Shown piece after piece: positions 1-64,000 of a stretch of DNA of 64,000 nt (its first letter is position 1; the number at the start of each line of letters is the position of its first letter). Source of the stretch: Hwanghaeella grinnelliae (GTDB taxonomy: Bacteria; Pseudomonadota; Alphaproteobacteria; UBA8366; Aestuariispiraceae); NCBI RefSeq assembly GCF_004005845.1, contig NZ_SADE01000003.1, positions 372,001 to 436,000 on the forward strand, read 5' to 3'. The position numbers were made by a program, and so were the translations under genes. The notes beneath the pieces are model-generated. The model searched no databases. It saw only the letters and a list, made by a program, of their open reading frames with translations, and had not been told where the DNA came from.

Positions 1-1566
1 TAAAAGCGGTTCTACATTCAAATCTGATAGGTCTTCATGCGTGATCGCCTCTGGCTGAACATTTGGGTCCATGCCCTGAGATATCGCCCAACGTCTCCAA
101 TAATCCGGCCTTTGATCTTTGGTCAGTTCTTTCGACAAATCGGGATAAATAACCTCAAGATGATGCCAATTGTCGGCCCGCATATGTGGACGCAAGTCAT
201 CGTTACTTAAGTCGCGAATTGGCGCTACATTTAGAAGCGTAACTAGTGACAGCCCTGCTTCCTTCATACCTTCTTGCGCGGCAAGATTTCGGCCAAGTAT
301 GAGACCTCTGATTTTATCTCCACCTTGATTTTGCATAACGAGCAGCTGTAACGCACTGGCAATAAACTTTCGCGCTAAATCACCTGCCTTCTCTGCATCA
401 TGAGTTAACTCGTCGAGACCATCAAAAATTATTAGTGTAGGTTTAGTGTCGTCCTTTAAACGATCAAGTGGATTAGCTGCAAAGCCGGGCGATCCCTCAT
501 CACCGGTCAAACGGTTGCTGCGTGACAGGTACGAACCAATATCCAAATGGAGATCGCCTGAAAAGCTGAGGTGCTGAAGCTCTATGAAGAGTACTCTTGC
601 TATGCCACGATCGAGCAACTCGGACGCAAATGCTTTCGCAAATGAGGATTTCCCTGACCCTGGCCCACCAGCTACAATCCGGATGACATCTCTTCCTTTT
701 GTTTTTCGACCAAGCCACTCCTCTACCGTACGGTGCAAATCTCCTAAGTTTGCCTCACATTTTATTACTGTTTTCTTGGATTTTTCATTTGGGAATTCTT
801 GATCTGTTTCATGCCAATAACATCGCAACCTTAAATATATTTCGGATAGGGGCGTTAATACAGATTCGTCGGGAGAGAAAACTGGAGCGGCGCGAAAACG
901 TTGATGTATCCATTCACCATGCCTAGCCCACGCAATTTCCCAAGCTGCAGCCTCTGAAAACGTACTGGTTGCAATTTTGATAAGCGGTTCGAAAATAGAG
1001 AAATGGGCTGACAGGACGTAACTCGCAGTATTTGCCAAGCACGTATCAAAAACATGCTGCCAACGTTCCAGATCAATATCTATCCATGGGGTAACATCAA
1101 CAATGAACTGTGGTATCGCTTGTCGGGCTGGTGAAAAGGCGGCATGGGCACTTGGAAACTGAAGTATCGAAGCGTCAAAGTTTGCATCTGATGGTACAGA
1201 TAGAGCTTTCTCTAAGAATTTTTTTAGACCGATCTCCCGTTCCGCTACTGTACGACCCGTGCGAATAGGGAGTTGAGAATTAAAATTCGCTTCCCGATTA
1301 AGCTGTTTTAGGAATTCTTCGGTAGCTCCAGACACTGTCATTGTAAACCAAACCCAAGCAAGGTTTTCGGGGCTTGAGGTGTCTCTACCTTTAAGGTCCT
1401 CAACTATTGACTTGATCTTACCAATAGAACCAGCAGCAAACCGGCCATATGCAATTGGATTCCCAGTTGCGTAGGATAGAATTCCACTCAGAAAAAGAGA
1501 AATCGACGTTACGGACGCGTTTAGTACCTCACGATGCCTTGTTGGCTTCTCAAATGCGATCTCCAT
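1..1566 (-). CDS. NACHT-type P-loop NTPase, C-terminus beyond the window (likely defence protein)
   Basis: The frame is open from an ATG at 1566 to the left edge, 522 codons without a stop, so only the N-terminal part is visible. About 290 residues without recognised motifs come first. A Walker A motif (AGGPGSGKSSFAKAF) lies near residues 299-310 and a Walker B of the NACHT kind (TLIIFDGLDEL, with the DGxDE signature) near residues 375-385. NACHT proteins are STAND ATPases, and bacterial members often act as anti-phage sensors whose C-terminal repeats recognise phage products; the sensor would lie outside the window. A GGTGGGGG ribosome site precedes the start. The gene is clearly AT-richer than everything after about 2 kb, which suggests horizontal transfer. 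The NTPase class is secure; the defence role is inferred from family and context. Confidence 0.75.
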   Translation of the reverse strand, partial: MEIAFEKPTRHREVLNASVTSISLFLSGILSYATGNPIAYGRFAAGSIGKIKSIVEDLKGRDTSSPENLAWVWFTMTVSGATEEFLKQLNREANFNSQLPIRTGRTVAEREIGLKKFLEKALSVPSDANFDASILQFPSAHAAFSPARQAIPQFIVDVTPWIDIDLERWQHVFDTCLANTASYVLSAHFSIFEPLIKIATSTFSEAAAWEIAWARHGEWIHQRFRAAPVFSPDESVLTPLSEIYLRLRCYWHETDQEFPNEKSKKTVIKCEANLGDLHRTVEEWLGRKTKGRDVIRIVAGGPGSGKSSFAKAFASELLDRGIARVLFIELQHLSFSGDLHLDIGSYLSRSNRLTGDEGSPGFAANPLDRLKDDTKPTLIIFDGLDELTHDAEKAGDLARKFIASALQLLVMQNQGGDKIRGLILGRNLAAQEGMKEAGLSLVTLLNVAPIRDLSNDDLRPHMRADNWHHLEVIYPDLSKELTKDQRPDYWRRWAISQGMDPNVQPEAITHEDLSDLNVEPLL

Positions 1567-1882
1567 CACCCCCACCTTTATGATTATGGCGTTGGTTGAT
1601 ACAGTAGATCATAAAGCACTTTTTAGTCGATAATAATGCCGGTGGGAGTTCCTAGTTTTTTTGTGAAAATATGTCAGTCATTCCGGTGACATATGTGGAC
1701 GGCCCCCTCTTGGGCAAGGGCTTGATGAAGGTATAGCCGTCGTTGCGTGCAGTCATATGTCCGGGTTACAGTGACAGTTTACTAAATAATTCAAAAGTCG
1801 ATTGTTACGTTCCAAGAGAACATCCCTTGCGGTACAACCTCCGTGGATCCAGCCTAGCTATGGAACGTGGTCGCGTGCATCG
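1567..1882. other. Gene-free AT-rich spacer at the island border
   Basis: This stretch separates the NACHT gene from the PAS-like gene. It holds the 5' region of the NACHT gene and a 105-bp element with imperfect terminal inverted repeats, listed separately. No ORF here has convincing coding character. Confidence 0.5.
1672..1776. mobile_element. Possible MITE or IS remnant with imperfect terminal inverted repeats
   Basis: The left end reads TGTCAGTCATTCCGGTGACA followed by TATG. The reverse complement of the right end reads TGTCACTGTAACCCGGACAT followed by ATG. The ends share TGTCA at the tip and a CCGG-ACATATG core about 10 bases further in. The interior is GC-richer than its surroundings and encodes a short minus-strand peptide containing NDGYTFIKPLPKRGP, of unknown origin. 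No target-site duplication is obvious. It sits at the junction of low-GC and high-GC DNA. It may instead be a chance imperfect palindrome. Confidence 0.4.
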
Positions 1883-2494
1883 TCACGATGCCGCTAAGCG
1901 CGACGCGCGGAAGGTGGTGAATTCTTCTAAAAGGTCTTCGTATTCGTCTCGCTGGAAGGATTCCTTTAGTTCGAAACTCCAAAGCCCGATCATCAGATCA
2001 CTGGCGACGTCCTTGCCGGTTGGGCCGGGTTGCCGGCCGAGAGGCAGAAACATGGTGTAAATTCCGCGCGGCCTACCTTCCATGGAGGCATAGGTGAGCC
2101 GCAGAACCTTTGGCTCGATAGTTCTGCCTGTTGACATGAATAGTTCATGGACAAGATCTGTTTTTGTTTTTTGAATGCGCATCGCATCGCTGGACCGGCT
2201 GCCGGGCCGCAGCCGAGGCGCAACCGCGTTCAATTCGGAACTGATGAGGTCGTACCGATAGTCCGTGCATCCATCGATCAGCGCGCCAAGGCTGACATGG
2301 GGGATCAGCCGCGCGCCGAGTGTTAAAGGATCAACGGCACGTCTTGGCTTGTCCCCAGGCAATGCTACCCAGTAATCAAACAGCTCAACCATCTTCTCAA
2401 AATAAAAGGCCGACTCGGCCGGGCCGCTGCTGATCATTTCGTTCATGGTGTGTCTCGCGTTACTGTGCGTCACAGCATCATGACTATTGCCCAT
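1883..2494 (-). CDS. PAS_5-like domain protein
   Basis: The product is about 203 residues. The segment around LFDYWVALPGD, then RAVDPLTLGARLIPHVSL and YRYDLISSELN, follows the layout of the PAS_5 family common in Rhodospirillales: a YW...L..G start, an IDP...LP.i.L block, then an RYRL-like strand. These are single-domain putative sensors without a known output. No effector domain or signal peptide is visible. The longest start (2494) lies inside the last codons of the desulfhydrase remnant, so an internal ATG at 2446 or 2437 is also possible. A second PAS_5-like gene lies at 5689. The fold assignment is from motif layout only. Confidence 0.6.
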   Translation of the reverse strand: MGNSHDAVTHSNARHTMNEMISSGPAESAFYFEKMVELFDYWVALPGDKPRRAVDPLTLGARLIPHVSLGALIDGCTDYRYDLISSELNAVAPRLRPGSRSSDAMRIQKTKTDLVHELFMSTGRTIEPKVLRLTYASMEGRPRGIYTMFLPLGRQPGPTGKDVASDLMIGLWSFELKESFQRDEYEDLLEEFTTFRASRLAAS

Positions 2495-2668
2495 ACCCCG
2501 GCAGATCGAAAATCTCCGGGTAGCCGAAGAGCGCGGCGCTGCCGCCGGTGTGGAGGAAGACGACGTTGTCCATGACGTCGAAAGTGACTTTGCGGGTTTG
2601 GTCGATCAGGCCTTGCAGGTCCTTGCCGGAATAGATCGGGTCGAAAAGCAGGCCTTCCAAGCGAAACA
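2484..2668 (-). pseudogene. 3' remnant of a D-cysteine desulfhydrase-family gene
   Basis: About 59 codons, from [14 protein letters not shown] to the stop after FDLPGYGQ, match the C-terminus of the intact gene at 3744-4814 ([14 protein letters not shown] ... FDLPGYRA) at roughly 50 of 59 residues. The reading frame and stop are kept, but everything upstream of residue ~298 of the family is missing and is replaced by the promoter region of the VPLPA-CTERM gene. The remnant and the intact gene lie in the same orientation about 1.25 kb apart and bracket that gene. Without a PLP lysine or N-terminal domain it cannot be an enzyme. Confidence 0.85.
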
Positions 2669-2705
2669 TTAACAATCGTTTATAAAGTCCACCGCCGTTG
2701 TCCTC

Positions 2706-2725
2706 CAGACCCGCATAAGGGTCTG
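2706..2725. other. Small perfect hairpin upstream of the VPLPA-CTERM gene
   Basis: CAGACCC and GGGTCTG form a 7-bp perfect stem around a GCATAA loop, about 85 bases before the start codon at 2809. There is no T-run, so it is not an intrinsic terminator. It could be an operator or a 5' UTR structure. Confidence 0.4.
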
Positions 2726-2808
2726 AAATGATTTGGATTAAACGTCCGCGACCCGCACAATCAATGCATCCTAATATGAATGTTCCATGTGATTTTGGGG
2801 AGAATGTT

Positions 2809-3654
2809 ATGCGTTTTGCGGGCAGAGATTTTCTTAAGGGCGCGGTCACCGCATCGGCCTTGATGGTCCTGGGGTCGGGCGCGGCCCAGGCGGCAACGGT
2901 GTTCGACCAAGGGTTTGAAACGGATACGGCGGGCTGGTTCGACGAGAATTCCGGCTGGACCGGCAGCGTGACGCGCCAGGCCAGCGGCACCGACGGCATC
3001 GCGGCCCATGAAGGGAATTTCTACGCGAACTTCCAGCAAACGGATACGCAGGGGATCGGAGTGTCCGGGGCCTTCACGCGGTTCGACGGATTTCGCGACA
3101 CCTTCCCCGGCACCTACTCCGCCAGCGCCGCGATCTATCTGGACACGAGCTGGGCCGCCGGCGAAGGGTTCGACTATTCGGTCGCATCCAGCGGGTCCGA
3201 CGGGGGCCACCAACGCGACTTCATCTTCCATGTGGCGAAAGACACCTCCACCGGCTCGCTTCTGGTGGGCGGCAGCAACAATACCAATTTCGATCCGCGC
3301 CAGGACCTGGAAAACCTGAACCATTTCGAGGTCACGGAAACGGGCTGGTATATCTTCGAGCATCTGTTCCGCGAAGACGGCGGCCAACTCGCCGTGGACC
3401 TGAACCTTTACAATGCGGCGAGCGTCCTTCTGTTCACGGAGACCCGCACCAACGCGGCGGACACCATTCCCGGCGAAGTCGGCGGCAACCGCTATGGCTG
3501 GTTCACCAATATCGACATCGACGGCGGCATCGCGGTGGACGCGACGCAGTTGAACATCTCTGCCGTCCCGGTTCCGGCGGCCCTGCCCCTTCTGTTGAGC
3601 GGTCTGGGCCTGTTCGGCATCGTCGGGCGGTTCAGGCGCCGGGCGAAAGTCTAA
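2809..3654 (+). CDS. VPLPA-CTERM sorting domain-containing exported protein
   Basis: The start at 2809 is chosen because GGGGAGA lies just upstream and a signal peptide (MRFAGRDFLKGAV ... GSGAAQA) follows directly. The mature part, about 250 residues rich in Gly, Asp, Thr and aromatic residues, begins ATVFDQGFETDTAGWFDE and resembles secreted beta-sandwich domains, but no enzyme family is recognised. The C-terminus has the sorting-signal layout: VPVPAALPLLLSGLGLFG, a hydrophobic helix, then RFRRRAK. In this family an exosortase-type protease is expected to process the tail during export to the cell surface. The gene lies between the desulfhydrase remnant and the intact desulfhydrase gene and is followed by a strong terminator. 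Confidence 0.8.
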   Translation: MRFAGRDFLKGAVTASALMVLGSGAAQAATVFDQGFETDTAGWFDENSGWTGSVTRQASGTDGIAAHEGNFYANFQQTDTQGIGVSGAFTRFDGFRDTFPGTYSASAAIYLDTSWAAGEGFDYSVASSGSDGGHQRDFIFHVAKDTSTGSLLVGGSNNTNFDPRQDLENLNHFEVTETGWYIFEHLFREDGGQLAVDLNLYNAASVLLFTETRTNAADTIPGEVGGNRYGWFTNIDIDGGIAVDATQLNISAVPVPAALPLLLSGLGLFGIVGRFRRRAKV

Positions 3655-3683
3655 GCGACGACGTAGCGCTTTGGAGCACCATA

Positions 3684-3721
3684 CGGGCGGCCGGAAACAT
3701 CCCGGCCGCCCGTTTTCTTTT
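3684..3721 (+). terminator. Intrinsic terminator after the VPLPA-CTERM gene
   Basis: An 11-bp perfect GC stem (CGGGCGGCCGG / CCGGCCGCCCG) with a 7-base loop is followed by TTTTCTTTT. It lies 30 bases after the stop codon at 3654. Confidence 0.9.
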
Positions 3722-3743
3722 GATATCGCGGTCCAGCGTACGC

Positions 3744-4814
3744 CTATGCCCGATACCCCGGCAGATCGAAGATATCCGGGTAGCCGAAGAGCGCAGCGCT
3801 GCCGCCGGTGTGGAGGAAGACGACGTTGTCCATGCCGTCGAAATAGCCTTTGCGGGTTTGGTCGATCAGGCCGTCCAGGCCCTTGCCGCTATAGACCGGG
3901 TCGAAGAGCAGGCCTTCCAGCCGGGCGAGGGTTTTGAGGGCTTCTTTCATGCCTTCCGTCGGCATGCCGTAGCCGGGGCCGACATAGTCGCAATTGGCGC
4001 GGACCGCGGCCCGGTCGATTTCTTCACCCGTCCCGAGATAATCGAGCGTCTTACAGGCCAGGTCATGGACCATGCTCTCCTGTTTTTCCTTCCGCGCGCG
4101 CACGCCGATGCCGAGCAGGTGGATGTCGCTTTCCAGCGCCGCCAAGCCGGCGACGAGGCCTGCCTGCGTGCCCGAACTGCCGGTGGCGTGAACGAGCGCG
4201 TCGATCTTCAAGTCCATTGCGGCGGCCTGTTCCACCAGTTCCGCCGCGCAATTCACATAGCCCAGCGCGCCGATCCGGTTGGAGCCGCCGCCGGGGATGA
4301 CGTAGGGCTTTTTGCCTTGAGTTTTCAGATCCTCGGCGAGCGCTTCCATTTCCGCCTGCATGTCTGCCCCGCCGGGGCGTTTGGCGATGGTGCTGCCGTG
4401 CAATTGGTCCAACAGCACATTGCCGTTGAGGGTATAGGCCGGGTCGTTGGAGCCGGTCCGATCCTCCAGCAGGATATGGCATTCCAGGCCGAGCTTGGCG
4501 CAGGCCGCCGCCGTCTGGCGCGCATGGTTGGATTGGGTGGCGCCCTGGGTGATGACGGTATCGGCACCCCCTTCCAGCGCGTCGGCCATCAGGAATTCCA
4601 ACTTGCGCGTCTTGTTGCCGCCGGACGAAAGGCCGGTGCAATCGTCCCGCTTCACCCAGATGCGCGGGCCGCCGAGCCACTCGCTCAACCGGTCCATCGG
4701 CTCCAGCGGCGTGGGGAAATGCCCCAGCGACAGGCGCGGGAATTTCCCAATGGCCTTTTTAACCAAGGGAAGGGTCGTTTCGGTCTTGCCGCCGGTTATG
4801 TCCGTCGCGTTCAT
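3744..4814 (-). CDS. D-cysteine desulfhydrase / L-cysteate sulfo-lyase family PLP enzyme
   Basis: The product is 356 residues, the normal length for the ACC deaminase/D-cysteine desulfhydrase family (fold type II PLP enzymes). The PLP lysine is K68 in [14 protein letters not shown]. The family blocks [35 protein letters not shown] and [12 protein letters not shown] are intact, as is the C-terminal [12 protein letters not shown]. The enzyme should eliminate H2S, or sulfite in the case of cysteate lyase, with release of pyruvate and ammonia in the cytoplasm. Sequence alone does not separate D-cysteine from L-cysteate specificity; in marine alphaproteobacteria CuyA-type sulfo-lyases belong to the same family. 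GGAGAG precedes the start. A 3' partial copy lies at 2484-2668. Confidence 0.85.
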
Positions 4815-5086
4815 CGGGGTCTCTCTCCTTTGCCATCATTCGGCCTAGGCTACCGCGTTACAGCCGGTTTGAATAACGCCAATATCGCCGGGCCGCCGTA
4901 TTTTTCATATGGCCTGGGAACGGAGACGCAACGTCTCGACACGCAATGATTTCACCGCGCTGGCAAATCGGCACGCCTCCTCCTATGGTATATACGTAAA
5001 TGCTAATGGTTTTGCTTACGGATCGACCTTGGCTCCAGATCGACTTTTTTGGGGGGCGGTTCGCGGCATAGCGGATGGAGGTTCCG

Positions 5087-5677
5087 ATGAGACGGCGCGG
5101 GCCTGTTGCATTGCTTCCCGTTATTCTCAGCCTGTTTGCCCTGACCGGCTGTTTCGAGTCGGAAGACCGCTTCTATACCGAGGCCGACCTTTGGGCGGAC
5201 ATGCCCGAGGCGCTTGCCCAAACCATCGTCACGGCCCCCTATTTCGAGGAAGCCGGCATCACCCTTTCCGCAACCGGCGGCGGATCGTTCACGGCGCGGG
5301 CGGAGGGCGCGGATTGTCCCTTCGGGGTGGTCCGGATGGCCGGCGCGGAGCCCGAGGATACGGCCCCGACGGCGGCGATCCCTATCGCGGTCTTCAACCT
5401 GGAACCGGGATGCCATTTCGACATGGCGGAGAGCCCTTGGCTGGTCTATGCCGCGCGGCTCTATCCGCCGGGCCATGACAAGCACGCGGCCGGCATCGCC
5501 TTCGGCGTTCCGGGGGATAGCGGAAAGATCGTCGCCTTTGCCCAAGCGCGGGAGGTCACCCTGACGCCGTACCGGACCAATGCCGAAGACCGTTACAAGG
5601 CAGTGGCGGATACGGCGCGGTTCAAGGCCTTTCTGCCCGCTTACATGCAGTCGGACCTGGTCGCGTATATCGAATAG
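5087..5677 (+). CDS. Putative lipoprotein of unknown function
   Basis: The start at 5087 is set by GGAGG six bases upstream; an in-frame ATG at 5075 lies before that site. The N-terminus is a lipoprotein signal: MRRRGPVALL, a hydrophobic core, then the lipobox LTGC, with lipidation expected on Cys about 22. The ~175-residue mature part contains four more cysteine-poor segments and no domain that I recognise. It ends 11 bases before the second PAS_5-like gene, so the two are probably cotranscribed. No role can be proposed. Confidence 0.75.
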   Translation: MRRRGPVALLPVILSLFALTGCFESEDRFYTEADLWADMPEALAQTIVTAPYFEEAGITLSATGGGSFTARAEGADCPFGVVRMAGAEPEDTAPTAAIPIAVFNLEPGCHFDMAESPWLVYAARLYPPGHDKHAAGIAFGVPGDSGKIVAFAQAREVTLTPYRTNAEDRYKAVADTARFKAFLPAYMQSDLVAYIE

Positions 5678-5688
5678 ACACGGCGCGG

Positions 5689-6195
5689 ATGATAACAGAA
5701 GCGGACCCTTCCGGCGTGACGAGCCCCATTCTCCGCGCCTTTCGCGACCATTGGCTGGCGCTGAAGGGAAAGCGGGCGATGCCGGCACGCGCCGATATTG
5801 ACCCGGCGCATATTCCGGCGCTGTTGCCCCATATCATACTGGTCGACGTCATCGGCGCGCCGCCCCGCTTTCGCTACCGCCTGATCGGCACCGCGGTCAC
5901 CAAGATCGCGAACCGGGACGCCACAGGCCGTGTCCTGGACGAAAGCCTCTATGGCGCGAATACGGACAGGGTGTTGCGGACCTACCGTGAAACGGTCGCG
6001 GACAAGAGCCCTAAGGCCGTTCGGGAGATCGTCCAGTTCGTCGCCAAGGATTGGATCAAGACCGAGGTTCTGTTGATGCCGCTGTCGAGCGATGGCGGGA
6101 CTGTCGACATGATCGTCGGCGCCGTCGACATCGTCGACCAGGACCCCAATCCCCGCGACCTTGACCGACGCGAAAATCTAGATTGGACCAAGTAG
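5689..6195 (+). CDS. PAS_5-like domain protein
   Basis: The 168-residue product has the PAS_5 layout: FRDHWLALKGKRAMPARADI, DPAHIPALLPHIILVDV, then RFRYRLIGTAVTKIANRDATG and a C-terminal block with LLMPLSSDGGTVDMIVGAVDIV, which fits the last PAS strands. There is no output domain or membrane segment. Proteins of this kind are abundant in Rhodospirillales, and their ligand and partners are unknown. It follows the lipoprotein gene closely and converges with the DMT transporter gene. Confidence 0.75.
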   Translation: MITEADPSGVTSPILRAFRDHWLALKGKRAMPARADIDPAHIPALLPHIILVDVIGAPPRFRYRLIGTAVTKIANRDATGRVLDESLYGANTDRVLRTYRETVADKSPKAVREIVQFVAKDWIKTEVLLMPLSSDGGTVDMIVGAVDIVDQDPNPRDLDRRENLDWTK

Positions 6196-6212
6196 GCGGA
6201 AAGCGCCGGCCC

Positions 6213-7175
6213 TTACCCGCGCCCACCGTGCATCTCAGACAAGGTAATCCCCGCCGCGGCGGCGGTGACGCAGGCGACCGCGATGGAGGTGGTGAGCGTG
6301 ATGCCCTGGCCCAACAGGAGCGCGCCGACCATGACCGCGATGGCGGGCTCCAGCGTCAGGAGGATGCCATAGGCGCGGGCCGACATGCGTTGCAAGGCTT
6401 GATATTCAAGCCCCAGCGGCAGGACGGTCGTCAAAAGGCCGACCGCGAAGGCGCTGGCGAGGCCGGATGCGGAGGCCTGGAACAGGCTGCCTTCCATCAC
6501 CGCGAAGGGCAGTGCCATGAAGGCGGCGGCCCACATGCCGAGCGTCAATCCCTTCAAGCCGCCGAAGACCTTGCCCGCCTTCTGGCTGGCGGGCGCGAAA
6601 CAGGCCCAGCCGATGGCGGCCAAACCGGCCAACCCCACGCCCCGCATATCGAGCGCGGAGTGGTTCCCGAACAACGCCCCCTCCCCCAAATTCAGGGGCG
6701 TCAGCAGGGCGATGCCGATCAACGCAATGCCGATGCACAGGAAATGGATGAGGCGCCGGGACATGATCGTCGCAATGGCCAGCGGGCCGAGGAAGGCGAT
6801 GGTCGCCGTGATCCCCAGCGGGATGTATTGCATGGCCAGGAAGAAGGGCAGCTCCATAAAGGCCAGCACGAAACCGAAGGCGAGAACGAGGGTGAAGGCG
6901 CGCCGGTCCGCGAAAGCATCCGACAGTTTCGGGCGGCTCCACAAGGTGAGCATGACGGCGGCGGAAATGAAGATGCAAAAGACCGTACCGACCGGCCCCA
7001 ATGCCGAGAACAACATGGTCGCCAAGGCCGCACCGACCTGCACGGAGACAAGGGAGAACAGCATCAGCGCCGTCGGCGGCAATCGCCCGAAACCGGCAGC
7101 CGCCGCTCCGACCGCGTGCCCGATACCCCGGCCGTCCGCCGGGCCGGACAATGTTGCCGTTCCGTAAACGGTCAT
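6213..7175 (-). CDS. DMT-superfamily (EamA/RhtA-like) transporter
   Basis: About ten hydrophobic segments are spread over ~320 residues in two EamA-like halves. Typical segments are LVSVQVGAALATMLFSALGP near the start, AMQYIPLGITATIAFLGPLA in the middle and YQALQRMSARAYGILLTLEP in the second half. The last two resemble RhtA, the threonine/homoserine exporter. It should act as an inner-membrane exporter of amino acids or other metabolites. The start at 7175 has AGGGGA at good spacing; longer starts at 7181 or 7205 are possible. The substrate is not predictable from sequence. Confidence 0.8.
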   Translation of the reverse strand: MTVYGTATLSGPADGRGIGHAVGAAAAGFGRLPPTALMLFSLVSVQVGAALATMLFSALGPVGTVFCIFISAAVMLTLWSRPKLSDAFADRRAFTLVLAFGFVLAFMELPFFLAMQYIPLGITATIAFLGPLAIATIMSRRLIHFLCIGIALIGIALLTPLNLGEGALFGNHSALDMRGVGLAGLAAIGWACFAPASQKAGKVFGGLKGLTLGMWAAAFMALPFAVMEGSLFQASASGLASAFAVGLLTTVLPLGLEYQALQRMSARAYGILLTLEPAIAVMVGALLLGQGITLTTSIAVACVTAAAAGITLSEMHGGRG

Positions 7176-7293
7176 GCGCATCCCCTGCTTTCCGGCGCGC
7201 ATCAACAGCGGTTAACCCCTGCCCCGGCGCCTGTCACATTCTCGCAACGTTATCTGTCTACACAAGCCCATTACTTGGCTTTTGGGGGTAACC

Positions 7294-8772
7294 ATGAAAC
7301 GTCTTTTGATGACGACCGCGATTGCGGTTGTCTCGTTTTCCTTTCCGAATTTGGCTCTTGCCGATTGCGACGATCTTTCGCCGGGCGGCGGCGATACGGT
7401 GACCTGTACAGCGACCGATGTGTTCGACGGGCCGGACGCCGTGGAAACGCGGTTCCTGGACGACGGCAGCAAGGACGTGATCGTCGACGTGCTGTCCGGC
7501 GCGGTGATCGACACGACCGCTTCCGGCGAAGACGCGATCAAGCTGAAAGACGACAACAACAGGGTAAACAACGCCGGCACCATAAACGGCGGTGACGAAG
7601 CCATTGTCGGTGGCGACGGCCTGACGGTCGAGAATAACGGCACGATTACGGCGGTGGACCAGGGCATCGTCGGCGAGAACGAAGCAGACGAGGATGCCGA
7701 CGGCGTGCGGGTCCTGAACAATGGCAGCATCATCACCGAAGACCGCGCCATCAATGTCGGCGGCGGTGCGGGCCTGTTCGTGGAGAACAACGCCGGCGCG
7801 CTGATCCAGGCCGGGGATGAAGGCATTCAGGGTGGCGACGGGTTGACCGTTGAAAACGCCGGCACCATTACTGCCGTCAAGAAAACGATCGACGCCAATG
7901 GCGAGTTTGTCAGCATCACAAACGAGGCGACGGGCATCATCCGCTCCACGACGAATGAGGGGATCGAGGCCGAGGACAACGCCACGATCATCAATCGCGG
8001 CGTGATCGAGGGCTTCGACGATGCGGTCCAGGTCGGCGAAGGCGCGTATATCGAAAACTACGGCACCATCGAGAACACCCAGACCCAGGCGGACCTGGAT
8101 GCCGACCCGGGGCTTGAGGCGCAGGACTCCATCGATATCGACAGCGGCACGATCTATAACGAAGGGACCATCCGCTCCACCACCAACTCCGCCATCGACT
8201 ACGATCCGGGCGCAGCGACCTCCACGATCCAGAACCGCGGCCTGATCACCGGCACCATCGCGGTGAATACCGATGACGGCGACATGGCGGGCCAGGAGAT
8301 CTTCAATGCGGGTACACTGGTCGGCACAGAGGGTTTGGCGCTTTACCTCGGCCAAGGCACGGACAAGCTGGTCAACCTGAAGGGCGGCGAGATCGTCGGG
8401 GGCGCCGATTTCGGCACGGCGGCGGATGAACTCGTCTTCGAGGTCGACTACTTCGACGACAATATCGGACTGTTCGCCGGCGGCGCGCTGTTCGATGGCG
8501 GGGACGGGCTCGACACTGTCTCCTTCCTGGGGCTGCTGAGCACCGACATCGTCGATGTTTCCCTGAACAACGGCGAATTGCTGTTGAGCGTGCTGGGCAA
8601 TGGCGGCGAAGCGGTCTTGCGGCTGCTCTCCTGGGAAAGCTTCCGGTTCGCGGACAGGACGCTCGATCTCGACGGGTTGGTCGCGGCGGTACCGCTTCCG
8701 GCGGGGATGCTTCTGTTCGGAACGGCGCTTGTGGGGCTCGGCGTCGCTTCGCGGCAACGTAACCAAGCGTAA
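7294..8772 (+). CDS. VPLPA-CTERM protein with beta-helix-like NxGTI repeats
   Basis: The start at 7294 follows a GGGGG stretch, and the signal peptide ends SFPNLALA before DCDDLSPGGGD. Residues ~60-370 carry many short repeats of the form (V)ENxGTI, such as NNAGTINGGDEAI, DGLTVENNGTITAV and LNNGSIITEDRAI. These are typical of right-handed parallel beta-helix surface proteins. A ~74-residue unit is duplicated: GDGLTVENNGTITAV and GDGLTVENAGTITAV are 222 bases apart. The C-terminus has VPLPAGMLLFGTALVGLG followed by RQRNQA, an exosortase-type sorting signal. A hemolysin-like GGDGLDTVSF segment near residue 400 precedes the tail. It is probably a surface adhesin or matrix protein. Confidence 0.8.
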   Translation: MKRLLMTTAIAVVSFSFPNLALADCDDLSPGGGDTVTCTATDVFDGPDAVETRFLDDGSKDVIVDVLSGAVIDTTASGEDAIKLKDDNNRVNNAGTINGGDEAIVGGDGLTVENNGTITAVDQGIVGENEADEDADGVRVLNNGSIITEDRAINVGGGAGLFVENNAGALIQAGDEGIQGGDGLTVENAGTITAVKKTIDANGEFVSITNEATGIIRSTTNEGIEAEDNATIINRGVIEGFDDAVQVGEGAYIENYGTIENTQTQADLDADPGLEAQDSIDIDSGTIYNEGTIRSTTNSAIDYDPGAATSTIQNRGLITGTIAVNTDDGDMAGQEIFNAGTLVGTEGLALYLGQGTDKLVNLKGGEIVGGADFGTAADELVFEVDYFDDNIGLFAGGALFDGGDGLDTVSFLGLLSTDIVDVSLNNGELLLSVLGNGGEAVLRLLSWESFRFADRTLDLDGLVAAVPLPAGMLLFGTALVGLGVASRQRNQA

Positions 8773-8807
8773 ACGCATCGGCGCTACACCGAAGAGATCT
8801 GATGGGA

Positions 8808-8839
8808 CCGGGTGCAGGACTGTCTGCACCCGGCTTTTT
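8808..8839 (+). terminator. Intrinsic terminator after the beta-helix protein gene
   Basis: A perfect 10-bp stem CCGGGTGCAG / CTGCACCCGG with a 6-base loop is followed by CTTTTTCC. It lies 35 bases after the stop at 8772. Confidence 0.9.
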
Positions 8840-8880
8840 CCTTCCCGATATCAGGGCTTTTTTTTATTGGTGCCTCAGCC

Positions 8881-9549
8881 TCACCACGTCTGCAAAGGAC
8901 CGGACAGCGGAGCCTGCTTATGGACGGTTTCATAAGACCCCTGACCGGTCTGCGGCACGGTAATCATGTTCGGCGGATCGCCCACTGTCTTGCGTAGCTC
9001 ATGGGCTGTGCCGCGCTGACATGTGACGTAGACGACTTTCAGCTTCTGCGGCCGCGTATAGGTGCGGTCGGAGCTGAGGAAGACGATATTGTCCTCAGGC
9101 GCCAAGCCGTTTCCCGGCAGGGGCGGGCCGAAAAAGGCGGTCAGAATGTCGTTCAGGTCCAGATAGGTCTTAACATAACGGGCAGCCGCGACACGGCCCA
9201 AGCCGGAATCCGGACAATAATGCGCGTCGACGATTTCCCGCACGATGGGCAGGACGATACGCTCATCATCGCCTTCTTCCTTGGTGGGGAATTCCTCCCC
9301 ATCCGCGCGGTGAAGGGTAATCACCCGAACCATTTCGTCGGTTCCCCGCCCGGAGATAAGAGAGGTGCCGACTTTCACAGTTCCAAGTTCGGGCATGGAT
9401 TCCGGCTGCCAGGTAAAGCGTTGAACCTCCCCCAGCGACAGAAGCGGTTGGCGGGCCGGGTCGTCGGGGCTGGCGCAGCCGGTCAGTTGCACGATCAGGC
9501 CCACACTGATGCAGGCGGCCAGAACGGCCGAGGACAGTCTTGAACGCAT
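8881..9549 (-). CDS. Putative lipoprotein of unknown function
   Basis: The 222-residue product starts MRSRLSSAVLAACISVGLIV followed by QLTGC, a clear lipobox with lipidation on Cys 25. The mature part is polar and mixed alpha/beta, with segments such as IVREIVDAHYCPDSGLG and KLKVVYVTCQRGT. I recognise no domain. It is transcribed away from the EEP-family gene, with a 13-bp tandem repeat in between. A role at the envelope is likely; the function is unknown. Confidence 0.7.
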   Translation of the reverse strand: MRSRLSSAVLAACISVGLIVQLTGCASPDDPARQPLLSLGEVQRFTWQPESMPELGTVKVGTSLISGRGTDEMVRVITLHRADGEEFPTKEEGDDERIVLPIVREIVDAHYCPDSGLGRVAAARYVKTYLDLNDILTAFFGPPLPGNGLAPEDNIVFLSSDRTYTRPQKLKVVYVTCQRGTAHELRKTVGDPPNMITVPQTGQGSYETVHKQAPLSGPLQTW

Positions 9550-9647
9550 TCCCCCGGTACTCCCCCAAAACGCTCCGAATGCCGGTATTGCTGCCGAACC
9601 GGAAAACTACCGGAACCCACTGAATTTGGCCACTATAAGCTGCAGGC

Positions 9648-9738
9648 GGGTGCTTGGCGCAAATGCTTGTTCCGAACACTTGCTTAAACGCTTACCCCCA
9701 ACGCCTGCCCCTAACGCTTGCCTTGCCACGCGCCCGCT
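9648..9738. repeat. Degenerate 13-bp tandem repeat, about six to seven units
   Basis: Successive 13-base units read GGGTGCTTGGcgc, AAATGCTTGTtcc, GAACACTTGCtta, AACGCTTACCccc, AACGCCTGCCcct, AACGCTTGCCttg and a weak CCACGCGCCCgct. The consensus is near AACGCTTGCCccc. The array lies between the divergent lipoprotein and EEP genes and ends 17 bases before the start at 9755, so it occupies the promoter region. Confidence 0.65.
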
Positions 9739-9754
9739 TCCACATTGAACTGTC

Positions 9755-10891
9755 ATGACCATTGCCATTGCCCTCTTAACCGTTCTTTTCGCCACCCTCA
9801 CCCTGCTGCCACTTTGGCGGCATCCGCATTGGTTGGTGCGGGGGTTGGATTTCCCGCGCCTGCAATTGGCCGTCGCCGGCGCATTGCTGCTGTTGGCGCA
9901 GGTCTTCCTGTTGCCCATGGGCGCGCTGAAACTTGGGGCCATTGCCGTCACACTGCCCTGTCTGATCTGGCTGCTGTGGTGGCTTTTGCCCTATACAAGG
10001 CTTTGGCCGGTGGAGGTCAAACAAGCCGAGGATGACGCGGAAGGGGGCGCTGACGGGGCCGATGATGGAAGCCGGATCAGTATCCTGACCGCCAATGTTC
10101 TACAGTCGAACCGGAAGGCCGACGCCCTCATCGCGCTGGTGCGTCAGCATCGGCCGGACGTTCTGGTCGCGCTGGAAACGAACGCTTGGTGGGAAGAACA
10201 ACTGGACCCGCTGCAGGACGAAATGCCGTTTGCGGTCAAATGCCCGCAGGACAATCTGTACGGCATGCATGTCTATTCCCGGCTGCCGATCACCGCGCAT
10301 AAGGTTGACTTCATTGTCGAAGACGATGTGCCGTCCATCCATGGACAGATCACACTGCGCAACGGGGCCGCTGTGTGTTTCCATTTTCTGCACCCGGCCC
10401 CACCCGGCCCGACAGAAAACCAGGAATCGGCCGAACGGGACGCGGAGCTTGTCGTCGTCGCCCGCAGCATTGCCAAGGGCGACCGTCTTCCTACCATCGT
10501 CACCGGTGACCTGAACGACGTCGCCTGGTCGACCACGACACGGCTGTTTCGGAAAATCAGCGGCCTTCTGGATCCGCGCATCGGTCGCGGCATGTTCAAC
10601 ACGTTCCACGCGGACTATCCGCTGATGCGCTGGCCGCTGGACCATCTGTTCCACAGCGATGATTTCACCCTGCGGTCAATCACCCGGCTGCCGCCAATCG
10701 GGTCCGATCATCTGCCCCTGTTGACCCGGCTGACCTATGCACCGGGGCGCAGCGCCGAACAGGAAGGGCCGGTGACCGACCGGGACGATCGGGCCCAGGC
10801 TGACGACATCGCCGACGCAAAGGGTGCCGATCACACCGACGTCCCGAATCCGGGTGCCTCCAAAACAGGTCCCTCGACGAATAGAAGTTGA
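9755..10891 (+). CDS. Endonuclease/exonuclease/phosphatase-family membrane protein
   Basis: The 378-residue product begins with three hydrophobic segments (to about residue 85), then an acidic linker, then an EEP domain from about residue 105 to 325. The family motifs are present: ISILTANVLQSNR, LVALETN, VCFHFLHP, TIVTGDLNDVAWS, RWPLDHLF and IGSDHLPLL, covering the metal-binding Glu, the catalytic Asp/Asn pair and the final SDH. Such proteins hydrolyse phosphodiester bonds of nucleic acids, phospholipids or other substrates, and the membrane anchor points to an envelope substrate. The last ~50 residues are acidic and disordered-looking. This architecture is common in proteobacteria but not functionally defined. 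Confidence 0.8.
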   Translation: MTIAIALLTVLFATLTLLPLWRHPHWLVRGLDFPRLQLAVAGALLLLAQVFLLPMGALKLGAIAVTLPCLIWLLWWLLPYTRLWPVEVKQAEDDAEGGADGADDGSRISILTANVLQSNRKADALIALVRQHRPDVLVALETNAWWEEQLDPLQDEMPFAVKCPQDNLYGMHVYSRLPITAHKVDFIVEDDVPSIHGQITLRNGAAVCFHFLHPAPPGPTENQESAERDAELVVVARSIAKGDRLPTIVTGDLNDVAWSTTTRLFRKISGLLDPRIGRGMFNTFHADYPLMRWPLDHLFHSDDFTLRSITRLPPIGSDHLPLLTRLTYAPGRSAEQEGPVTDRDDRAQADDIADAKGADHTDVPNPGASKTGPSTNRS

Positions 10892-10904
10892 GGAAGCTGG
10901 CCCC

Positions 10905-11690
10905 TTACGCGTCAGGAACGGCCGGATAGGTGTTGTAGGTTGTCGCCGTCAGCCAACCGGCATCGATCGGCAGCAAGACGCCGGTGATGGCTTTCGCCGC
11001 GTCCGAGCATAGGAAGTGGATACCGTCGGCAATGTCGCCCGGTTGGATGAAATAGTCCAAGGCCTGCATGTCCAGAATGGCCTGGGGGTCGCGCTTTCCG
11101 CTGTCGATGCGGGACTGGATCGCCGGCGTCATCGTATAGCCGGGGGCGACGCCGTTGACGCGCACCTTGTGGGGACCGAGTTCCGCGGCCATCACTTCCA
11201 TCAAACCCTTGATTGCCACCTTGCCGGGGTTGTAGGCGGCCAGCGGCATCGGGCGGTAGGAATTGATCGACCCGATCATGATGATGCTGCCGCCCTTGTT
11301 TTCCTTCATCTGCCGGCCCGCCGCGCGGGAACATTGCAGCGTGCCGCGATAGTTCACGGCCCAGATCCGGTCGTTCTGTTCCATATCCATGTTGATGACG
11401 GTTTCGGCGTTTTGGACCAGGCCCGCGGAATTCACCAAGACGCTGACGGCCCCGTGGTCCTTGGCGATCCGGGCGAAGACCTCTTCGATCGCGGCGTCGT
11501 CCGAAACGTCGAGCGTTTTGGCCAAGGCCTCCCCCCCGGCGGCGGAAATCCGCGCCACAACGTCTTCGGCGGCCTGCCTGTTGACGTCCGCGACAAACAC
11601 CTTATCCCCGGCAGCGCCCAGTTTCAGGGCGGTTGCCTCCCCTATGCCACTTGCCCCGCCCGTAACGACCGTTATCCTTTTTCCCGACAT
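10905..11690 (-). CDS. SDR-family oxidoreductase
   Basis: This is a classical 261-residue short-chain dehydrogenase/reductase. The cofactor motif TGGASGIGE lies near residue 10, the NSAG motif near residue 88, and the catalytic Ser and YNPGK (Tyr-x3-Lys) around residues 140-160. Asp in VFVADVNR after the second strand favours NAD(H) over NADP(H). The gene is divergent from the DUF4286-like/racemase pair, which suggests a shared pathway such as dehydrogenation of a hydroxy acid or alcohol. The substrate is unknown. Confidence 0.85.
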   Translation of the reverse strand: MSGKRITVVTGGASGIGEATALKLGAAGDKVFVADVNRQAAEDVVARISAAGGEALAKTLDVSDDAAIEEVFARIAKDHGAVSVLVNSAGLVQNAETVINMDMEQNDRIWAVNYRGTLQCSRAAGRQMKENKGGSIIMIGSINSYRPMPLAAYNPGKVAIKGLMEVMAAELGPHKVRVNGVAPGYTMTPAIQSRIDSGKRDPQAILDMQALDYFIQPGDIADGIHFLCSDAAKAITGVLLPIDAGWLTATTYNTYPAVPDA

Positions 11691-11834
11691 ACCGATGCCT
11701 CCCGCAGTTTGATATTAATCCAATTTGTTGATGGGGATTTTGGCGCGGTGCCGGTGTATGGACAACCAGTCCCGACAAAGACAAAGATCTGAACGGTTGG
11801 ATAAAGTGGGACAAACCGGAAACGGGAGGGGTGA

Positions 11835-12515
11835 ATGCAAGGAATGTTGGCGACCTGGGTCGATTTCGACCAGGCAGGCGAGGCGGACTTCAACGAGTGG
11901 TACAATACCGAACACCTATTGGAACGCGCCATGGTGCCGGGCTTCTACAATGCGCGGCGTTATGTGGCCATTCACGGTTCACCGAAATATTTCGCGCTTT
12001 ACGACACCGAAAGCCCGGAGGTTCTGACCAGCCCGTCCTATAAGCACATTCTGGAAAACCCGACGGAATGGTCGATGCAGATCATGCCGCAGTTCCGGAA
12101 CTTTGACCGCTGCGTCGCCGAACAGATCTATCAATACGGTCAAGGCTGGGCCCAGATCGCGATTTCGATGCGGATTTCCATTCCGGCCGAGGAAGTGAAC
12201 AGAGTCGCCGACCGGCTGATCGAAACGGTGCTGCCGGTCGCGTCGGAAGCGGCGGGAACGGTCGGCCTGTTCCTGATGAAACCGCTGGCGCCCACGGGCG
12301 GCCCGAAACCGGCGGAGACCAAGGGCCCGCCGATCACCCTGTTCCTCAACGCTGCCTGTTTGGATGAGCAAGCCGCAAACGAAGCGCTGCACGGCGCGCT
12401 TGGGCCCCATGCCCTGGAAAGCGCCGACATTCCGCCCCGTTTCGTGAATACCGGCATGTACCGTTTCGTCTGTGGCGTCGACCGGTCGGTCGTGGACCGG
12501 AACAAACCGGCATGA
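11835..12515 (+). CDS. DUF4286-like (EthD-type, dimeric alpha/beta barrel) protein
   Basis: The 226-residue product begins MQGMLATWVDFDQAGEADFN, then EWYNTEHLLERAMVPGFYNA, the pattern of small ferredoxin-fold proteins of the EthD/DUF4286 kind. A second half from about residue 105 seems to repeat the fold. Family members are often found in catabolic clusters, sometimes acting on hydrophobic substrates, with no established reaction. Its stop overlaps the start of the racemase-like gene (ATGA), so translation is coupled. The family number is recalled from the motif and was not searched. Confidence 0.65.
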   Translation: MQGMLATWVDFDQAGEADFNEWYNTEHLLERAMVPGFYNARRYVAIHGSPKYFALYDTESPEVLTSPSYKHILENPTEWSMQIMPQFRNFDRCVAEQIYQYGQGWAQIAISMRISIPAEEVNRVADRLIETVLPVASEAAGTVGLFLMKPLAPTGGPKPAETKGPPITLFLNAACLDEQAANEALHGALGPHALESADIPPRFVNTGMYRFVCGVDRSVVDRNKPA

Positions 12516-13648
12516 CCGCGCGCCAGCCCCTTGCCGGTGTGCGGGTACTGGACTTCTCCACCCTGCTGCCCGGGCCCATGGCGGGTTTGATCCTGGCCGA
12601 TGCAGGGGCGGAGGTCATCAAGGTCGAGCGTCCCGGCAAGGGCGAGGAAATGCGCAGCTATGTGCCCCGCTTCGGGGAAACATCGGCGAATTACGCAATC
12701 CTGAACCGGGGCAAGCGCTGCATCGCCGTCGATCTGAAGGCGGATGAGGCGGTGGAAAAGCTGCGCCCCCTGATCAAAAGCGCGCACGTCATCATCGAAC
12801 AGTTCCGCCCCGGTGTGATGGACAGGCTGGGTCTGGGCTATGACGCGATGGCGAAGATCAACCCGGCGATCGTCTATTGCTCGATCACCGGCTACGGCCA
12901 GAACGGCCCATTGCGGGACGAGGCCGGGCACGACCAGAACTATCTGGCAAATGCCGGACTGCTGATGCTGGGGGGCGACGATACGGGCAAACCGGTCCTG
13001 GCGCCGGGGCTGATCGCCGACATCGGTGGCGGCACCCTGCCAGCGGTGATCAACATTCTGCTCGCCCTGCGGCAGGCCGAAGCGACCGGCGAAGGCGCCT
13101 ATCTTGATATCGCCATGACCGACGGGCTTCTCGCCTGGAACTGGTGGGCGCAGGCGATGCTGGGCACGACAGGCAAAGTCGCGCGGCCGGGAGGTGAGCT
13201 GCTTTCCGGCGGATCACCGCGCTATCAGATCTATGAGACCGCAGACGCGCGCTATGTCTCAGCCGGGCCGATCGAACAGAAGTTCTGGGAAAATTTCTGC
13301 GCCATCATCGACCTGCCTCGGGAATTGTGGGACGACAGCCGCGACCCCGCCGCCGTGATTGAGGCCGTCGCCACGTGCATCCGCGCCAAGGACTCCGACC
13401 ATTGGCGGCAAGCCTTCACCGGACAGGACGTCTGCGCCACCATCGCACTGACCTTGGACGAGGCGATGGACCACCCGCAATTCAAAAAGCGCGAGTTGTT
13501 CACACGGAGCGTGGTGGACGGCGCGGCGGAAATGCCGGCGCTTGCCACTCCGCTTGCCCCAGCCTTTCGCAATGCCGGGCCTAGGGCAGCATCCGCCCCG
13601 GCACTAGGCGAAGGCAATCACGAATTCCTGGGCGAAGAGGCGGACTGA
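12512..13648 (+). CDS. CaiB/BaiF family protein, alpha-methylacyl-CoA racemase-like
   Basis: The 378-residue product has the family start GVRVLDFSTLLPGPM followed by ADAGAEVIKVERPGKG. Its active-site region resembles alpha-methylacyl-CoA racemase rather than a formyl-CoA transferase: H140 in AGHDQNYLANAG and D170 in GLIADIGGG lie 30 residues apart, as the His/Asp pair does in characterised racemases (126/156). The expected reaction is inversion of the 2-methyl centre of branched acyl-CoA, needed for beta-oxidation of methyl-branched chains or bile acids. It is translationally coupled to the DUF4286-like gene. A CoA transferase role is the alternative. Confidence 0.8.
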   Translation: MTARQPLAGVRVLDFSTLLPGPMAGLILADAGAEVIKVERPGKGEEMRSYVPRFGETSANYAILNRGKRCIAVDLKADEAVEKLRPLIKSAHVIIEQFRPGVMDRLGLGYDAMAKINPAIVYCSITGYGQNGPLRDEAGHDQNYLANAGLLMLGGDDTGKPVLAPGLIADIGGGTLPAVINILLALRQAEATGEGAYLDIAMTDGLLAWNWWAQAMLGTTGKVARPGGELLSGGSPRYQIYETADARYVSAGPIEQKFWENFCAIIDLPRELWDDSRDPAAVIEAVATCIRAKDSDHWRQAFTGQDVCATIALTLDEAMDHPQFKKRELFTRSVVDGAAEMPALATPLAPAFRNAGPRAASAPALGEGNHEFLGEEAD

Positions 13649-13706
13649 CGCCCCGCCGGACAGGCCTGATACAAACCCTTAACAACAGTTTTAGGAATAG
13701 CCCAAG

Positions 13707-14843
13707 ATGAGCAAATTGTTCAGCCCGATTACCCTTCGCGGGGAAACCTTCAACAATCGCGCCGTCGTCTCCCCCATGTGCCAATATGCCTGCGACGCGG
13801 AAGACGGCGTCATGGGCGACTGGCATCTGATGAATATGGGTCAATACGCGATGGGCGCGGCCGGTCTGATTTTCACCGAGGCGACCGGCGTTTCCGCACA
13901 GGGACGAATTTCCAAACTCTGCACCGGGTTGTGGAACGACGAACAGGAAGCGTCCATGAAACGCGTCGTCGACTTCTGCCACAAATACGGCGTCGCGAAA
14001 CTGGGCATTCAGCTTGGTCATGCGGGACGCAAGGCCAGCACGCGTCCGCCCGGCGAAGGCGGCACGCCGCTGACGGCCGAGGAAGGCGCTTGGCAGACCG
14101 TCGCGCCATCGGCCCTTCCCTATGCGCCAGACTGGCACGTACCGCAGGAACTGGATCATGCGGGCCTTGCCCAGGTGAAACAGGAATTCGCGGACGCGAC
14201 CGTTCGCGCCGCCCGCGCCGGTTTCGATGTGGTGGAGATGCATGGCGGCCACGGTTATCTGTTGAGCCAATTCTTCTCCCCCCTCTCGAACCAACGCACG
14301 GACGAATACGGCGGCAGCGTCGAAAACCGCATTCGCTTCCCGCTGGAAGTTTTCGACGCGATGCGCGCCGTTTGGCCCGAAGACAAGCCGCTGGGCATCC
14401 GCATCAGCGCGGTCGATTGGGTCGAAGGCGGATCGACCGTCGAGGACACGATCGTCTATGCCAAGGCGTTGCAGGACCGGGGCTGCGATTTCATCGACAT
14501 CACGACAGCCGGTGTCGACCCGCGCCAGAAGATTACCGTCGGCAAGGCCTATCAGGTGCCGATGGCGGCTGCGGTGAAGGCGGCGATCGACATCCCCGTC
14601 ATGGCGGTCGGCATGCTGAACGATCCGCATCTGGCCGAATCCGTCATCGCCGAAGGCAAGGCCGATTTCGTCATGCTGGCCCGCGGCGTGATGTATGATC
14701 CCCGCTGGGCTTGGCACGCCGCTTTCGAATTGGGCGCCGATGCGGACTATCCGCCGCAATTCGCACGCTGCAAGCCGCAAGCCTGGCCGGAAGCCTTTGG
14801 CCTGACTCGCGAACCGCGGGTTACAACCGACCAACGGTCATAA
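13707..14843 (+). CDS. NADH:flavin oxidoreductase, old yellow enzyme family (YqjM-like)
   Basis: The 378-residue TIM-barrel protein starts MSKLFSPITLRGETFNNR. C25 and Y27 in VVSPMCQYA match the thermophilic-like/YqjM subclass. LGIQLGHAGRKAS, EMHGGHGYLLSQFFSP and NQRTDEYGGSVENR are intact and include the His pair that binds the substrate. The FMN enzyme reduces activated C=C bonds with NAD(P)H. It lies 58 bases after the racemase-like gene on the same strand and may act in the same acyl or terpenoid degradation route. The physiological substrate is unknown. Confidence 0.9.
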   Translation: MSKLFSPITLRGETFNNRAVVSPMCQYACDAEDGVMGDWHLMNMGQYAMGAAGLIFTEATGVSAQGRISKLCTGLWNDEQEASMKRVVDFCHKYGVAKLGIQLGHAGRKASTRPPGEGGTPLTAEEGAWQTVAPSALPYAPDWHVPQELDHAGLAQVKQEFADATVRAARAGFDVVEMHGGHGYLLSQFFSPLSNQRTDEYGGSVENRIRFPLEVFDAMRAVWPEDKPLGIRISAVDWVEGGSTVEDTIVYAKALQDRGCDFIDITTAGVDPRQKITVGKAYQVPMAAAVKAAIDIPVMAVGMLNDPHLAESVIAEGKADFVMLARGVMYDPRWAWHAAFELGADADYPPQFARCKPQAWPEAFGLTREPRVTTDQRS

Positions 14844-14910
14844 CGGCCGCCCGGTTCATATGCGGCCCTGTTTATGGATAATCGGGCCGCTTCTGGAGAT
14901 GTAAGCCCCT

Positions 14911-15744
14911 ATGGAAATCACCGCTTCGCCAGATGAAATCGTATTGCTTGTCGCCGCCCTTTTGGGCGGCGGCGTCGCCACAGGCTTCCTGGCGGGATTG
15001 TTCGGGATCGGCGGCGGCGGCATCGCGGTCATCGTCCTGTTCGAGCTTTTCTCCGCGCTCGACGTGCCGGATTCGGTCCGGATGCATGTTTCGGTCGGCA
15101 CCGCTTTGGTGGTCATGCTGCTGACGGCGCTGCGGTCCTTCTCAGCGCATAAGAAGCGCGGCGCGGTCGACATGGAGGTGATCAAATCCATGGGCATCTA
15201 TGTCGTCCTGGGCGTGATGGCCGGGTCGACATTGGCCCGGCATGCGGACGGCGACGTGATGAAGGGCGTTTGGGTCTGCATCGCGCCGATCATGGCCTTC
15301 CAGATGTTCTTCGGCCACAAGGGCTGGAAACTCGGTGAGGACATTCCGCGCGGATTGTTCCGCCCAATCTATGGCGCTGTGGTCGGCTTCGCCTCCACCT
15401 TGATGAGTATCGGCGGCGGCGTCTTCGTGTCCTCCATGATGAAATTGTTCAACCGGCCGATCCATCAGGCCATCGGCACGGCGTCGGGCTTCGGTCCGTT
15501 AATCGGTATTCCCGGCGTGGCCGGATTCATCTGGGCCGGGTGGGACGCGGTCGGCACCCCGCCGCTTTCCGTCGGCTATATCAATCTGCCAGGGGCCGCG
15601 ATCGTTTCCGTCGCCAGCATCCTTGCAGCCCCCTTCGGCGTGAAGGTCGCGCATGCCCTATCGCGCCGCGCGTTGGAAATCGCCTTCGGCTGCCTGTTGA
15701 TGTTCATGAGCATCCGGTTTCTGGTCAGCATCCTCACCACATAG
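14911..15744 (+). CDS. TauE/SafE-family sulfite/organosulfonate exporter
   Basis: The 277-residue membrane protein has about eight hydrophobic segments and the family glycine-rich repeats: FLAGLFGIGGGGIAVIVLF near the start and FASTLMSIGGGVFVSSMM in the second half. It should export sulfite, sulfoacetate or similar anions, or act as a general anion permease. It follows the OYE gene by 67 bases. An exporter of sulfite could serve a sulfonate pathway, perhaps linked to the cysteate-lyase-like gene at 3744, but that gene is 10 kb away. The family is certain; the substrate is not. Confidence 0.85.
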   Translation: MEITASPDEIVLLVAALLGGGVATGFLAGLFGIGGGGIAVIVLFELFSALDVPDSVRMHVSVGTALVVMLLTALRSFSAHKKRGAVDMEVIKSMGIYVVLGVMAGSTLARHADGDVMKGVWVCIAPIMAFQMFFGHKGWKLGEDIPRGLFRPIYGAVVGFASTLMSIGGGVFVSSMMKLFNRPIHQAIGTASGFGPLIGIPGVAGFIWAGWDAVGTPPLSVGYINLPGAAIVSVASILAAPFGVKVAHALSRRALEIAFGCLLMFMSIRFLVSILTT

Positions 15745-15753
15745 ATAAGCCGA

Positions 15754-16716
15754 CTATGCGGTTCCGAAAGCCTTTCTCAGTGCCTCTGCGGAATCGTCCT
15801 GCGCCCGATGCGCATCGTCGACCATATGGGTGAAGGTATAGAAGGCGTGAATCTGGCCTTTGTATTCCTTCACTTCCACCGGCACGCCCGCTTCCCGTAG
15901 TTTTTCGGCATAGAGAACACCTTCGTCGTGCAGCACGTCCAATTCCGCGAGTTGGATGATCGCCGGCGGCAGTCCTTCGAAGCTGGAAGCCAGAATGGGT
16001 GACACGCGCCAGTCTTCCAGTTGCGCCATATCGGCGAGATAGCCGCGGCGGAAATAGTCGACCGTCTCTTCCTCCAGAATACCGAAGCCCTTGCCGTATT
16101 CCTTATAAGAAGGATACCCGCCCCGGTAATCAACGACGGGATAGACCAACAGCTGAAAGATGATCTTCGGGCCGCCTTGGTCCCGCGCCATCAAGGCAAC
16201 CACGGTAGCAAGATTGCCGCCCGCACTGTCGCCGCCGACCGCGACCCGGTCCGCGTCAATGCCATAGCGTTCCGCCCGGTCGACAAAATATTTGGTCGCG
16301 AAGAAACAATCCTCGACCGCACCGGGAAAGCGGTTTTCAGGCCCTTTCCGGTAGTCCACGGATATGGCCAGGCAGTTGGCCTTCTTGGCCAAGGCGCGAA
16401 CCGCCCGATCATGCGTATCCAAATCCCCGATCACATGCCCCCCGCCATGGAAGTAAAACAGCACGGGCAGCGGTCCGGCATCCTCGAAACCGGGCGGGTG
16501 ATACATCCGGACCGGAATACGACGGCCCGGCGCATCGATGGCGAAGGTTTCGATCAGGCCCAGTTCGATTTCCGGCTCGACCCGCGCCCGGGCCATGCGG
16601 CGATGCTGATGCCTCGCCATTTCCGGGGTCAAGGACTCGACGCGTTGCACGCCGGCGGCCTTCATCGCTTCGAACACCTGAACGATTTGAGGATGCAAAC
16701 GGGGATCGTAGCTCAT
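15754..16716 (-). CDS. Alpha/beta hydrolase of the HSL (hormone-sensitive lipase-like) family
   Basis: The 320-residue protein has the oxyanion motif LFYFHGGGHVIGD near residue 90, the nucleophile GDSAGGNLA near residue 163, an acid in LDVLHDEGVLYAEKL and a final His in GQIHAFYTF. It is a cytoplasmic ester or amide hydrolase with broad possible substrates. It is the last gene of a minus-strand run downstream of a creatininase-family gene and a dipeptide-type ABC transporter, so it may cleave the imported compound or its product. Confidence 0.88.
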   Translation of the reverse strand: MSYDPRLHPQIVQVFEAMKAAGVQRVESLTPEMARHQHRRMARARVEPEIELGLIETFAIDAPGRRIPVRMYHPPGFEDAGPLPVLFYFHGGGHVIGDLDTHDRAVRALAKKANCLAISVDYRKGPENRFPGAVEDCFFATKYFVDRAERYGIDADRVAVGGDSAGGNLATVVALMARDQGGPKIIFQLLVYPVVDYRGGYPSYKEYGKGFGILEEETVDYFRRGYLADMAQLEDWRVSPILASSFEGLPPAIIQLAELDVLHDEGVLYAEKLREAGVPVEVKEYKGQIHAFYTFTHMVDDAHRAQDDSAEALRKAFGTA

Positions 16717-16773
16717 GAGGTTATCTCTATTTTTTCAAACTTATTTCAGAACTTCTTCCGGAACAGGGCCGGA

Positions 16774-17520
16774 TCAGGGCTGCGCCACGAAGCCGTTGAA
16801 ATCCTCGATGATTTCCTTGGCGCATTCCTTCACCAGGCGCTCGCCCACCTCGGGCGAGGCAAGGAAACTGTCCGCGCCGATCCGGCCATCGGGATACAGC
16901 GCGCGATAGTCGTCCGCATCTGTGAAATGGCGAACAGGTTTTTCCGCGCGGTCTTCCGGCATGGATTTGATGGCGTCCGGATAGGCATACTGGGTGATCG
17001 AGATTTCCGACGGCGTCGCATGCGACCCTTCCCGGTCGCCGAAACATTCCTTGGAGATCCGGCGCGCGGCCGGAAAGGCGAACCAGTCCTTGTGACGGCA
17101 GCGCAGGCCCGGCTGGTTCGATCCGCGCTGCATGCTGCGTTCCGCGTAAATTTCATCGAAGGCAGCGTTCAACGTGGCTATATTTCCACCATGGCCGTTC
17201 AGGAAATAGAACCTCTCAAACCCGTTTCGTGACAGGGACAGGACATAATCCCTGATCATGGCAATAAGGGTTGTCGGGCGCAGCGTGACACTGCCGGAAA
17301 AGCCAAGGTGATGCTGCGCCATGCCGATACTGATGGTCGGACCGACCAGAATGCCGGCCTCCGCCGAGACATGGTCGGCAATCACTTCCGGGCACAGGGC
17401 GTCGGTGCCGATCAAACCCATAGGGCCGTGCTGTTCCGTGGACCCGATGGGAATGATGATGCCGTTGCACTCCTTCAGATAGGCATCCACCTCCTGCCAT
17501 GTCGCCAATTGCAACCGCAT
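16774..17520 (-). CDS. Creatininase-family amidohydrolase
   Basis: The 248-residue product carries the family metal and active-site motifs: IIPIGSTEQHGPMGLIGTDA (Glu, His, Asp ligands), GMAQHHLGFSGSVTLRP and FLNGHGGNIATLNAA. Creatininases hydrolyse cyclic amides such as creatinine, formamides or related compounds with two divalent metals. It lies between a peptide-type ABC transporter and an alpha/beta hydrolase, all on the minus strand with short gaps, so the substrate is probably imported by that transporter. A link to creatine-to-sarcosine metabolism is tempting because soxBDAG lies 10 kb away, but creatinase itself was not found. Confidence 0.85.
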   Translation of the reverse strand: MRLQLATWQEVDAYLKECNGIIIPIGSTEQHGPMGLIGTDALCPEVIADHVSAEAGILVGPTISIGMAQHHLGFSGSVTLRPTTLIAMIRDYVLSLSRNGFERFYFLNGHGGNIATLNAAFDEIYAERSMQRGSNQPGLRCRHKDWFAFPAARRISKECFGDREGSHATPSEISITQYAYPDAIKSMPEDRAEKPVRHFTDADDYRALYPDGRIGADSFLASPEVGERLVKECAKEIIEDFNGFVAQP

Positions 17521-17564
17521 CGTTTATCCCTTCCCTAGAGTATCACCGGCTGTATTTCCCGGTC

Positions 17565-19295
17565 TTATTTGGTCTGCTCGACCTCCAGCCCTTCATGCGA
17601 CAATACGTCCAGCTTCGGCATCAGATCGAGCAGGTGTTTCGAGTATTCGTGCTGCGGATTTTCGAACAATTCTTCGGTTTCCGCCACCTCGCAAAGCTGC
17701 CCGTGCCGCATCACGCCAACGCGGTCGCACATCTGCCGGATTACCGGCAAGTCATGGCTGATGAACATCATGGTCAGGCCCAGCTCTTGCTGCAGATCTT
17801 TGAGCAGATTCAGGATTTGGGCCTGGATGGAAACATCCAACGCCGAGGTGGGCTCGTCGCAGATCAGGAAGCGCGGCCGGGTCGCGAGTGCGCGGGCGAT
17901 GGAGATGCGCTGACGCTGCCCTCCTGAGAATTCATGCGGGTACTTCACTGCCGCCGCGGCACCCAAACCGACATGTTCCAACAAATCGAGCACGATGGTT
18001 TCCGTTTCTTTGCGGTCGTCGGCAAGGTTATGGAACCGGATCGGTTCCGCGACGATGTCGAGCACGCGCATGCGCGGGTTCAAGGACGAGTACGGATCCT
18101 GGAAGATCATCTGCATCTGCCGCCGATAGCGGTCTTTTTCCCGCTCGGTCCGCAGGGCCGTCAATTCACCCCCGGCAAAGAAGATATTGCCGCCGGTCGG
18201 TTTGTAGAGCCCTGCGATCATCCGCGCCACGGTGGACTTGCCGCTGCCGCTTTCGCCGACGAGTCCGAAGACTTCGCCCTGCTTGATATCGAAGGAAACA
18301 TCTTTCACAGCATCGAGGTAACGCCGGTCCCGCGGCAAGATGGCGTTCCGCGTGACAAACCGCATATGCAGCTTTTCAAGCGTCAGCAGCGGCCCATCCA
18401 TGGCTTCGAAATCACGGGCCTTCCCAAGCCAATGATTGGCGACATCCAATTCCTTGCGGGCCTCGCCGGCGCTTTCGATATATTCGACCAAGGGGAAGCG
18501 TTTAAGCCGCACATCCGGGCGCGGCACGGCACTGATCAAACTTTGCGTATAGGGATGGTCCGGATTGCCGAGGATCTTCTGCGTCGGCCCTTCTTCCACC
18601 ACCTTGCCGTGATACATCACCGCCACACGGTCAGTGATGTCGGCGATGACGCCCATATCGTGGGTGATGATGATCATCCCCACTTGCCGTTCGCGACACA
18701 GTTCGCGCATCAGGTCCAGGATCTGCGCCTGGATCGATACGTCCAGCGCGGTGGTCGGTTCATCCGCGATGATCACTTCCGGATCGGCGCATAGCGCCAG
18801 CGCGATGACGACACGCTGCCGCATGCCGCCGGAGAATTGATGCGGATACTGCCCGATGCGAATATCCGCCTCGGGTATGCCGACGCGGTCGAGCAGGTCG
18901 ACGGCCTTTTGCCGTGCTTCGCCCTCGTTCAAAGGCAGATGGGTGGTGATCGTCTCCACCAACTGCCGTTCGATCGTCTGCAGCGGGTTCAGGGATGTCA
19001 GCGGATCCTGAAAAATCATCCCGATGCGTCGACCGCGGATCTTGCGGATCGCCTCATAGGGCAGATTGTCGATCCGTTTCCCGTCCAGATCGATCTCGCC
19101 TTCCGACATACGGCCCGGCGGTTCCAGCAGGCCGATCACGGTATTCCCAATGGTCGACTTCCCCGCCCCCGACTCGCCGACGCATCCCAGGATTTCGCCC
19201 GGATTCACCGAAAGCGTCACATTTTCCACCGCGGTGAACACGCCGCGACGTGTCGGGAAATCGACCCGGATATTTTTGATGTCCAGCAGGGCCAT
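17565..19295 (-). CDS. Dipeptide/oligopeptide-type ABC transporter, fused ATPase (DppD-DppF)
   Basis: The 576-residue protein has two complete ABC domains. Domain 1 (about 1-265) has [24 protein letters not shown] and [11 protein letters not shown]. Domain 2 (about 300-555) has [28 protein letters not shown] and [27 protein letters not shown] linker lies between them, as in GsiA-type fusions. It energises the two permeases just upstream. A third partner, the binding protein, starts the operon. Both halves have all catalytic residues, so both ATP sites should be active. Confidence 0.93.
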
Positions 19296-19335
19296 ACTCT
19301 AAAACCTTCCGCTCAACAGACGCAGCACGGCTTCG

Positions 19336-20304
19336 TCACCGAAGCTTCGGATTGAGGGCGTCCCGCAACCAATCCCCAACCATATTAATAGCCAAAACCA
19401 AGATGATCAGCGCCACACCCGGCATGATCGTGATCCACCAGACGCCGGAGAACAGGAAATCGTATCCGACGCGAATGAGCGTTCCCAATGACGGCGAGGT
19501 CACCGGCACACCGACGCCAAGGAAGCTCAACGTCGCTTCCGTGATGATGGCGAGCGCAAGGTGGATCGTCGCAATCACAAGAACCGGCCCCAGCACATTA
19601 GGCAGGATATGCCGCACCAGGATCGTCCCACGGCGGATACCGATGACACGGGCCGCCTGGACGTATTCCTTGTTCTTCTCGACCATGGTGGAACCGCGCA
19701 CTGTGCGCGCATATTGCACCCAGCCCGATATCCCGATCGCGAAAACCAGGACGTAAAGCGCCATCTCGTCATGCACGGCACGCGGCAACACCCCGCGCGC
19801 CACGCCATCGATCAGAAAGGCGATCAGGATCGCCGGAAAGCTAAGCTGCACATCGGCGATCCGCATAATGACGGCATCGACATAACCGCCGTAATAGCCG
19901 GAGATCAGCCCCAATGGGATGCCGATTGCCATGGCAAAGACGACGGAAGCGAAACCGACGAGAAGCGAAACCCGAGACCCGTAGAGAATGGTGGAAAAGA
20001 TATCCCGCCCCTGGTCGTCGGTCCCCAACAGAAACCGGCTGTCGCCATCCGGCAGCCAGACCGGCGGAATTTCCGAATCCAGCAAATCGATCTGCGCCAG
20101 ATCGAATGGGTTCGTTGGGGCGATCCAATGGGCGAAGATGGCCGAAAAAACGATGAGGATAGAGACTGCCATGGAGATGATCGCAACCGGCGAATGGCGG
20201 AAACTGAACCACAAGTCGCTGTCGAAGAACCGTCGAAGCACGTCGGCCAGTCCGGTCCGCTCCTTGGCGGCGACTTCGTAAGTTTGGTTTGACTTTGAAT
20301 TCAT
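19336..20304 (-). CDS. ABC transporter permease, DppC-like
   Basis: Six hydrophobic segments follow a polar N-terminus. LLGTDDQGRDIFSTILYGSR marks the OppC/DppC N-terminal domain, and EYVQAARVIGIRRGTILVRH is the EAA loop that contacts the ATPase. The start is placed at the ATG at 20304. An in-frame TTG at 20334 overlaps the stop of the DppB-like gene (TTGA-type overlap) and would add ten residues. The protein forms the inner-membrane channel with the DppB-like partner. Confidence 0.9.
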   Translation of the reverse strand: MNSKSNQTYEVAAKERTGLADVLRRFFDSDLWFSFRHSPVAIISMAVSILIVFSAIFAHWIAPTNPFDLAQIDLLDSEIPPVWLPDGDSRFLLGTDDQGRDIFSTILYGSRVSLLVGFASVVFAMAIGIPLGLISGYYGGYVDAVIMRIADVQLSFPAILIAFLIDGVARGVLPRAVHDEMALYVLVFAIGISGWVQYARTVRGSTMVEKNKEYVQAARVIGIRRGTILVRHILPNVLGPVLVIATIHLALAIITEATLSFLGVGVPVTSPSLGTLIRVGYDFLFSGVWWITIMPGVALIILVLAINMVGDWLRDALNPKLR

Positions 20305-20330
20305 ATCGGTCGGCCCCGGCACACCAAGCG

Positions 20331-21314
20331 TCAATGACCGGAACCCGCGCGGTCGGCGCGCAGGCGGGGATCAACGACGAAATAAAGAATATCAACGATG
20401 AAGTTGATGAAGACGAAGACGAAGCCGATCACGACCAAATAGGCCGCCATGACCGGAATATCGACTTCCAGCACCGCTTGGATGAAAAGCAACCCCATGC
20501 CCGGCCATTGAAACACCGTCTCCGTGATAATCGCGAAGGCGATGATAGAGCCCAATTGCAAACCGGTAATGGTGATCACCGGCACCAGGGAGTTCTTCAA
20601 GGCGTGGCTGAAATGGATGGACCGGGTCAGAATTCCCCGCGCCTTGGCGAATTTAATAAAGTCGGTCCGCAGGACCTCCAGCATCTCCGCGCGCACAAGG
20701 CGCATGATCAAGGTCAATTGGAAAAGCGCCAGCGTGACGGAAGGCAGGATCAAGGACTTCAAACCGCTGGCGGTCAGAAAACCGGTGGTCCACCAGCCGA
20801 GATCCACCACATCGCCCCGACCGAATGTCGGCAGAACCCGCCAGACCACACCGAAAACCAGAATCAGGATGATACCGATCAGGAAAGTGGGGATTGAAAC
20901 ACCGAGCAGCGAGCCGGACATGATCAGATTGGACAGAATTCCATTGCGATTCAGGGCGGTGTAGACACCGGCCGGCACCCCCACGACAAGTGCCAGCACC
21001 GCCCCGATCAAGGACAGTTCCAGGGTCGCCGGCATGCGTTCCACCAACAGTTCGGAAACCGGGCGGCGGTGAAAATAGGATTGTCCGAATTCACCCTGCA
21101 CCGCATTCAACGCAAAACGGGCATACTGGACATAGAAGGGATCATTCAAGCCAAGGCGTTCCCGCAGCTGCTCGCGCTGTTCGGCGGTCGTGTCCTGGCC
21201 AACCATGTTGTTGATCGGGTCGCCGACGAAGCGGAACATCGCGAAGGCGATCAATCCGACGGTCAACATGACGACTATCGATTGGGCGAAACGCCCGGCA
21301 ATAAAAGAGATCAT
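20331..21314 (-). CDS. ABC transporter permease, DppB-like
   Basis: The product from the chosen start (ATG at 21314, MISFIAGRFAQSIVVML) is about 327 residues, the usual length of OppB/DppB permeases. The family N-terminal block LRERLGLNDPFYVQYARFAL is present and the EAA loop reads DFIKFAKARGILTRSIHFSH. A longer frame to 21422 adds 36 residues without family character. It follows the binding-protein gene after a strong terminator, so its expression depends on read-through or a promoter in the 200-base gap. Confidence 0.9.
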   Translation of the reverse strand: MISFIAGRFAQSIVVMLTVGLIAFAMFRFVGDPINNMVGQDTTAEQREQLRERLGLNDPFYVQYARFALNAVQGEFGQSYFHRRPVSELLVERMPATLELSLIGAVLALVVGVPAGVYTALNRNGILSNLIMSGSLLGVSIPTFLIGIILILVFGVVWRVLPTFGRGDVVDLGWWTTGFLTASGLKSLILPSVTLALFQLTLIMRLVRAEMLEVLRTDFIKFAKARGILTRSIHFSHALKNSLVPVITITGLQLGSIIAFAIITETVFQWPGMGLLFIQAVLEVDIPVMAAYLVVIGFVFVFINFIVDILYFVVDPRLRADRAGSGH

Positions 21315-21513
21315 TGTGTCCACGAACTCTGCTTGCGCGATCGTACCGTATATTACGGCTTCTGTTCGGCCGACCGGTTCATCCACAAGGCTTGAATGCC
21401 CGCCAAAGGCTAAGAACGACAATCTCCATCCCTGGTCACGATACTAAGGGGACATATCCGCCTAGGAAAGCGCACTAGTCCCAAAAAGCGTCGCGGAGGC
21501 ACGGAAGGCGTAG

Positions 21514-21545
21514 AAAAAAGGCCGCCCCGTTCGACCGGGACGGCC
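21514..21545 (-). terminator. Intrinsic terminator between the binding protein and permease genes
   Basis: Read on the minus strand, GGCCGTCCCG and CGGGGCGGCC form a stem with one mismatch around a 6-base loop and are followed by TTTTTT. It lies 14 bases after the stop of the binding-protein gene and about 200 bases before the DppB-like start. This would lower permease and ATPase expression relative to the binding protein. Confidence 0.85.
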
Positions 21546-21558
21546 CTTCTCAATGGTC

Positions 21559-23151
21559 TTACGGCAGGACGACGTTGCGGAAGTCCAGCACGTTGTCGCC
21601 ACGCTGGGCCAGGTCGACGCCTTCGCGAATACCCCATGACAGCGGCTGCTGATGCAGCGGCAGATGACCGTATTCATCCTTATGGATCTTGAAGGCTTCG
21701 TCGATATAGGCCTGACGCTTCGCCTGATCGGTTTCTTTTTCGACCTGCTTGGTCAATTCGTCGACCTTCGCGTTGCAGTAGTTGCCCAGGTTGAAGAGGC
21801 CGACCTTAGCGTCGACATTCTGGCAGCTCATGATGTTCGACAGAACATTGTGGCTGTCGATCGAACCCGGCGTCCAGCCCAGCAGATAGAAGGACGTGTC
21901 ATAGCCGTTCTGCTGCAAGACCTTGCCGAAATACTTCGACTTGGTTTGGGCGAAGACTTCGACCTTCACACCAACCTTGGCCAGCATGCTGGCAACGGCC
22001 TGACAGATCCGCTCGTCATTAACATAGCGGTCGTTCGGGCAATCCATGGTGACGGTGAAACCATCCGCATATCCGGCTTCGGCCAGCAGCTTCTTGGACA
22101 TTTCCGGATCGTATTTGTACGGCTCGTTCAGGGCTTCATTGAAGCCATTGATCTGCGGCGCGACCATCAGGCCCGTCGGGGTCGACGCACCGCGCATCAC
22201 ACGCTTCTTGATGGTTTCCAAATCGATCGCATGGGCAAAGGCCGCGCGGACACGCTTGTCCTTGAACGGGTTCTTGCCCTTGATGTCGGAATACAGCAAC
22301 TCGTCGCGGAACTGATCCATGCCGAGGAAGATGGTCCGTGCTTCGGGACCGGTCAGCGGTTCAACGCCTTCCGCCTCCTCAAGACGCTTCCAATCCTGCA
22401 CCGGAACCGGGAAAACCAGGTCCAACTCACCCGACAGCAGCGCCGCGACGCGGGTCGCGTCCTGCGCGATCGGGGTCATGATGGCCTCAGTCACGTTGGA
22501 CTTAATGTCTTTCCAATACCCGTCGTACCGCTTGAAGACCGTGCGCACGTCCTGTGTGTTCTCGGTTATCATGAACGGGCCGGTGCCGTTGGTGTGCATG
22601 TTGGCATAGTTGCCTTCATCGCCACCCTTCACGTTCGTCGCCTCGACACTGCCGTGCTCTTCAGACCATTCCTTGTCCATGATCTTCAGGAAGACCAGAT
22701 CCTGCGCCATCAACGGGTTCGGCGCCGGGGTCGTGACTTCGATCGTGTGGTCGTCGATCTTCTTGATATCGGCAATCAGGGCATAACGGACCTTCTGATC
22801 GGATCCTTCCGTGCCGGAACGCTTCCAGGAAAAGATCACGTCATCAGCCGTAAAATCCTGACCGTCATGGAATTTCACGCCTTTGCGCAGCTTGAAAACC
22901 CATTTCGTCGGCTCGACGATTTCCCAGCTTTCCGCCAATGCGGGGATCAACTGCAAGTCGGCGTCATAATCGACCAGACCTTCATAGACATTGCCCAGCG
23001 TGCCGAGCAGGAACGTCTCGTTCAGCCCATGCGGATCCAGCGTGCTTAGGCTGCCCTGAAAGGCCCATTTGAACGTCTTGGCCATCGCCGGCGTGGCGAA
23101 GGCGATAGCCGCGACGGCAACAGCCGCCAATAGCTTCTTACGGTTTAGCAT
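21559..23151 (-). CDS. ABC transporter substrate-binding protein (SBP_bac_5 family)
   Basis: The 530-residue product starts at an ATG at 23151 with GGGAG upstream. Its Sec signal is MLNRKKLLAAVAVAAIAFAT ending PAMA, before KTFKWAFQG. LDPHGLNETFLLGTLGNVYEG, WVFKLRKGVKFHDGQDFTADD and NGTGPFMI are typical of peptide-, nickel- and opine-binding proteins of this family. It is the first gene of the minus-strand operon with permeases, fused ATPase, creatininase and hydrolase. The ligand is unknown; the creatininase next door argues for a small amide rather than a peptide. A frame extension to 23241 lacks support. Confidence 0.93.
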   Translation of the reverse strand: MLNRKKLLAAVAVAAIAFATPAMAKTFKWAFQGSLSTLDPHGLNETFLLGTLGNVYEGLVDYDADLQLIPALAESWEIVEPTKWVFKLRKGVKFHDGQDFTADDVIFSWKRSGTEGSDQKVRYALIADIKKIDDHTIEVTTPAPNPLMAQDLVFLKIMDKEWSEEHGSVEATNVKGGDEGNYANMHTNGTGPFMITENTQDVRTVFKRYDGYWKDIKSNVTEAIMTPIAQDATRVAALLSGELDLVFPVPVQDWKRLEEAEGVEPLTGPEARTIFLGMDQFRDELLYSDIKGKNPFKDKRVRAAFAHAIDLETIKKRVMRGASTPTGLMVAPQINGFNEALNEPYKYDPEMSKKLLAEAGYADGFTVTMDCPNDRYVNDERICQAVASMLAKVGVKVEVFAQTKSKYFGKVLQQNGYDTSFYLLGWTPGSIDSHNVLSNIMSCQNVDAKVGLFNLGNYCNAKVDELTKQVEKETDQAKRQAYIDEAFKIHKDEYGHLPLHQQPLSWGIREGVDLAQRGDNVLDFRNVVLP

Positions 23152-23460
23152 AAATATAGTCTCCCAAACTTCGCAGCGACTGGCCTGTTCTCCAAACGCT
23201 TGCATGCGAACCTTTGACCAAGGGATGCCGGGTCTGTTCAAGACCGCGTTTCGAAGCCCCCCTCGATCAGCCTGTGCGAAGCATCATCACTCCTGCCCGG
23301 CAAGGCAAGAGAGAATTGCCTCACGATCATAACAACAGGGGATTTGCCGTCACCGATCCGTGATTTACTTCAACCGGGAACGGTATGGATACCGGATGGG
23401 CGAGACTGTTGACGCAAGTGACGGGCTTCACCGTAATGCCGGTCACGGGTCAAAAACAAA
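23152..23460. other. Divergent spacer between the binding protein and SDR genes
   Basis: This spacer should hold promoters for both the minus-strand transporter operon and the plus-strand SDR gene. I see no convincing -35/-10 pair, operator palindrome or small gene in it. Its right end runs into the attenuator-like hairpin. Confidence 0.4.
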
Positions 23461-23487
23461 GCCGCGCGCCCTGCGCGGCGATTTTTT
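23461..23487 (+). terminator. Terminator-like hairpin directly before the SDR ribosome site
   Basis: GCCGCGC and GCGCGGC form a perfect 7-bp stem with a 5-base loop, followed by GA and TTTTTT, and then at once the AAGGGAGAG ribosome site for the ATG at 23501. No gene upstream on this strand needs a terminator, so it could be an attenuator in the SDR leader or could insulate against read-through. Confidence 0.65.
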
Positions 23488-23500
23488 AAGGGAGAGAACA

Positions 23501-24268
23501 ATGGATTTGGGAATCAAAGGCCGGAAAGCCATCGTCTGTGCGGCAAGCAAGGGCCTCGGCAAGGCATCCGCCATGTCGTTGGCGCGCGACGGGGTCGATC
23601 TGGTGATCACCGGACGCACCGCGGAAACGCTGGACGCCACCGCCAAGGAAATCGCCGACGAAACGGGCGTTTCCGTCACGACGGTGATCGGCGACATTAA
23701 AACGCCGGAAGGCCGCGCCGCCGCCTTGGCCGCCTGCCCCAACCCAGACATCCTGATCAACAATGCCGGCGGCCCGCCGCGCGGTAATTTCCGCGACTTC
23801 ACCCCCGAAGATTGGCAGGAAGCGGTGAACGGCAACATGATCACCGCCATCGAGCTGATCAAGGCGACCGTGGACGGTATGATAGAGCGGAAGTTCGGCC
23901 GAATCGTGAACATCACCTCGGCCGCCGTGCGCCAGCCGATTCCGGAACTCTGCCTCTCCAACGCGGCGCGGGCTGGTTTGACCGGTTTCGTTGCGGGCTT
24001 AAGCCGGGAGACGGTGCAGCACAACGTTACCATCAACAATATTCTGCCCGGCCCCTTCGCCACCGACCGCCTTTTGAGCGGCGCCAAGGATGCCGGCATG
24101 GAGGTCGATGTCTACCTGGCCAAGGTCGGTTCCTCGAACCCCGCCAAACGCGTCGGCCAGCCGGACGAATTCGGCGATGCCTGCGCCTTTCTGTGCAGCG
24201 CCAAAGCCGGCTTCATTACCGGCCAGAATCTGCTGCTGGACGGCGGCAACTATAAAGGCACGATGTAG
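23501..24268 (+). CDS. SDR-family protein without the usual Tyr-x3-Lys active site
   Basis: The 255-residue product starts at 23501 after AAGGGAGAG. It has an SDR fold: the cofactor region IVCAASKGLGKASAMSLA, INNAGGPPRG, and a C-terminal FLCSAKAGFITGQNLLLDGG. Where Tyr-x3-Lys should stand, the sequence reads ELCLSNAARAGLTGF, so both catalytic residues are replaced. A subgroup of FabG-like SDRs with the LSNAxRAG pattern is widespread, so this is a family trait rather than a mutation. Whether it reduces a substrate with other residues or has a non-catalytic role is not known. The gene precedes a LysE-type exporter. Confidence 0.85.
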   Translation: MDLGIKGRKAIVCAASKGLGKASAMSLARDGVDLVITGRTAETLDATAKEIADETGVSVTTVIGDIKTPEGRAAALAACPNPDILINNAGGPPRGNFRDFTPEDWQEAVNGNMITAIELIKATVDGMIERKFGRIVNITSAAVRQPIPELCLSNAARAGLTGFVAGLSRETVQHNVTINNILPGPFATDRLLSGAKDAGMEVDVYLAKVGSSNPAKRVGQPDEFGDACAFLCSAKAGFITGQNLLLDGGNYKGTM

Positions 24269-24313
24269 GTCGTCCGTCGTCGAGGACAGGAAAAGCCGCG
24301 GGAATGAAATGGC

Positions 24314-24946
24314 ATGTTTGACGAAATCCACCTACCCCTTGTTCTCGCGGCCGCCTTTGCCGCCGTGGCCAGCCCGGGCCCGGCCACGCTCGCCCTGGCC
24401 GGCACGTCGATGGCACATGGCCGGAAAGCGGGCCTGGCGCTTGCGTCGGGCATCACGACCGGGTCGTTGACTTGGTCGACCGCGGCGGCCTGCGGATTGG
24501 GGGCCTTGATGCTGGCGAATGGCTGGGTCACCGAGATCATTCGCTATCTGGGCGCCGCCTATCTTCTATTCCTGGCTTTCAAATCGGCGCGTTCCGCCCT
24601 GTCGTCCAAAGTGCTCCAGCCGAAAGCATCGTCCGGGTCTTCACGGAGCCTCTTCGCGAAGGGCCTTGCCTTGCACCTGACCAATCCGAAGGCGATCTTC
24701 TTTTTCGGGTCGCTCTACGGCATCGGCCTGCCGGCGACCGCGTCGGTGGAACAATTGGCGACGGTCGTGATGACGGTCGGCGCCCTCAGCGCCACGGTCT
24801 TTCACAGCTATGCGCTGCTGTTCTCGCTTCCGCCGGTGGTGCGTTTCTATACGCGGATCCGCCGGTGGTTCGAAGCGGCTTTCGCCGTTGGATTTGGACT
24901 GGCGGGCCTGAAAATACTGACGGTACCGCTGCGCCAGGGAAGTTGA
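24314..24946 (+). CDS. LysE-family translocator
   Basis: The 210-residue membrane protein has the family N-terminus LAAAFAAVASPGPATLALAG with the conserved SPGP, then HGRKAGLALASGITTGSL, and a middle LHLTNPKAIFFFGSLYG. Five to six hydrophobic segments fit an RhtB/LysE amino-acid exporter of the inner membrane. The start at 24314 has no strong ribosome site; the gap to the SDR gene is 45 bases, so cotranscription is likely. A bidirectional terminator follows. Confidence 0.88.
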   Translation: MFDEIHLPLVLAAAFAAVASPGPATLALAGTSMAHGRKAGLALASGITTGSLTWSTAAACGLGALMLANGWVTEIIRYLGAAYLLFLAFKSARSALSSKVLQPKASSGSSRSLFAKGLALHLTNPKAIFFFGSLYGIGLPATASVEQLATVVMTVGALSATVFHSYALLFSLPPVVRFYTRIRRWFEAAFAVGFGLAGLKILTVPLRQGS

Positions 24947-24966
24947 TCGGATCAATGCTTGAAACG

Positions 24967-24997
24967 AAAAAGGCCCCCGCCGAGGTGGGGGCCTTTT
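24967..24997. terminator. Bidirectional terminator between lysE-like and mmsA genes
   Basis: AAGGCCCCC and GGGGGCCTT form a perfect 9-bp stem around an 8-base loop, with an A-run on the left and TTTT on the right. It sits between convergent genes and should serve both. Confidence 0.9.
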
Positions 24998-25015
24998 GCT
25001 GTCCAACGGGACGGA

Positions 25016-26515
25016 TCAGTCGTTGGTCGGGAAGGCGAGCTGGGCGCCTTCCTTGATGCCCGACGGCCAGCGCGCGGAGATCGTCTTCATCTTGGTGAAG
25101 AAGCGGATCGATTCCGGCCCGTGCATCTGGGTATCGCCGAATTTGGACCGCTTGGCGCCGCCGAAATTGTGGAAGGCCATCGGAACCGGGATCGGAACGT
25201 TGACGCCGACCATGCCGATATCGACCGAATTGGCGAAGTGGCGGGCGGTGTCGCCGTCACGGGTGAAGACCGCGACGCCGTTGCCGTATTCGTGGTCGTT
25301 GACCATGGTAACCGCGTCTTCATAGGTCGACGGCGTCATGACGCTGAGGACCGGGCCGAAGATTTCGGTCTTGTAGATATCCATGTCGGTGGTGACGTTG
25401 TTGAAAAGCGTGCTGCCAACGAAATAACCGTTCTCGTAGCCCTGCATGCGGGCGCCGCGGCCGTCGACCAACAGGTCCGCGCCTTCCTCGACACCCCGGG
25501 TGATGAGGTTTTCAACGCGCTGCTGGGCCTGGGCCGTGATCAGCGGGTTGATGTCTGCGCCCGGATCGTCGAACGGGCCGATCTTCAGGGCTTCTACACG
25601 CGGTGTCAGCTTTTCGATCAACGCATCCGCCGTGCCCTGCCCGACCGGAACGGCGACCGAAATCGCCATGCAGCGTTCGCCCGCGGACCCGTAACCGGCG
25701 CCGATCAGCGCATCGACGGCCTGGTCCATATCCGCATCCGGCATGATGACCATGTGGTTCTTGGCGCCGCAGAAGGCCTGAACCCGTTTATTGTTCGCGC
25801 AACCGGTTTGATAGACGTATTCACCGACGCCGGTGGACCCGACGAAGCTGATCGCCGGAACGTCTTCGTGATGCAGCAGTGAATCGACCGCTTCCTTGTC
25901 GCCATGCACGACGTTCCAGACGCCGTCCGGCAGGCCCGCTTCTTTCCACAATTCAGCCAGGAACATCGGTGCGGCCGGGTCGCGTTCGGAGCATTTGTTG
26001 ATATAGGCGTTGCCGCAGGCAATGGCCGGCGCGCCCATCCATAACGGGATCATGACCGGGAAGTTGAACGGCGTGATGCCGCCGACGACGCCGATCGGCT
26101 CACGGATCGAGAACAGGTCGATTTCGCCGCCGATATTGGAGTTGAACTCGCCCTTGATCAGATGCGGGATACCGCAGGCGAATTCTGTCACATCGATACC
26201 GCGGGAAATTTCACCCTTGGCGTCCGCGATCGTCTTGCCGTGTTCGCGGCCGACCAATTCAGCCAGCTTATCCGTGTTCGCGACCAGCAATTCGCGGAAC
26301 TTGAACAGGACCGCCGCGCGTTTGGGAACTGCCGTCTTGCCCCAGATCTCGGCCGCTTCCTGCGCGACCTTCACCGCTTCGTCCATATCCGCCTTCGAGG
26401 CGTAGGGAAGCTTGCCGATGACCTCGCCCGTCGCCGGGTTGAAGACATCGCCGAACCGGCCGCTGGTGCCTTCGACGCGTTTTCCGCCAATCCAATGGTG
26501 TAGCTGTTCCGCCAT
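25016..26515 (-). CDS. mmsA: Methylmalonate-semialdehyde dehydrogenase (CoA-acylating)
   Basis: The 499-residue product has MmsA length and signature. HHWIGGKRVEGTSGR starts it, PIGVVGGITPFNFPVMIPLW is the family-typical block, and the catalytic Cys lies in YGSAGERCMAIS. The C-terminus VNVPIPVPMAFHNFGGAKRS is the MmsA form of the tail. The enzyme oxidises methylmalonate or malonate semialdehyde to propionyl-CoA or acetyl-CoA with CoA and NAD, in valine, inositol, thymine or beta-alanine breakdown. It stands alone here, without other valine pathway genes. It is convergent with the LysE gene. Confidence 0.95.
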   Translation of the reverse strand: MAEQLHHWIGGKRVEGTSGRFGDVFNPATGEVIGKLPYASKADMDEAVKVAQEAAEIWGKTAVPKRAAVLFKFRELLVANTDKLAELVGREHGKTIADAKGEISRGIDVTEFACGIPHLIKGEFNSNIGGEIDLFSIREPIGVVGGITPFNFPVMIPLWMGAPAIACGNAYINKCSERDPAAPMFLAELWKEAGLPDGVWNVVHGDKEAVDSLLHHEDVPAISFVGSTGVGEYVYQTGCANNKRVQAFCGAKNHMVIMPDADMDQAVDALIGAGYGSAGERCMAISVAVPVGQGTADALIEKLTPRVEALKIGPFDDPGADINPLITAQAQQRVENLITRGVEEGADLLVDGRGARMQGYENGYFVGSTLFNNVTTDMDIYKTEIFGPVLSVMTPSTYEDAVTMVNDHEYGNGVAVFTRDGDTARHFANSVDIGMVGVNVPIPVPMAFHNFGGAKRSKFGDTQMHGPESIRFFTKMKTISARWPSGIKEGAQLAFPTND

Positions 26516-26626
26516 GATATACGCCGCGCCTTTGGCGCGCCCCTCCTGCAGTTGATGTTTTTTCGACAGTTGACCGCGTTTTAGGGCATCCCCTTAAACG
26601 CGGCAAGACAGGGGCGGCGTTTCGAC

Positions 26627-27685
26627 CTAATCCTCGCCGTCCTCTTCACCGAAATCGGCGTCATCGAAGTCTTCTTCGTCCTGCCCCGGTTCGACAATGC
26701 CGGCGCCGCGCCGTTCCGCCCGCGGGGTGCGGCCGAACATGTCACGGTAACATTTGGAAAAGTGCGATGCGCTGGTGAACCCACTGGCGAATGCAACCTC
26801 GGTCACCGGCATGGTCGTCTGTGTCAGAAGCGTACGGGCGCGGTTTAGGCGCAGTTTCAGGTAATAGCGCGCCGGGCTGGTGTTCAGATAACGCCGGAAC
26901 AGGCGTTCCAACTGACGCCGGGACAGGCCGACACGATCGGCGATTTCGTCCCGCGACAGCGCCTCCTCCGTATTTTTCTCCATTTCGGAGATCGCCTTGA
27001 TCAACTTCGGGTGAGAAATCCGAAGGCGCGCCTGCAGCGGCAGGCGTTGATCGTCGTCGCCTTCGCGAATCCGCTCATGCATGAACTGCTCGGAAACGCT
27101 GGCCGCCAATTCCGGGCCGGCGACGCGCGTGATCTCGCGCATCATCATGTCCAAGCTGGCGACACCGCCGGCACAGGTAAACCGGTCGCGATCCACTTCG
27201 AACAATTCGGCGCGGACGTCGAGATCCGGGAATTCTTCAGCGAAACTGTCCAGGCTGTGCCAATGGATTGTGCAGCGATAGCCGCCCAACAACCCGGCCC
27301 GCGCCAAGACATGCGCGCCGGTACAGATCGCACCGACATGGCCGCCTTCGCGCGCCCAGCGGCGCAGCCAGGCAAAGGTCGGGGCATCGTGGTAAAGATG
27401 CGCGTCCATGCCGCTGCAAACCATGACATTGGCGGGACGCGTGATGTCGTGCATCGCCGTATCCGCAGTCACGGAAAGACCGTTGGAGGCGACGACCGGC
27501 TGCCCGTCGCGGCTGATCGTATACCATTCGAACAGGGTTTCGCCCGACAGCCAATTGGCGAGCCGCATGGGTTCGACGACGCAGGTAAATGCAATCATCG
27601 AAAAATTAGGCACCAAAAAAAGACCGATCCGTGCCGGGCCTTTCGAATCCTGGCGCTTGAACATCATCGCGTCGTTCGACTGCAT
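26627..27685 (-). CDS. GlxA-family AraC-type regulator (GbdR-like), probable regulator of soxBDAG
   Basis: The product has a DJ-1/PfpI-like domain (about residues 15-190, with the elbow Cys in GAICTGAHVLARAGLLGG) followed by an AraC helix-turn-helix pair. The latter shows DRVGLSRRQLERLFRRYL and VTEVAFASGFTSASHFSKCY. The C-terminal tail is acidic. GbdR, the glycine-betaine/dimethylglycine regulator of Pseudomonas that controls sarcosine oxidase genes, has the same architecture. The gene is divergent from soxBDAG, which supports that role. The start is set at an ATG at 27685; a GTG at 27700 is possible. The ligand is inferred, not shown. Confidence 0.88.
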   Translation of the reverse strand: MQSNDAMMFKRQDSKGPARIGLFLVPNFSMIAFTCVVEPMRLANWLSGETLFEWYTISRDGQPVVASNGLSVTADTAMHDITRPANVMVCSGMDAHLYHDAPTFAWLRRWAREGGHVGAICTGAHVLARAGLLGGYRCTIHWHSLDSFAEEFPDLDVRAELFEVDRDRFTCAGGVASLDMMMREITRVAGPELAASVSEQFMHERIREGDDDQRLPLQARLRISHPKLIKAISEMEKNTEEALSRDEIADRVGLSRRQLERLFRRYLNTSPARYYLKLRLNRARTLLTQTTMPVTEVAFASGFTSASHFSKCYRDMFGRTPRAERRGAGIVEPGQDEEDFDDADFGEEDGED

Positions 27686-27989
27686 ATGAGCCAACTCCAC
27701 CCCGCCGGTTTACCCTGTTCTTACCCGGCGGATACCGCAATCGGGTTGCATTAATTGATCCATTTCCAAGGCTATAGCGGGGTTGTCAAGCATATTGCCA
27801 TCAACGCAAATGCGATGTCGCCGCACCGCGCATTCCTGTCGCCATGAAGGAAGGGAGAAACACCCGCTTGCATACATGGTGCGCGCTGCGACGGTTCATC
27901 CGCTTGCGCGACGGCATGCGTGCCGCCACCATTCGGTTCCGGCCTGGTCGGTCGGCCCTACTCACCACCATCGCGTCGGGAGCGCGTCG
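27686..27989. promoter_or_regulatory. Divergent regulatory region between gbdR-like and soxB
   Basis: About 300 bases separate the regulator and soxB starts. It contains an AT-rich patch around 27745-27780 with a TATAGC -10-like hexamer, but I cannot place a convincing -35. A long open frame on the plus strand is in phase with soxB but lacks coding character. AraC-type binding sites are expected here; none can be identified by eye. Confidence 0.45.
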
Positions 27990-29234
27990 ATGTCGAAATA
28001 CTCCATATTCAGTTTGATCAGGAATGCCGGTTCCTATCACGAGAACTGGCAGCGCGCTTGGCGCAGCCCCGATCCCCAACCGGAATATGAGGTCGTCATT
28101 ATCGGCGGCGGCGGACATGGTTTGGCGACCGCCTATTATCTGGCCAAGGAATGCGGCATCCGCCGCGTGGCCGTCATCGAAAAAGGGTGGCTCGGCGGCG
28201 GCAATACCGGCCGGAACACGACCATCGTGCGGTCCAACTATCTGTTGGACGAATCAGCCGGGATCTACGAGCATTCCGTGAAGCTTTGGGAAGGGTTGAG
28301 CCAGGAGCTCAACTTCAACGTCATGTTTTCCCAGCGCGGGCTGCTGCACCTTGCCCATAACGTCCACGACATGCAGGAAATCGGTCGGCGCGGCAACGCG
28401 ATCTGGCTGAACGGGATCGACAGCGAATTCCTGACCCCTGAACAGGTCAAGGAAATGGTGCCGCTGATGAATATCAACGGCCGCTATCCGGTCCTCGGCG
28501 CACTGCTGCAGCGACGCGGCGGCACGGCCCGCCACGACGCCGTCGCCTGGGGTTATGCCCGCGCGGCGGATGCGCTTGGCGTGGATATCATCCAGAATTG
28601 CGAAGTAACCGGTTTCGACATCAAGAACGGTGTCGTCCAGGGCGTGCGTACGACCCGCGGGGACATCAAGGCAAAGCGGGTCGGCGTGGTGACCGCCGGG
28701 CACTCCACCGTCATGGCGGATATGGCCGGCTTCCGCATGCCGCTGGAAAGCCTGCCGCTTCAGGCGATGGTTTCGGAACCGATCAAGCCCTGCATCGACA
28801 CGGTCATCATGTCGAACGCGGTGCATGTCTATGTCAGCCAGTCCGACAAGGGCGAACTGGTCGTCGGCGCCGGAACGGACGCTTATATCTCCTACGCACA
28901 GCGCGGCGGTTTCGACATGATGGAACATATCATGGGGCCGCTGGTGGAACTGTTCCCCTTCACCTCTCGGCTGCGGATGCTGCGGCAATGGGGCGGGATC
29001 GTCGATGTCACCGTCGACCGGTCCCCGATTCTGTCGAAGACGCCCGTCGAAGGACTGTACTTCAACTGCGGCTGGGGGACAGGCGGGTTCAAATGCACGC
29101 CCGGGTCCGGCCATGTTTTCGCCCATTCCATCGCGAATGGGGAAATGCACCCTATCGCGGCGCCGTTTTCCATCGACCGGTTCAACACCGGCGCCCTCAT
29201 CGACGAAGCGGCCGCCGCCGCCGTCGCCCACTGA
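27990..29234 (+). CDS. soxB: Sarcosine oxidase subunit beta
   Basis: The start at 27990 has GGGAG upstream; the product [14 protein letters not shown]... is 414 residues, standard for SoxB. The FAD-binding motif [18 protein letters not shown] lies near residues 35-52. H182 in [17 protein letters not shown] matches the histidine that carries the covalent FMN in heterotetrameric sarcosine oxidase. The C-terminus [20 protein letters not shown] is the family tail. The complex oxidatively demethylates sarcosine to glycine and passes the methyl group to tetrahydrofolate. It is the first gene of a complete soxBDAG operon. Confidence 0.97.
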
Positions 29235-29253
29235 TCAGGTAAGGAAAGAGAGC

Positions 29254-29592
29254 ATGTTGCAGATCACCTGTCCTTGGTGCGGCGAACGCGAAGGCATCGA
29301 ATTTCATTGTCACGGCGAAGCGCATATCGCCCGGCCCGAGAACTCAGCCGAGATGAGCGACGCGGAATGGGGCGATTACGTCTTCTTCCGCAAGAATCCG
29401 AAAGGCGTTCACTACGAGCGCTGGACGCATGACGCCGGTTGTCGACGATGGTTCAACGCCATCCGCCACACGGTCTCGGACGAATTCATCGCCGTCTACA
29501 AGCCGGGCGAAGCGATACCCGAACTGCCTGAAAAATACCGCGACCCAGCCTCGAATCGGACCGGCGCACCCCAAAGCAAAGAGACCAAGTGA
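29254..29592 (+). CDS. soxD: Sarcosine oxidase subunit delta
   Basis: The 112-residue subunit starts MLQITCPWCGEREGIEF after AAGGAAAGAG. The paired cysteines of CPWCG, the histidines nearby and the later Cys in HDAGCRRWFNAIR fit the zinc site of SoxD. WGDYVFFRKNPKGVHYERW is a family hallmark. The delta subunit is structural in the heterotetramer. Its stop overlaps the GTG start of soxA, so translation is coupled. Confidence 0.95.
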   Translation: MLQITCPWCGEREGIEFHCHGEAHIARPENSAEMSDAEWGDYVFFRKNPKGVHYERWTHDAGCRRWFNAIRHTVSDEFIAVYKPGEAIPELPEKYRDPASNRTGAPQSKETK

Positions 29593-32500
29593 CGATGGCG
29601 CAGAAAAACAGATTGCCGGACGGCGGCCGCATCGACCGAACGAAGCCGGTTCGCTTCCAGTTCAACGGCAAACGCTATGATGGGTTCTCGGGCGACACCT
29701 TGGCCGCAGCCTTGCTGGCGAACGGTGTTTCGCTGGTCGGGCGCAGCTTCAAATATCACCGGCCGCGCGGCATCATGACCGCCGGTTCCGAAGAGCCGAA
29801 CGCATTGGTCCAACTGGGCACAGGCGCGCGGACGGAACCGAATATCCGCGCTACCCAAGCCGAACTATTCGACGGGCTTTCCGCCGACAGCCAGAACTGC
29901 TGGCCATCCGTCGGTTTCGACATCGGCGCGATCAATTCGGTGATGTCGAAATATCTGCCGGCCGGTTTCTACTACAAGACCTTCATGTGGCCGGCCTCGC
30001 TTTGGATGACCTATGAGCATGTCATTCGGAATGCCGCCGGTCTGGGTAAGGGGCCGACGGAATCCGATCCGGATCGGTATGCCCAGCACCACACAGCCTG
30101 CGACGTGCTGATCGTCGGCGGGGGCCCGTCCGGCCTGGCCGCCGCGCTGGCAGCCGGCCGCAGCGGCGCCCGAACCATCCTGGTCGACGAACAGAGTGAA
30201 TTCGGCGGCTGGCTGTTGACCGACGACACGGAAATCGACGGCATGGCGCCGACCGACTGGGTCGCCAACACGGTCAAGGAATTGGCCGGACTGGACAACG
30301 TCACCCTGCTGCCGCGCACGACGGTTTCCGCCTATTTCGACCACAATTTCCTGACCGCCGCCCAACGCGTCACGGACCATCTGGGCCCGCAGGAAAACAC
30401 GAAGACGCCGCGTCAGCGGTTCTGGAAGATCCGCGCCAAGCAGGTTGTGCTGGCCCAGGGGTCGCTGGAACGGCCGATCGTCTTCGCGGATAACGACCGT
30501 CCCGGCGTAATGCTGGCCGGGGCGCTGCGCACCTATATCAACCGTTACGGCGTGCTGCCGGGGCGTGAGATCGTAGTCTTCACGAACAATGACAGCGCCT
30601 ATCGGACAGCGATCGACGCGAAGAACGCCGGTGCCGTGGTCCACCTTGTCGATTTGCGTCCGGACCCGGACAACCCGGTGGTCCATCAGGCACGCCAGGC
30701 CGGCATCCAGATTCACGAAGGATCGGCGGTTGTCGGCATCAAGGGCGCGAAAAGCATTCACGGCGTTGAAATCGCCCCGCTTTCCGAGGACGGCAAGTCC
30801 CTTGCCGGTCCTACCTTCGTCGTGTCCGCCTCCCTCGTCGCGATGTCGAGCGGCTGGAACCCATCGGTCCATCTGTTCAGCCAGTCGCGCGGGAAGCTAC
30901 GCTTCGACGACGCGCTGACCACGTTCGTTCCCGACCATACACCACAAAAGACGCGGTCCGCAGGCGCCTGCAACGGCACCTTCACGCTGGCGGGTTGTCT
31001 GGCGGAAGGCATGGAAGCCGGGGCCGCCGCGGCGAAGGACGCGGGCTTCGATAGCGCGATTGCAGGGCCGTCCCATGTGGTGAAGGAAGATGCGCCGGGT
31101 TCGATGCGCCAAGTCTGGACAGTCCCGACCGTCCACCCGCTGGGCAAGGGCACGCGCAAGCATTTCCTGGATCATCAGAACGATGTCACTGCTGCCGACG
31201 TACATTTGGCTGCGCGGGAAGGATATCTCTCAGTCGAGCACCTGAAACGCTACACCACGACCGGCATGGGTACCGACCAGGGCAAGACCTCCAACGTCAA
31301 CGCACTGGCGATCATGTCGGAAATCCGGTCCGCCTCCATCCCCGAGGTCGGCACAACGACTTTTCGTCCGCCCTATACGCCAACGACCTATGGCGCGATG
31401 GCGGGCCAAGGCGTGCAGGAACTGTTCGAACAGTATCGCGGCACGGCCATGCATGATTGGCACGTGAACAACGGCGCGGTGTTCGAGGATGTCGGCGACT
31501 GGAAACGCGCGCGATATTACCCCAAACCCGGCGAAGATATGGATGAAGCGGTCCGCCGGGAGTGCAAACAGGCGCGCGAAACGGTCGGCATCATGGACGC
31601 TTCCACATTGGGGAAGATCGACATCCAGGGCCCGGACGCGGCTAAGCTGTTGAATATGGTCTACACCAACGCCTGGAGCGCGCTGAAGCCGGGACGCGCC
31701 CGCTATGGCTTGATGCTGAACGAACACGGCATGGTTTTCGATGACGGGGTGACCACCTGCATCGGCGAAAACCATTATCACATGACGACCACCACCGGCG
31801 GTGCGGCCCGCGTGCTGAACTGGCTGGAAGAATGGCTGCAAACCGAATGGCCTGATATGGAGGTCTATTGCACCTCGGTCACCGAGGAATGGGCGGTCGC
31901 GACCCTGTCGGGCCCCAAGGCGCGTGAGGTAATGGAAGCGGTCGCGCCGAAAATGGCGCTCGATCCGCAAACCTTCCCCTTCATGGCGATGCAAGAAGGC
32001 GAAGTCGCGGGCCTGCCGGCACGGGTCTTCCGGATCAGCTTCACGGGCGACCTTTCATACGAAATCAACGTGCCGGCCCGTTATGGCATGGCCCTGTGGG
32101 AAGCCCTGATGGAAGCAGGCCGCCCGCATGGAATCGTGCCCTACGGCACGGAAACCATGCATGTGCTGCGCGCGGAAAAGGGATTCATCATCGTCGGCCA
32201 GGACTCGGACGGCACGGTGACACCCTATGACCTGGACATGGACTGGATCGTTTCCAAGAAGAAGGACGACTTCTTGGGTAAACGGTCCCTGACGCGCACA
32301 GATACAGCGCGTCCCGGCCGCAAGCAGTTGGTCGGCCTTCTGACGGAGGACCCGAATTTCGTCCTGCCGGAAGGTGCCCATCTGGTCAAAGAGGTGAAGC
32401 CGAAGCCGCCGATGGACACGATCGGCCATGTGACATCGAGCTATTTCAGTCCGAATGCGGGACGGTCGATCGCCTTGGCGCTGGTCAAGGACGGGCTGAA

Positions 32501-32609
32501 CCTGAAAGGCAGTTCCTTCCAAGTGCCCCTGATGTCGGGTCATGTGGAAACGGTGACGATCACCGATACGATATTCTTCGATAAGGAAGGGGAGCGGGCC
32601 CGTGGCTAA
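29589..32609 (+). CDS. soxA: Sarcosine oxidase subunit alpha
   Basis: The 1006-residue product fits SoxA. The N-terminal domain PVRFQFNGKRYDGFSGDTLA is Fer2_4-like, followed by an NAD-binding oxidoreductase domain with DVLIVGGGPSGLAAALAAGR (about 170-190). The C-terminal third (from about 610) is a GcvT-type folate domain with GIMDASTLGKIDIQGPDA and ISFTGDLSYEINVPA. Alpha carries NAD and the tetrahydrofolate-dependent methylene transfer site. The GTG start at 29589 is favoured by AAAGAGA five bases upstream; an ATG at 29595 is also possible. Confidence 0.96.
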   Translation: MTMAQKNRLPDGGRIDRTKPVRFQFNGKRYDGFSGDTLAAALLANGVSLVGRSFKYHRPRGIMTAGSEEPNALVQLGTGARTEPNIRATQAELFDGLSADSQNCWPSVGFDIGAINSVMSKYLPAGFYYKTFMWPASLWMTYEHVIRNAAGLGKGPTESDPDRYAQHHTACDVLIVGGGPSGLAAALAAGRSGARTILVDEQSEFGGWLLTDDTEIDGMAPTDWVANTVKELAGLDNVTLLPRTTVSAYFDHNFLTAAQRVTDHLGPQENTKTPRQRFWKIRAKQVVLAQGSLERPIVFADNDRPGVMLAGALRTYINRYGVLPGREIVVFTNNDSAYRTAIDAKNAGAVVHLVDLRPDPDNPVVHQARQAGIQIHEGSAVVGIKGAKSIHGVEIAPLSEDGKSLAGPTFVVSASLVAMSSGWNPSVHLFSQSRGKLRFDDALTTFVPDHTPQKTRSAGACNGTFTLAGCLAEGMEAGAAAAKDAGFDSAIAGPSHVVKEDAPGSMRQVWTVPTVHPLGKGTRKHFLDHQNDVTAADVHLAAREGYLSVEHLKRYTTTGMGTDQGKTSNVNALAIMSEIRSASIPEVGTTTFRPPYTPTTYGAMAGQGVQELFEQYRGTAMHDWHVNNGAVFEDVGDWKRARYYPKPGEDMDEAVRRECKQARETVGIMDASTLGKIDIQGPDAAKLLNMVYTNAWSALKPGRARYGLMLNEHGMVFDDGVTTCIGENHYHMTTTTGGAARVLNWLEEWLQTEWPDMEVYCTSVTEEWAVATLSGPKAREVMEAVAPKMALDPQTFPFMAMQEGEVAGLPARVFRISFTGDLSYEINVPARYGMALWEALMEAGRPHGIVPYGTETMHVLRAEKGFIIVGQDSDGTVTPYDLDMDWIVSKKKDDFLGKRSLTRTDTARPGRKQLVGLLTEDPNFVLPEGAHLVKEVKPKPPMDTIGHVTSSYFSPNAGRSIALALVKDGLNLKGSSFQVPLMSGHVETVTITDTIFFDKEGERARG

Positions 32610-33177
32610 CATCACCGCATTGGCGCGTTCGCCGCTGCATGGGCGCATGCCGTTCCAGGGGTCCCAGACGCAGATCGCCGAACGGCCCTTCATTGGAAAA
32701 TTGACCCTGCGGGGCAATGCCGAAGATACCGGTTTCGCGGCCGGTGTCGGTTCGATCCTTGGCGTCTCGCTTCCGACCGAACCCAATACGGTGACCGAAA
32801 CGGGGGTTTGCCAGATATCCTGGGTCGGCCCGGACGAATGGCTGATTTATACCGCGGACGGGGCCCAAAAGCCGTTGCAGGAACGGCTTAAAACGGCCTT
32901 GGAAGGTATTCATTCCGCCGTCGTCGATGTCAGCGATTATTACACGATCATCCGGATCAGCGGCACGCGCGCCCGCGACGTGCTGGCCAAGGGATGCCCA
33001 CTGGACCTGCATCCACGGGTCTTCAGACCCGGCCGATGCGCTGGAAGCCTGTTCCTGAAGGCGGCGATTCGCATCATTCAGATCGATGACACGCCGATCT
33101 ATGACCTTCAGGTCCGTTGGACCTTCGCGGAATATCTGTTCCAGCACCTCGTCCGTGGCGCGGAGGAATGGAATTAA
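32602..33177 (+). CDS. soxG: Sarcosine oxidase subunit gamma
   Basis: The 191-residue product starts with GTG at 32602, eight bases inside soxA, preceded by AAGGGGAG-like sequence in the soxA 3' end. ISWVGPDEWLIYTADG and VDVSDYYTIIRISGTRARDV are typical of SoxG, as is the final DLQVRWTFAEYLFQHL. The gamma subunit completes the heterotetramer and is GcvT-like in fold. It ends the operon; a weak terminator follows. Confidence 0.95.
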   Translation: MANITALARSPLHGRMPFQGSQTQIAERPFIGKLTLRGNAEDTGFAAGVGSILGVSLPTEPNTVTETGVCQISWVGPDEWLIYTADGAQKPLQERLKTALEGIHSAVVDVSDYYTIIRISGTRARDVLAKGCPLDLHPRVFRPGRCAGSLFLKAAIRIIQIDDTPIYDLQVRWTFAEYLFQHLVRGAEEWN

Positions 33178-33216
33178 GCTGAACGGCCCTGGAAAGCGGG
33201 TAATTCGGCTTTTATT
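33177..33216 (+). terminator. Probable weak terminator after soxG
   Basis: AGCTGAA and TTCGGCT form a 7-bp stem with one G-U pair, with a further CCC/GGG pairing inside, followed by TTTTATT. It begins at the soxG stop codon and overlaps the end of the convergent gene. Confidence 0.5.
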
Positions 33217-33811
33217 CCGCGGGCAGCGGCTTCGGCGTGTTGTAACAGGCCGACAATTCCGAGATGTAGTCCTTCATACCCAGAAGGATGAAGCTGTAAT
33301 AGTGGTTCTGCTTCCGCGTGTCGCGAATGCGGACCAAGGCGACCTTGCCGTTCAGAAAGTCGTGCACCACGGTCAGATAGATGTTCCGGTCCCAGTCCAG
33401 ATAGTCTGGATTGATCGCGTTCGACCCGGGGGAAAAAGGCGGTGGTTGCGGTCCGAACCGCTCCTCATAGTCGTCGGGATACCGGACGAAGAATGACCCG
33501 GTCTTTCCGCTTCCTTTGGCCAAAAACCAGTGGACCTGTTCGTCGCCGTCATCGACCAGATAGGTGACCCTGAACGGTTCAGTCGCCTTGCCGATGACCT
33601 CTTTATGCGCGATCAGAATCTGCGGCGCGGCCTTGTCGGAATCGCATAGAAAAAACAGGCGGGCCTTGCCGTCATCGGAGGTCAGCGCGATGCCCTTTAG
33701 TTGACTGCCGTCTTCCTTGTCCTTGCCGCCGACCTTGGACCAGCCTGCCGAGGCATCCGCTGCAAAGCCGGCCAGCAATAGAAACAAACCCAAGACGGTG
33801 AGAATTCTCAT
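33212..33811 (-). CDS. Exported protein of unknown function
   Basis: The start at 33811 has AAGG upstream and gives MRILTVLGLFLLLAGFAADA, a clean Sec signal ending ASA before GWSKVGGKD. An ATG at 33826 would add MERRP. The ~175-residue mature part is polar, with KARLFFLCDSDKAAPQIL and EPFRVTYLVDDGDEQVHWFL, a pattern seen in periplasmic beta-rich proteins of unknown role. I cannot assign a family. It is convergent with soxG and is followed upstream by a spacer shared with the cyclophilin gene. Confidence 0.7.
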   Translation of the reverse strand: MRILTVLGLFLLLAGFAADASAGWSKVGGKDKEDGSQLKGIALTSDDGKARLFFLCDSDKAAPQILIAHKEVIGKATEPFRVTYLVDDGDEQVHWFLAKGSGKTGSFFVRYPDDYEERFGPQPPPFSPGSNAINPDYLDWDRNIYLTVVHDFLNGKVALVRIRDTRKQNHYYSFILLGMKDYISELSACYNTPKPLPAE

Positions 33812-34055
33812 CGGCCTTCGTTCCATCGTTTCGAGTGTTCCCCCCGGAAATCGACAATCAATCTCCGTAAAGCAATGCCGGCCTGTGTTCAATTCCAACC
33901 CGTTCGGGTCCCTGGCCTGCCGACATATGCAAGAACCCCGATTGACGCACCGTTCACGGCGTTTATGGTGCCGCCCCACGCCGAGCCCGCACACGGCCGC
34001 GGCATCGAAAACCATCGCCCAAAAGGGCAGATGAACGTCAGACCGGAGAACAGAC

Positions 34056-34637
34056 ATGACGCACACCCCCCGCTTCCGAACCGTTACCCGTCGCCTGATG
34101 GCTTCCGTATGTCTCGGCCTGGGGCTGGTCATGTCCGCGGATGGCGGCACGGCGCAGACGCTCGACCCGGAAAACACCCTCTACATGGACCTTGAATATG
34201 GCCGCGTGGTGATCGAATTGCGGCCCGATTTGGCGCCGAACCACGTCGCGCGGATCAAGGAACTGACCCGTGAAGGCTTTTACGATGGCGTCGTCTTCCA
34301 CCGCGTCATCGAAGGCTTCATGGCGCAGACCGGCGATCCGACCGGCACCGGCGCCGGTGGGTCCGGTCAGAAACTGGACGCGGAGTTCAGCCTGGAACCG
34401 CATGTCCGCGGCACGGTTTCCATGGCACGCGCACAAAGCCCGAACAGCGCCGACAGCCAGTTCTTCATTGTCTTCAAGGAATCCGAATGGCTGAACGGCC
34501 AGTATACGGTCTGGGGCAATGTCGTCGAAGGCATGGAATATATCGACCAGATCAAAAAGGGCCCGCTGCCGTCGGGCATGGTCGACGAGCCCGACACGCT
34601 TATCCGCATGCAGGTTGCCGCCGACGCCAAGGAATAA
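34056..34637 (+). CDS. Peptidylprolyl isomerase, exported cyclophilin type
   Basis: The 193-residue product has a signal-like N-terminus ([20 protein letters not shown]) and a cyclophilin domain from about residue 37. [20 protein letters not shown] contains the active-site Arg and Phe; [30 protein letters not shown] and WNGQYTVWG-like [15 protein letters not shown] follow. It catalyses cis-trans isomerisation of prolyl bonds, here probably in the periplasm. A typical PpiA/cyclophilin A lacks the leader, so this resembles the exported form. Confidence 0.92.
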
Positions 34638-34687
34638 CGGAGCACCGCCAGCCCGTTAACGGGCCGGTTGATCCGCTGATCCAATCT

Positions 34688-34723
34688 AAAAGGCGCATCC
34701 CTGGAAACGGGGATGCGCCTTTT
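34688..34723 (+). terminator. Intrinsic terminator after the cyclophilin gene
   Basis: AAAAGGCGCATCCC and GGGATGCGCCTTTT form a long stem around a short GGAAAC-type loop and end in a T-run. It lies 50 bases after the stop. Confidence 0.9.
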
Positions 34724-34978
34724 CTATTCCGGCCGGCCCAGGGCAATGCCTGAACGGTCGGCGACACCGGGGCGTGGCAGACCGGGGCGTGGCGTGACCT
34801 GGCCCTAGTGCAAGGCGTGAGCAGGGCCGCGCGGGCGCCGCTTAAATATCAGTATATTTTTATATTAGCTCATGGTTTTATTTCATGCACCGTCCGGTTT
34901 ATCCGGAATTTCGGTTTTGCCCAACAGGTTGCAGGTAGGTCAAATCACTCGCCCGCGCCGTTTAGAAACGAGGGAAAG
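34724..34978. other. Spacer upstream of the chemoreceptor gene
   Basis: After the terminator the sequence repeats GGGGCGTGGC twice (around 34770-34795), then becomes AT-rich with TATATTTTTATATTAGC near 34850, the likely core promoter of the chemoreceptor gene. No small gene is seen. Confidence 0.4.
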
Positions 34979-37087
34979 ATGCTGCTACGCCACAAGATAA
35001 CCCTGCTCGTTGCATCGATCAGTTTGGTTATGATCGTCCTTTCGGTGTTCGAAGCCTATTCCAGCTATCGCCAACTGGAACAACAGGAAGCGTCGCGGAG
35101 GGTGAACCTGATCGCCGACCATCTGTTAACCGCGGCAGGGTCCTGGGCTGTCGAACGCGGCACCACGGCCGGCGTCCTAGGCGGCGGCGGCAACCCGACG
35201 GCTGCGCAGTTGGAAACGATCCGGACCCGACGCGAAAGCGCGGATACCGCAATGGATGCGGCCCTCAACGGGCTTGAGAGCTGGGATGGGGCGGGAAAAC
35301 TCGCCGAAAGCATCCATCAATTGGAGGACGCGCACGAAACCCTCAAACAATTGCGGATACGGGTCGACAAGATGTTCGCGGCGCAGTCGGTCGAGAGCGA
35401 CCCCACCCTGAGGGCCGACTGGTTCCCGGGAATAACGGGTGTGATCATGTCATCGGCCGCCTTGTGGGACCGCGCTGAGATCGGCTTGTTGGGCGGGCTT
35501 CCCGCGTCGACGATCCTGGCGGTTGAGATGCGACAGAAAACCTGGCAATGGGCCGAATTTGCCGGCCGCGAACGAGGTCGCATGGCCGGCATCATCTCTT
35601 CGGGGAACTGGATGACTGCGGAACAGGTGTCGGCCATCCGCGACCTTGCGCGGACAATGGACGCCGCAATCGTCGAATTGCAGACCCTGTCCATGGAAAT
35701 GCCGCCAGAGGTCGTCCAACGGGTCGAGGACGCCCAGAAACTCTACGTCACCGAGATCGAACCCCTGCGGGAGAAGGTGATAAAGGCCGGTTTGTCGGGC
35801 CAACCCTATCCGGTCTCCGGACAAGAATGGTTCGACACCGCGACCAAAAGCATTTCGGGCGTCCTGGCCGCAAGCAAAGCCTTGCGCGACTACATCACAG
35901 GCCAAATTGATAGTGAGATCGAGGATTCATGGACCCGGACAGGCATTGCGCTTGCGGTGGTGATCTTCTCCTTCTTGATTCTGGGTGCCTCCTGGTGGAT
36001 GGCGAAATACCGCATTTCCCGACCGGTCGAGGAAATGGTCGATGTCATGAAAGAACTCGCGGGCGGCAATCTGGACGTCTTCGTACCCGAAGCCCTGAAC
36101 AATGACGAAATCGGCCAAATGGCGAAGTCGGTCTATCACTTCAAACAGGAAATGCGCGCCAACGAGCGATACCGCAATGAGCAAGAGGCGTTCCGCAACA
36201 AGGTTATGGAAGAACAGACCGCATTGTTATTGCGGGTCGCGGACGGGTTCGAGGCCGCAGTCGTCAGCGTTGCGAACCAGCTCGTCTCCGGCACGTCGGA
36301 ACTAGCGCAAAACGCAAGCCGCGTGCGAACGACCGCGGAAGATTCCGCCAATCGCGGGGCGACGGTGCGGGACCAGGCCGCCCACGCGGCCAGCGAAACG
36401 CTGATCGTGACTTCCGCCGCGCAGGAATTGGACGCAGCCATTCAGGAAGTATCCCGACAGGTCAGTTCCGCCGCGTCCCTGACCCAGGAAGCCAATACCT
36501 TGGCGGCGACGGCGGCCGAGCGGGTCCAACAATTGAACGAACGGTCCGCGGCGATCCGGGATGTCGTTTCCCTGATCGCGGACATCGCCGAACAGACCAA
36601 CCTTCTGGCGCTGAACGCAACGATCGAGGCTGCCCGCGCGGGCGAGCACGGCAAAGGTTTCGCCGTTGTCGCGAACGAGGTGAAAACCCTGGCCAGCCAA
36701 ACGCAGAAGGCGACCGACGAGATCACCACGCAAATCACCACCATGCTTACCGAAATCGGCACGACCACCGATGCCGTCAGCGCCATTGCCGAAAAATCGA
36801 CGCTGGTCCAGGAAACCGTCCAGGCGATTGCCGCATCGACAGAGGAGCAAAGCGCGACCACGCGGGAGATCGCCTCCTCCATGCAAACGACTTCCTCAAC
36901 CGTCGAGCAAGTGCGCAGCGAGACCGAGACGATGGCGAAACTGGCGGCGGAAACCGGCACAGCCGTCAACCAGGTGGCCAGTTCGGCCACTGAGCTATCA
37001 GCCTCCGGGGAGACATTGAAGCAGGAATCCTCGAAGTTCCTGCACCGGATCAGGACCCAGGAGGAGGATGAACCGCGGGCGGCCTAA
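34979..37087 (+). CDS. Methyl-accepting chemotaxis protein with NIT-like sensor domain
   Basis: The start at 34979 follows GAGGGAAAG and gives 702 residues. A membrane segment ([20 protein letters not shown]) leads to a ~290-residue periplasmic sensor with [14 protein letters not shown] and [17 protein letters not shown], the pattern of nitrate/nitrite-sensing NIT-like helical domains. A second membrane segment ([20 protein letters not shown]) is followed by HAMP ([16 protein letters not shown]) and the signalling domain, whose hairpin tip reads [20 protein letters not shown]. No C-terminal CheR-binding pentapeptide is seen. The ligand is not predictable. Confidence 0.92.
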
Positions 37088-37198
37088 GAACGACTGGAAA
37101 TTCCGCCGTCCGGGTGCTATATTGGTGGTGTCGTGGGAGAAGCCTGCGAACGCAAGGGTGCGCGCAGCGCCCGGAAAAGAGACAGAAGGTCTTTTGGT

Positions 37199-37381
37199 AT
37201 GAGCCTGGAAGGCGTGGCCCTCGCATCGACTATTTTGCAAGGTCGCCAGCAAATCTCCATAGCCGCCGTAAAGCAGACTGCGAAGGCCCAGCAGGCGATC
37301 GTGAATATGATCGCCCAGACCGCGGGTACGCAAGCGCCGAACGCGTCCGGCCGCGGTAGCACGGTGAACGTGCTCGCCTAA
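37199..37381 (+). CDS. Small YjfB-like putative motility protein
   Basis: The 60-residue product starts at 37199 with AGAAGG upstream. It reads MSLEGVALASTILQGRQQIS, an amphipathic helix, then AAVKQTAKAQQAIVNMIAQ and a short tail. The pattern resembles the YjfB/PF14070 group of small proteins found with flagellar and chemotaxis genes. It follows the chemoreceptor gene by 111 bases on the same strand. The family match is by eye and is tentative. A frame extension to 37133 lacks a ribosome site. Confidence 0.6.
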   Translation: MSLEGVALASTILQGRQQISIAAVKQTAKAQQAIVNMIAQTAGTQAPNASGRGSTVNVLA

Positions 37382-37579
37382 CGGATTTCCGTTTCGGCTG
37401 AAGCTGCATCACGCATAATGCTTTCTGCGTGTTCAGGGGCGGAGTATTCTCCCCCCATTATCACCCACCCCAATCACCTACCCCATCGGGTCCACAGAGC
37501 GCTGTGCGGCCATGGTTTTTGGCAGCCCATGGGCCTGAAAGCCGCCATGCGATCTGCCAACGAATAGCCGGCGGACATG

Positions 37580-37605
37580 AAAAAAGGGCGGATCATTGCC
37601 GCCCC
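37580..37605 (-). terminator. Intrinsic terminator after the DUF1476 gene
   Basis: On the minus strand GGGCGG and CCGCCC form a 6-bp stem around a 7-base loop and are followed by TTTTTT, about 60 bases after the stop at 37668. Confidence 0.75.
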
Positions 37606-37667
37606 TTCTCATCACTTCAGCGCCGCCCGCAGGTTAGCCCCGCGGGGCGGCCGAACAGCAGAGTCGC

Positions 37668-37994
37668 CTATTCCTTCGAGACGACCTGCTCGCGGGCGAC
37701 GGCCGTCAATTTCAACAATTCCGTCTCAATCAGGTGTTTGGAGATGTCGATGCCTTTTTCGGTGAAGTCGGCCAGCACCTTGCGGACGACATCGTCATGC
37801 CCGACTTCCTCGAAATCCGCTTTAACGACTTCCTGCGCATAGGCATCCGCCTCGTCATCCGACAGGCCCAGCTTGCCTGCGGCCCAGAGCCCGAGGAGCT
37901 TGTTGCGGCGCGCGTTGATCTTGAAGTCAGTTTCCTGATCGTGGCTGAACTTCGATTCGAAAGCCTTTTCACGGTCGTTGAAACTGTTGCTCAT
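37668..37994 (-). CDS. DUF1476 protein (F1-ATPase inhibitor zeta-type)
   Basis: The 108-residue, strongly charged, helical product matches the alphaproteobacterial DUF1476 family: FNDREKAFESKFSHDQETDF, KINARRNKLLGLWAAGKLGL, then HDDVVRKVLADFTEKGI. In Paracoccus the member is the zeta subunit, which blocks the F1-ATPase in the hydrolytic direction through its N-terminus. A conserved role here is inferred. It is divergent from purC, a common arrangement in alphaproteobacteria. Confidence 0.9.
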   Translation of the reverse strand: MSNSFNDREKAFESKFSHDQETDFKINARRNKLLGLWAAGKLGLSDDEADAYAQEVVKADFEEVGHDDVVRKVLADFTEKGIDISKHLIETELLKLTAVAREQVVSKE

Positions 37995-38118
37995 AACCTT
38001 CTCCCATCCTCAAGATCGTGCCGGTCCGCCTGTGTTCGGCCGGTCAATGGTCCGTTGACCCGTTAGATAATCCCTGAAGGCTGTTAGCGCAATGCGAAGT
38101 CGGCCCCCAGATCGGTTC

Positions 38119-38163
38119 TATAGTGCCTTTTCCGCCGATTTCAGGGCGGAGAGAGGCTCGTAA
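38119..38163 (+). promoter_or_regulatory. Probable -10 element and strong ribosome site upstream of purC
   Basis: TATAGT at 38119-38124 fits a -10 element, but no good -35 is seen. GGAGAGAGG at 38148-38156 lies 7 bases before an ATG at 38164 that is in frame with purC. This site is much better than the one before the conventional purC start, so the upstream ATG is probably used in some way. Confidence 0.5.
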
Positions 38164-38352
38164 ATGCGTGTTCCCGCCCCCAACGCTGCCTCCCCCGCTG
38201 CGTTCTCCTGTACGTCCAGCCAAAAAAACGGTTCGGATTCCGTTGAAAGTAGCCACAGGCCATGTGACAGCCGGGGTCAGTTGGTATATGAAGCGCCGAT
38301 TGGTGCCGCCTGCCCAGGCGCGCTTACCCTATTCCATGCCAATGAGGACCCG

Positions 38353-39120
38353 ATGGCCAGAGGCAGAAAGCTTTATGAAGGCAAGGCGAAGGTTTTGTTC
38401 GCCGGCCCCGAACCCGGAACAATCATCCAATACTTCAAGGACGACGCGACCGCCTTCAATAATGTGAAGAAGGGGACGATCACGGGTAAGGGTGTCCTGA
38501 ACAACCGGATTTCCGAATATCTGATGACGAAACTGATGGAGATTGGGATTCCGACCCATTTCCTGAAACGCATCAACATGCGCGAACAGCTGATCCGCGA
38601 GGTTGAGATCATTCCGGTCGAGATCATCGTCCGGAACATCGCCGCCGGATCGATGTCCAAGCGTCTTGGTATTCCGGAAGGAACGCAGCTGCCGCGCTCG
38701 ATCGTGGAGTATTGCTACAAGTCCGATGAGTTGGGCGACCCGCTGATCGCCGAAGAGCACATCACCGCTTTCGGCTGGGCCAGCCCGCAGGATTTGGACG
38801 ACATCCTGGCCATGTCGCTTCGCGTCAACGATTTCCTAAGCGGCCTGTTCGCGGGAATCGGTATCAAATTGGTCGACTTCAAGCTGGAATACGGGCGGAT
38901 CTTCGACGAGAACGGGGAAATGCGGATCGTTCTTGCTGATGAGATCAGCCCCGACAACTGCCGTCTTTGGGACACCACGACCAACGAAAAGATGGACAAG
39001 GACCGCTTCCGCCGGGACCTGGGCAATGTCGCCGAGGCCTATCAGGAAGTGGCGCGCCGGCTGGGCATCTTGCCCGAGGGCGGCCTTCAGGATCTTCAGG
39101 GGTCCGACACCCTGCAGTAA
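38353..39120 (+). CDS. purC: Phosphoribosylaminoimidazole-succinocarboxamide synthase
   Basis: The conventional start (38353, [16 protein letters not shown]) gives 255 residues, the normal SAICAR synthetase length. [38 protein letters not shown] and [11 protein letters not shown] are intact ATP/substrate motifs. It joins CAIR and aspartate in step 8 of purine synthesis. The frame stays open upstream to 38164, where a strong ribosome site stands, so a 63-residue N-terminal extension cannot be excluded. It leads the purS-purQ-purL group. Confidence 0.95.
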
Positions 39121-39203
39121 TCGCTGGGACAGGCCCGTGATGAACGGGCCCGGACCGCGGATTAGGAACCATCGGCCAGAAACCACACGGAGACGGGCGC
39201 AGG

Positions 39204-39446
39204 ATGAAAGCCACGGTAACCATCACCTTGAAAAGCGGTGTCCTGGACCCGCAAGGTAAAGCGATCGAACACGCGCTGGGGGCCCTCGGCTTCCAGGGCG
39301 TCAACGACGTCCGGCAGGGCAAGGTCATCGAAATCGACCTGGACGCCGCAGACCCGACCACGGCGGAAGCCTTGGTCAAGGATATGTGCGGCAAGCTGCT
39401 GGCGAATCCGGTAATCGAAGACTACAGCATCGAAATTTCCGCCTGA
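39204..39446 (+). CDS. purS: Phosphoribosylformylglycinamidine synthase subunit PurS
   Basis: The 80-residue product reads MKATVTITLKSGVLDPQGKA, then ALGALGFQGVNDVRQGKVIEI, the PurS pattern. It bridges PurQ and PurL so that ammonia made by PurQ reaches the PurL active site. It lies 83 bases after purC and 61 before purQ. Confidence 0.96.
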   Translation: MKATVTITLKSGVLDPQGKAIEHALGALGFQGVNDVRQGKVIEIDLDAADPTTAEALVKDMCGKLLANPVIEDYSIEISA

Positions 39447-39507
39447 CCGGACGACGCCCGGCCAGCTTTCGAAAACTGTTTTCCACTAGTGAGTGAGGAC
39501 GAGGCCC

Positions 39508-40197
39508 ATGCGCGCCGCCGTTATCGTCTTTCCCGGCACCAACCGCGAAAAGGACATTGCCGAGGCGCTTGAACGCGCCAGCGGTAAAAAGGCCCAATTC
39601 GTTTGGCATGGCGATTCCGATTTGCCGGATGTCGACTTGATCGTCGTACCCGGCGGGTTTTCCTATGGTGACTATCTGCGCTGCGGCGCCATGGCGGGCA
39701 ATTCGCCGGTGATGCGCGCGGTAAAGCAGAAGGCGGATGCGGGCGTCCGGGTCCTGGGCGTCTGTAACGGCTTCCAGATCCTGACCGAGACCGGATTGCT
39801 ACCCGGCGTCTTGATGCGGAACGCGCAACTCAAGTTCATTTGCAAAAAGGCGACGCTGACGGTGCAGAACAGCGACAGCGACTTTTCCAGCGCATATTCC
39901 GAGGGCCAAAGGGTCGTCTTCCCCGTCGCCCATAATGAAGGCAACTATTTTGCGGACGACGCGACGCTGGACCGCCTGGAAGGGGAAGACAGGGTCGTCT
40001 TCCGCTATGCGGATGCCGACGGCACGGTCAACAAGGCCGGCAATATCAACGGATCGCAACGGAACATCGCCGGAATCCTGAACGAGAAGCGCAACGTGCT
40101 TGGCATGATGCCGCATCCGGAAAACGCGACGGACCCTGCCCAGGGCGGGACGGACGGCCTTGGCCTGTTCAAAAGTCTGGCGGAGGTGCTTCAATGA
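39508..40197 (+). CDS. purQ: Phosphoribosylformylglycinamidine synthase subunit PurQ
   Basis: The class I glutamine amidotransferase has the nucleophile Cys in [14 protein letters not shown] and the His/Glu pair in [13 protein letters not shown]. It starts [20 protein letters not shown], with GAGGACGAGG upstream of 39508; a GTG at 39493 is less likely. It supplies ammonia to PurL. The stop overlaps the purL start (ATGA), so the two are translationally coupled. Confidence 0.96.
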
Positions 40198-42404
40198 GCG
40201 GGGTAAAGATGACGCCGGAACTGGTCGCCGAACACGGCCTGACCGGGGACGAATACAACACCGTGCTGTCGATCATGGGGCGCGAACCGAACATCACGGA
40301 ATTGGGTATCTTTTCCGTCATGTGGTCGGAACATTGTTCCTATAAATCCTCCCGCTTCTGGTTGAAGACCCTGCCGACCACCGGCCCGCAGGTCATTCAG
40401 GGGCCCGGCGAGAATGCCGGCGTGGTTGATATCGGGGAAGGCCAGGCGGCGGTCTTCAAGATCGAAAGCCACAACCACCCGAGCTATATCGAGCCCTATC
40501 AGGGCGCCGCGACGGGCGTTGGCGGCATTCTGCGCGACGTCTTCACCATGGGCGCGCGGCCGATCGCCAACCTGAACGCCCTGCGTTTCGGCGACCCCGG
40601 CAACGCGAAGACGCGGCACCTGGTCGACGGCGTGGTCGCCGGTATCGGCGGATACGGCAATTGCATCGGCGTTCCGACCGTCGCGGGTGAGGTCAACTTC
40701 CATCCCGCCTATAACGGCAATTGCCTGGTCAATGCCATGACGGTCGGCCTGGCCGACAGTGACAACATTTTCTATTCGAAGGCCTCCGGCATCGGAAACC
40801 CTGTCGTCTATGTCGGGTCCAAGACCGGCCGGGACGGCATCCATGGCGCGACCATGGCGTCGGCCGAATTTTCCGACCAGACGGAAGAAAAACGCCCGAC
40901 CGTTCAAGTCGGCGATCCCTTCACGGAAAAACTGCTGCTGGAAGCCTGCTTGGAGCTGATGTCCACCGACGCGATCGTGTCGATCCAGGATATGGGCGCG
41001 GCCGGCCTGACCTCCTCCTCCGTCGAGATGGCGGATAAGGGTGGTGTGGGCATCCGTCTGGACCTGGACAAGGTGCCGATGCGCGAAGAGGGCATGACGC
41101 CTTATGAATTGATGTTGTCCGAATCCCAGGAACGGATGCTGATGGTGCTGAAGCCCGGCCGCGAGGACGAGGCACGCGCGATCTTCGAGAAATGGGAACT
41201 GGATTTCGCCGTGATCGGCGAAGTGACCACAAGCGGCAACCTGGAACTGTTCTGGTACGGCGAGACTGTTGGCGACATTCCGGTGAAGCCGCTGGTCGAG
41301 GCCAGCCCGATGTATGAGCGGCCATGGGAACCGACCCCCGCCCAAGCGGAAATCGACCCTGACTCGCTGCCCGATGCGGGCAAGATGACGAATTGCCTGA
41401 AAGATATCCTGTCCTCGCCCGACATGTGCTCACGCCGATGGATCTGGGAACAGTACGACCATCTGATCCGCGGCGAGACGCTTCAGATCCCAGGCGGCGA
41501 TGCCGCGGTCGTGCGCATCCCGGAAACCAGCAAGGCCCTGGCGACCACGGTCGACTGTACGCCGCGCTATTGCCTGGCGGACCCGGAACAGGGCGGCCGT
41601 CAGGCGGTCGCGGAATGTTGGCGAAACATGGTGGCGACCGGCGCGAAGCCGCTGGCACTGACCAACAACATGAATTTCGGCAACCCGGAACGCCCGAAAA
41701 TCATGGGCCAGTTCGTCGGTGCGATCAAAGGCATGGCCGCGGCGGCCAAAACACTCGATTTCCCGGTCGTTAGCGGCAACGTCTCGCTCTACAACGAGAC
41801 GGAAGGCAAGGCGATCCTACCGACCCCGGTGATCGGCGGCGTGGGCCTGCTGAAGGACCACACCAAAATGGCGACGCTGGCCTTCAAGGCCGAAGATGAA
41901 ACCATTCTGCTATTGGGCGAGTCCAAGGGATGGGTCGGCCAATCCATCTTCCTGCGTGAAATCCACGGTCGGGAAGAAGGGGCACCACCGCCTGTGGACC
42001 TGGAGGCCGAGGCCCGCAATGGCGCACTCGTCTTGGATTTGATCGACAAAGGCCTTGTCACCGCCTGTCACGACCTGTCGGATGGCGGCCTTGCCGTCGG
42101 TCTGGCGGAAATGGCGATGGCCGGCAATATCGGCGCCACTGTGGCCGAGCAGAGCGATGAAACACCGGCACATGCATTTTTCTTCGGTGAGGATCAGGCC
42201 CGTTATGTGGTAACCTCGACACAAGCCGATGCGGTGATACATCTTGCCGAACAAGCCGGCGTTCCGGTTCAGGTTATCGGGCGAACCGGTGGCGAAGCGT
42301 TGACGCTGACGCCGGAGGATACCATATCCCTGGAACTCCTGCGCCATGCGCACGAGGACTGGCTTCCCGCCTATATGTCGGGCGAGGAAGCGGCGGAGCA
42401 ATAA
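40194..42404 (+). CDS. purL: Phosphoribosylformylglycinamidine synthase subunit PurL
   Basis: The 736-residue product is the small-type PurL that works with PurS and Pur[21 protein letters not shown] is the N-terminal signature; [20 protein letters not shown] and [20 protein letters not shown] are the ATP and FGAR sites. [19 protein letters not shown] is the second half signature. It makes FGAM from FGAR with ATP in step 4 of purine synthesis. Confidence 0.97.
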
Positions 42405-42435
42405 CAAAGGCAGCAAGCGAAAGGGTTCCCGCACC

Positions 42436-42675
42436 ATGCCGATGAATGCAAACGACATCGAGCGTTTCATCAAGGAAGCACTTCCCGACGCGGAAGTGCA
42501 GATCAACGATTTGCGGGGTGACGGCGACCATTACGCGGCATTTGTCCGGTCTTCCGCCTTCAAGGGCAAGAACCGCGTCCAGCAGCACCAAATGGTCTAT
42601 AATGCGCTACAGGGCCGCATGGGCAACGAACTTCACGCGCTGGCACTGCAGACCGCTGTGCCCGAAGACGCCTGA
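42436..42675 (+). CDS. BolA-family protein
   Basis: The 79-residue product (MPMNANDIERFIKEALPDAE ... GDHYAAFVRSSAFKGKNRVQ) has the BolA fold. The histidine in GDGDHYAAF is a likely ligand for a [2Fe-2S] cluster shared with a CGFS glutaredoxin. The glutaredoxin gene follows by 90 bases, the usual alphaproteobacterial pair. The complex takes part in iron-sulfur cluster trafficking or iron sensing. The start was placed at 42436; the open frame runs further upstream inside purL. Confidence 0.92.
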   Translation: MPMNANDIERFIKEALPDAEVQINDLRGDGDHYAAFVRSSAFKGKNRVQQHQMVYNALQGRMGNELHALALQTAVPEDA

Positions 42676-42765
42676 TAACAGCTAGCCAGACTTGAAATAA
42701 ATCGAGAGATTTTCGCCGCGGTTTTCCAACAAGCCTGCGGCGCACAAAACGAAAGGAATTCCGCG

Positions 42766-43107
42766 ATGAGTGAAAATCCGGCTTTGGAAGCCATCGAAAG
42801 CGAAGTCAAAAGCAACGATGTTGTCCTGTTCATGAAGGGCACACCCGTCTTCCCACAATGTGGCTTTTCGGCCGCGGTCGTTCAGGTCCTGAACCATATC
42901 GGCGTCAAATTCAAAGGCGTGAACGTTCTGGAAGACGACGGTATCCGCCAGGGCATCAAGGAATATTCCAACTGGCCGACCATCCCGCAGCTCTACGTGA
43001 AGGGCGAATTCCTGGGCGGCTGCGACATCATCCGTGAAATGTTCGAAACGGGTGAGTTGATGGAAGAGCTTTCGACCAAGGGGGTCGACGTCCAGATCCA
43101 GGCCTAA
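42766..43107 (+). CDS. grxD: Monothiol glutaredoxin, Grx4/GrxD type
   Basis: The 113-residue protein has the single-Cys active site CGFS in [14 protein letters not shown] and the family blocks [29 protein letters not shown]. It binds a [2Fe-2S] cluster with glutathione and passes it on, often together with BolA. The partner gene lies just upstream. A terminator follows and closes the purine/BolA block. Confidence 0.95.
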
Positions 43108-43129
43108 TCGGTCTGCCTTGCGTTTCCTG

Positions 43130-43171
43130 GCGCCGCGCCGATCCAAACGGGTTGGCGCGGCGCTTTCGTTT
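43130..43171 (+). terminator. Intrinsic terminator after grxD
   Basis: GCGCCGCGCC and GGCGCGGCGC form a perfect 10-bp stem around a 14-base loop and are followed by TTTCGTTT. It lies 22 bases after the grxD stop. Confidence 0.85.
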
Positions 43172-43418
43172 CCCAGGACGGCCCCGTTTCGCTGAAAGTC
43201 GCATTGCCGGCCGGCGCGGCCGCATTGCCTTCCTCAATGGGGGGGCGACATGCGCGCAAGGAACGATCATTCCAAGGACGGCATTTGAGAGACTTCGCCT
43301 TGAAACTTCCTTCTATGGCGCGGATGATCCGGGCGCTTACGGGGCAACCCAATGGCATGAACCAGCGGACAATATCGGGCGGCACCAGCGAAAGCCCGGC
43401 TAGGCGGGAGGCAGATTG
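43172..43418. other. Spacer upstream of the CocE-type hydrolase gene
   Basis: Several short frames occur here but none shows a recognisable product or a good ribosome site. GGGAGG at the right end is the ribosome site of the hydrolase gene. No promoter could be placed with confidence. Confidence 0.4.
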
Positions 43419-45428
43419 ATGACGGGCCAAGGACGGAACGACATCCTGGAGGAGGCGAACGTCTGGATAACCCTGTCGGACGAAACGCAATTGGCGGCCC
43501 GCATCTGGCGCCCGGCGGATTCGGACGGAAACCCGGTCCCGGCAATCCTGGAATACCTGCCTTACCGCAAACGCGACGGCACAGCCGTTCGCGACGAAAA
43601 GAATCACCCCTACTTCGCCCGGCATGGCTATGCCTGTATTCGCGTCGACATGCGCGGCAGCGGCGAGTCCGACGGGTTGATGTATGACGAATACGACAAA
43701 CAGGAACAGGACGACGCGCTGGAAGTGATCGACTGGATCACGGCGCAGCCCTGGTGTAGCGGCGCGGTCGGTATGATCGGCATATCGTGGGGTGGCTTTA
43801 ACGGCTTGCAGGTCGCTTACCGCCAACCGGAAGCCTTGAAGGCGGTGGTTTCCATCGCTTCGTCCACGGACCGCTATGCCGACGATATTCACTACAAGGG
43901 CGGTTGCATCCTGGTCGAGAATTTCGGCTGGTCGCAGCAGATGCTGTCTTACATGTCCCGCCCGCCCGACCCCGACCTTGTCGGTGACAGATGGCGGGAG
44001 CTATGGCTGCGCCGGCTGGAAAACATGCCCCATTTCGCCGAAACCTGGATGGGACACCAGCAGCGTGACGACTACTGGAAGCACGGCTCGATCTGCGAGG
44101 ACTGGAGCGCGGTGAAGGCGCCCGTGCTGATCGTCGGCGGACTGGCCGACGGCTACATCAATGCGGTCATGAACATTCTCGAGAACCTGGAAGCGCCACG
44201 GAAAGGAATTTTGGGCCCCTGGGTCCACCTCTATCCGAATTTCGGCGTCCCCGGCCCGCAAATCGGTTTCCTGCAGGAAGCACTGCGCTGGTGGGACCGG
44301 TGGCTGAAAGGCATCGATACCGGCGTAGAGAACGACCCCGACTTGCGCGTCTTCCGGCGCGAGGGGCTGACGCCTTCCGCCATGCTATCGATGGCCAAGG
44401 GCGATTGGGTCTCCGAACCTGTCTGGCCATCCCCTAATATAGGCACGCATGAACTTTTCCTTGCCGGTCGGCGCCTGGTGCCGGAAGGAACCGCGGACCG
44501 CCGGGAATTGGAAATCGATATTCAGTCACCGCAGGATGTCGGCGCCTTCGGCGGCGAGTATTTCGCCTGGATCGGCCCGGACCAGCCTGACGACCAACGC
44601 AGCGACGATGCGAAATCCGTCGTCTGGGACACGGTGCCGTTGGACGACACGGTCGATATTCTGGGCCGCCCGGTCGTCAAGCTGCGCCTGAAGGCCGACG
44701 CGCCGCAGGCCTCCCTCGCCCTGCGCCTGTGCGACGTCACGCCCGACGGGCCCGTCATGCGCGTGTCCTACACGGTCTTCAACCTGTCCCAGCGGAATGG
44801 CGCGGATGCTCCCGAAGCCATGCCCGTCGGCGAATGGGTGGAGGTCGATATTCCGTTGGACAATACCTGTCATCGGTTCCAGCCGGGCCACCGGATCAGA
44901 TTGTCCGTCTCGACCGCCTATTGGCCCCTGATCTGGCCGTCCCCCACCCCCGTCACGGTGACGGTCGATAACGGCCGGTCCTCCCTGGCCCTGCCAACGC
45001 GGCAGGAAGCCGGCCAACCGCCGGTAGACTTCGCCGAGGCCGAAATGGCGGAACCGGTAACGCGGGTGGAACACCGCGCCTCCAGCCTGCAGCGGAACGT
45101 CACATACGACCTGAAGGCCGGCACCACGCATATGGAGATCGAATACGACAATGGCGATGTCGAAGACTGTACCCACGGCCTGCGCACAAGTTCCGTTCAC
45201 CGGGAACGCTATGACATTTCGCCCGCCGATCCCTTGTCGGCGCGGATGGATGTGCATTGGACACAAACCTCCGCCCGCGACTATTGGGACACACGAACGG
45301 AAACGGGCGGCGTCTGCGAGGCAACGGCGGAAAGTTTCGAACTATCCGCTTTCGTCGTCGCCTATGAGGGCGACGAGGTCATGTTCGAACGGCGCTGGCA
45401 TCGCAGTCTTCCCCGGAAGCTCATATAA
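43419..45428 (+). CDS. CocE/NonD-family hydrolase (peptidase S15-like)
   Basis: The ~669-residue product starts at the ATG at 43419, with GGGAGG upstream; TTG at 43416 is an alternative. The N-terminal half is an alpha/beta hydrolase with RKRDGTAVRDEKNHPYFARH and the nucleophile in GMIGISWGGFNGLQ. A cap region follows, with the acid in ILVGGLADGYINAVMN and the His in LGPWVHLYPN. The C-terminal third is a jelly-roll domain with HRFQPGHRIRLSVSTAYWPL. Such enzymes cleave cocaine-type esters, glutaryl-cephalosporins or X-Pro dipeptides. It precedes a dipeptide-type ABC operon, so its substrate may be imported by it. Confidence 0.9.
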   Translation: MTGQGRNDILEEANVWITLSDETQLAARIWRPADSDGNPVPAILEYLPYRKRDGTAVRDEKNHPYFARHGYACIRVDMRGSGESDGLMYDEYDKQEQDDALEVIDWITAQPWCSGAVGMIGISWGGFNGLQVAYRQPEALKAVVSIASSTDRYADDIHYKGGCILVENFGWSQQMLSYMSRPPDPDLVGDRWRELWLRRLENMPHFAETWMGHQQRDDYWKHGSICEDWSAVKAPVLIVGGLADGYINAVMNILENLEAPRKGILGPWVHLYPNFGVPGPQIGFLQEALRWWDRWLKGIDTGVENDPDLRVFRREGLTPSAMLSMAKGDWVSEPVWPSPNIGTHELFLAGRRLVPEGTADRRELEIDIQSPQDVGAFGGEYFAWIGPDQPDDQRSDDAKSVVWDTVPLDDTVDILGRPVVKLRLKADAPQASLALRLCDVTPDGPVMRVSYTVFNLSQRNGADAPEAMPVGEWVEVDIPLDNTCHRFQPGHRIRLSVSTAYWPLIWPSPTPVTVTVDNGRSSLALPTRQEAGQPPVDFAEAEMAEPVTRVEHRASSLQRNVTYDLKAGTTHMEIEYDNGDVEDCTHGLRTSSVHRERYDISPADPLSARMDVHWTQTSARDYWDTRTETGGVCEATAESFELSAFVVAYEGDEVMFERRWHRSLPRKLI

Positions 45429-45460
45429 CGCTCGGATGACCCCGGTACGATAGTAATGGC

Positions 45461-45500
45461 CGCGCAGAGACCTTTGCCTGTGCCGCGCCTTTCTGTTTGA
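45461..45500 (+). terminator. Possible imperfect terminator after the CocE-type gene
   Basis: GGCCGCGCA and TGTGCCGCGCC can pair imperfectly, with a T-rich TTTCTGTTT after the stem. It lies about 35 bases after the stop at 45428 and before the next operon. The stem has several mismatches. Confidence 0.35.
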
Positions 45501-45626
45501 ATACCGCAATTACGTCCTAAGGATACAATCGATGCATCCCGCTGATTCCTGTTGGCGGCGAACGACTATCAAGACGTAACTGGGGTCATAGAGCGAAATC
45601 CGCTCACCATATTTGGGAGAACATAA

Positions 45627-47225
45627 GTGACTGATCCACGTAAAAAAACTGAACTGGAAAGCTTGTTTCGAAACGGCAAGATCGGCCGCCGCGCCTTTAT
45701 GCAAGGCGTCTCGGCGCTGGGCCTTTCGACTGCTTTCGCAAGCTCCGTCATTTCCGACGTTCAGGCCGCGACACCTAAATCGGGCGGCAGCGCGCGTCTT
45801 GGCCTCGGCCACGGCGGCACGACCGACTCGCTCGACCCGGCGACCTTTGAAGACGGTTTCATGCTGATGATGGGTTATGCCCTTCGGAACCACCTGACGG
45901 AAATCGACGAAAACGGCAAGCTGGTTGGCGAATTGGCTGAAAGCTGGGAAGCCTCCGACGACGCCACTGAATGGTCCTTCAATCTGCGTAAAGGCGTTGA
46001 ATTTCACAACGGCAAGACGATGGATTCGGAAGACATCATTGCGTCTATCAACCATCACCGTGGCGAAGCCTCCAAATCGGCGGCGAAGCCGATCGTGGCC
46101 CCGATCCAGGATATCAAAGCCGACGGCAAGGATCGCGTCATTTTTACCCTGGAAGGCGGCAATGCCGACTTCCCGCTGCTGATGAGCGACTACCACCTGG
46201 CCATCATGCCGGCCAAGGACGGCAAAGCCGACTGGCAATCAGGCGTAGGAACCGGCGGTTACACGCTTGAGAATTTCGAGCCGGGCGTGCGGTCTTCCGG
46301 CAAGAAGTTCGGCAACTATTGGAAGGAAGGCAAAGCGCATTTCGATGAAGTCACGATCCTGTCGATCAAGGACTTGAACGCGAAACAAAGTGCGCTTGCC
46401 ACAGGCGACATCCACATGATGGACCGTCCCGACCTGAAGACAGCCGGCCTGCTGAAGCGGAACCCGCAGATGGAGCTGGAACAAACCACAGGTACGCGCC
46501 ATTACACCTTCCCGATGCGCACGGACACGAAGCCGTTCGACGACAACAATGTCCGCATGGCCCTGAAGCACGGCGTCGACCGTGAGCTTCTGGTGAAAAC
46601 CATCCTGAAGGGCTACGGCTCGGTCGGGAACGACCATCCGATCGCCCCGTCGAACCCATATTACGACAAAAGCCTTGAGCAGCGCAGTTACGATCCGGAC
46701 AAGGCGAAATATTACCTTAAGCAGGCCGGGTTGACCTCGCTTTCCGTCGATCTGAGCGCGGCGGACTCGGCGTTTTCCGGCGCTGTCGACGCCGCGGTTC
46801 TGTACAAGGAGCAAGCGTCCAAGGCCGGCATCGACATCAATGTCGTGCGTGAGCCAAATGACGGCTACTGGTCAAACGTCTGGATGAAAAAGGCCTGGTG
46901 CGCCTGTTATTGGGGCGGCCGGCCGACCGAAGACTGGATGTTCAGCACGGCCTATGCGGCGGGTGCGGAATGGAACGACACCTTCTGGAAGAACGACCGT
47001 TTCAACAAGCTGCTGCTTGAAGGCCGTTCCGAGCTCGACACCAAGAAACGTGCCGAGATCTACGCCGAAATGCAGCGCATTGTCCGGGACGAAGGCGGCG
47101 TGGTCATTCCGATGTTCGCCTCCTATGTCTGGGTTCGCGACAAGAAGGTGGCCCACGGCGCGAACATTGCGTCGAACTGGGACATGGACGGCGGTAAGCC
47201 ACTGGAGCGTTGGTGGTTCGCCTAA
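45627..47225 (+). CDS. ABC transporter substrate-binding protein (SBP_bac_5) with Tat-like signal
   Basis: The 532-residue product begins with a long polar stretch and GKIGRRAFMQGVSALGLSTA, a twin-arginine-type signal, ending SDVQAATPKSGG. The family blocks SLDPATFEDGFMLMMGYALR, WSFNLRKGVEFHNGKTMDSED and GTGGYTLENFEPG are present. It should bind an oligopeptide or related ligand in the periplasm after folding in the cytoplasm. The start is a GTG at 45627 after TTGGGAGAACA. It has its own terminator before the permease genes. Confidence 0.92.
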   Translation: MTDPRKKTELESLFRNGKIGRRAFMQGVSALGLSTAFASSVISDVQAATPKSGGSARLGLGHGGTTDSLDPATFEDGFMLMMGYALRNHLTEIDENGKLVGELAESWEASDDATEWSFNLRKGVEFHNGKTMDSEDIIASINHHRGEASKSAAKPIVAPIQDIKADGKDRVIFTLEGGNADFPLLMSDYHLAIMPAKDGKADWQSGVGTGGYTLENFEPGVRSSGKKFGNYWKEGKAHFDEVTILSIKDLNAKQSALATGDIHMMDRPDLKTAGLLKRNPQMELEQTTGTRHYTFPMRTDTKPFDDNNVRMALKHGVDRELLVKTILKGYGSVGNDHPIAPSNPYYDKSLEQRSYDPDKAKYYLKQAGLTSLSVDLSAADSAFSGAVDAAVLYKEQASKAGIDINVVREPNDGYWSNVWMKKAWCACYWGGRPTEDWMFSTAYAAGAEWNDTFWKNDRFNKLLLEGRSELDTKKRAEIYAEMQRIVRDEGGVVIPMFASYVWVRDKKVAHGANIASNWDMDGGKPLERWWFA

Positions 47226-47253
47226 TATTCACGCCAATCACTTGAATCTGAAG

Positions 47254-47284
47254 AGGTCCCGGAGACATCCGGGACCTTTTTCTT
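47254..47284 (+). terminator. Intrinsic terminator after the second binding-protein gene
   Basis: AGGTCCCGG and CCGGGACCT form a perfect 9-bp stem around a 6-base loop, followed by TTTTTCTTT. It lies 28 bases after the stop codon and about 285 bases before the DppB-like gene. Confidence 0.92.
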
Positions 47285-47568
47285 TCAAGCCCAAAAACCG
47301 CCACAGGCGCGGAAACCATGCGTTCCGGCCTGTACATCTGCGCGGCATCGTCGCAAACGCAGCAAAAAGTGGCCGTATTGCACTTCCTTTTACGGGTCTT
47401 ATCCTGTTTCATGTTTGTTAAGGAAAAGCAGTCGGTTGAATACAAGCTGCAAAGAATGTCCGTTGGCTGGCGAATACCAGGGACGGGTCGAACAGGAACT
47501 GAGGTTGAGAACGAGGGGGATTTGCCGGTGCACGGGCTTACGTTCGTGGCATTGCGGCTAAGAAAACC
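47285..47568. other. Leader region of the second permease/ATPase genes
   Basis: This 284-base gap lies after a strong terminator, so the permease genes either rely on read-through or have a promoter here. I cannot place a -35/-10 pair with confidence. A GC-TATTGCA sequence resembles a sigma-54 site but has the wrong spacing. Confidence 0.4.
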
Positions 47569-48525
47569 ATGCATGCGATCTTAACTATGATAATTCAGCG
47601 TCTCGGCTTGGGGCTGATTACGCTGATTGCCGTTTCATTCATCATGTCTGTTGCAATCGAGTTTCTGCCGGGCGACTTGGCCCAGGAAGTACTAGGGCAG
47701 TCCGCAACCCCCGAAACCGTCGCGGCATTTCGCGCGGAATTGGGATTGGACCGGGCTTTCCACACCAGATACTTCGAATGGCTCGGCAATGTTTTGACTG
47801 GAGACCTGGGCACATCCCTGGCCAACCAACGTGAAATTTCGGAGCTTCTCGGCACCCGGCTTTACAACACGTTGTTCCTGGCTTCGATCGCCGCGGCGAT
47901 TTCCGTCCCAATCGCCATAACACTGGGTGTCCTGGCCGCGCTTTACCGCAACAGCCTGTACGACCGCTTGGTCAATATCTTCACCCTGTCGACCATCTCG
48001 ACCCCGGAATTCTTCGTCGCCTATATCCTGATCCTGTGGTTCTCCGTGACGGTGCGGATTTTCCCCAGTATCTCCGATATCGGGCCTGACCTGGGCTTCT
48101 GGGAGCACGTGTACCGATCGATGCTGCCGGCCTTGACGCTGACACTGGTCGTGATCGCACACATGATGCGCATGACACGGGCGGCCATCATCAACCTGCT
48201 GGCAAGCCCCTATATCGAGATGGCCACCCTCAAAGGTGTACCGCGCCGGGACGTGATCATTCGCCACGCCTTGCCGAACGCCTTGGCGCCGATCATCAAC
48301 GTCGTGGTGCTGAACCTTGCTTATCTCATCGTGGGCGTCGTGGTCGTCGAAGTCGTCTTCGTCTATCCGGGGCTGGGGCAATTGCTCGTCGACAGTGTCT
48401 CGAAACGGGACATGCCTGTCGTCCAAGCCTGCTGCCTCGTCTTCGCCATCACCTACATATTGCTCAATCTGACGGCGGACATTTTGTCCATTCTGAGCAA
48501 TCCGCGGCTGCTGCATCCGCGATAA
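47569..48525 (+). CDS. ABC transporter permease, DppB-like
   Basis: The 318-residue membrane protein has the OppB/DppB N-terminal block FRAELGLDRAFHTRYFEWLG and the EAA loop PYIEMATLKGVPRRDVIIRH. The last segment ADILSILSNPRLLHPR is the family tail. An internal ATG at 47587 (MIIQRLGLGLITL) is an alternative start. It pairs with the DppC-like protein 18 bases downstream. Confidence 0.92.
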   Translation: MHAILTMIIQRLGLGLITLIAVSFIMSVAIEFLPGDLAQEVLGQSATPETVAAFRAELGLDRAFHTRYFEWLGNVLTGDLGTSLANQREISELLGTRLYNTLFLASIAAAISVPIAITLGVLAALYRNSLYDRLVNIFTLSTISTPEFFVAYILILWFSVTVRIFPSISDIGPDLGFWEHVYRSMLPALTLTLVVIAHMMRMTRAAIINLLASPYIEMATLKGVPRRDVIIRHALPNALAPIINVVVLNLAYLIVGVVVVEVVFVYPGLGQLLVDSVSKRDMPVVQACCLVFAITYILLNLTADILSILSNPRLLHPR

Positions 48526-48543
48526 TCCGGTGGGGGAAAGACT

Positions 48544-49371
48544 ATGAACGAATTCATCAAGCTGCTCAAAAAGGCCCCGCCGACCGCAATCTTCGGCATG
48601 GTGGTCATTACCATTTATGTCATTGTCGCGATCTTCGCGCCGTTCGTCGCACCATTCAGCGAAACGGAAATTGTCGGCGATCAGTTCGAACTCTGGGGCG
48701 ATCCATATATCCTGGGGACCGACAATCTGGGCCGCGATATGTTGAGCCGCCTTATCTTCGGTGCCCGAAACACGGTCGGGATCGCACTGATCACGACGGC
48801 CTTTGCCTTCCTGGTCGGCTGCTTCTTTGGTTTGCTGGCGGCAACGCTCGGCGGTTGGGTCGATCAGCTGCTGGGCCGCATCGTCGACGTGATGATGGCC
48901 ATTCCGACACTGGTTTTCGCCCTTCTGCTCCTGACCATCTTCGGCACCTCGGTGACCACTCTGGTTCTTGTAATCGGTATCCTCTATTCCACCTCGGTCT
49001 TCCGGTTGGCGCGTGCGGTGTCGATGAACGTCGTGGTCCTGGATTTCGTCGAGGTCGCGAAACTGCGCGGCGAAGGTTTGCTCTATATCATCCGGCACGA
49101 AATTCTGCCGAACATCCTGCCGCCGCTTGTGGCGGAATTCGGCCTGCGTTTCTGCTTCGTCTTCCTGTTCATCAGCGCCCTGAGCTTCCTGGGCCTGGGT
49201 CTGCAGCCGCCGACGGCGGACTGGGGAAGCATGGTGCGTGAAAACGCGACCCTCATCACCTTTGGGGATATCACGCCCCTGGTCCCAGCGGCCGCAATTG
49301 CCCTGTTGACCGTGGCGGTGAACTTCGTCGTCGACTGGTTCCTGCACCTCACCAGCGGATTGAAGGACTAA
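48544..49371 (+). CDS. ABC transporter permease, DppC-like
   Basis: The 275-residue product is short for DppC but complete: ILGTDNLGRDMLSRLIFGAR in the N-terminal part, six hydrophobic segments, and the EAA loop DFVEVAKLRGEGLLYIIRHE. GGGGGA precedes the start. It forms the channel with the DppB-like permease and is followed within five bases by the fused ATPase gene, an obvious operon. Confidence 0.93.
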   Translation: MNEFIKLLKKAPPTAIFGMVVITIYVIVAIFAPFVAPFSETEIVGDQFELWGDPYILGTDNLGRDMLSRLIFGARNTVGIALITTAFAFLVGCFFGLLAATLGGWVDQLLGRIVDVMMAIPTLVFALLLLTIFGTSVTTLVLVIGILYSTSVFRLARAVSMNVVVLDFVEVAKLRGEGLLYIIRHEILPNILPPLVAEFGLRFCFVFLFISALSFLGLGLQPPTADWGSMVRENATLITFGDITPLVPAAAIALLTVAVNFVVDWFLHLTSGLKD

Positions 49372-49375
49372 GCAA

Positions 49376-51061
49376 ATGGCGGATAACACGAACACACAAC
49401 GTGGCACCAAGGGCGATGTCCTTCTGGAAATGAAGGGCCTGAAGATCGCCGCAATGGTGGAAGAGGAAGAAATCGAGATCGTCCATGGCGTCGATGTCAC
49501 GCTAAAGCGTGGCGAGGTCCTGGGCCTGATCGGTGAATCCGGGGCGGGCAAGTCGACGATCGGCCTGGCCGCGATGGCCTATACCCGTGGCGGGTGCTGG
49601 ATCAGCGGCGGGTCCATCAATTTCGATGGTATCGACATGCTGAATGCATCGGCGGAACAGCTTCGCGACCTGCGCGGCAAGCGCATTGCCTATGTGGCGC
49701 AAAGCGCGGCGGCGAACTTCAACCCGGCGCACAAACTTATCGATCAGTTCACCGAAGCGCCCGTCCTGCACGGCTATTCCAACCGAAGCGCGGCGGAAGC
49801 CGACGCGAAGGAACTGTTCGGCAGATTGCGCCTGCCCAACGCGGACACGATCGGTTTCCGCTATCCGCATCAGGTTTCAGGTGGCCAATTGCAGCGTGCC
49901 ATGACGGCGATGGCGATGTCCTGCCGGCCGGACCTGATCGTCTTCGACGAGCCAACAACCGCCTTGGACGTGACGACGCAGATCGAGGTTCTGGCCGCGA
50001 TCCGCGATGTCGTGGAACAGTTCAACACTGCGGCCATCTATGTGACCCACGACCTTGCCGTCGTGGCGCAAATGGCGGATCGAATCATGGTCCTGCGCCA
50101 CGGCAATCTGGTCGAGGAAGGCAATACGCGCGAGATGTTGGCCGCCCCGAAAGAGGAGTATACCAGTCAGCTGCTTGCGGTCCGGACCTTCAAGAAAGAA
50201 CACCAACTTGAAGTAACCGAAACCACGCCGCTGCTGCGCGTCAACAATGTCAGTGCGTCCTATGGCACGACGCCGGTTCTGTTCGGGGTGAACTTCGATG
50301 TTCATAAAGGACAGACAGTGGCCGTCGTCGGCGAATCCGGAAGCGGCAAGAGTACGACGGCCCGGGTGATCACCGGCCTTCTGCCACCGAGCGAAGGCAC
50401 GATCGAGTTCAAGGGACAGGCGCTGCCGCCGGATTATCGGAATCGGTCCAAGGATGAGCTGCGGCAAGTCCAAATGATCTATCAGATGGCCGATACCGCC
50501 TTGAACCCGCGGCAACGCATTCGTGAAGTGATCGGTCGGCCGCTTACCTTCTACCTGGGCATGACCGGCAAGCAGCGGGAAGACAGAACCCGCGAATTGC
50601 TGACCATGATCGAAATGAACCCGGACGAATATATCGACCGGTACCCGACCGAGCTTTCGGGCGGGCAGAAGCAGCGTATCTGTATCGCGCGCGCCCTGGC
50701 GGCCGAACCGGAACTGATCATTTGCGATGAGGTTACATCCGCACTCGACCAGTTGGTTGCCGAAGAAATCCTGAAACTGCTCGACCGGCTGCAAAGTGAA
50801 CTCAACCTGGCCTATATGTTCATTACCCACGATCTGGCGACGGTTCGCGCCATTGCCGACGAGGTCGTCGTGATGCTGCGGGGCGAGGTCAACGATTCCG
50901 GGCCAAAGGACGAAATGTTCACGCCGCCGCATACGGACTACACGGACCTGTTGTTGTCCTCCGTCCCGGAAATGGATCCGGATTGGCTGGACAACCTGTT
51001 GGAAGAACGCAAACGCTTGGCCGAAGAAGAAGGTCGAGTGTTAAAAGCGGCGGACAACTAA
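49376..51061 (+). CDS. Dipeptide/oligopeptide-type ABC transporter, fused ATPase (DppD-DppF)
   Basis: The 561-residue protein has two ABC domains. The first (about 15-265) has [28 protein letters not shown] and [12 protein letters not shown]. The second (about 280-535) has [28 protein letters not shown] and LIICDEVTSALD. In both, Walker A, signature and Walker B are intact. The second Walker B reads DEVTSALD rather than DEPTSALD. It is paralogous to the fused ATPase at 17565, and each belongs to its own operon with the same gene order. Confidence 0.93.
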   Translation: MADNTNTQRGTKGDVLLEMKGLKIAAMVEEEEIEIVHGVDVTLKRGEVLGLIGESGAGKSTIGLAAMAYTRGGCWISGGSINFDGIDMLNASAEQLRDLRGKRIAYVAQSAAANFNPAHKLIDQFTEAPVLHGYSNRSAAEADAKELFGRLRLPNADTIGFRYPHQVSGGQLQRAMTAMAMSCRPDLIVFDEPTTALDVTTQIEVLAAIRDVVEQFNTAAIYVTHDLAVVAQMADRIMVLRHGNLVEEGNTREMLAAPKEEYTSQLLAVRTFKKEHQLEVTETTPLLRVNNVSASYGTTPVLFGVNFDVHKGQTVAVVGESGSGKSTTARVITGLLPPSEGTIEFKGQALPPDYRNRSKDELRQVQMIYQMADTALNPRQRIREVIGRPLTFYLGMTGKQREDRTRELLTMIEMNPDEYIDRYPTELSGGQKQRICIARALAAEPELIICDEVTSALDQLVAEEILKLLDRLQSELNLAYMFITHDLATVRAIADEVVVMLRGEVNDSGPKDEMFTPPHTDYTDLLLSSVPEMDPDWLDNLLEERKRLAEEEGRVLKAADN

Positions 51062-51090
51062 GCGCACCCCTTCGGGGGGAGTTATCTTGC

Positions 51091-51119
51091 ATAAGGCCGC
51101 GTCATGCGGCCTTATTTTT
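51091..51119 (+). terminator. Intrinsic terminator after the second ABC operon
   Basis: ATAAGGCCGC and GCGGCCTTAT form a perfect 10-bp stem around GTCAT, followed by a T-run. It lies 30 bases after the stop codon. Confidence 0.95.
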
Positions 51120-51168
51120 AGCTCAGGCAGAGTTTTGTCCATATCGGTAACTGTAAGGGGTGTCGCGG

Positions 51169-52548
51169 ATGGTCTTTCTTAGAAAGCCATCGATATTCAT
51201 TGTCGGCGCCGTGGTGCTGAGCGCAATTCTGCTGCAGGGCGGCAATGGGATCCTGACGATCCTTGTTCCCTTGCGAATGACCGATAGCGGTCTTCCCGCC
51301 ACCAGTGTCGGTTTCGTGGGAACAGGATACGCCATCGGCTTCCTGATCGGTTGTATCTTCGCGACAGGACTTGTACGCACGGTCGGCCATATCCGCGCCT
51401 ATGCCGCCCTGGCGGCGGTAATGGGCACCGGCATTCTTGCCCTGACGATCGACACCAACGTCTTTCTGTATGCCGGCGTGCGGGCGGCGACCGGCTTCTG
51501 CATGGCCGGGCTGACAACCGTGATCGAAAGCTGGATCAACGAACGCACCCCATCGGAAAGCCGTGGCAACGTTTTGTCGATCTATATGGTCGTGACCAAG
51601 GGCGCGATGGCGATGGGCCCCTTGATGCTGGGATATGGCGACGTCAACGGGCCGGGTTTCCTGATGATCATCTGCGCATTCTGCTCGATGTCGCTCGTCC
51701 CCATGGCGCTGACCCGCGGTCCTAGCCCCAATATCCCATCCCTTAAGCGGATGGGGGTAACCACATTGTACAAGATCGCGCCCGCCGCAATCGTCGGCTG
51801 TGTCGCCATCGGCCTGGTCAATGGTGCGGTCATCAGCCTGGTGCCGACCTACGCCACCTCTATCGACCTGTCCCCGACCACGATCGCCTTCATCATGGCG
51901 GGCATGCAGCTGGGTGGGCTTGCCTTCCAATGGCCGCTGGGCTGGATGTCAGACCGAATGGACCGGCGCTTGGTGATCGCCTTCTGCGCCCTGGCCGTGA
52001 CCGTTCTATCGCTTACCATCGTCTTGTTGGCGGGCATGCCAGCCATCGTTCAAGTCGCCCTGTTCTGGGCATGGGGCGGTGTTTCTTTTTCGATCTATGC
52101 CATCTGTGTTTCGCACGCGGCGGACCGCGCGCCGTTGGATTTGATGGTTGCGATGAGTTCCAGCCTTTTGCTTGCCTGGGCGGCGGGCGCGGTGGTCGGC
52201 CCCACCGCCGCCAGTTTCATGATGACCGCCATTGGTCCCGTCGGCCTGTTTTACTACTCAGCCACCGTGATGACGTGCCTGTTGGCCTTCGTACTGATCC
52301 GTACACGCCTGCGCCAGGCGGAACCGAGTGCATCGAAAACAGATTTCGTCGGCCTTCCCGCCTCCAGCCCTGTTATTCAACAGATGGATCCGCGAATGCA
52401 CGACGCGATTCATGCGTCCAGCATCTATGAAGGACAAGCGACGGCACGGTCGCCGGCGGATGATTCCGTTGCGGCGGACTATGATGACGGCGGATACAAT
52501 GACAGCCCCAGCCTGAACCCGGAAACGGACGATCCTGAAAAGCCCTAA
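51169..52548 (+). CDS. MFS transporter (YcaD-like)
   Basis: The ~459-residue product starts at 51169 with AAGGGG at good spacing. About twelve hydrophobic segments occupy the first ~390 residues, with VGFVGTGYAIGFLIGCIFAT and GLTTVIESWINERTPSESRG (the loop of YcaD-type carriers) and WPLGWMSDRMDRRLVIAFCA between halves. A polar, disordered tail of about 70 residues follows. It is an inner-membrane carrier of unknown substrate. It precedes the cytochrome gene by 114 bases without an apparent terminator. Confidence 0.87.
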   Translation: MVFLRKPSIFIVGAVVLSAILLQGGNGILTILVPLRMTDSGLPATSVGFVGTGYAIGFLIGCIFATGLVRTVGHIRAYAALAAVMGTGILALTIDTNVFLYAGVRAATGFCMAGLTTVIESWINERTPSESRGNVLSIYMVVTKGAMAMGPLMLGYGDVNGPGFLMIICAFCSMSLVPMALTRGPSPNIPSLKRMGVTTLYKIAPAAIVGCVAIGLVNGAVISLVPTYATSIDLSPTTIAFIMAGMQLGGLAFQWPLGWMSDRMDRRLVIAFCALAVTVLSLTIVLLAGMPAIVQVALFWAWGGVSFSIYAICVSHAADRAPLDLMVAMSSSLLLAWAAGAVVGPTAASFMMTAIGPVGLFYYSATVMTCLLAFVLIRTRLRQAEPSASKTDFVGLPASSPVIQQMDPRMHDAIHASSIYEGQATARSPADDSVAADYDDGGYNDSPSLNPETDDPEKP

Positions 52549-52662
52549 CCCTACGGCTTTTGCCGCGGACCAAGTGCCGCACCCGATGAGCCGCGGATTT
52601 GCATTTCCAGCAACGGGCAGCATGATGGCAGCATCATGAGAATGCCCTCATAGGGAGCTGCG

Positions 52663-53334
52663 ATGCGTACTGCCAGAGTTTTGGTTTCGGATTCGCGCCA
52701 CGCGCTTTCTGCGCTGGCCGCCATCGCCGTTCTACTTGCCGCCTTGATCGTTTTCCCGCGGCCGGCCTTCCCGGCTCCTGAAAAGATCCCGAAAGTGGTC
52801 GGCATCTATGGATGTATTCAATGCCACAGTCTGGACGGCAAGATCACCATGCCCGGCGTCCCCCGTTTGGCAGGCCAGCGGAGGACTTATCTCTCCCGCC
52901 AGTTGAATCATTTCAAGCTGGGCGAAGTGATCTATGACGGCGAGGTGGTGTCGGCCCGGCGGCATGCTGTCATGAACGATTTGGCGAAACGGCTTTCCAC
53001 GTCACAGTTGCGGACCATCGCGCATTTTTATTCCATCAAATCCTGCCAAACCAATACCGCCGCCGCCCCAGCGCCGCCGGCCGGCGTGGAGCGGTGCGAG
53101 GTCTGTCACGGCGGGGTCCGTGCGAATCCTTGGCGCGACACGCCGTCGTTGAACGCCCAGGACGTGACCTATCTGAAGCGCACCATCCACAACCTGTGGC
53201 AGGCGCGGCAAGGCTACAAAGCCGGTGCGCGCCGACACCACCGGATGGCGGAGGTGATGTTCATCGACGCGGATGAACCGAACCTGGACGCCTATGCGGA
53301 ATATTTCGCGGCCCTGCCTTGCGGCGGGAAATAG
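52663..53334 (+). CDS. Dihaem cytochrome c (c4-like)
   Basis: The 223-residue product has an N-terminal hydrophobic export segment, then two haem sites: CIQCH at residues 51-55 and CEVCH at 145-149. MNDLAKRLSTSQLRTIAHFY after the first haem is the typical c4/c5 half. The second half ends with a short LDAYAEYFAAL. It is a periplasmic electron carrier, perhaps for an oxidase or dehydrogenase. The two halves are joined by a proline-alanine linker (TAAAPAPPAG). No partner enzyme lies next to it, so its redox role is open. Confidence 0.85.
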   Translation: MRTARVLVSDSRHALSALAAIAVLLAALIVFPRPAFPAPEKIPKVVGIYGCIQCHSLDGKITMPGVPRLAGQRRTYLSRQLNHFKLGEVIYDGEVVSARRHAVMNDLAKRLSTSQLRTIAHFYSIKSCQTNTAAAPAPPAGVERCEVCHGGVRANPWRDTPSLNAQDVTYLKRTIHNLWQARQGYKAGARRHHRMAEVMFIDADEPNLDAYAEYFAALPCGGK

Positions 53335-53352
53335 GACCGCGGCTATCGGCCA

Positions 53353-53391
53353 TAAAAAAGGCCGGGCAGCCCGCGGGCGCCCGGCCTTTAA
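53353..53391. terminator. Bidirectional terminator between cytochrome c and rpsD
   Basis: AAAGGCCGGGC and GCCCGGCCTTT form a perfect 11-bp stem with flanking A and T runs. It lies between convergent genes and should serve both. Confidence 0.92.
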
Positions 53392-53412
53392 AACTCTGGC
53401 TACCAGTCTGGA

Positions 53413-54027
53413 TTAACGTGAGTAGAACTCGATGACCAGGTTCGGTTCCATCGTCGCCGGATAAGGAACGTCTTCCAGCTTGGGCGTCCGGTTCAACGAG
53501 GCCGTCAGCTTGTTGTGGTCGACATCGATGTAATCCGGAATATCGCGTTCCGTGCTGCTGGTTCCTTCCAGAACCAGGTTCATGTTCTTGCTCTTGTCGC
53601 GGACGGAAACGACGTCGCCGAGCTTCAGCGCGAAGGACGGAACATTGACGCGCTTGCCGTTCACCTGGACATGGCCATGGTTGATGAACTGGCGTGCGGC
53701 GAAGACCGTCGGCACGAGCTTGGCGCGATAGACGACCGCGTCCAGGCGATGCTCCAGCAGGCCGATCAGGTTTTCACCCGTATCGCCTTTGCGGCGGGAG
53801 GCTTCTTCGTAATATTTGCGGAATTTCTTCTCGCCGATATTGCCGTAGTAGCCCTTCAGCTTCTGCTTCGCCATCAGCTGGGTGCCGAAGTCGGAGGGCT
53901 TGCGGCGGCGCTGGCCGTGTTGGCCGGGACCGTATTCGCGGTTGTTGAAGGGGCTCTTCGGGCGACCCCAAAGGTTGACGCCCAAACGGCGGTCAATCTT
54001 GTACTTCGCAGAAATGCGCTTACTCAT
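53413..54027 (-). CDS. rpsD: 30S ribosomal protein S4
   Basis: The 204-residue product starts [20 protein letters not shown] and has the S4 RNA-binding block [20 protein letters not shown], ending LVIEFYSR. It binds 16S rRNA first in 30S assembly. The gene is alone here, outside the alpha operon, as in many alphaproteobacteria. A strong promoter with TTGACA and TATAGT lies about 165 bases upstream. The leader of 150 or so bases could hold an S4-binding control site, but no structure was identified. Confidence 0.98.
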
Positions 54028-54191
54028 GGTTCAATTTTCCCGTCTTTAACGTCGGTTGGTCTTAATGTCCCGGTAGTCCGACCCCCGCCCTAAGCCATTG
54101 AAACAATTGCTTCAATGGCCGTTGGGCAAGGCGGCGTGCGAAATGCCCTCAATGTCGAGGCAATCCCGCCACATTCCCGGAAAGCGGCCGC

Positions 54192-54219
54192 ACTATAGGG
54201 ATCGGTGACCCTTTGTCAA
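54192..54219 (-). promoter_or_regulatory. Sigma-70-type promoter of rpsD
   Basis: On the minus strand TTGACA (54219-54214) and TATAGT (54197-54192) are 16 bases apart, with GTGCGG just after. The same CCCTATAGTGCG block occurs in the cysS promoter. It is about 165 bases from the rpsD start, leaving a long leader. Confidence 0.8.
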
Positions 54220-54253
54220 ACCCCGGGGACGTCTGAAACCGAGGCAAGCCGCC

Positions 54254-55024
54254 CTATTCCAAGCGCCCAGCCCGCCGCAACGCCTCGGCGATGCCATGCA
54301 GGGTCCGTACCTCCTGGCTGGTAAGGCTTGCCCGCTGGAACATGTTTCGGATGTTGCGCACCGTCACCGGGCGCAGATTCGGCGATTTGAAAAAGCCGCC
54401 TTTGTCCAATGAAGCTTCCAGCCGGGTCAGGAAATTCAGCAACTCGTCCTTACCGGCAAGATCGGAATCGCCGACCTGGAAGCGCTCTTCCGGTACCTCG
54501 ATCCGGTTTTGATACCATTCATAAGATATCAGCAGAACCGCCTGGGCCAGGTTGAGCGACCGGAATGACGGGTTCAGCGGTGCTTCGATGATATTGTCCG
54601 CCAGGGTCACGTCTTCGTTGTCCAGGCCCGCCCGTTCACCGCCGAACAGAACACCGTACCGATTGCCTGCCTTATGGACCTCCAGAAATTCCCTGCCCGC
54701 GGTGCGGGGCGTGAGCACGCGGCCCACCATGTCCCGCGGCCGTGCCGTCGTAGCATAGACCCGTTGCAGGTCCGCGACCGCGTCGGCTGTCGTTTCAAAG
54801 ACCTGGGCATTGTCGATCACACGGTCCGCACCGGCGGCCGAGGCGACCGCTTCCGGGTTGGGCCAGCCGTCACGCGGCGCCACCAGGCGCAATTCCGCCA
54901 AGCCGTTGTTCAGCATCGCGCGGGCAACCATGCCGATGTTCTGACCCAGTTGCGGCTTCACCAGTATGATAACGGGCCCGCCGTCGGGCAGGCCATCCAA
55001 TTGGGTCGAATCCGTTCCGGCCAT
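54254..55024 (-). CDS. trmJ: tRNA (cytidine/uridine-32-2'-O)-methyltransferase, TrmJ-type
   Basis: The start at 55024 gives MAGTDSTQLDGL and 256 residues, the usual TrmJ length. The SpoU motifs are intact: VIILVKPQLGQNIGMVARAM, YGVLFGGERAGLDNEDV and FRSLNLAQAVLLISYEWYQN, which build the trefoil-knot SAM site. It methylates the 2'-hydroxyl at tRNA position 32. The open frame continues to 55402 but without family character. The gene is divergent from mtnP. Confidence 0.92.
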   Translation of the reverse strand: MAGTDSTQLDGLPDGGPVIILVKPQLGQNIGMVARAMLNNGLAELRLVAPRDGWPNPEAVASAAGADRVIDNAQVFETTADAVADLQRVYATTARPRDMVGRVLTPRTAGREFLEVHKAGNRYGVLFGGERAGLDNEDVTLADNIIEAPLNPSFRSLNLAQAVLLISYEWYQNRIEVPEERFQVGDSDLAGKDELLNFLTRLEASLDKGGFFKSPNLRPVTVRNIRNMFQRASLTSQEVRTLHGIAEALRRAGRLE

Positions 55025-55202
55025 GTCCGGTCCCGCAGCTTTCCATGCAAAGTGTTCGAAATCGGGCGATTGTTTGACCCCAAGCCTCGGTCTTGTCAAT
55101 GAAGCCGGATCGAGGCGGCGGGCACCGGCGAACCGATTCCTGTTTGACGAGGCGCTATACTGCCCGTTACCTGATTGCCGTAGCGGAAAAGGGAGAACTG
55201 GA

Positions 55203-56078
55203 ATGGCTGAGAAGGTCTTGGGCGTGGTCGGCGGCAGCGGACTGTATGCGATCGACGGGTTGGAAGACGCCGCCTGGCGCACGGTCGAAGGGCCCTGGGG
55301 CAAACCGTCTGACCAGATTCTGGAAGGGCGGATAGGCGACACCAAGGTCTGCTTCCTGCCCCGGCATGGGCGCGGCCATGTGGAATCGCCGACGACCATC
55401 AATTACCGCGCCAATATCGACGCGCTGAAACGCTGCGGCGTCACCGACATCATCTCGCTTTCCGCCGTGGGCTCGCTGCGCGAAGACCTGCCGCCCGGCA
55501 CCTTCGTTATCGTCGACCAGTTCATCGACCGCACCTTCGCGCGGGAGAAAAGCTTTTTCGGTAAAGGCATGGTTGCCCATGTGCCGCTGTCTCACCCGGT
55601 CTCAAGCTGGATCGGCAATATCGCCCAGGCCGGTATGGAACAGATCGGCATTCCGCATCACCGGGGCGGCACCTATGTGGTGATGGAAGGCCCGCAATTC
55701 TCGACCCTGGCGGAATCGGAACTCTACCGCAGCTGGGGCGCCTCGGTGATCGGCATGACGAACATGCCGGAAGCCAAATTGGCGCGGGAGGCGGAAATCC
55801 GTTACGCGACCGTCGCCATGGTCACCGATTTCGACTGCTGGCATCCGGACCACGATACGGTGGATGTCGCGCTGGTGGTGAAGACGCTGCACGACAACGC
55901 GGACAAGGCCCGCGCGCTGACCAAGTTCATGGTGGAGAACATCAACAGCTGGGGTACCGAGCCGACTTGCGGCACGGACACGATCCTGGACGCTGCCCTG
56001 ATCACCCAACCCGACGCCCGCGACCCCGCCATGGTCGCCAAACTGGATGCGGTCGCGGGGCGGGTGCTGGGCGGCTGA
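55203..56078 (+). CDS. mtnP: S-methyl-5'-thioadenosine phosphorylase
   Basis: The start at 55203 follows GGGAGAACTGG and gives 291 residues. VLGVVGGSGLYAIDGL, FLPRHGRGHVESPTTINYRA, TYVVMEGPQFSTLAESELYR and IGMTNMPEAKLAREAEIRYA are typical of the MTAP group. VTDFDCWHPDHDTVDV carries the Asp that binds the purine. It cleaves methylthioadenosine with phosphate in methionine salvage. Its shape agrees with the trimeric class. Confidence 0.95.
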   Translation: MAEKVLGVVGGSGLYAIDGLEDAAWRTVEGPWGKPSDQILEGRIGDTKVCFLPRHGRGHVESPTTINYRANIDALKRCGVTDIISLSAVGSLREDLPPGTFVIVDQFIDRTFAREKSFFGKGMVAHVPLSHPVSSWIGNIAQAGMEQIGIPHHRGGTYVVMEGPQFSTLAESELYRSWGASVIGMTNMPEAKLAREAEIRYATVAMVTDFDCWHPDHDTVDVALVVKTLHDNADKARALTKFMVENINSWGTEPTCGTDTILDAALITQPDARDPAMVAKLDAVAGRVLGG

Positions 56079-56192
56079 CAAGTCATGCGCGGAACGCACG
56101 GCGCGGTCGGTCGCCATGCGATAATTCCGCTACTCGCATATTCCACGGCAACCCATATGCCGCACGCATTAATCCGAGGGAGGATAACCCCA

Positions 56193-56456
56193 ATGCGTGC
56201 GCTTCTCATTGCAACAGTCGCGGCAATCGCGATTTCCGCCTGGCCCGCGTCGGCCCAGGTCGTTCAAAACAAAAAAACATGCTTCCAGGCCGTGGAAGAC
56301 GCCAAACAGGCGAACCAAGAGTCCGCGATTTCCGAAAAGGCGCATGCCGATGTCGCAGAATTGATCCGTGTTTCGGAGCATCTCTGCACCCAGGCTAATT
56401 TCGTCTATGCGGAGAGTTTGCTGGCAATCGCGCGCGGCATGACTGCACAGGAGTAA
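56193..56456 (+). CDS. Small exported protein of unknown function
   Basis: The 87-residue product starts at 56193 after GAGGGAGGA. It has a Sec signal (MRALLIATVAAIAISAWPAS then AQ), then a ~65-residue helical mature part with two cysteines (KKTCFQAVEDAKQ and SEHLCTQANF) that could form a disulfide. I recognise no family. It may be a periplasmic or surface protein. Confidence 0.7.
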   Translation: MRALLIATVAAIAISAWPASAQVVQNKKTCFQAVEDAKQANQESAISEKAHADVAELIRVSEHLCTQANFVYAESLLAIARGMTAQE

Positions 56457-56533
56457 AGTCACACGCGTTGCGCCTTGCGCCGATTAACGGTTTGAGTGAT
56501 CCTCCCCCCGCATTCATTTCGCGGGGGGAAGTC

Positions 56534-57157
56534 ATGTACAAATTGTATTGGTGCGCGCAGACGGCGGCTTTCGGACCGCACGCGGTGTTGGAAGAAATCG
56601 GCGTCGAGTATGAGATCGTGCCGGTCGATATCTACAAGGACGAACACCTGACGCCCGAATACCTCTCGATGAATCCGGCCGGCAAGGTCCCGGCGTTGAA
56701 ATTATCGGACGGGCGGGTCATGCATGAAGCCGCCGCGATCATGCTCTATCTGGCGGAGACGCATCAACGCTCCGACCTGGCCCCCGGCCCGGACGACCCG
56801 ATCTTGGGTGAATTCCTGAGCACCTATTTCTATCTGACTTCGGTGGTGCAGAATGCGCACAAACAGTTCTACTACCCGCATCGTTTCACGACGGACCAGG
56901 CGAACACCGACGCGGTGAAGAACCAGGCTCGGCTGAACATCACCGAAGAATGGAAGGTGATTGAGAAACGCTTGAACGCCGGCGGCCCCTTCGTCTTCGG
57001 GGACCGTTACACCTTGTGCGACATGTTCGCGGTCATGCTGATCACCTGGAACCCGGACACCGAGCAACTGCTGACTGAGTTTCCGGGCCTGAAACGTTGT
57101 TTCGACGCGGCCCTGGAGCACCCCGCCATGGCGAAAGTGATGGAGTTGCATAATTGA
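56534..57157 (+). CDS. Glutathione S-transferase family protein
   Basis: The start at 56534 follows GGGGGGAAG. The 207-residue product has a thioredoxin-like N-terminal domain (MYKLYWCAQTAAFGPHAVLE; NPAGKVPALKLSDGRVMHEA with the cis-Pro and the Glu-Ala of the glutathione site) and a helical C-terminal domain with GDRYTLCDMFAVML. The class is uncertain, near the beta/theta group. The stop overlaps the TTG start of the next gene, so coupling is likely. Confidence 0.9.
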   Translation: MYKLYWCAQTAAFGPHAVLEEIGVEYEIVPVDIYKDEHLTPEYLSMNPAGKVPALKLSDGRVMHEAAAIMLYLAETHQRSDLAPGPDDPILGEFLSTYFYLTSVVQNAHKQFYYPHRFTTDQANTDAVKNQARLNITEEWKVIEKRLNAGGPFVFGDRYTLCDMFAVMLITWNPDTEQLLTEFPGLKRCFDAALEHPAMAKVMELHN

Positions 57158-57939
57158 GCCTTAGGCATATTGCCGGGCTTCTTGCGGCAATTGTTTTCCT
57201 TACCACCCCGGCACTGGCGCAGCAGGCTGTGTCCCCGTCGCTGGAGAGAGGTGATTTTGGACCGTTCGTTCGATCACTGAACGAAAAGCCCTATGGCTAT
57301 ATGCTGGTTCCCGATCCCACGGGGAACGCACCGACGGCCGTGGTCGAGCGATTCGAACTGCGTGACGGCGACTGCGGCGTCAATGGTGCGTGGAGCGATT
57401 GCGAGAAAGACAGAGAGCGGTCTGAACTTCGCGAAATGGGCGCGCGCAGCCCTGAAGGGACGGAAGCGTGGTACGGCTGGTCATTCTACTTGCCGCAAGA
57501 CTGGCCGGACGTCTGGCCGACCAAGACCGTGTTGGGCCAGTTCCACCAAATCCGGTCCCACCCCATATGGATGTTCCTGCTAAAGAACGGCGGTCTGGTC
57601 CTGGACGATCAATCGACGGGCCGCACGACCCGAACCGTCGAATTGATCCCGAAAGATGATCTGCGCGACCGCTGGCACAGGGTCGAGATCAATGCGAACT
57701 GGCGGAACGACGACCAAGGCTTCTTCCGCGTTTGGATAGACGGTGAGACGAAAATCGCTTGGACCGGCCCAACGATGGATGCCGAGACCGTCTATTTCCG
57801 CTACGGGGTCTACAGAAGCTTCGTCTCTCGATTTAAAAACGCGACGGGTGCGGACACGATGCCGACACAAACCGCCTATTTCGCCAATGTCCGCCGTGCT
57901 GCGGCACGTGAAGGTCTTGCCGCTCCGGGCGACCGATAG
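57154..57939 (+). CDS. Polysaccharide lyase-like exported protein (heparin lyase I family)
   Basis: The 261-residue product starts at TTG 57154, overlapping the GST stop. A signal peptide ends PALAQ. The mature part contains CEKDRERSELREMGARSPEG, WYGWSFYLPQDWPDVWPTKT and LGQFHQIRSHPIWMFLLKN, a jelly-roll pattern of the heparin lyase I group (alginate- or glycosaminoglycan-type lyases), followed by WHRVEINANWRNDDQGFFRV. It probably binds or cleaves an acidic polysaccharide outside the cell. A non-catalytic relative is possible because I cannot verify the active-site residues. Confidence 0.75.
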   Translation: MSLRHIAGLLAAIVFLTTPALAQQAVSPSLERGDFGPFVRSLNEKPYGYMLVPDPTGNAPTAVVERFELRDGDCGVNGAWSDCEKDRERSELREMGARSPEGTEAWYGWSFYLPQDWPDVWPTKTVLGQFHQIRSHPIWMFLLKNGGLVLDDQSTGRTTRTVELIPKDDLRDRWHRVEINANWRNDDQGFFRVWIDGETKIAWTGPTMDAETVYFRYGVYRSFVSRFKNATGADTMPTQTAYFANVRRAAAREGLAAPGDR

Positions 57940-58079
57940 GATCCACTCCCGGCTCTTCGACACCGATGGCATACGGGGCGATACTTCTATCAACTTGCCG
58001 CGGGGTCGAGGTTGAAGGCATGGACAGAGGGGGTTCCGTGGCGGGTGCGGCTGCTTGTTTGATCCTTGCGACGCGCGCT

Positions 58080-58535
58080 TCATCCATCGCATATCGTGAC
58101 CTGTTGCTTTTCGCAGGCGGCCACGCGGTGGATATAGCAGTCCCGATAGGCCTCGATATCGAACAGGCTCAACAGCGCCTTGGTGTTCGGATAGCGTCCG
58201 ATGGCCGCGATGTCCCAATCGTCCTGTGCGCCCATGAACCTGCCTTCGACCGGGCCGACGAACAGGAATTCACCGCCCGTGCTTTGCATCGACGGCACGC
58301 TGACCGTGGCATACCGGTCGAACGCATCCTTGCCGGACCCGCCGAAATCCATACCCGCCGGGTAGAGGGCCGTTTCCCGAAGTTTGAACAGGTTGATCAA
58401 GGTGACCGGCCGTTCCACTTCCCTTTCCAACATGCGCCGCCAATCGGCCGCTGTCGGCGCGGCGCCGTCCAATCCGTTTCCGTACATGCCAAGCAGTCGG
58501 TCTATCCTGTCATCCATATTCTGTTTTGCAGTCAT
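58080..58535 (-). CDS. DUF1330-like protein
   Basis: The ~151-residue product starts at an ATG at 58535 with GGAGAG upstream; GTG at 58538 is an alternative. Its middle part VTLINLFKLRETALYPAGMD and ending RDCYIHRVAACEKQ fit a DUF1330-like ferredoxin fold, which is often fused to or beside oxidative pathways. It is divergent from the TetR gene with 50 bases between the starts, so it is the likely target of that regulator. The function is unknown. Confidence 0.7.
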   Translation of the reverse strand: MTAKQNMDDRIDRLLGMYGNGLDGAAPTAADWRRMLEREVERPVTLINLFKLRETALYPAGMDFGGSGKDAFDRYATVSVPSMQSTGGEFLFVGPVEGRFMGAQDDWDIAAIGRYPNTKALLSLFDIEAYRDCYIHRVAACEKQQVTICDG

Positions 58536-58552
58536 CACGACTCTCCGTATAA

Positions 58553-58594
58553 TTTGACATGCGACAAATTAGTGTGAATTTTACGTATGTCAAA
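58553..58594. promoter_or_regulatory. Inverted repeat between divergent DUF1330 and TetR genes
   Basis: TTTGACAT (58553-58560) and ATGTCAAA (58587-58594) are exact inverse complements with 26 bases between them. Each arm contains a TTGACA -35-like hexamer, so two divergent promoters could overlap, with weak -10 sites AATTTT and AATTTG. The right arm covers the TetR start codon at 58587. This is the likely TetR operator. Confidence 0.6.
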
Positions 58595-59183
58595 AAATAA
58601 AAAATCCGATCGGACCAAGGCTGAGATCTTGGACGCCGCCTGGGATTTGATGGCCCAGCGCGGGTCATCCGTTTCCATGGCTGAAATTGCACAGGCAGCG
58701 GGTGTGACAAGGCAACTGGTGCATCACTATTTCGGATCGCGCGGCGCATTGCTGACCGCCTTGGTGCGCCGGGCGGACGACCGATTCGAGATATGGGAGG
58801 GGTTCGCCACCGGCATGGCGGAAAAGGACCCAAAGGCCAGGCTAGAAGCCTGCCTGGACGCCTGGCTCGCCTTCATCCCCAAGATCCACCCCGTGGCGAC
58901 GGACCTGATCCGCATGCGCGCGACCGACCCGGATGCGGCGGATGCCTGGAAGGACCGGATGGGCGAATTGCGCACCTTTTTCGTTACCCTGACGAAATCG
59001 ATACAGCGCGACGGCGCCCTGGCGGATGGATGGACGGCGCGCAAGGCGGCGGAATACATCTGGTCTTCCTGCCATGTCCTTTATTGGGACCTGTTGGTCC
59101 GGGAATGCGGATGGCGCCCAGCCGATGCCGACCGTGCGATCCATGACACCATCAAAAGGGCAATTCTTAAACCGCGTTCCTGA
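58587..59183 (+). CDS. TetR/AcrR-family transcriptional regulator
   Basis: The 198-residue product has an N-terminal helix-turn-helix: KAEILDAAWDLMAQRGSSVS, MAEIAQAAGVTRQLVHHYFG, then SRGALLTALVRRAD. The C-terminal ligand domain is helical and variable. The ATG at 58587 has no clear ribosome site and lies right after a -10-like sequence, so the transcript may be nearly leaderless. Autoregulation and control of the divergent DUF1330 gene are inferred from the shared inverted repeat. Confidence 0.88.
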   Translation: MSKNKKSDRTKAEILDAAWDLMAQRGSSVSMAEIAQAAGVTRQLVHHYFGSRGALLTALVRRADDRFEIWEGFATGMAEKDPKARLEACLDAWLAFIPKIHPVATDLIRMRATDPDAADAWKDRMGELRTFFVTLTKSIQRDGALADGWTARKAAEYIWSSCHVLYWDLLVRECGWRPADADRAIHDTIKRAILKPRS

Positions 59184-59252
59184 GCAGCGGCACGACCACG
59201 TCCTGGCTCACCCCTTCGCGAAACAGCAGATAGGCGTCGGCACCGCGGAATG
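59167..59252 (-). pseudogene. Possible 3' remnant related to the cimA end
   Basis: On the minus strand the frame ends RGADAYLLFREGVSQDVVVP followed by LLRNAV and a stop at 59167-59169. The intact cimA ends ALRDAYAYLLFREGVR. Over about 45 bases the two share roughly 36 positions, with GCCTATCTGCTGTT identical. The remnant lies just after the P1 peptidase stop and overlaps the end of the TetR gene. The match is short and could be chance. Confidence 0.5.
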
Positions 59253-59258
59253 GGATGT

Positions 59259-60353
59259 TCAGGCAGTCGGATTCAATCGACCGTATTGTTGCATCACCGC
59301 TTTCAGCGCATCGGTGTCGATGGCCGCGCAGGTCAGCCCCGGGGGTTTAAAGGTTGGACAGGTCTCCGCCGCGACCAGGGCATTGATGACGGCTTCGTCC
59401 ACGGCCTGAACGGCGGCCAGATACAGCGGGTCAAGACGGTCGATGTTCAACTCACTCCGCTCGATCAGAAGCGGCGCGGTTTCCGGCTGGTCCTGAACAT
59501 TCGCCGTCGAGAAGGCGAGGAAGATATCCCCGGAACTGTTCCCGCCCGGCGTGCCGGAACGGCCGATGCCGATGGCGGCGCGTTTCGCCAATTGGCGCAA
59601 GCTGGTGCGGCTCAACGGGGCGTCGGTTCCCAGGATAACGATGATCGATCCCATTTCCTGGGCCCGCAGACGGTCGTCTTTCAGGTGTTCGCCGACCGGC
59701 ACGCCGCAGATCGTCAACCAAGGACGGATACCGTGATTGGCCTGGACCAGCGCACCGACGGTAAAATCATTGCCGCCGCCGTAGGAGACCTTCCGTGAAG
59801 CGCTGCCGGTTCCCCCTTTGAACTCGTAGCAGATCATGCCGTTCCCGCCGCCGACATTGCCTTCCGCGACGGGGCCGGATTGCGCAGCATTCAGCGCATC
59901 GATGGCGTCCTGATCGGTGACGTATTGCGCGTTGATATCGTTCAACACGCCGTCATAGGTTTCCGCCACGACCGGCATCGCCCAGGAATGTTCTGAGGCG
60001 TACCATTCCGGCCACCGCTGCATCATCCACCGTGTGGCGCCATGATGGACCATGCCGATACCGTGCGTGTTGGTAATGCAGACCGGCCCGATGAAATAGC
60101 CTGCATCGTCGATCCAATGGGTGCCCGTCATCTCCCCATTCCCATTCAGCGAGTAATGACCGGCCCAGATTGGGCGCGGCTCACCCTCGTCATCGCGGGG
60201 TATGATCGCCGTGACGCCGGTGCGCATGTTCTTCGCGTCATCGGTGAGCGTCGTGTAGCCGACCTTCACCCCCGGAACATCCGTAATGGCATTCCACGCA
60301 CCGGTTTCGCCCGGAAAGGGCAAGCCAAGGTCTCTGGCACGGGGTTTGGTCAT
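59259..60353 (-). CDS. P1 family peptidase (DmpA/S58, aminopeptidase)
   Basis: The start at 60353 has GGAGG six bases upstream; GTG at 60359 is less likely. The ~364-residue product is a DmpA-type self-processing aminopeptidase: WNAITDVPGVKVGYTTLT, GNVGGGNGMICYEFKGGTG, and MGSIIVILGTDAPLS, where cleavage between Gly 235 and Ser 236 (numbering from the chosen start) should free the N-terminal nucleophile. It hydrolyses D- or L-amino acid amides and short peptides. It is the gene between the cimA end and the cimA-like remnant. Confidence 0.9.
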   Translation of the reverse strand: MTKPRARDLGLPFPGETGAWNAITDVPGVKVGYTTLTDDAKNMRTGVTAIIPRDDEGEPRPIWAGHYSLNGNGEMTGTHWIDDAGYFIGPVCITNTHGIGMVHHGATRWMMQRWPEWYASEHSWAMPVVAETYDGVLNDINAQYVTDQDAIDALNAAQSGPVAEGNVGGGNGMICYEFKGGTGSASRKVSYGGGNDFTVGALVQANHGIRPWLTICGVPVGEHLKDDRLRAQEMGSIIVILGTDAPLSRTSLRQLAKRAAIGIGRSGTPGGNSSGDIFLAFSTANVQDQPETAPLLIERSELNIDRLDPLYLAAVQAVDEAVINALVAAETCPTFKPPGLTCAAIDTDALKAVMQQYGRLNPTA

Positions 60354-60377
60354 GGACACCCTCCTGATTTTACGGCG

Positions 60378-61970
60378 CTACCTTACACCTTCGCGGAACA
60401 GCAGATAGGCATAGGCGTCGCGGAGCGCGATGTAGGATGAGTCGATGACGTTGGGGGAGACGCCGACGGTGGCCCAGCGGTGGCCGTTGTGATCGGCGCT
60501 TTCGATGACGGTGCGGGTCACCGCGTCCGTCCCGGTACTGTCGTGGCGGGGCGGCATGATGCGCACCTTATAGTCCACCAACTGCATCTGGCCGAGCTGC
60601 GGATAGACCGAGGACAGTGCCTCCCGCAGGGCCGTGTCGAGCGCGTTGACCGGGCCGTTGCCCATGGCGACGCGCATGATCTGTTCGCCTTTCACCTGGA
60701 CGGTTACCGTGGCTTCGGATTCCGTCACCAATTCGCCCTTGGCGTTGCGGCGGCGATCATCCATGACGCGAAACCGATCGGTGGTGAAATAGCGCGGTAC
60801 TTCGCCGAGCGCCTGACGGGCGAGCAGTTCGAAACTGGCTTCCGCCCCGTCATAGGCATAGCCCGCATATTCCTTTTCCTTCACCACTTCCAGCAGGCGG
60901 CGGATCTTGTCCTCGTCCGTTACCTCGATGCCGATCTCAGACAAGCGCGCCAGAACGTTCGCCCGTCCGGCCTGGTCGGAAACGACGATGGTGCGGTGAT
61001 TGCCGACAAGCGTCGGGTCGATATGTTCGTAAGTGCGCGGATCCTTGGCGACGGCGGAGACATGCAGCCCGCCCTTATGCGCGAAGGCGGCTTCCCCGAC
61101 ATAAGCTTGATGCCGGTTCGCCGGGCGGTTGAGACGTTCGTCGAGCAAGCGCGACAGCTCCGTCAGCTTCGCCAAGCCCCCTTCGGTCAATCCGGTCTCG
61201 TACCCCATCTTCAGGGTCAGCGACGGAATCAGGGAAATGATATTGGCATTACCGCAGCGTTCACCCAACCCGTTGAGCGTGCCCTGGACCTGGCGTGCGC
61301 CCGCGCGCACGGCGGCGAGCGAATTGGCAACCGCGTTTTCCGTATCGTTATGGGCGTGGATGCCGATATGGGAACCCGGAACGACCTTCACGACCTCGCC
61401 CACGATCTGTTCGATTTCGTGCGGCAAGGTGCCGCCATTGGTGTCGCAAAGCACGACCCAGCGTGCCCCGGCTTCGTACGCCGCGGTCACGCATGCCATC
61501 GCGTAATCGGGATTGGCCTTGTAGCCATCGAAGAAATGTTCCGCGTCATACAGCGCCTCGCCCTTCTTTTCTTTGGAAAGGGCGATACTGTCCCGGATCA
61601 TGGCGACATTTTCCTCACGCGGGATTTCCAGCGCGACATCGACATGAAAGTCCCAGCTTTTGCCGACCAAACAGGCGGCCGCGGCCTTGGAATTCAAGAT
61701 CGGCGCAAGGCCCGGGTCGTTATCCGCGCTGCGGCCCGGCCGGCGGGTCATGCCGAAAGCGACAAGGGTCGCGTGTTTCAGCACCGGCGGGGTTTCGAAG
61801 AAACTGCTGTCGGTCGGGTTCGCGCCCGGCCAGCCGCCCTCGATATAGTCGATGCCGATGTCGTCCAATGCCGCCGCGATCGCGGCTTTGTCCGCCACGG
61901 TGAAATCGACGCCCTGTGTCTGTGCGCCATCTCGCAATGTGGTGTCGAACAGATAGACCCTGTCAGCCAT
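60378..61970 (-). CDS. cimA: Citramalate synthase
   Basis: The start at 61970 (MADRVYLFDTTLRDGAQTQG) has GGAAAAG upstream and gives 530 residues. HIGIHAHNDTENAVANSLAA contains metal ligands, and HQAYVGEAAFAHKGGLHVSA the conserved helper region. The C-terminal LeuA dimer/regulatory domain is present. It makes citramalate from pyruvate and acetyl-CoA, the isoleucine route without threonine. Sequence annotation often confuses it with isopropylmalate synthase, but the length and the DTTLRDGAQTQGVDF start fit CimA. It overlaps nothing and follows cysS by 14 bases. Confidence 0.92.
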   Translation of the reverse strand: MADRVYLFDTTLRDGAQTQGVDFTVADKAAIAAALDDIGIDYIEGGWPGANPTDSSFFETPPVLKHATLVAFGMTRRPGRSADNDPGLAPILNSKAAAACLVGKSWDFHVDVALEIPREENVAMIRDSIALSKEKKGEALYDAEHFFDGYKANPDYAMACVTAAYEAGARWVVLCDTNGGTLPHEIEQIVGEVVKVVPGSHIGIHAHNDTENAVANSLAAVRAGARQVQGTLNGLGERCGNANIISLIPSLTLKMGYETGLTEGGLAKLTELSRLLDERLNRPANRHQAYVGEAAFAHKGGLHVSAVAKDPRTYEHIDPTLVGNHRTIVVSDQAGRANVLARLSEIGIEVTDEDKIRRLLEVVKEKEYAGYAYDGAEASFELLARQALGEVPRYFTTDRFRVMDDRRRNAKGELVTESEATVTVQVKGEQIMRVAMGNGPVNALDTALREALSSVYPQLGQMQLVDYKVRIMPPRHDSTGTDAVTRTVIESADHNGHRWATVGVSPNVIDSSYIALRDAYAYLLFREGVR

Positions 61971-61984
61971 CGTCTTTTCCTTCC

Positions 61985-63442
61985 CTATCCGCGCCGCCAT
62001 TCAGTGGCACCGCCGGGCTTGTCTTCCAGCACGACGCCCTGCGCCTTCAACCCATCGCGGATTTCGTCCGCGCGGGCGAAGTTCTTTTCTGTCTTCGCCG
62101 CGATCCGCTCGGCGATCAATGCTTCGATTTCTTCAGCCGACGGGCCGCCCGCGGCACTCGCCGACCCTTCGCCTTTGAGCCATTGATCGGGGTCCACCGC
62201 CAGCAGGCCCAGTGCCTCAGTGCAGTGCAGAAGCCGATCCAGATCGCCGATCGCCGCAATGCGCGCGCTCACCTGTGTGCCCTGCTTGGGCGCGTTTTCT
62301 ACTTTCATCAGACTCATATTCAACTGCCGCGCGATACCAAATACGACAGCAAGCGCTTCGGCCGTATTGAGATCGTCCTCCAACGCGCCATAGAAGCTTC
62401 GAATGGTTTCGTCCGACGGATCGACGCCGGGGAGTTCCTCCATCAGGGGTTCGGCCTTTCTCAGCGTCCCGTACAGACGGTCGAGGGTCGCCTTCGCTTC
62501 TCGGCATTTCTCTTTCGAGAAGTCGAGCGGCTGGCGGTAATGGGTCTGCAGCAGGACGAGGCGCAGGGCCTCACCCGGAAACTCCTCCAGTAATTCGGCG
62601 ACGGTGTAGAAGTTGCCGAGGGATTTCGACATCTTCTCGCCTTCGCTGAGCAGATAGCCGTTATGCATCCAGTAGCGGGCGTAGTCCGAGCCCTTGTGAC
62701 CGCAGCAGCTTTGCGCAACTTCGTTCTGATGGTGGGGGAATATCAGATCCTGCCCGCCGCCATGAATGTCGAAGGTCTCGCCCAGATACTTGCTACTCAT
62801 GGCCGAGCATTCGATATGCCAACCCGGCCGGCCATAGCCCCAGGGACTTTCCCAGCCTGGTTCGTCGCCGGAAGACGGTTTCCACAGCACGAAATCGGCC
62901 GGGTCTTTCTTGTAGGGGGCGACTTCGACCCGCGCGCCGGCCACCTGCTCGTCCCGGTCGCGGCCTGAAAACTTGCCGTAATCCGGCCAGGACGGCACGT
63001 CGAACAGCACATGCCCGTCCTTTTCATAGGCATGGCCGTTTGCCACCAGCTTTTCGATAATATCGATCATCTCGGCGATATGGTCGGTCGCGCGCGGCTC
63101 CACATCCGGGGCGACGCATCCCAGCGCAGCGGCGTCCTGGTGGAAGGTCTCTATCGTCGCGTCGGTGAGCTCGCGGATGGTAATCCCGCGCTCGGCAGCG
63201 CGATTGTTGATCTTGTCGTCAACGTCCGTGATGTTCCGAACATAGGTGACCTTCCCGTCGAATTCGTGGCGCAACAGCCGGGCGAAGACATCGAACACCA
63301 CAAGCGGCCGGGCGTTGCCGATATGGATCCGGTCGTAGACCGTCGGTCCGCAGACATACATGCCGACGCCCTTCCCCGCGGGATCGATCGGTGTGAATTC
63401 TTCTTTCTGCCGTGTCGCCGTATTATGAATCCGAATGGTCAT
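61985..63442 (-). CDS. cysS: Cysteinyl-tRNA synthetase
   Basis: The 485-residue product has the class I motifs: GVGMYVCGPTVYDRIHIGNA (zinc Cys and HIGN) and LSEGEKMSKSLGNFYTVAE (KMSKS). The remaining zinc ligands lie in WHIECSAMS and FPHHQNEVAQ. It charges tRNA-Cys. The start at 63442 has AGAGGCAGCAGG upstream, next to a small TCCGC/GCGGA hairpin at 63462-63474. A strong promoter stands about 210 bases upstream and the leader encodes a cysteine-rich peptide, so expression may respond to Cys-tRNA charging. Confidence 0.98.
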   Translation of the reverse strand: MTIRIHNTATRQKEEFTPIDPAGKGVGMYVCGPTVYDRIHIGNARPLVVFDVFARLLRHEFDGKVTYVRNITDVDDKINNRAAERGITIRELTDATIETFHQDAAALGCVAPDVEPRATDHIAEMIDIIEKLVANGHAYEKDGHVLFDVPSWPDYGKFSGRDRDEQVAGARVEVAPYKKDPADFVLWKPSSGDEPGWESPWGYGRPGWHIECSAMSSKYLGETFDIHGGGQDLIFPHHQNEVAQSCCGHKGSDYARYWMHNGYLLSEGEKMSKSLGNFYTVAELLEEFPGEALRLVLLQTHYRQPLDFSKEKCREAKATLDRLYGTLRKAEPLMEELPGVDPSDETIRSFYGALEDDLNTAEALAVVFGIARQLNMSLMKVENAPKQGTQVSARIAAIGDLDRLLHCTEALGLLAVDPDQWLKGEGSASAAGGPSAEEIEALIAERIAAKTEKNFARADEIRDGLKAQGVVLEDKPGGATEWRRG

Positions 63443-63548
63443 GACCTGCTGCCTCTGAGCATCCGCGCGGCGGAGCCCTCAAAAATATTCAATTTGGGAA
63501 GTTAAGCGGCTTCTTTGTTCCGTCGGCCACCGAAACGCTGTCGAAGGA

Positions 63549-63614
63549 TCAACAGCACCGACAGCCGCAAATAATGCGGCAGGGGGAGATAATGATGATT
63601 GCGGTGGGGGACAT
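63549..63614 (-). CDS. Cysteine-rich leader peptide of cysS
   Basis: A 21-codon ORF begins at an ATG at 63614, preceded by GAGGCG and AGGGC. It reads MSPTAIIIISP followed by CRIICGCRCC and a stop, with Cys at residues 12, 16, 18, 20 and 21. It lies between the cysS promoter and cysS. Two hairpins overlap it: GCCGC/GCGGC (63580-63576 with 63568-63564) and the 7-bp GCTGTCG/CGACAGC (63565-63559 with 63543-63537), which encloses the two last Cys codons. A ribosome stalled there would open it. GTCGG can also pair with CCGAC further on (63526-63522). No U-tract terminator follows, so control could be transcriptional or translational. Confidence 0.7.
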   Translation of the reverse strand: MSPTAIIIISPCRIICGCRCC

Positions 63615-63649
63615 GCCCTAACGCCTCGCCTCGGATCGAAACCGGGCGC

Positions 63650-63679
63650 ACTATAGGGAAAACGACCCAGTCTTGGCAA
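63650..63679 (-). promoter_or_regulatory. Sigma-70-type promoter of the cysS leader
   Basis: On the minus strand TTGCCA (63679-63674) and TATAGT (63655-63650) are 18 bases apart, and the block CCCTATAGTGCG matches that of rpsD. It lies 36 bases before the leader-peptide start and about 208 before cysS. Confidence 0.75.
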
Positions 63680-63910
63680 TCCGCCAAAAGCGGCGGGAAT
63701 TTGAAGTCTTCCAGGCGGCGCATGCACAAAACTCGACCAATCATCCTCAATGTCAACGGCCATTGAATACATTGGTTCCACCATCCACACAGGGCCCGCC
63801 GTAACCTGCTAAGGATTGCGACATAACGGCTAGGGCAATGGCTATCCTGCCTTTCCCGACGATGCCAGTTTACGCGAAGGGGCACAGCCCCGGAATGGAT
63901 CGAGGTTAAG

Positions 63911-64000
63911 ATGAGTGTTGTTTCAGTCATGGCGCGGACCGGTATCGCAGCCTGCGCAATTTTTCTGGGTGTTTCCGCTGCGAACGCCGCGACGACCAGC
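63911..64000 (+). CDS. N-terminus of an exported protein (runs off the right edge)
   Basis: The frame starts at an ATG at 63911 after GAGGTTAAG and reads MSVVSVMARTGIAACAIFLG, then VSAANAATTS, a Sec signal peptide with an ANA cleavage site. It stays open to the window edge. The family cannot be told from 30 residues. Confidence 0.7.
   Translation, partial: MSVVSVMARTGIAACAIFLGVSAANAATTS

What the first reader, a model, noticed from the sequence alone, without database searches (positions are those of the whole stretch)
1..1566. Truncated NACHT NTPase at an AT-rich island edge, a candidate anti-phage gene
The N-terminal ~290 residues match no domain I recognise and precede a clear NACHT P-loop (GPGSGKSS, IIFDGLDEL). 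The composition differs from the rest of the window. NACHT proteins with unknown N-terminal parts are a rich source of phage sensors, and the C-terminal sensor and any partner genes lie just outside. The N-terminal region may be a new effector.
Basis: partly seen in the sequence, partly recalled or inferred. Interest (0 to 1): 0.65.

Follow-up and report, generated by a model that had tools for sequence, protein, structure and literature searches.

The report
Bacterial NLR-like sensor with pentapeptide repeats
The gene cut off at the window's edge is intact in the genome and encodes a stand-alone bacterial relative of animal NLR immune receptors, probably a horizontally spread sensor of viruses or other invaders; it belongs to a widespread family and does not carry a brand-new effector.

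Summary
The ORF is real but not truncated: in the genome it is an intact 991-residue gene (C3:370591-373566) cut by the window edge. Its N-terminal ~290 residues are a divergent relative of Pfam NNH3, 'NACHT N-terminal Helical domain 3' (51 of 62 family N-termini match NNH3 at E <= 0.1, the window's own not; profile-profile probability 98.8%), so not a new effector class. The NACHT core models like animal NLRs (NOD2, NLRC4), and the C-terminus is a pentapeptide-repeat beta-helix. The N-domain shows no conserved catalytic residues; I found no general partner gene. The family is patchy and horizontally moved, and in two kinds of predicted prophage lies by the phage repressor. The 'AT-rich island' here is this one gene plus about 430 bp. 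Best reading: a single-gene NLR-like sensor, probably anti-phage or anti-mobile-element, whose helical N-domain acts after oligomerisation. Immune function is inferred, not shown. In 39 of 78 family genes the sensor DNA carries tandem duplication beyond what the peptide repeats require, though not in the window gene. New member of a known kind.

The parts
1..1566 (-). 5' part (522 of 991 codons) of the NLR-like gene; the rest lies left of the window at C3:370591-372000
691..1566 (-). N-terminal all-helical domain plus linker (residues 1-292), divergent NNH3
   Evidence: homology; model
187..690 (-). NACHT nucleotide-binding module (residues 293-460, approximate)
   Evidence: NACHT E 1.1e-4, below Pfam's own cut-off; NOD2 Z 16.3, NLRC4 Z 15.7
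643..669 (-). Walker A, GGPGSGKSS (residues 300-308)
403..435 (-). Walker B, LIIFDGLDELT (residues 378-388)
1572..1578 (-). possible ribosome-binding site AAGGTGG
   Evidence: weak alone
1567..2000 (.). low-GC upstream segment; right end of the one-gene low-GC stretch (approximate)

Best explanation
A single-gene NLR-like STAND ATPase that senses an invader inside the cell. Shown or modelled: helical NNH3-type N-domain, NACHT with winged-helix and helical parts arranged as in animal NLRs, C-terminal pentapeptide beta-helix. Inferred mechanism: at rest it is an ADP-bound monomer held shut by its C-terminal half; a phage or mobile-element product (or a host protein altered by one) binds the pentapeptide/helical sensor; nucleotide exchange opens the NACHT module; the protein oligomerises and clusters the NNH3 domains. 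With no conserved catalytic residues seen in the N-domain and no general neighbour gene, the clustered helical domains most likely act themselves, on the membrane or by capturing a host protein, and stop the infected cell's growth.
For: Architecture: Pfam pentapeptide 3.5e-16 and NACHT 1.1e-4; AlphaFold2 model pLDDT 86.8, pTM 0.85; structure matches NOD2 Z 16.3 over 362 residues, NLRC4 Z 15.7 over 382, pentapeptide proteins Z up to 18.5. Constant build: 61 of 62 members carry pentapeptide repeats after the core; 51 of 62 N-termini match NNH3 at E <= 0.1. ATPase motifs intact (loci were fetched with Walker-A/B peptide patterns, so their invariance is partly selected). N-domain: no single polar residue in more than 81% of 62 rows. 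No neighbour family shared by more than 9 of 87 loci. Horizontal movement: the same-genus homologue groups with Paracoccaceae (100/97), not with the window gene; the gene is lower in GC than its flanks in 66 of 79 loci. Phage context: 11 IMG/VR contigs carry the same protein; in the one examined (L099) it directly follows a CI-like repressor, with a phage transposase beyond; in L101 it lies between a repressor and an integrase.
Against: No protection or toxicity was measured. No PADLOC system model matches convincingly (best E 8e-4 over 42 residues). The window copy lies beside housekeeping-type genes, not in a recognised defence island. No listed phage record matches beyond the repeat region (7 of 7; 20 of 126 shown; none), and plasmids give none close and two distant or partial core matches. 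Membrane action rests on absence of catalytic residues; the helices are only mildly amphipathic and no solved fold matches clearly. Defence-type neighbours of relatives have no baseline. Sensor divergence is greatest in one own pair but not in another.
Confidence: 0.6

Rival explanations
1. Same NLR-like sensor, but NNH3 is an adaptor that recruits an effector encoded elsewhere in the genome, as adaptor domains do in other bacterial conflict systems.
For: N-domain without conserved catalytic residues; small all-helical fold; an adaptor thought to recruit a separate protease is described for related NACHT/STAND sensors (PMC10907252, passage seen); 9 cyanobacterial loci do share an upstream gene.
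Against: No neighbour is shared by more than 9 of 87 loci; whole-gene transfer among distant hosts would separate sensor from partner.
Confidence: 0.2
2. A non-immune STAND regulator, for example of development or stress, as the cyanobacterial pentapeptide protein HetL is.
For: Many of the 80 listed relatives are cyanobacterial; the C-terminal repeats score against HetL, though any pentapeptide protein would; the window gene's nearest neighbours are housekeeping-type genes.
Against: Patchy distribution, host-incongruent tree, low GC, prophage carriage.
Confidence: 0.12
3. A gene that serves a prophage or other mobile element (exclusion of competitors or element maintenance) and has been left behind in this chromosome.
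For: Relatives next to repressor and integrase genes; low-GC single-gene stretch here.
Against: No integrase, repressor or other phage gene was recognised among the ORFs scanned beside the window copy; most relatives were not tested for prophage context.
Confidence: 0.08

Closest known systems
Pfam PF22735 NNH3 (NACHT N-terminal Helical domain 3)
   Same: Position before NACHT, all-helical model, near full-length profile alignment
   Different: The window protein itself gives no NNH3 hit; 4 of the 14 members of its close clade do at E <= 1, best 9.3e-6
Bacterial NACHT / NLR-related anti-phage proteins (bNACHT02, 12, 25, 32; passages of PMC12169576 seen)
   Same: Single-protein NACHT with N-terminal and C-terminal accessory parts
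   Different: bNACHT25/32 carry a PD-(D/E)XK nuclease and NCH1, bNACHT02/12 a SNaCT domain; here an NNH3-type N-domain and pentapeptide C-terminus
Animal NLRs NOD2, NLRC4, NLRP3 (solved structures)
   Same: NACHT-winged helix-helical domain geometry
   Different: Leucine-rich repeats replaced by pentapeptide repeats; different N-domain
Fungal NLRs with highly conserved internal WD/TPR/ANK repeats (PMC4986451, passages seen)
   Same: NLR-type sensors whose repeat region can diversify by repeat reshuffling
   Different: Pentapeptide repeats in prokaryotes; exchange between genes not shown here
Bacterial TRADD-N conflict proteins with C-terminal pentapeptide repeats (PMC8195603, passage seen)
   Same: Pentapeptide repeats in a conflict-system protein
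   Different: Different N-domain; a STAND NTPase there is one of several alternative partners
DGR-diversified NACHT sensors (PMC10907252, passages seen)
   Same: NACHT proteins with a diversified C-terminal sensor
   Different: Lectin-type sensor changed by a retroelement; here repeat duplication

Membership tests
NACHT / NLR-type STAND NTPases | P-loop and NACHT-type Walker B (hhhhDGhDE) | tested here: met
NACHT / NLR-type STAND NTPases | NACHT profile match over Pfam's curated cut-off | tested here: inconclusive
   22.6 bits against a cut-off of 26.7, E 1.1e-4; a detection threshold, not an anatomical feature
NACHT / NLR-type STAND NTPases | NACHT-winged helix-helical domain geometry of solved NLRs | tested here: met
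   model against NOD2 Z 16.3, rmsd 4.5, 362 residues; NLRC4 Z 15.7
NACHT / NLR-type STAND NTPases | three-part build: N-terminal signalling domain, NTPase, C-terminal superstructure-forming repeats | tested here: met
NACHT / NLR-type STAND NTPases | ligand-induced, nucleotide-dependent oligomerisation | not testable with these tools
   needs protein
NNH3 (PF22735) | direct match of the window protein to the Pfam model | tested here: not met
   no hit; the whole-genome search gave only one sub-threshold match (E 0.13) in an ORF that I read as a UvrD-type helicase
NNH3 (PF22735) | homology over the whole domain, through intermediates | tested here: met
   hhalign 98.8%, E 4.4e-17, 259 of 278 columns; 4 of 14 close relatives match NNH3 at E <= 1, best 9.3e-6. 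Filed as a divergent relative, not as a Pfam-scored member
NNH3 (PF22735) | helical domain directly N-terminal to NACHT | tested here: met
Pentapeptide-repeat proteins (PF00805) | tandem pentapeptide repeats over the curated cut-off, and the beta-helix fold | tested here: met
   58.8 bits against 20.2; Z up to 18.5
Known anti-phage systems in PADLOC-DB 2.0.0 (2023) | match to a system model | tested here: not met
   best E 8e-4 over 42 residues, 2.8e-3 for the full length
Anti-phage NLR-related proteins (bNACHT) | protection against phage | not testable with these tools
   needs an experiment

The most novel reading that the evidence does not exclude
A prokaryote-wide NLR family (NNH3-NACHT-pentapeptide) whose sensor diversifies by tandem duplication of DNA units inside the pentapeptide array, a prokaryotic counterpart of fungal NLR repeat shuffling, with the fixed N-domain acting as a non-enzymatic killer. 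In 39 of 78 family genes the C-terminal DNA repeats exceed all 100 synonymous-codon shuffles; the paralogue P0002 has a 60-bp unit in 3.7 copies at 91%. The window gene itself shows no such repeats.
Probability: 0.3. Interest if true: 0.55.

Novelty: new member of a known kind. Interest (0 to 1): 0.35.

Why it matters
It ties a helical N-domain whose function no call here revealed to a single-gene NLR-like build found in several bacterial phyla and an archaeon, with two paralogues in one genome and copies in predicted prophages. If the repeat-duplication signal means fast sensor change, prokaryotic NLRs could be compared directly with fungal and plant ones. As a single find in this window it is a modest addition.

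Tried and rejected
Rejected: a truncated or decayed gene (intact); an AT-rich island holding this gene with others (one gene); a general partner operon (up to four ORFs of 70 aa or more on each side from a crude caller, some loci cut by contig ends). DNA mimicry by the pentapeptide part: only mildly acidic, net -8 over residues 815-930, family median -3.55 per 100 aa with a rough boundary; not pursued. N-domain fold: no Foldseek match at E <= 0.001 in PDB or among viral proteins; best second-look match Bcl-xL, Z 5.3 over 115 residues, under the level the tool calls meaningful, so not used. Defence neighbours: among 130 neighbours in 11 loci, 47 PADLOC families match at 1e-10 (25 shown, about half of them GajA-type models hitting one protein each); no baseline, so no claim. 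A PF22735 search of 289 genomes found nothing, and nothing in the controls, so it says nothing about absence. An integrase search of 15 genomes (list cut) was not turned into a distance statistic. A Hailong HalA model match at E 0.02 lies in the repeats only. Kibby et al. 2023, which I recall as the main bacterial NACHT paper, could not be read, so I do not claim that this architecture is unpublished; six paper searches (lists capped in 37, 60 and 97) returned nothing that I recognised as describing it, judged from listings and starts of abstracts plus term-search passages of the eight papers opened; no paper was read whole.

Rows dropped: one search kept 80 of 153 related places. One search found 97 ORFs with the core, and there I chose the start codon lying nearest to 280 residues before the core, so the constant length of about 270 is partly imposed; with the most upstream start the N-terminal lengths visible are 256 to 344. 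A5, A6 and A10 use 62 rows (2 own plus 60 loci): left out were identical viral copies, cut, split or short frames, and some full-length ones for size only. One search counts 87 loci, with one virus group in twice (L089, L099). One search used 87 genes; one search tested 78 of them (short C-terminal pieces or N dropped). One search used 34 rows, four of them long branches (L104, L027, L047, L056). One search used 79 loci with enough flank. The labels 'Mu-like' and 'P2-type' for the phage genes, 'Rhs-like' and 'UvrD-type' are my own recall or reading; the PHROG texts say 'transposase' and 'nicking at origin of replication'.

Full report
Observation. The minus-strand ORF at window 1-1566 exists and runs off the left edge. 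The window is G000:C3:372001-436000, and the gene continues to a stop at C3:370591: 991 residues, no internal stop. A second full-length copy, P0002 (960 aa, 47% identical), lies on the same contig at C3:151393-154275, and a third homologue, P0003 (977 aa), in a genome of the same genus. That contig has the same length, 48,787 bases, as the public contig JANQIT010000026.1, titled 'Hwanghaeella sp.', and encodes the same protein, so the window's genus is probably Hwanghaeella (inference).

Surroundings. GC is 0.46 in the gene against 0.62 in the 5.5 kb to its left; the low-GC stretch ends about 430 bp upstream of the start, followed by an intermediate zone. To the left lie an FAD oxidoreductase / aminomethyltransferase-type gene, a trimethylamine-methyltransferase-type gene and a LysR regulator; beyond them another low-GC stretch with Rhs-like frames. 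The FAD-oxidoreductase-type protein has matches at 1e-50 in 11 of 13 genomes searched, its own included, but it is a many-copied family, so not all are orthologues. DNA alignment follows parts of this operon in G001, G003 and G005 and stops at its end. In G001 the next bases hold other ORFs, so the gene was gained here or lost there; that G001 contig is short (3,132 bases). The nearest gene after P0002 is dehydrogenase-like (my reading of its sequence).

Domains. Direct Pfam scan of the full protein gives pentapeptide repeats (3.5e-16), a sub-threshold NACHT (1.1e-4) and weaker ATPase matches, nothing for the N-terminus. PADLOC gives only weak matches. With the three-sequence core profile I fetched 80 related loci from genome contigs (of 153 related places), 13 from viral contigs, and found 4 of 385 genomes of the class positive, one being the window's own and one a short fragment. 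Identity of the best segment runs from 41-51% in the closer alphaproteobacteria to 26-34% in the other 66 listed loci, which include cyanobacteria, Acidobacteria, Bacteroidota, Bacillota and the archaeon Methanothrix, one locus at 45% aside. Scanned one by one at E <= 0.1, 51 of 62 N-termini match NNH3 (best 6.3e-56); the window's does not. In its own close clade 4 of 14 match at E <= 1 (best 9.3e-6), and the clade profile aligns to a profile of 22 more distant members over 259 of 278 columns (98.8%, E 4.4e-17). So the N-domain is a divergent NNH3. Pentapeptide repeats follow the core in 61 of 62 members.

Structure. The full-length AlphaFold2 model is good (pLDDT 86.8, pTM 0.85). Residues 203-705 match NOD2 (Z 16.3, rmsd 4.5, 362 residues) and 204-704 NLRC4 (Z 15.7, 382 residues), and the C-terminal part matches pentapeptide proteins (Z up to 18.5). 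The N-domain modelled alone (pLDDT 83.5, pTM 0.75) is helical with a beta hairpin before NACHT and has no clear match in the PDB or among viral proteins. No single polar residue occupies more than 81% of rows in its alignment, whereas W284 is in all 62 and P138, W213, F230, L240 and Y244 in 94% or more. That argues against a conserved enzyme site but does not prove its absence.

Evolution and context. In a tree of 34 cores the window gene and P0002 are sisters (99/98) and join L009 and L011, both from the Rhodobacter group (99/99), while the same-genus homologue P0003 (row L017, the same protein) joins Paracoccaceae sequences (100/97): the genus acquired the family more than once, or exchanged it (the last step is inference). 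The viral copy L089 groups with Rhizobiaceae (100/100) and the viral copy L101 with a Vibrio (99/95). The gene has lower GC than its flanks in 66 of 79 loci, by 0.05 or more in 24. Eleven IMG/VR contigs (L089-L099) encode an identical 991-residue relative. In L099 it directly follows a CI-like repressor gene, with a ParB-like gene and a phage transposase (phrog_310, 1.5e-161; Mu-like by my recall) beyond. Whether the gene lies inside the phage end is not settled, because the phage ends were not mapped. In L101 it lies between a repressor and an integrase, with an origin-nicking replication gene (phrog_91, 8.7e-155; P2-type by my recall) near by, and a Vibrio relative (L042) has a related integrase in two pieces beside its copy. 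Phage records give only repeat-region matches among the rows shown (7 of 7; 20 of 126) and none. Plasmids give no close core, and a distant or partial one on a Skermanella and a Scytonema plasmid. In 605 neighbours at 87 loci the most widely shared family occurs at 9 loci, all cyanobacterial, so I see no general partner.

Sensor variation. Between the window protein and P0002, identity is 46% in the N-domain, 55% in NACHT, 61% in residues 461-660, but 32-34% in residues 661-930. The pattern is not general: P0002 and P0003 share 49% in the repeats but 29% in the N-domain, as repetitive sequence can. Tandem Repeats Finder reports DNA arrays in the C-terminal part of 60 of 87 genes. Because a repeated peptide gives repeated DNA anyway, I shuffled synonymous codons: 39 of 78 genes exceed all 100 shuffles with a score of 50 or more, P0002 among them (377 against a maximum of 244); the window gene has no array. 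This suggests duplication inside the sensor in half of the genes tested. I did not compare pentapeptide proteins without NACHT.

Mechanism. I favour a cell-internal NLR-type sensor that oligomerises on ligand binding and acts through clustered NNH3 domains. Shown: sequence and modelled anatomy, intact motifs, distribution. Inferred: immune role, ligand binding by the pentapeptide half, oligomerisation, action of NNH3. The confidence of 0.6 is for the immune-sensor reading as a whole; the anatomy is much surer.

Novelty. NACHT, NNH3 and pentapeptide domains are all described, and single-gene NACHT defence proteins are known (PMC12169576, passages seen). I count this as a new member of a known kind. 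Six paper searches returned nothing that I recognised as describing this domain combination, but some lists were capped and the 2023 paper that I recall as central was not readable.

Noticed in passing
L003:1606-2709 (+), 2712-3293 (+), 4004-5056 (+), about 7.5-11 kb left of the NLR-like gene's stop, outside the window: Two Rhs-like frames (my reading) with the same opening but different ends; the first ends in a NucA/NucB DNase domain (6.7e-17) followed by a SUKH-type immunity gene (9.2e-14): apparent polymorphic toxin cassettes in a low-GC stretch.
   Followed up: partly
window 2488-2659 and 3746-3918: A 173-bp stretch of the 3' end of the PLP-dependent enzyme gene (3744-4814) is repeated at 91% identity about 1.26 kb away, as an apparent gene remnant near the NLR-like gene.
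   Followed up: partly
window 2728-3654 (+) and 7282-8772 (+): Two putative exported proteins ending in a PEP-CTERM-like sorting signal; the first matches PF07589, the second is read from sequence.
   Followed up: no
L018:6648-7163: A repressor 41% identical to the phage repressor of L099 lies about 2 kb upstream of the Pseudooceanicola relative of this gene.
   Followed up: no
L041, L045, L051, L059, L068, L073, L075, L078, L081, upstream of the relative: A conserved small cyanobacterial gene of unknown function lies among the four ORFs upstream of the relative in 9 loci; a possible lineage-specific partner.
   Followed up: no
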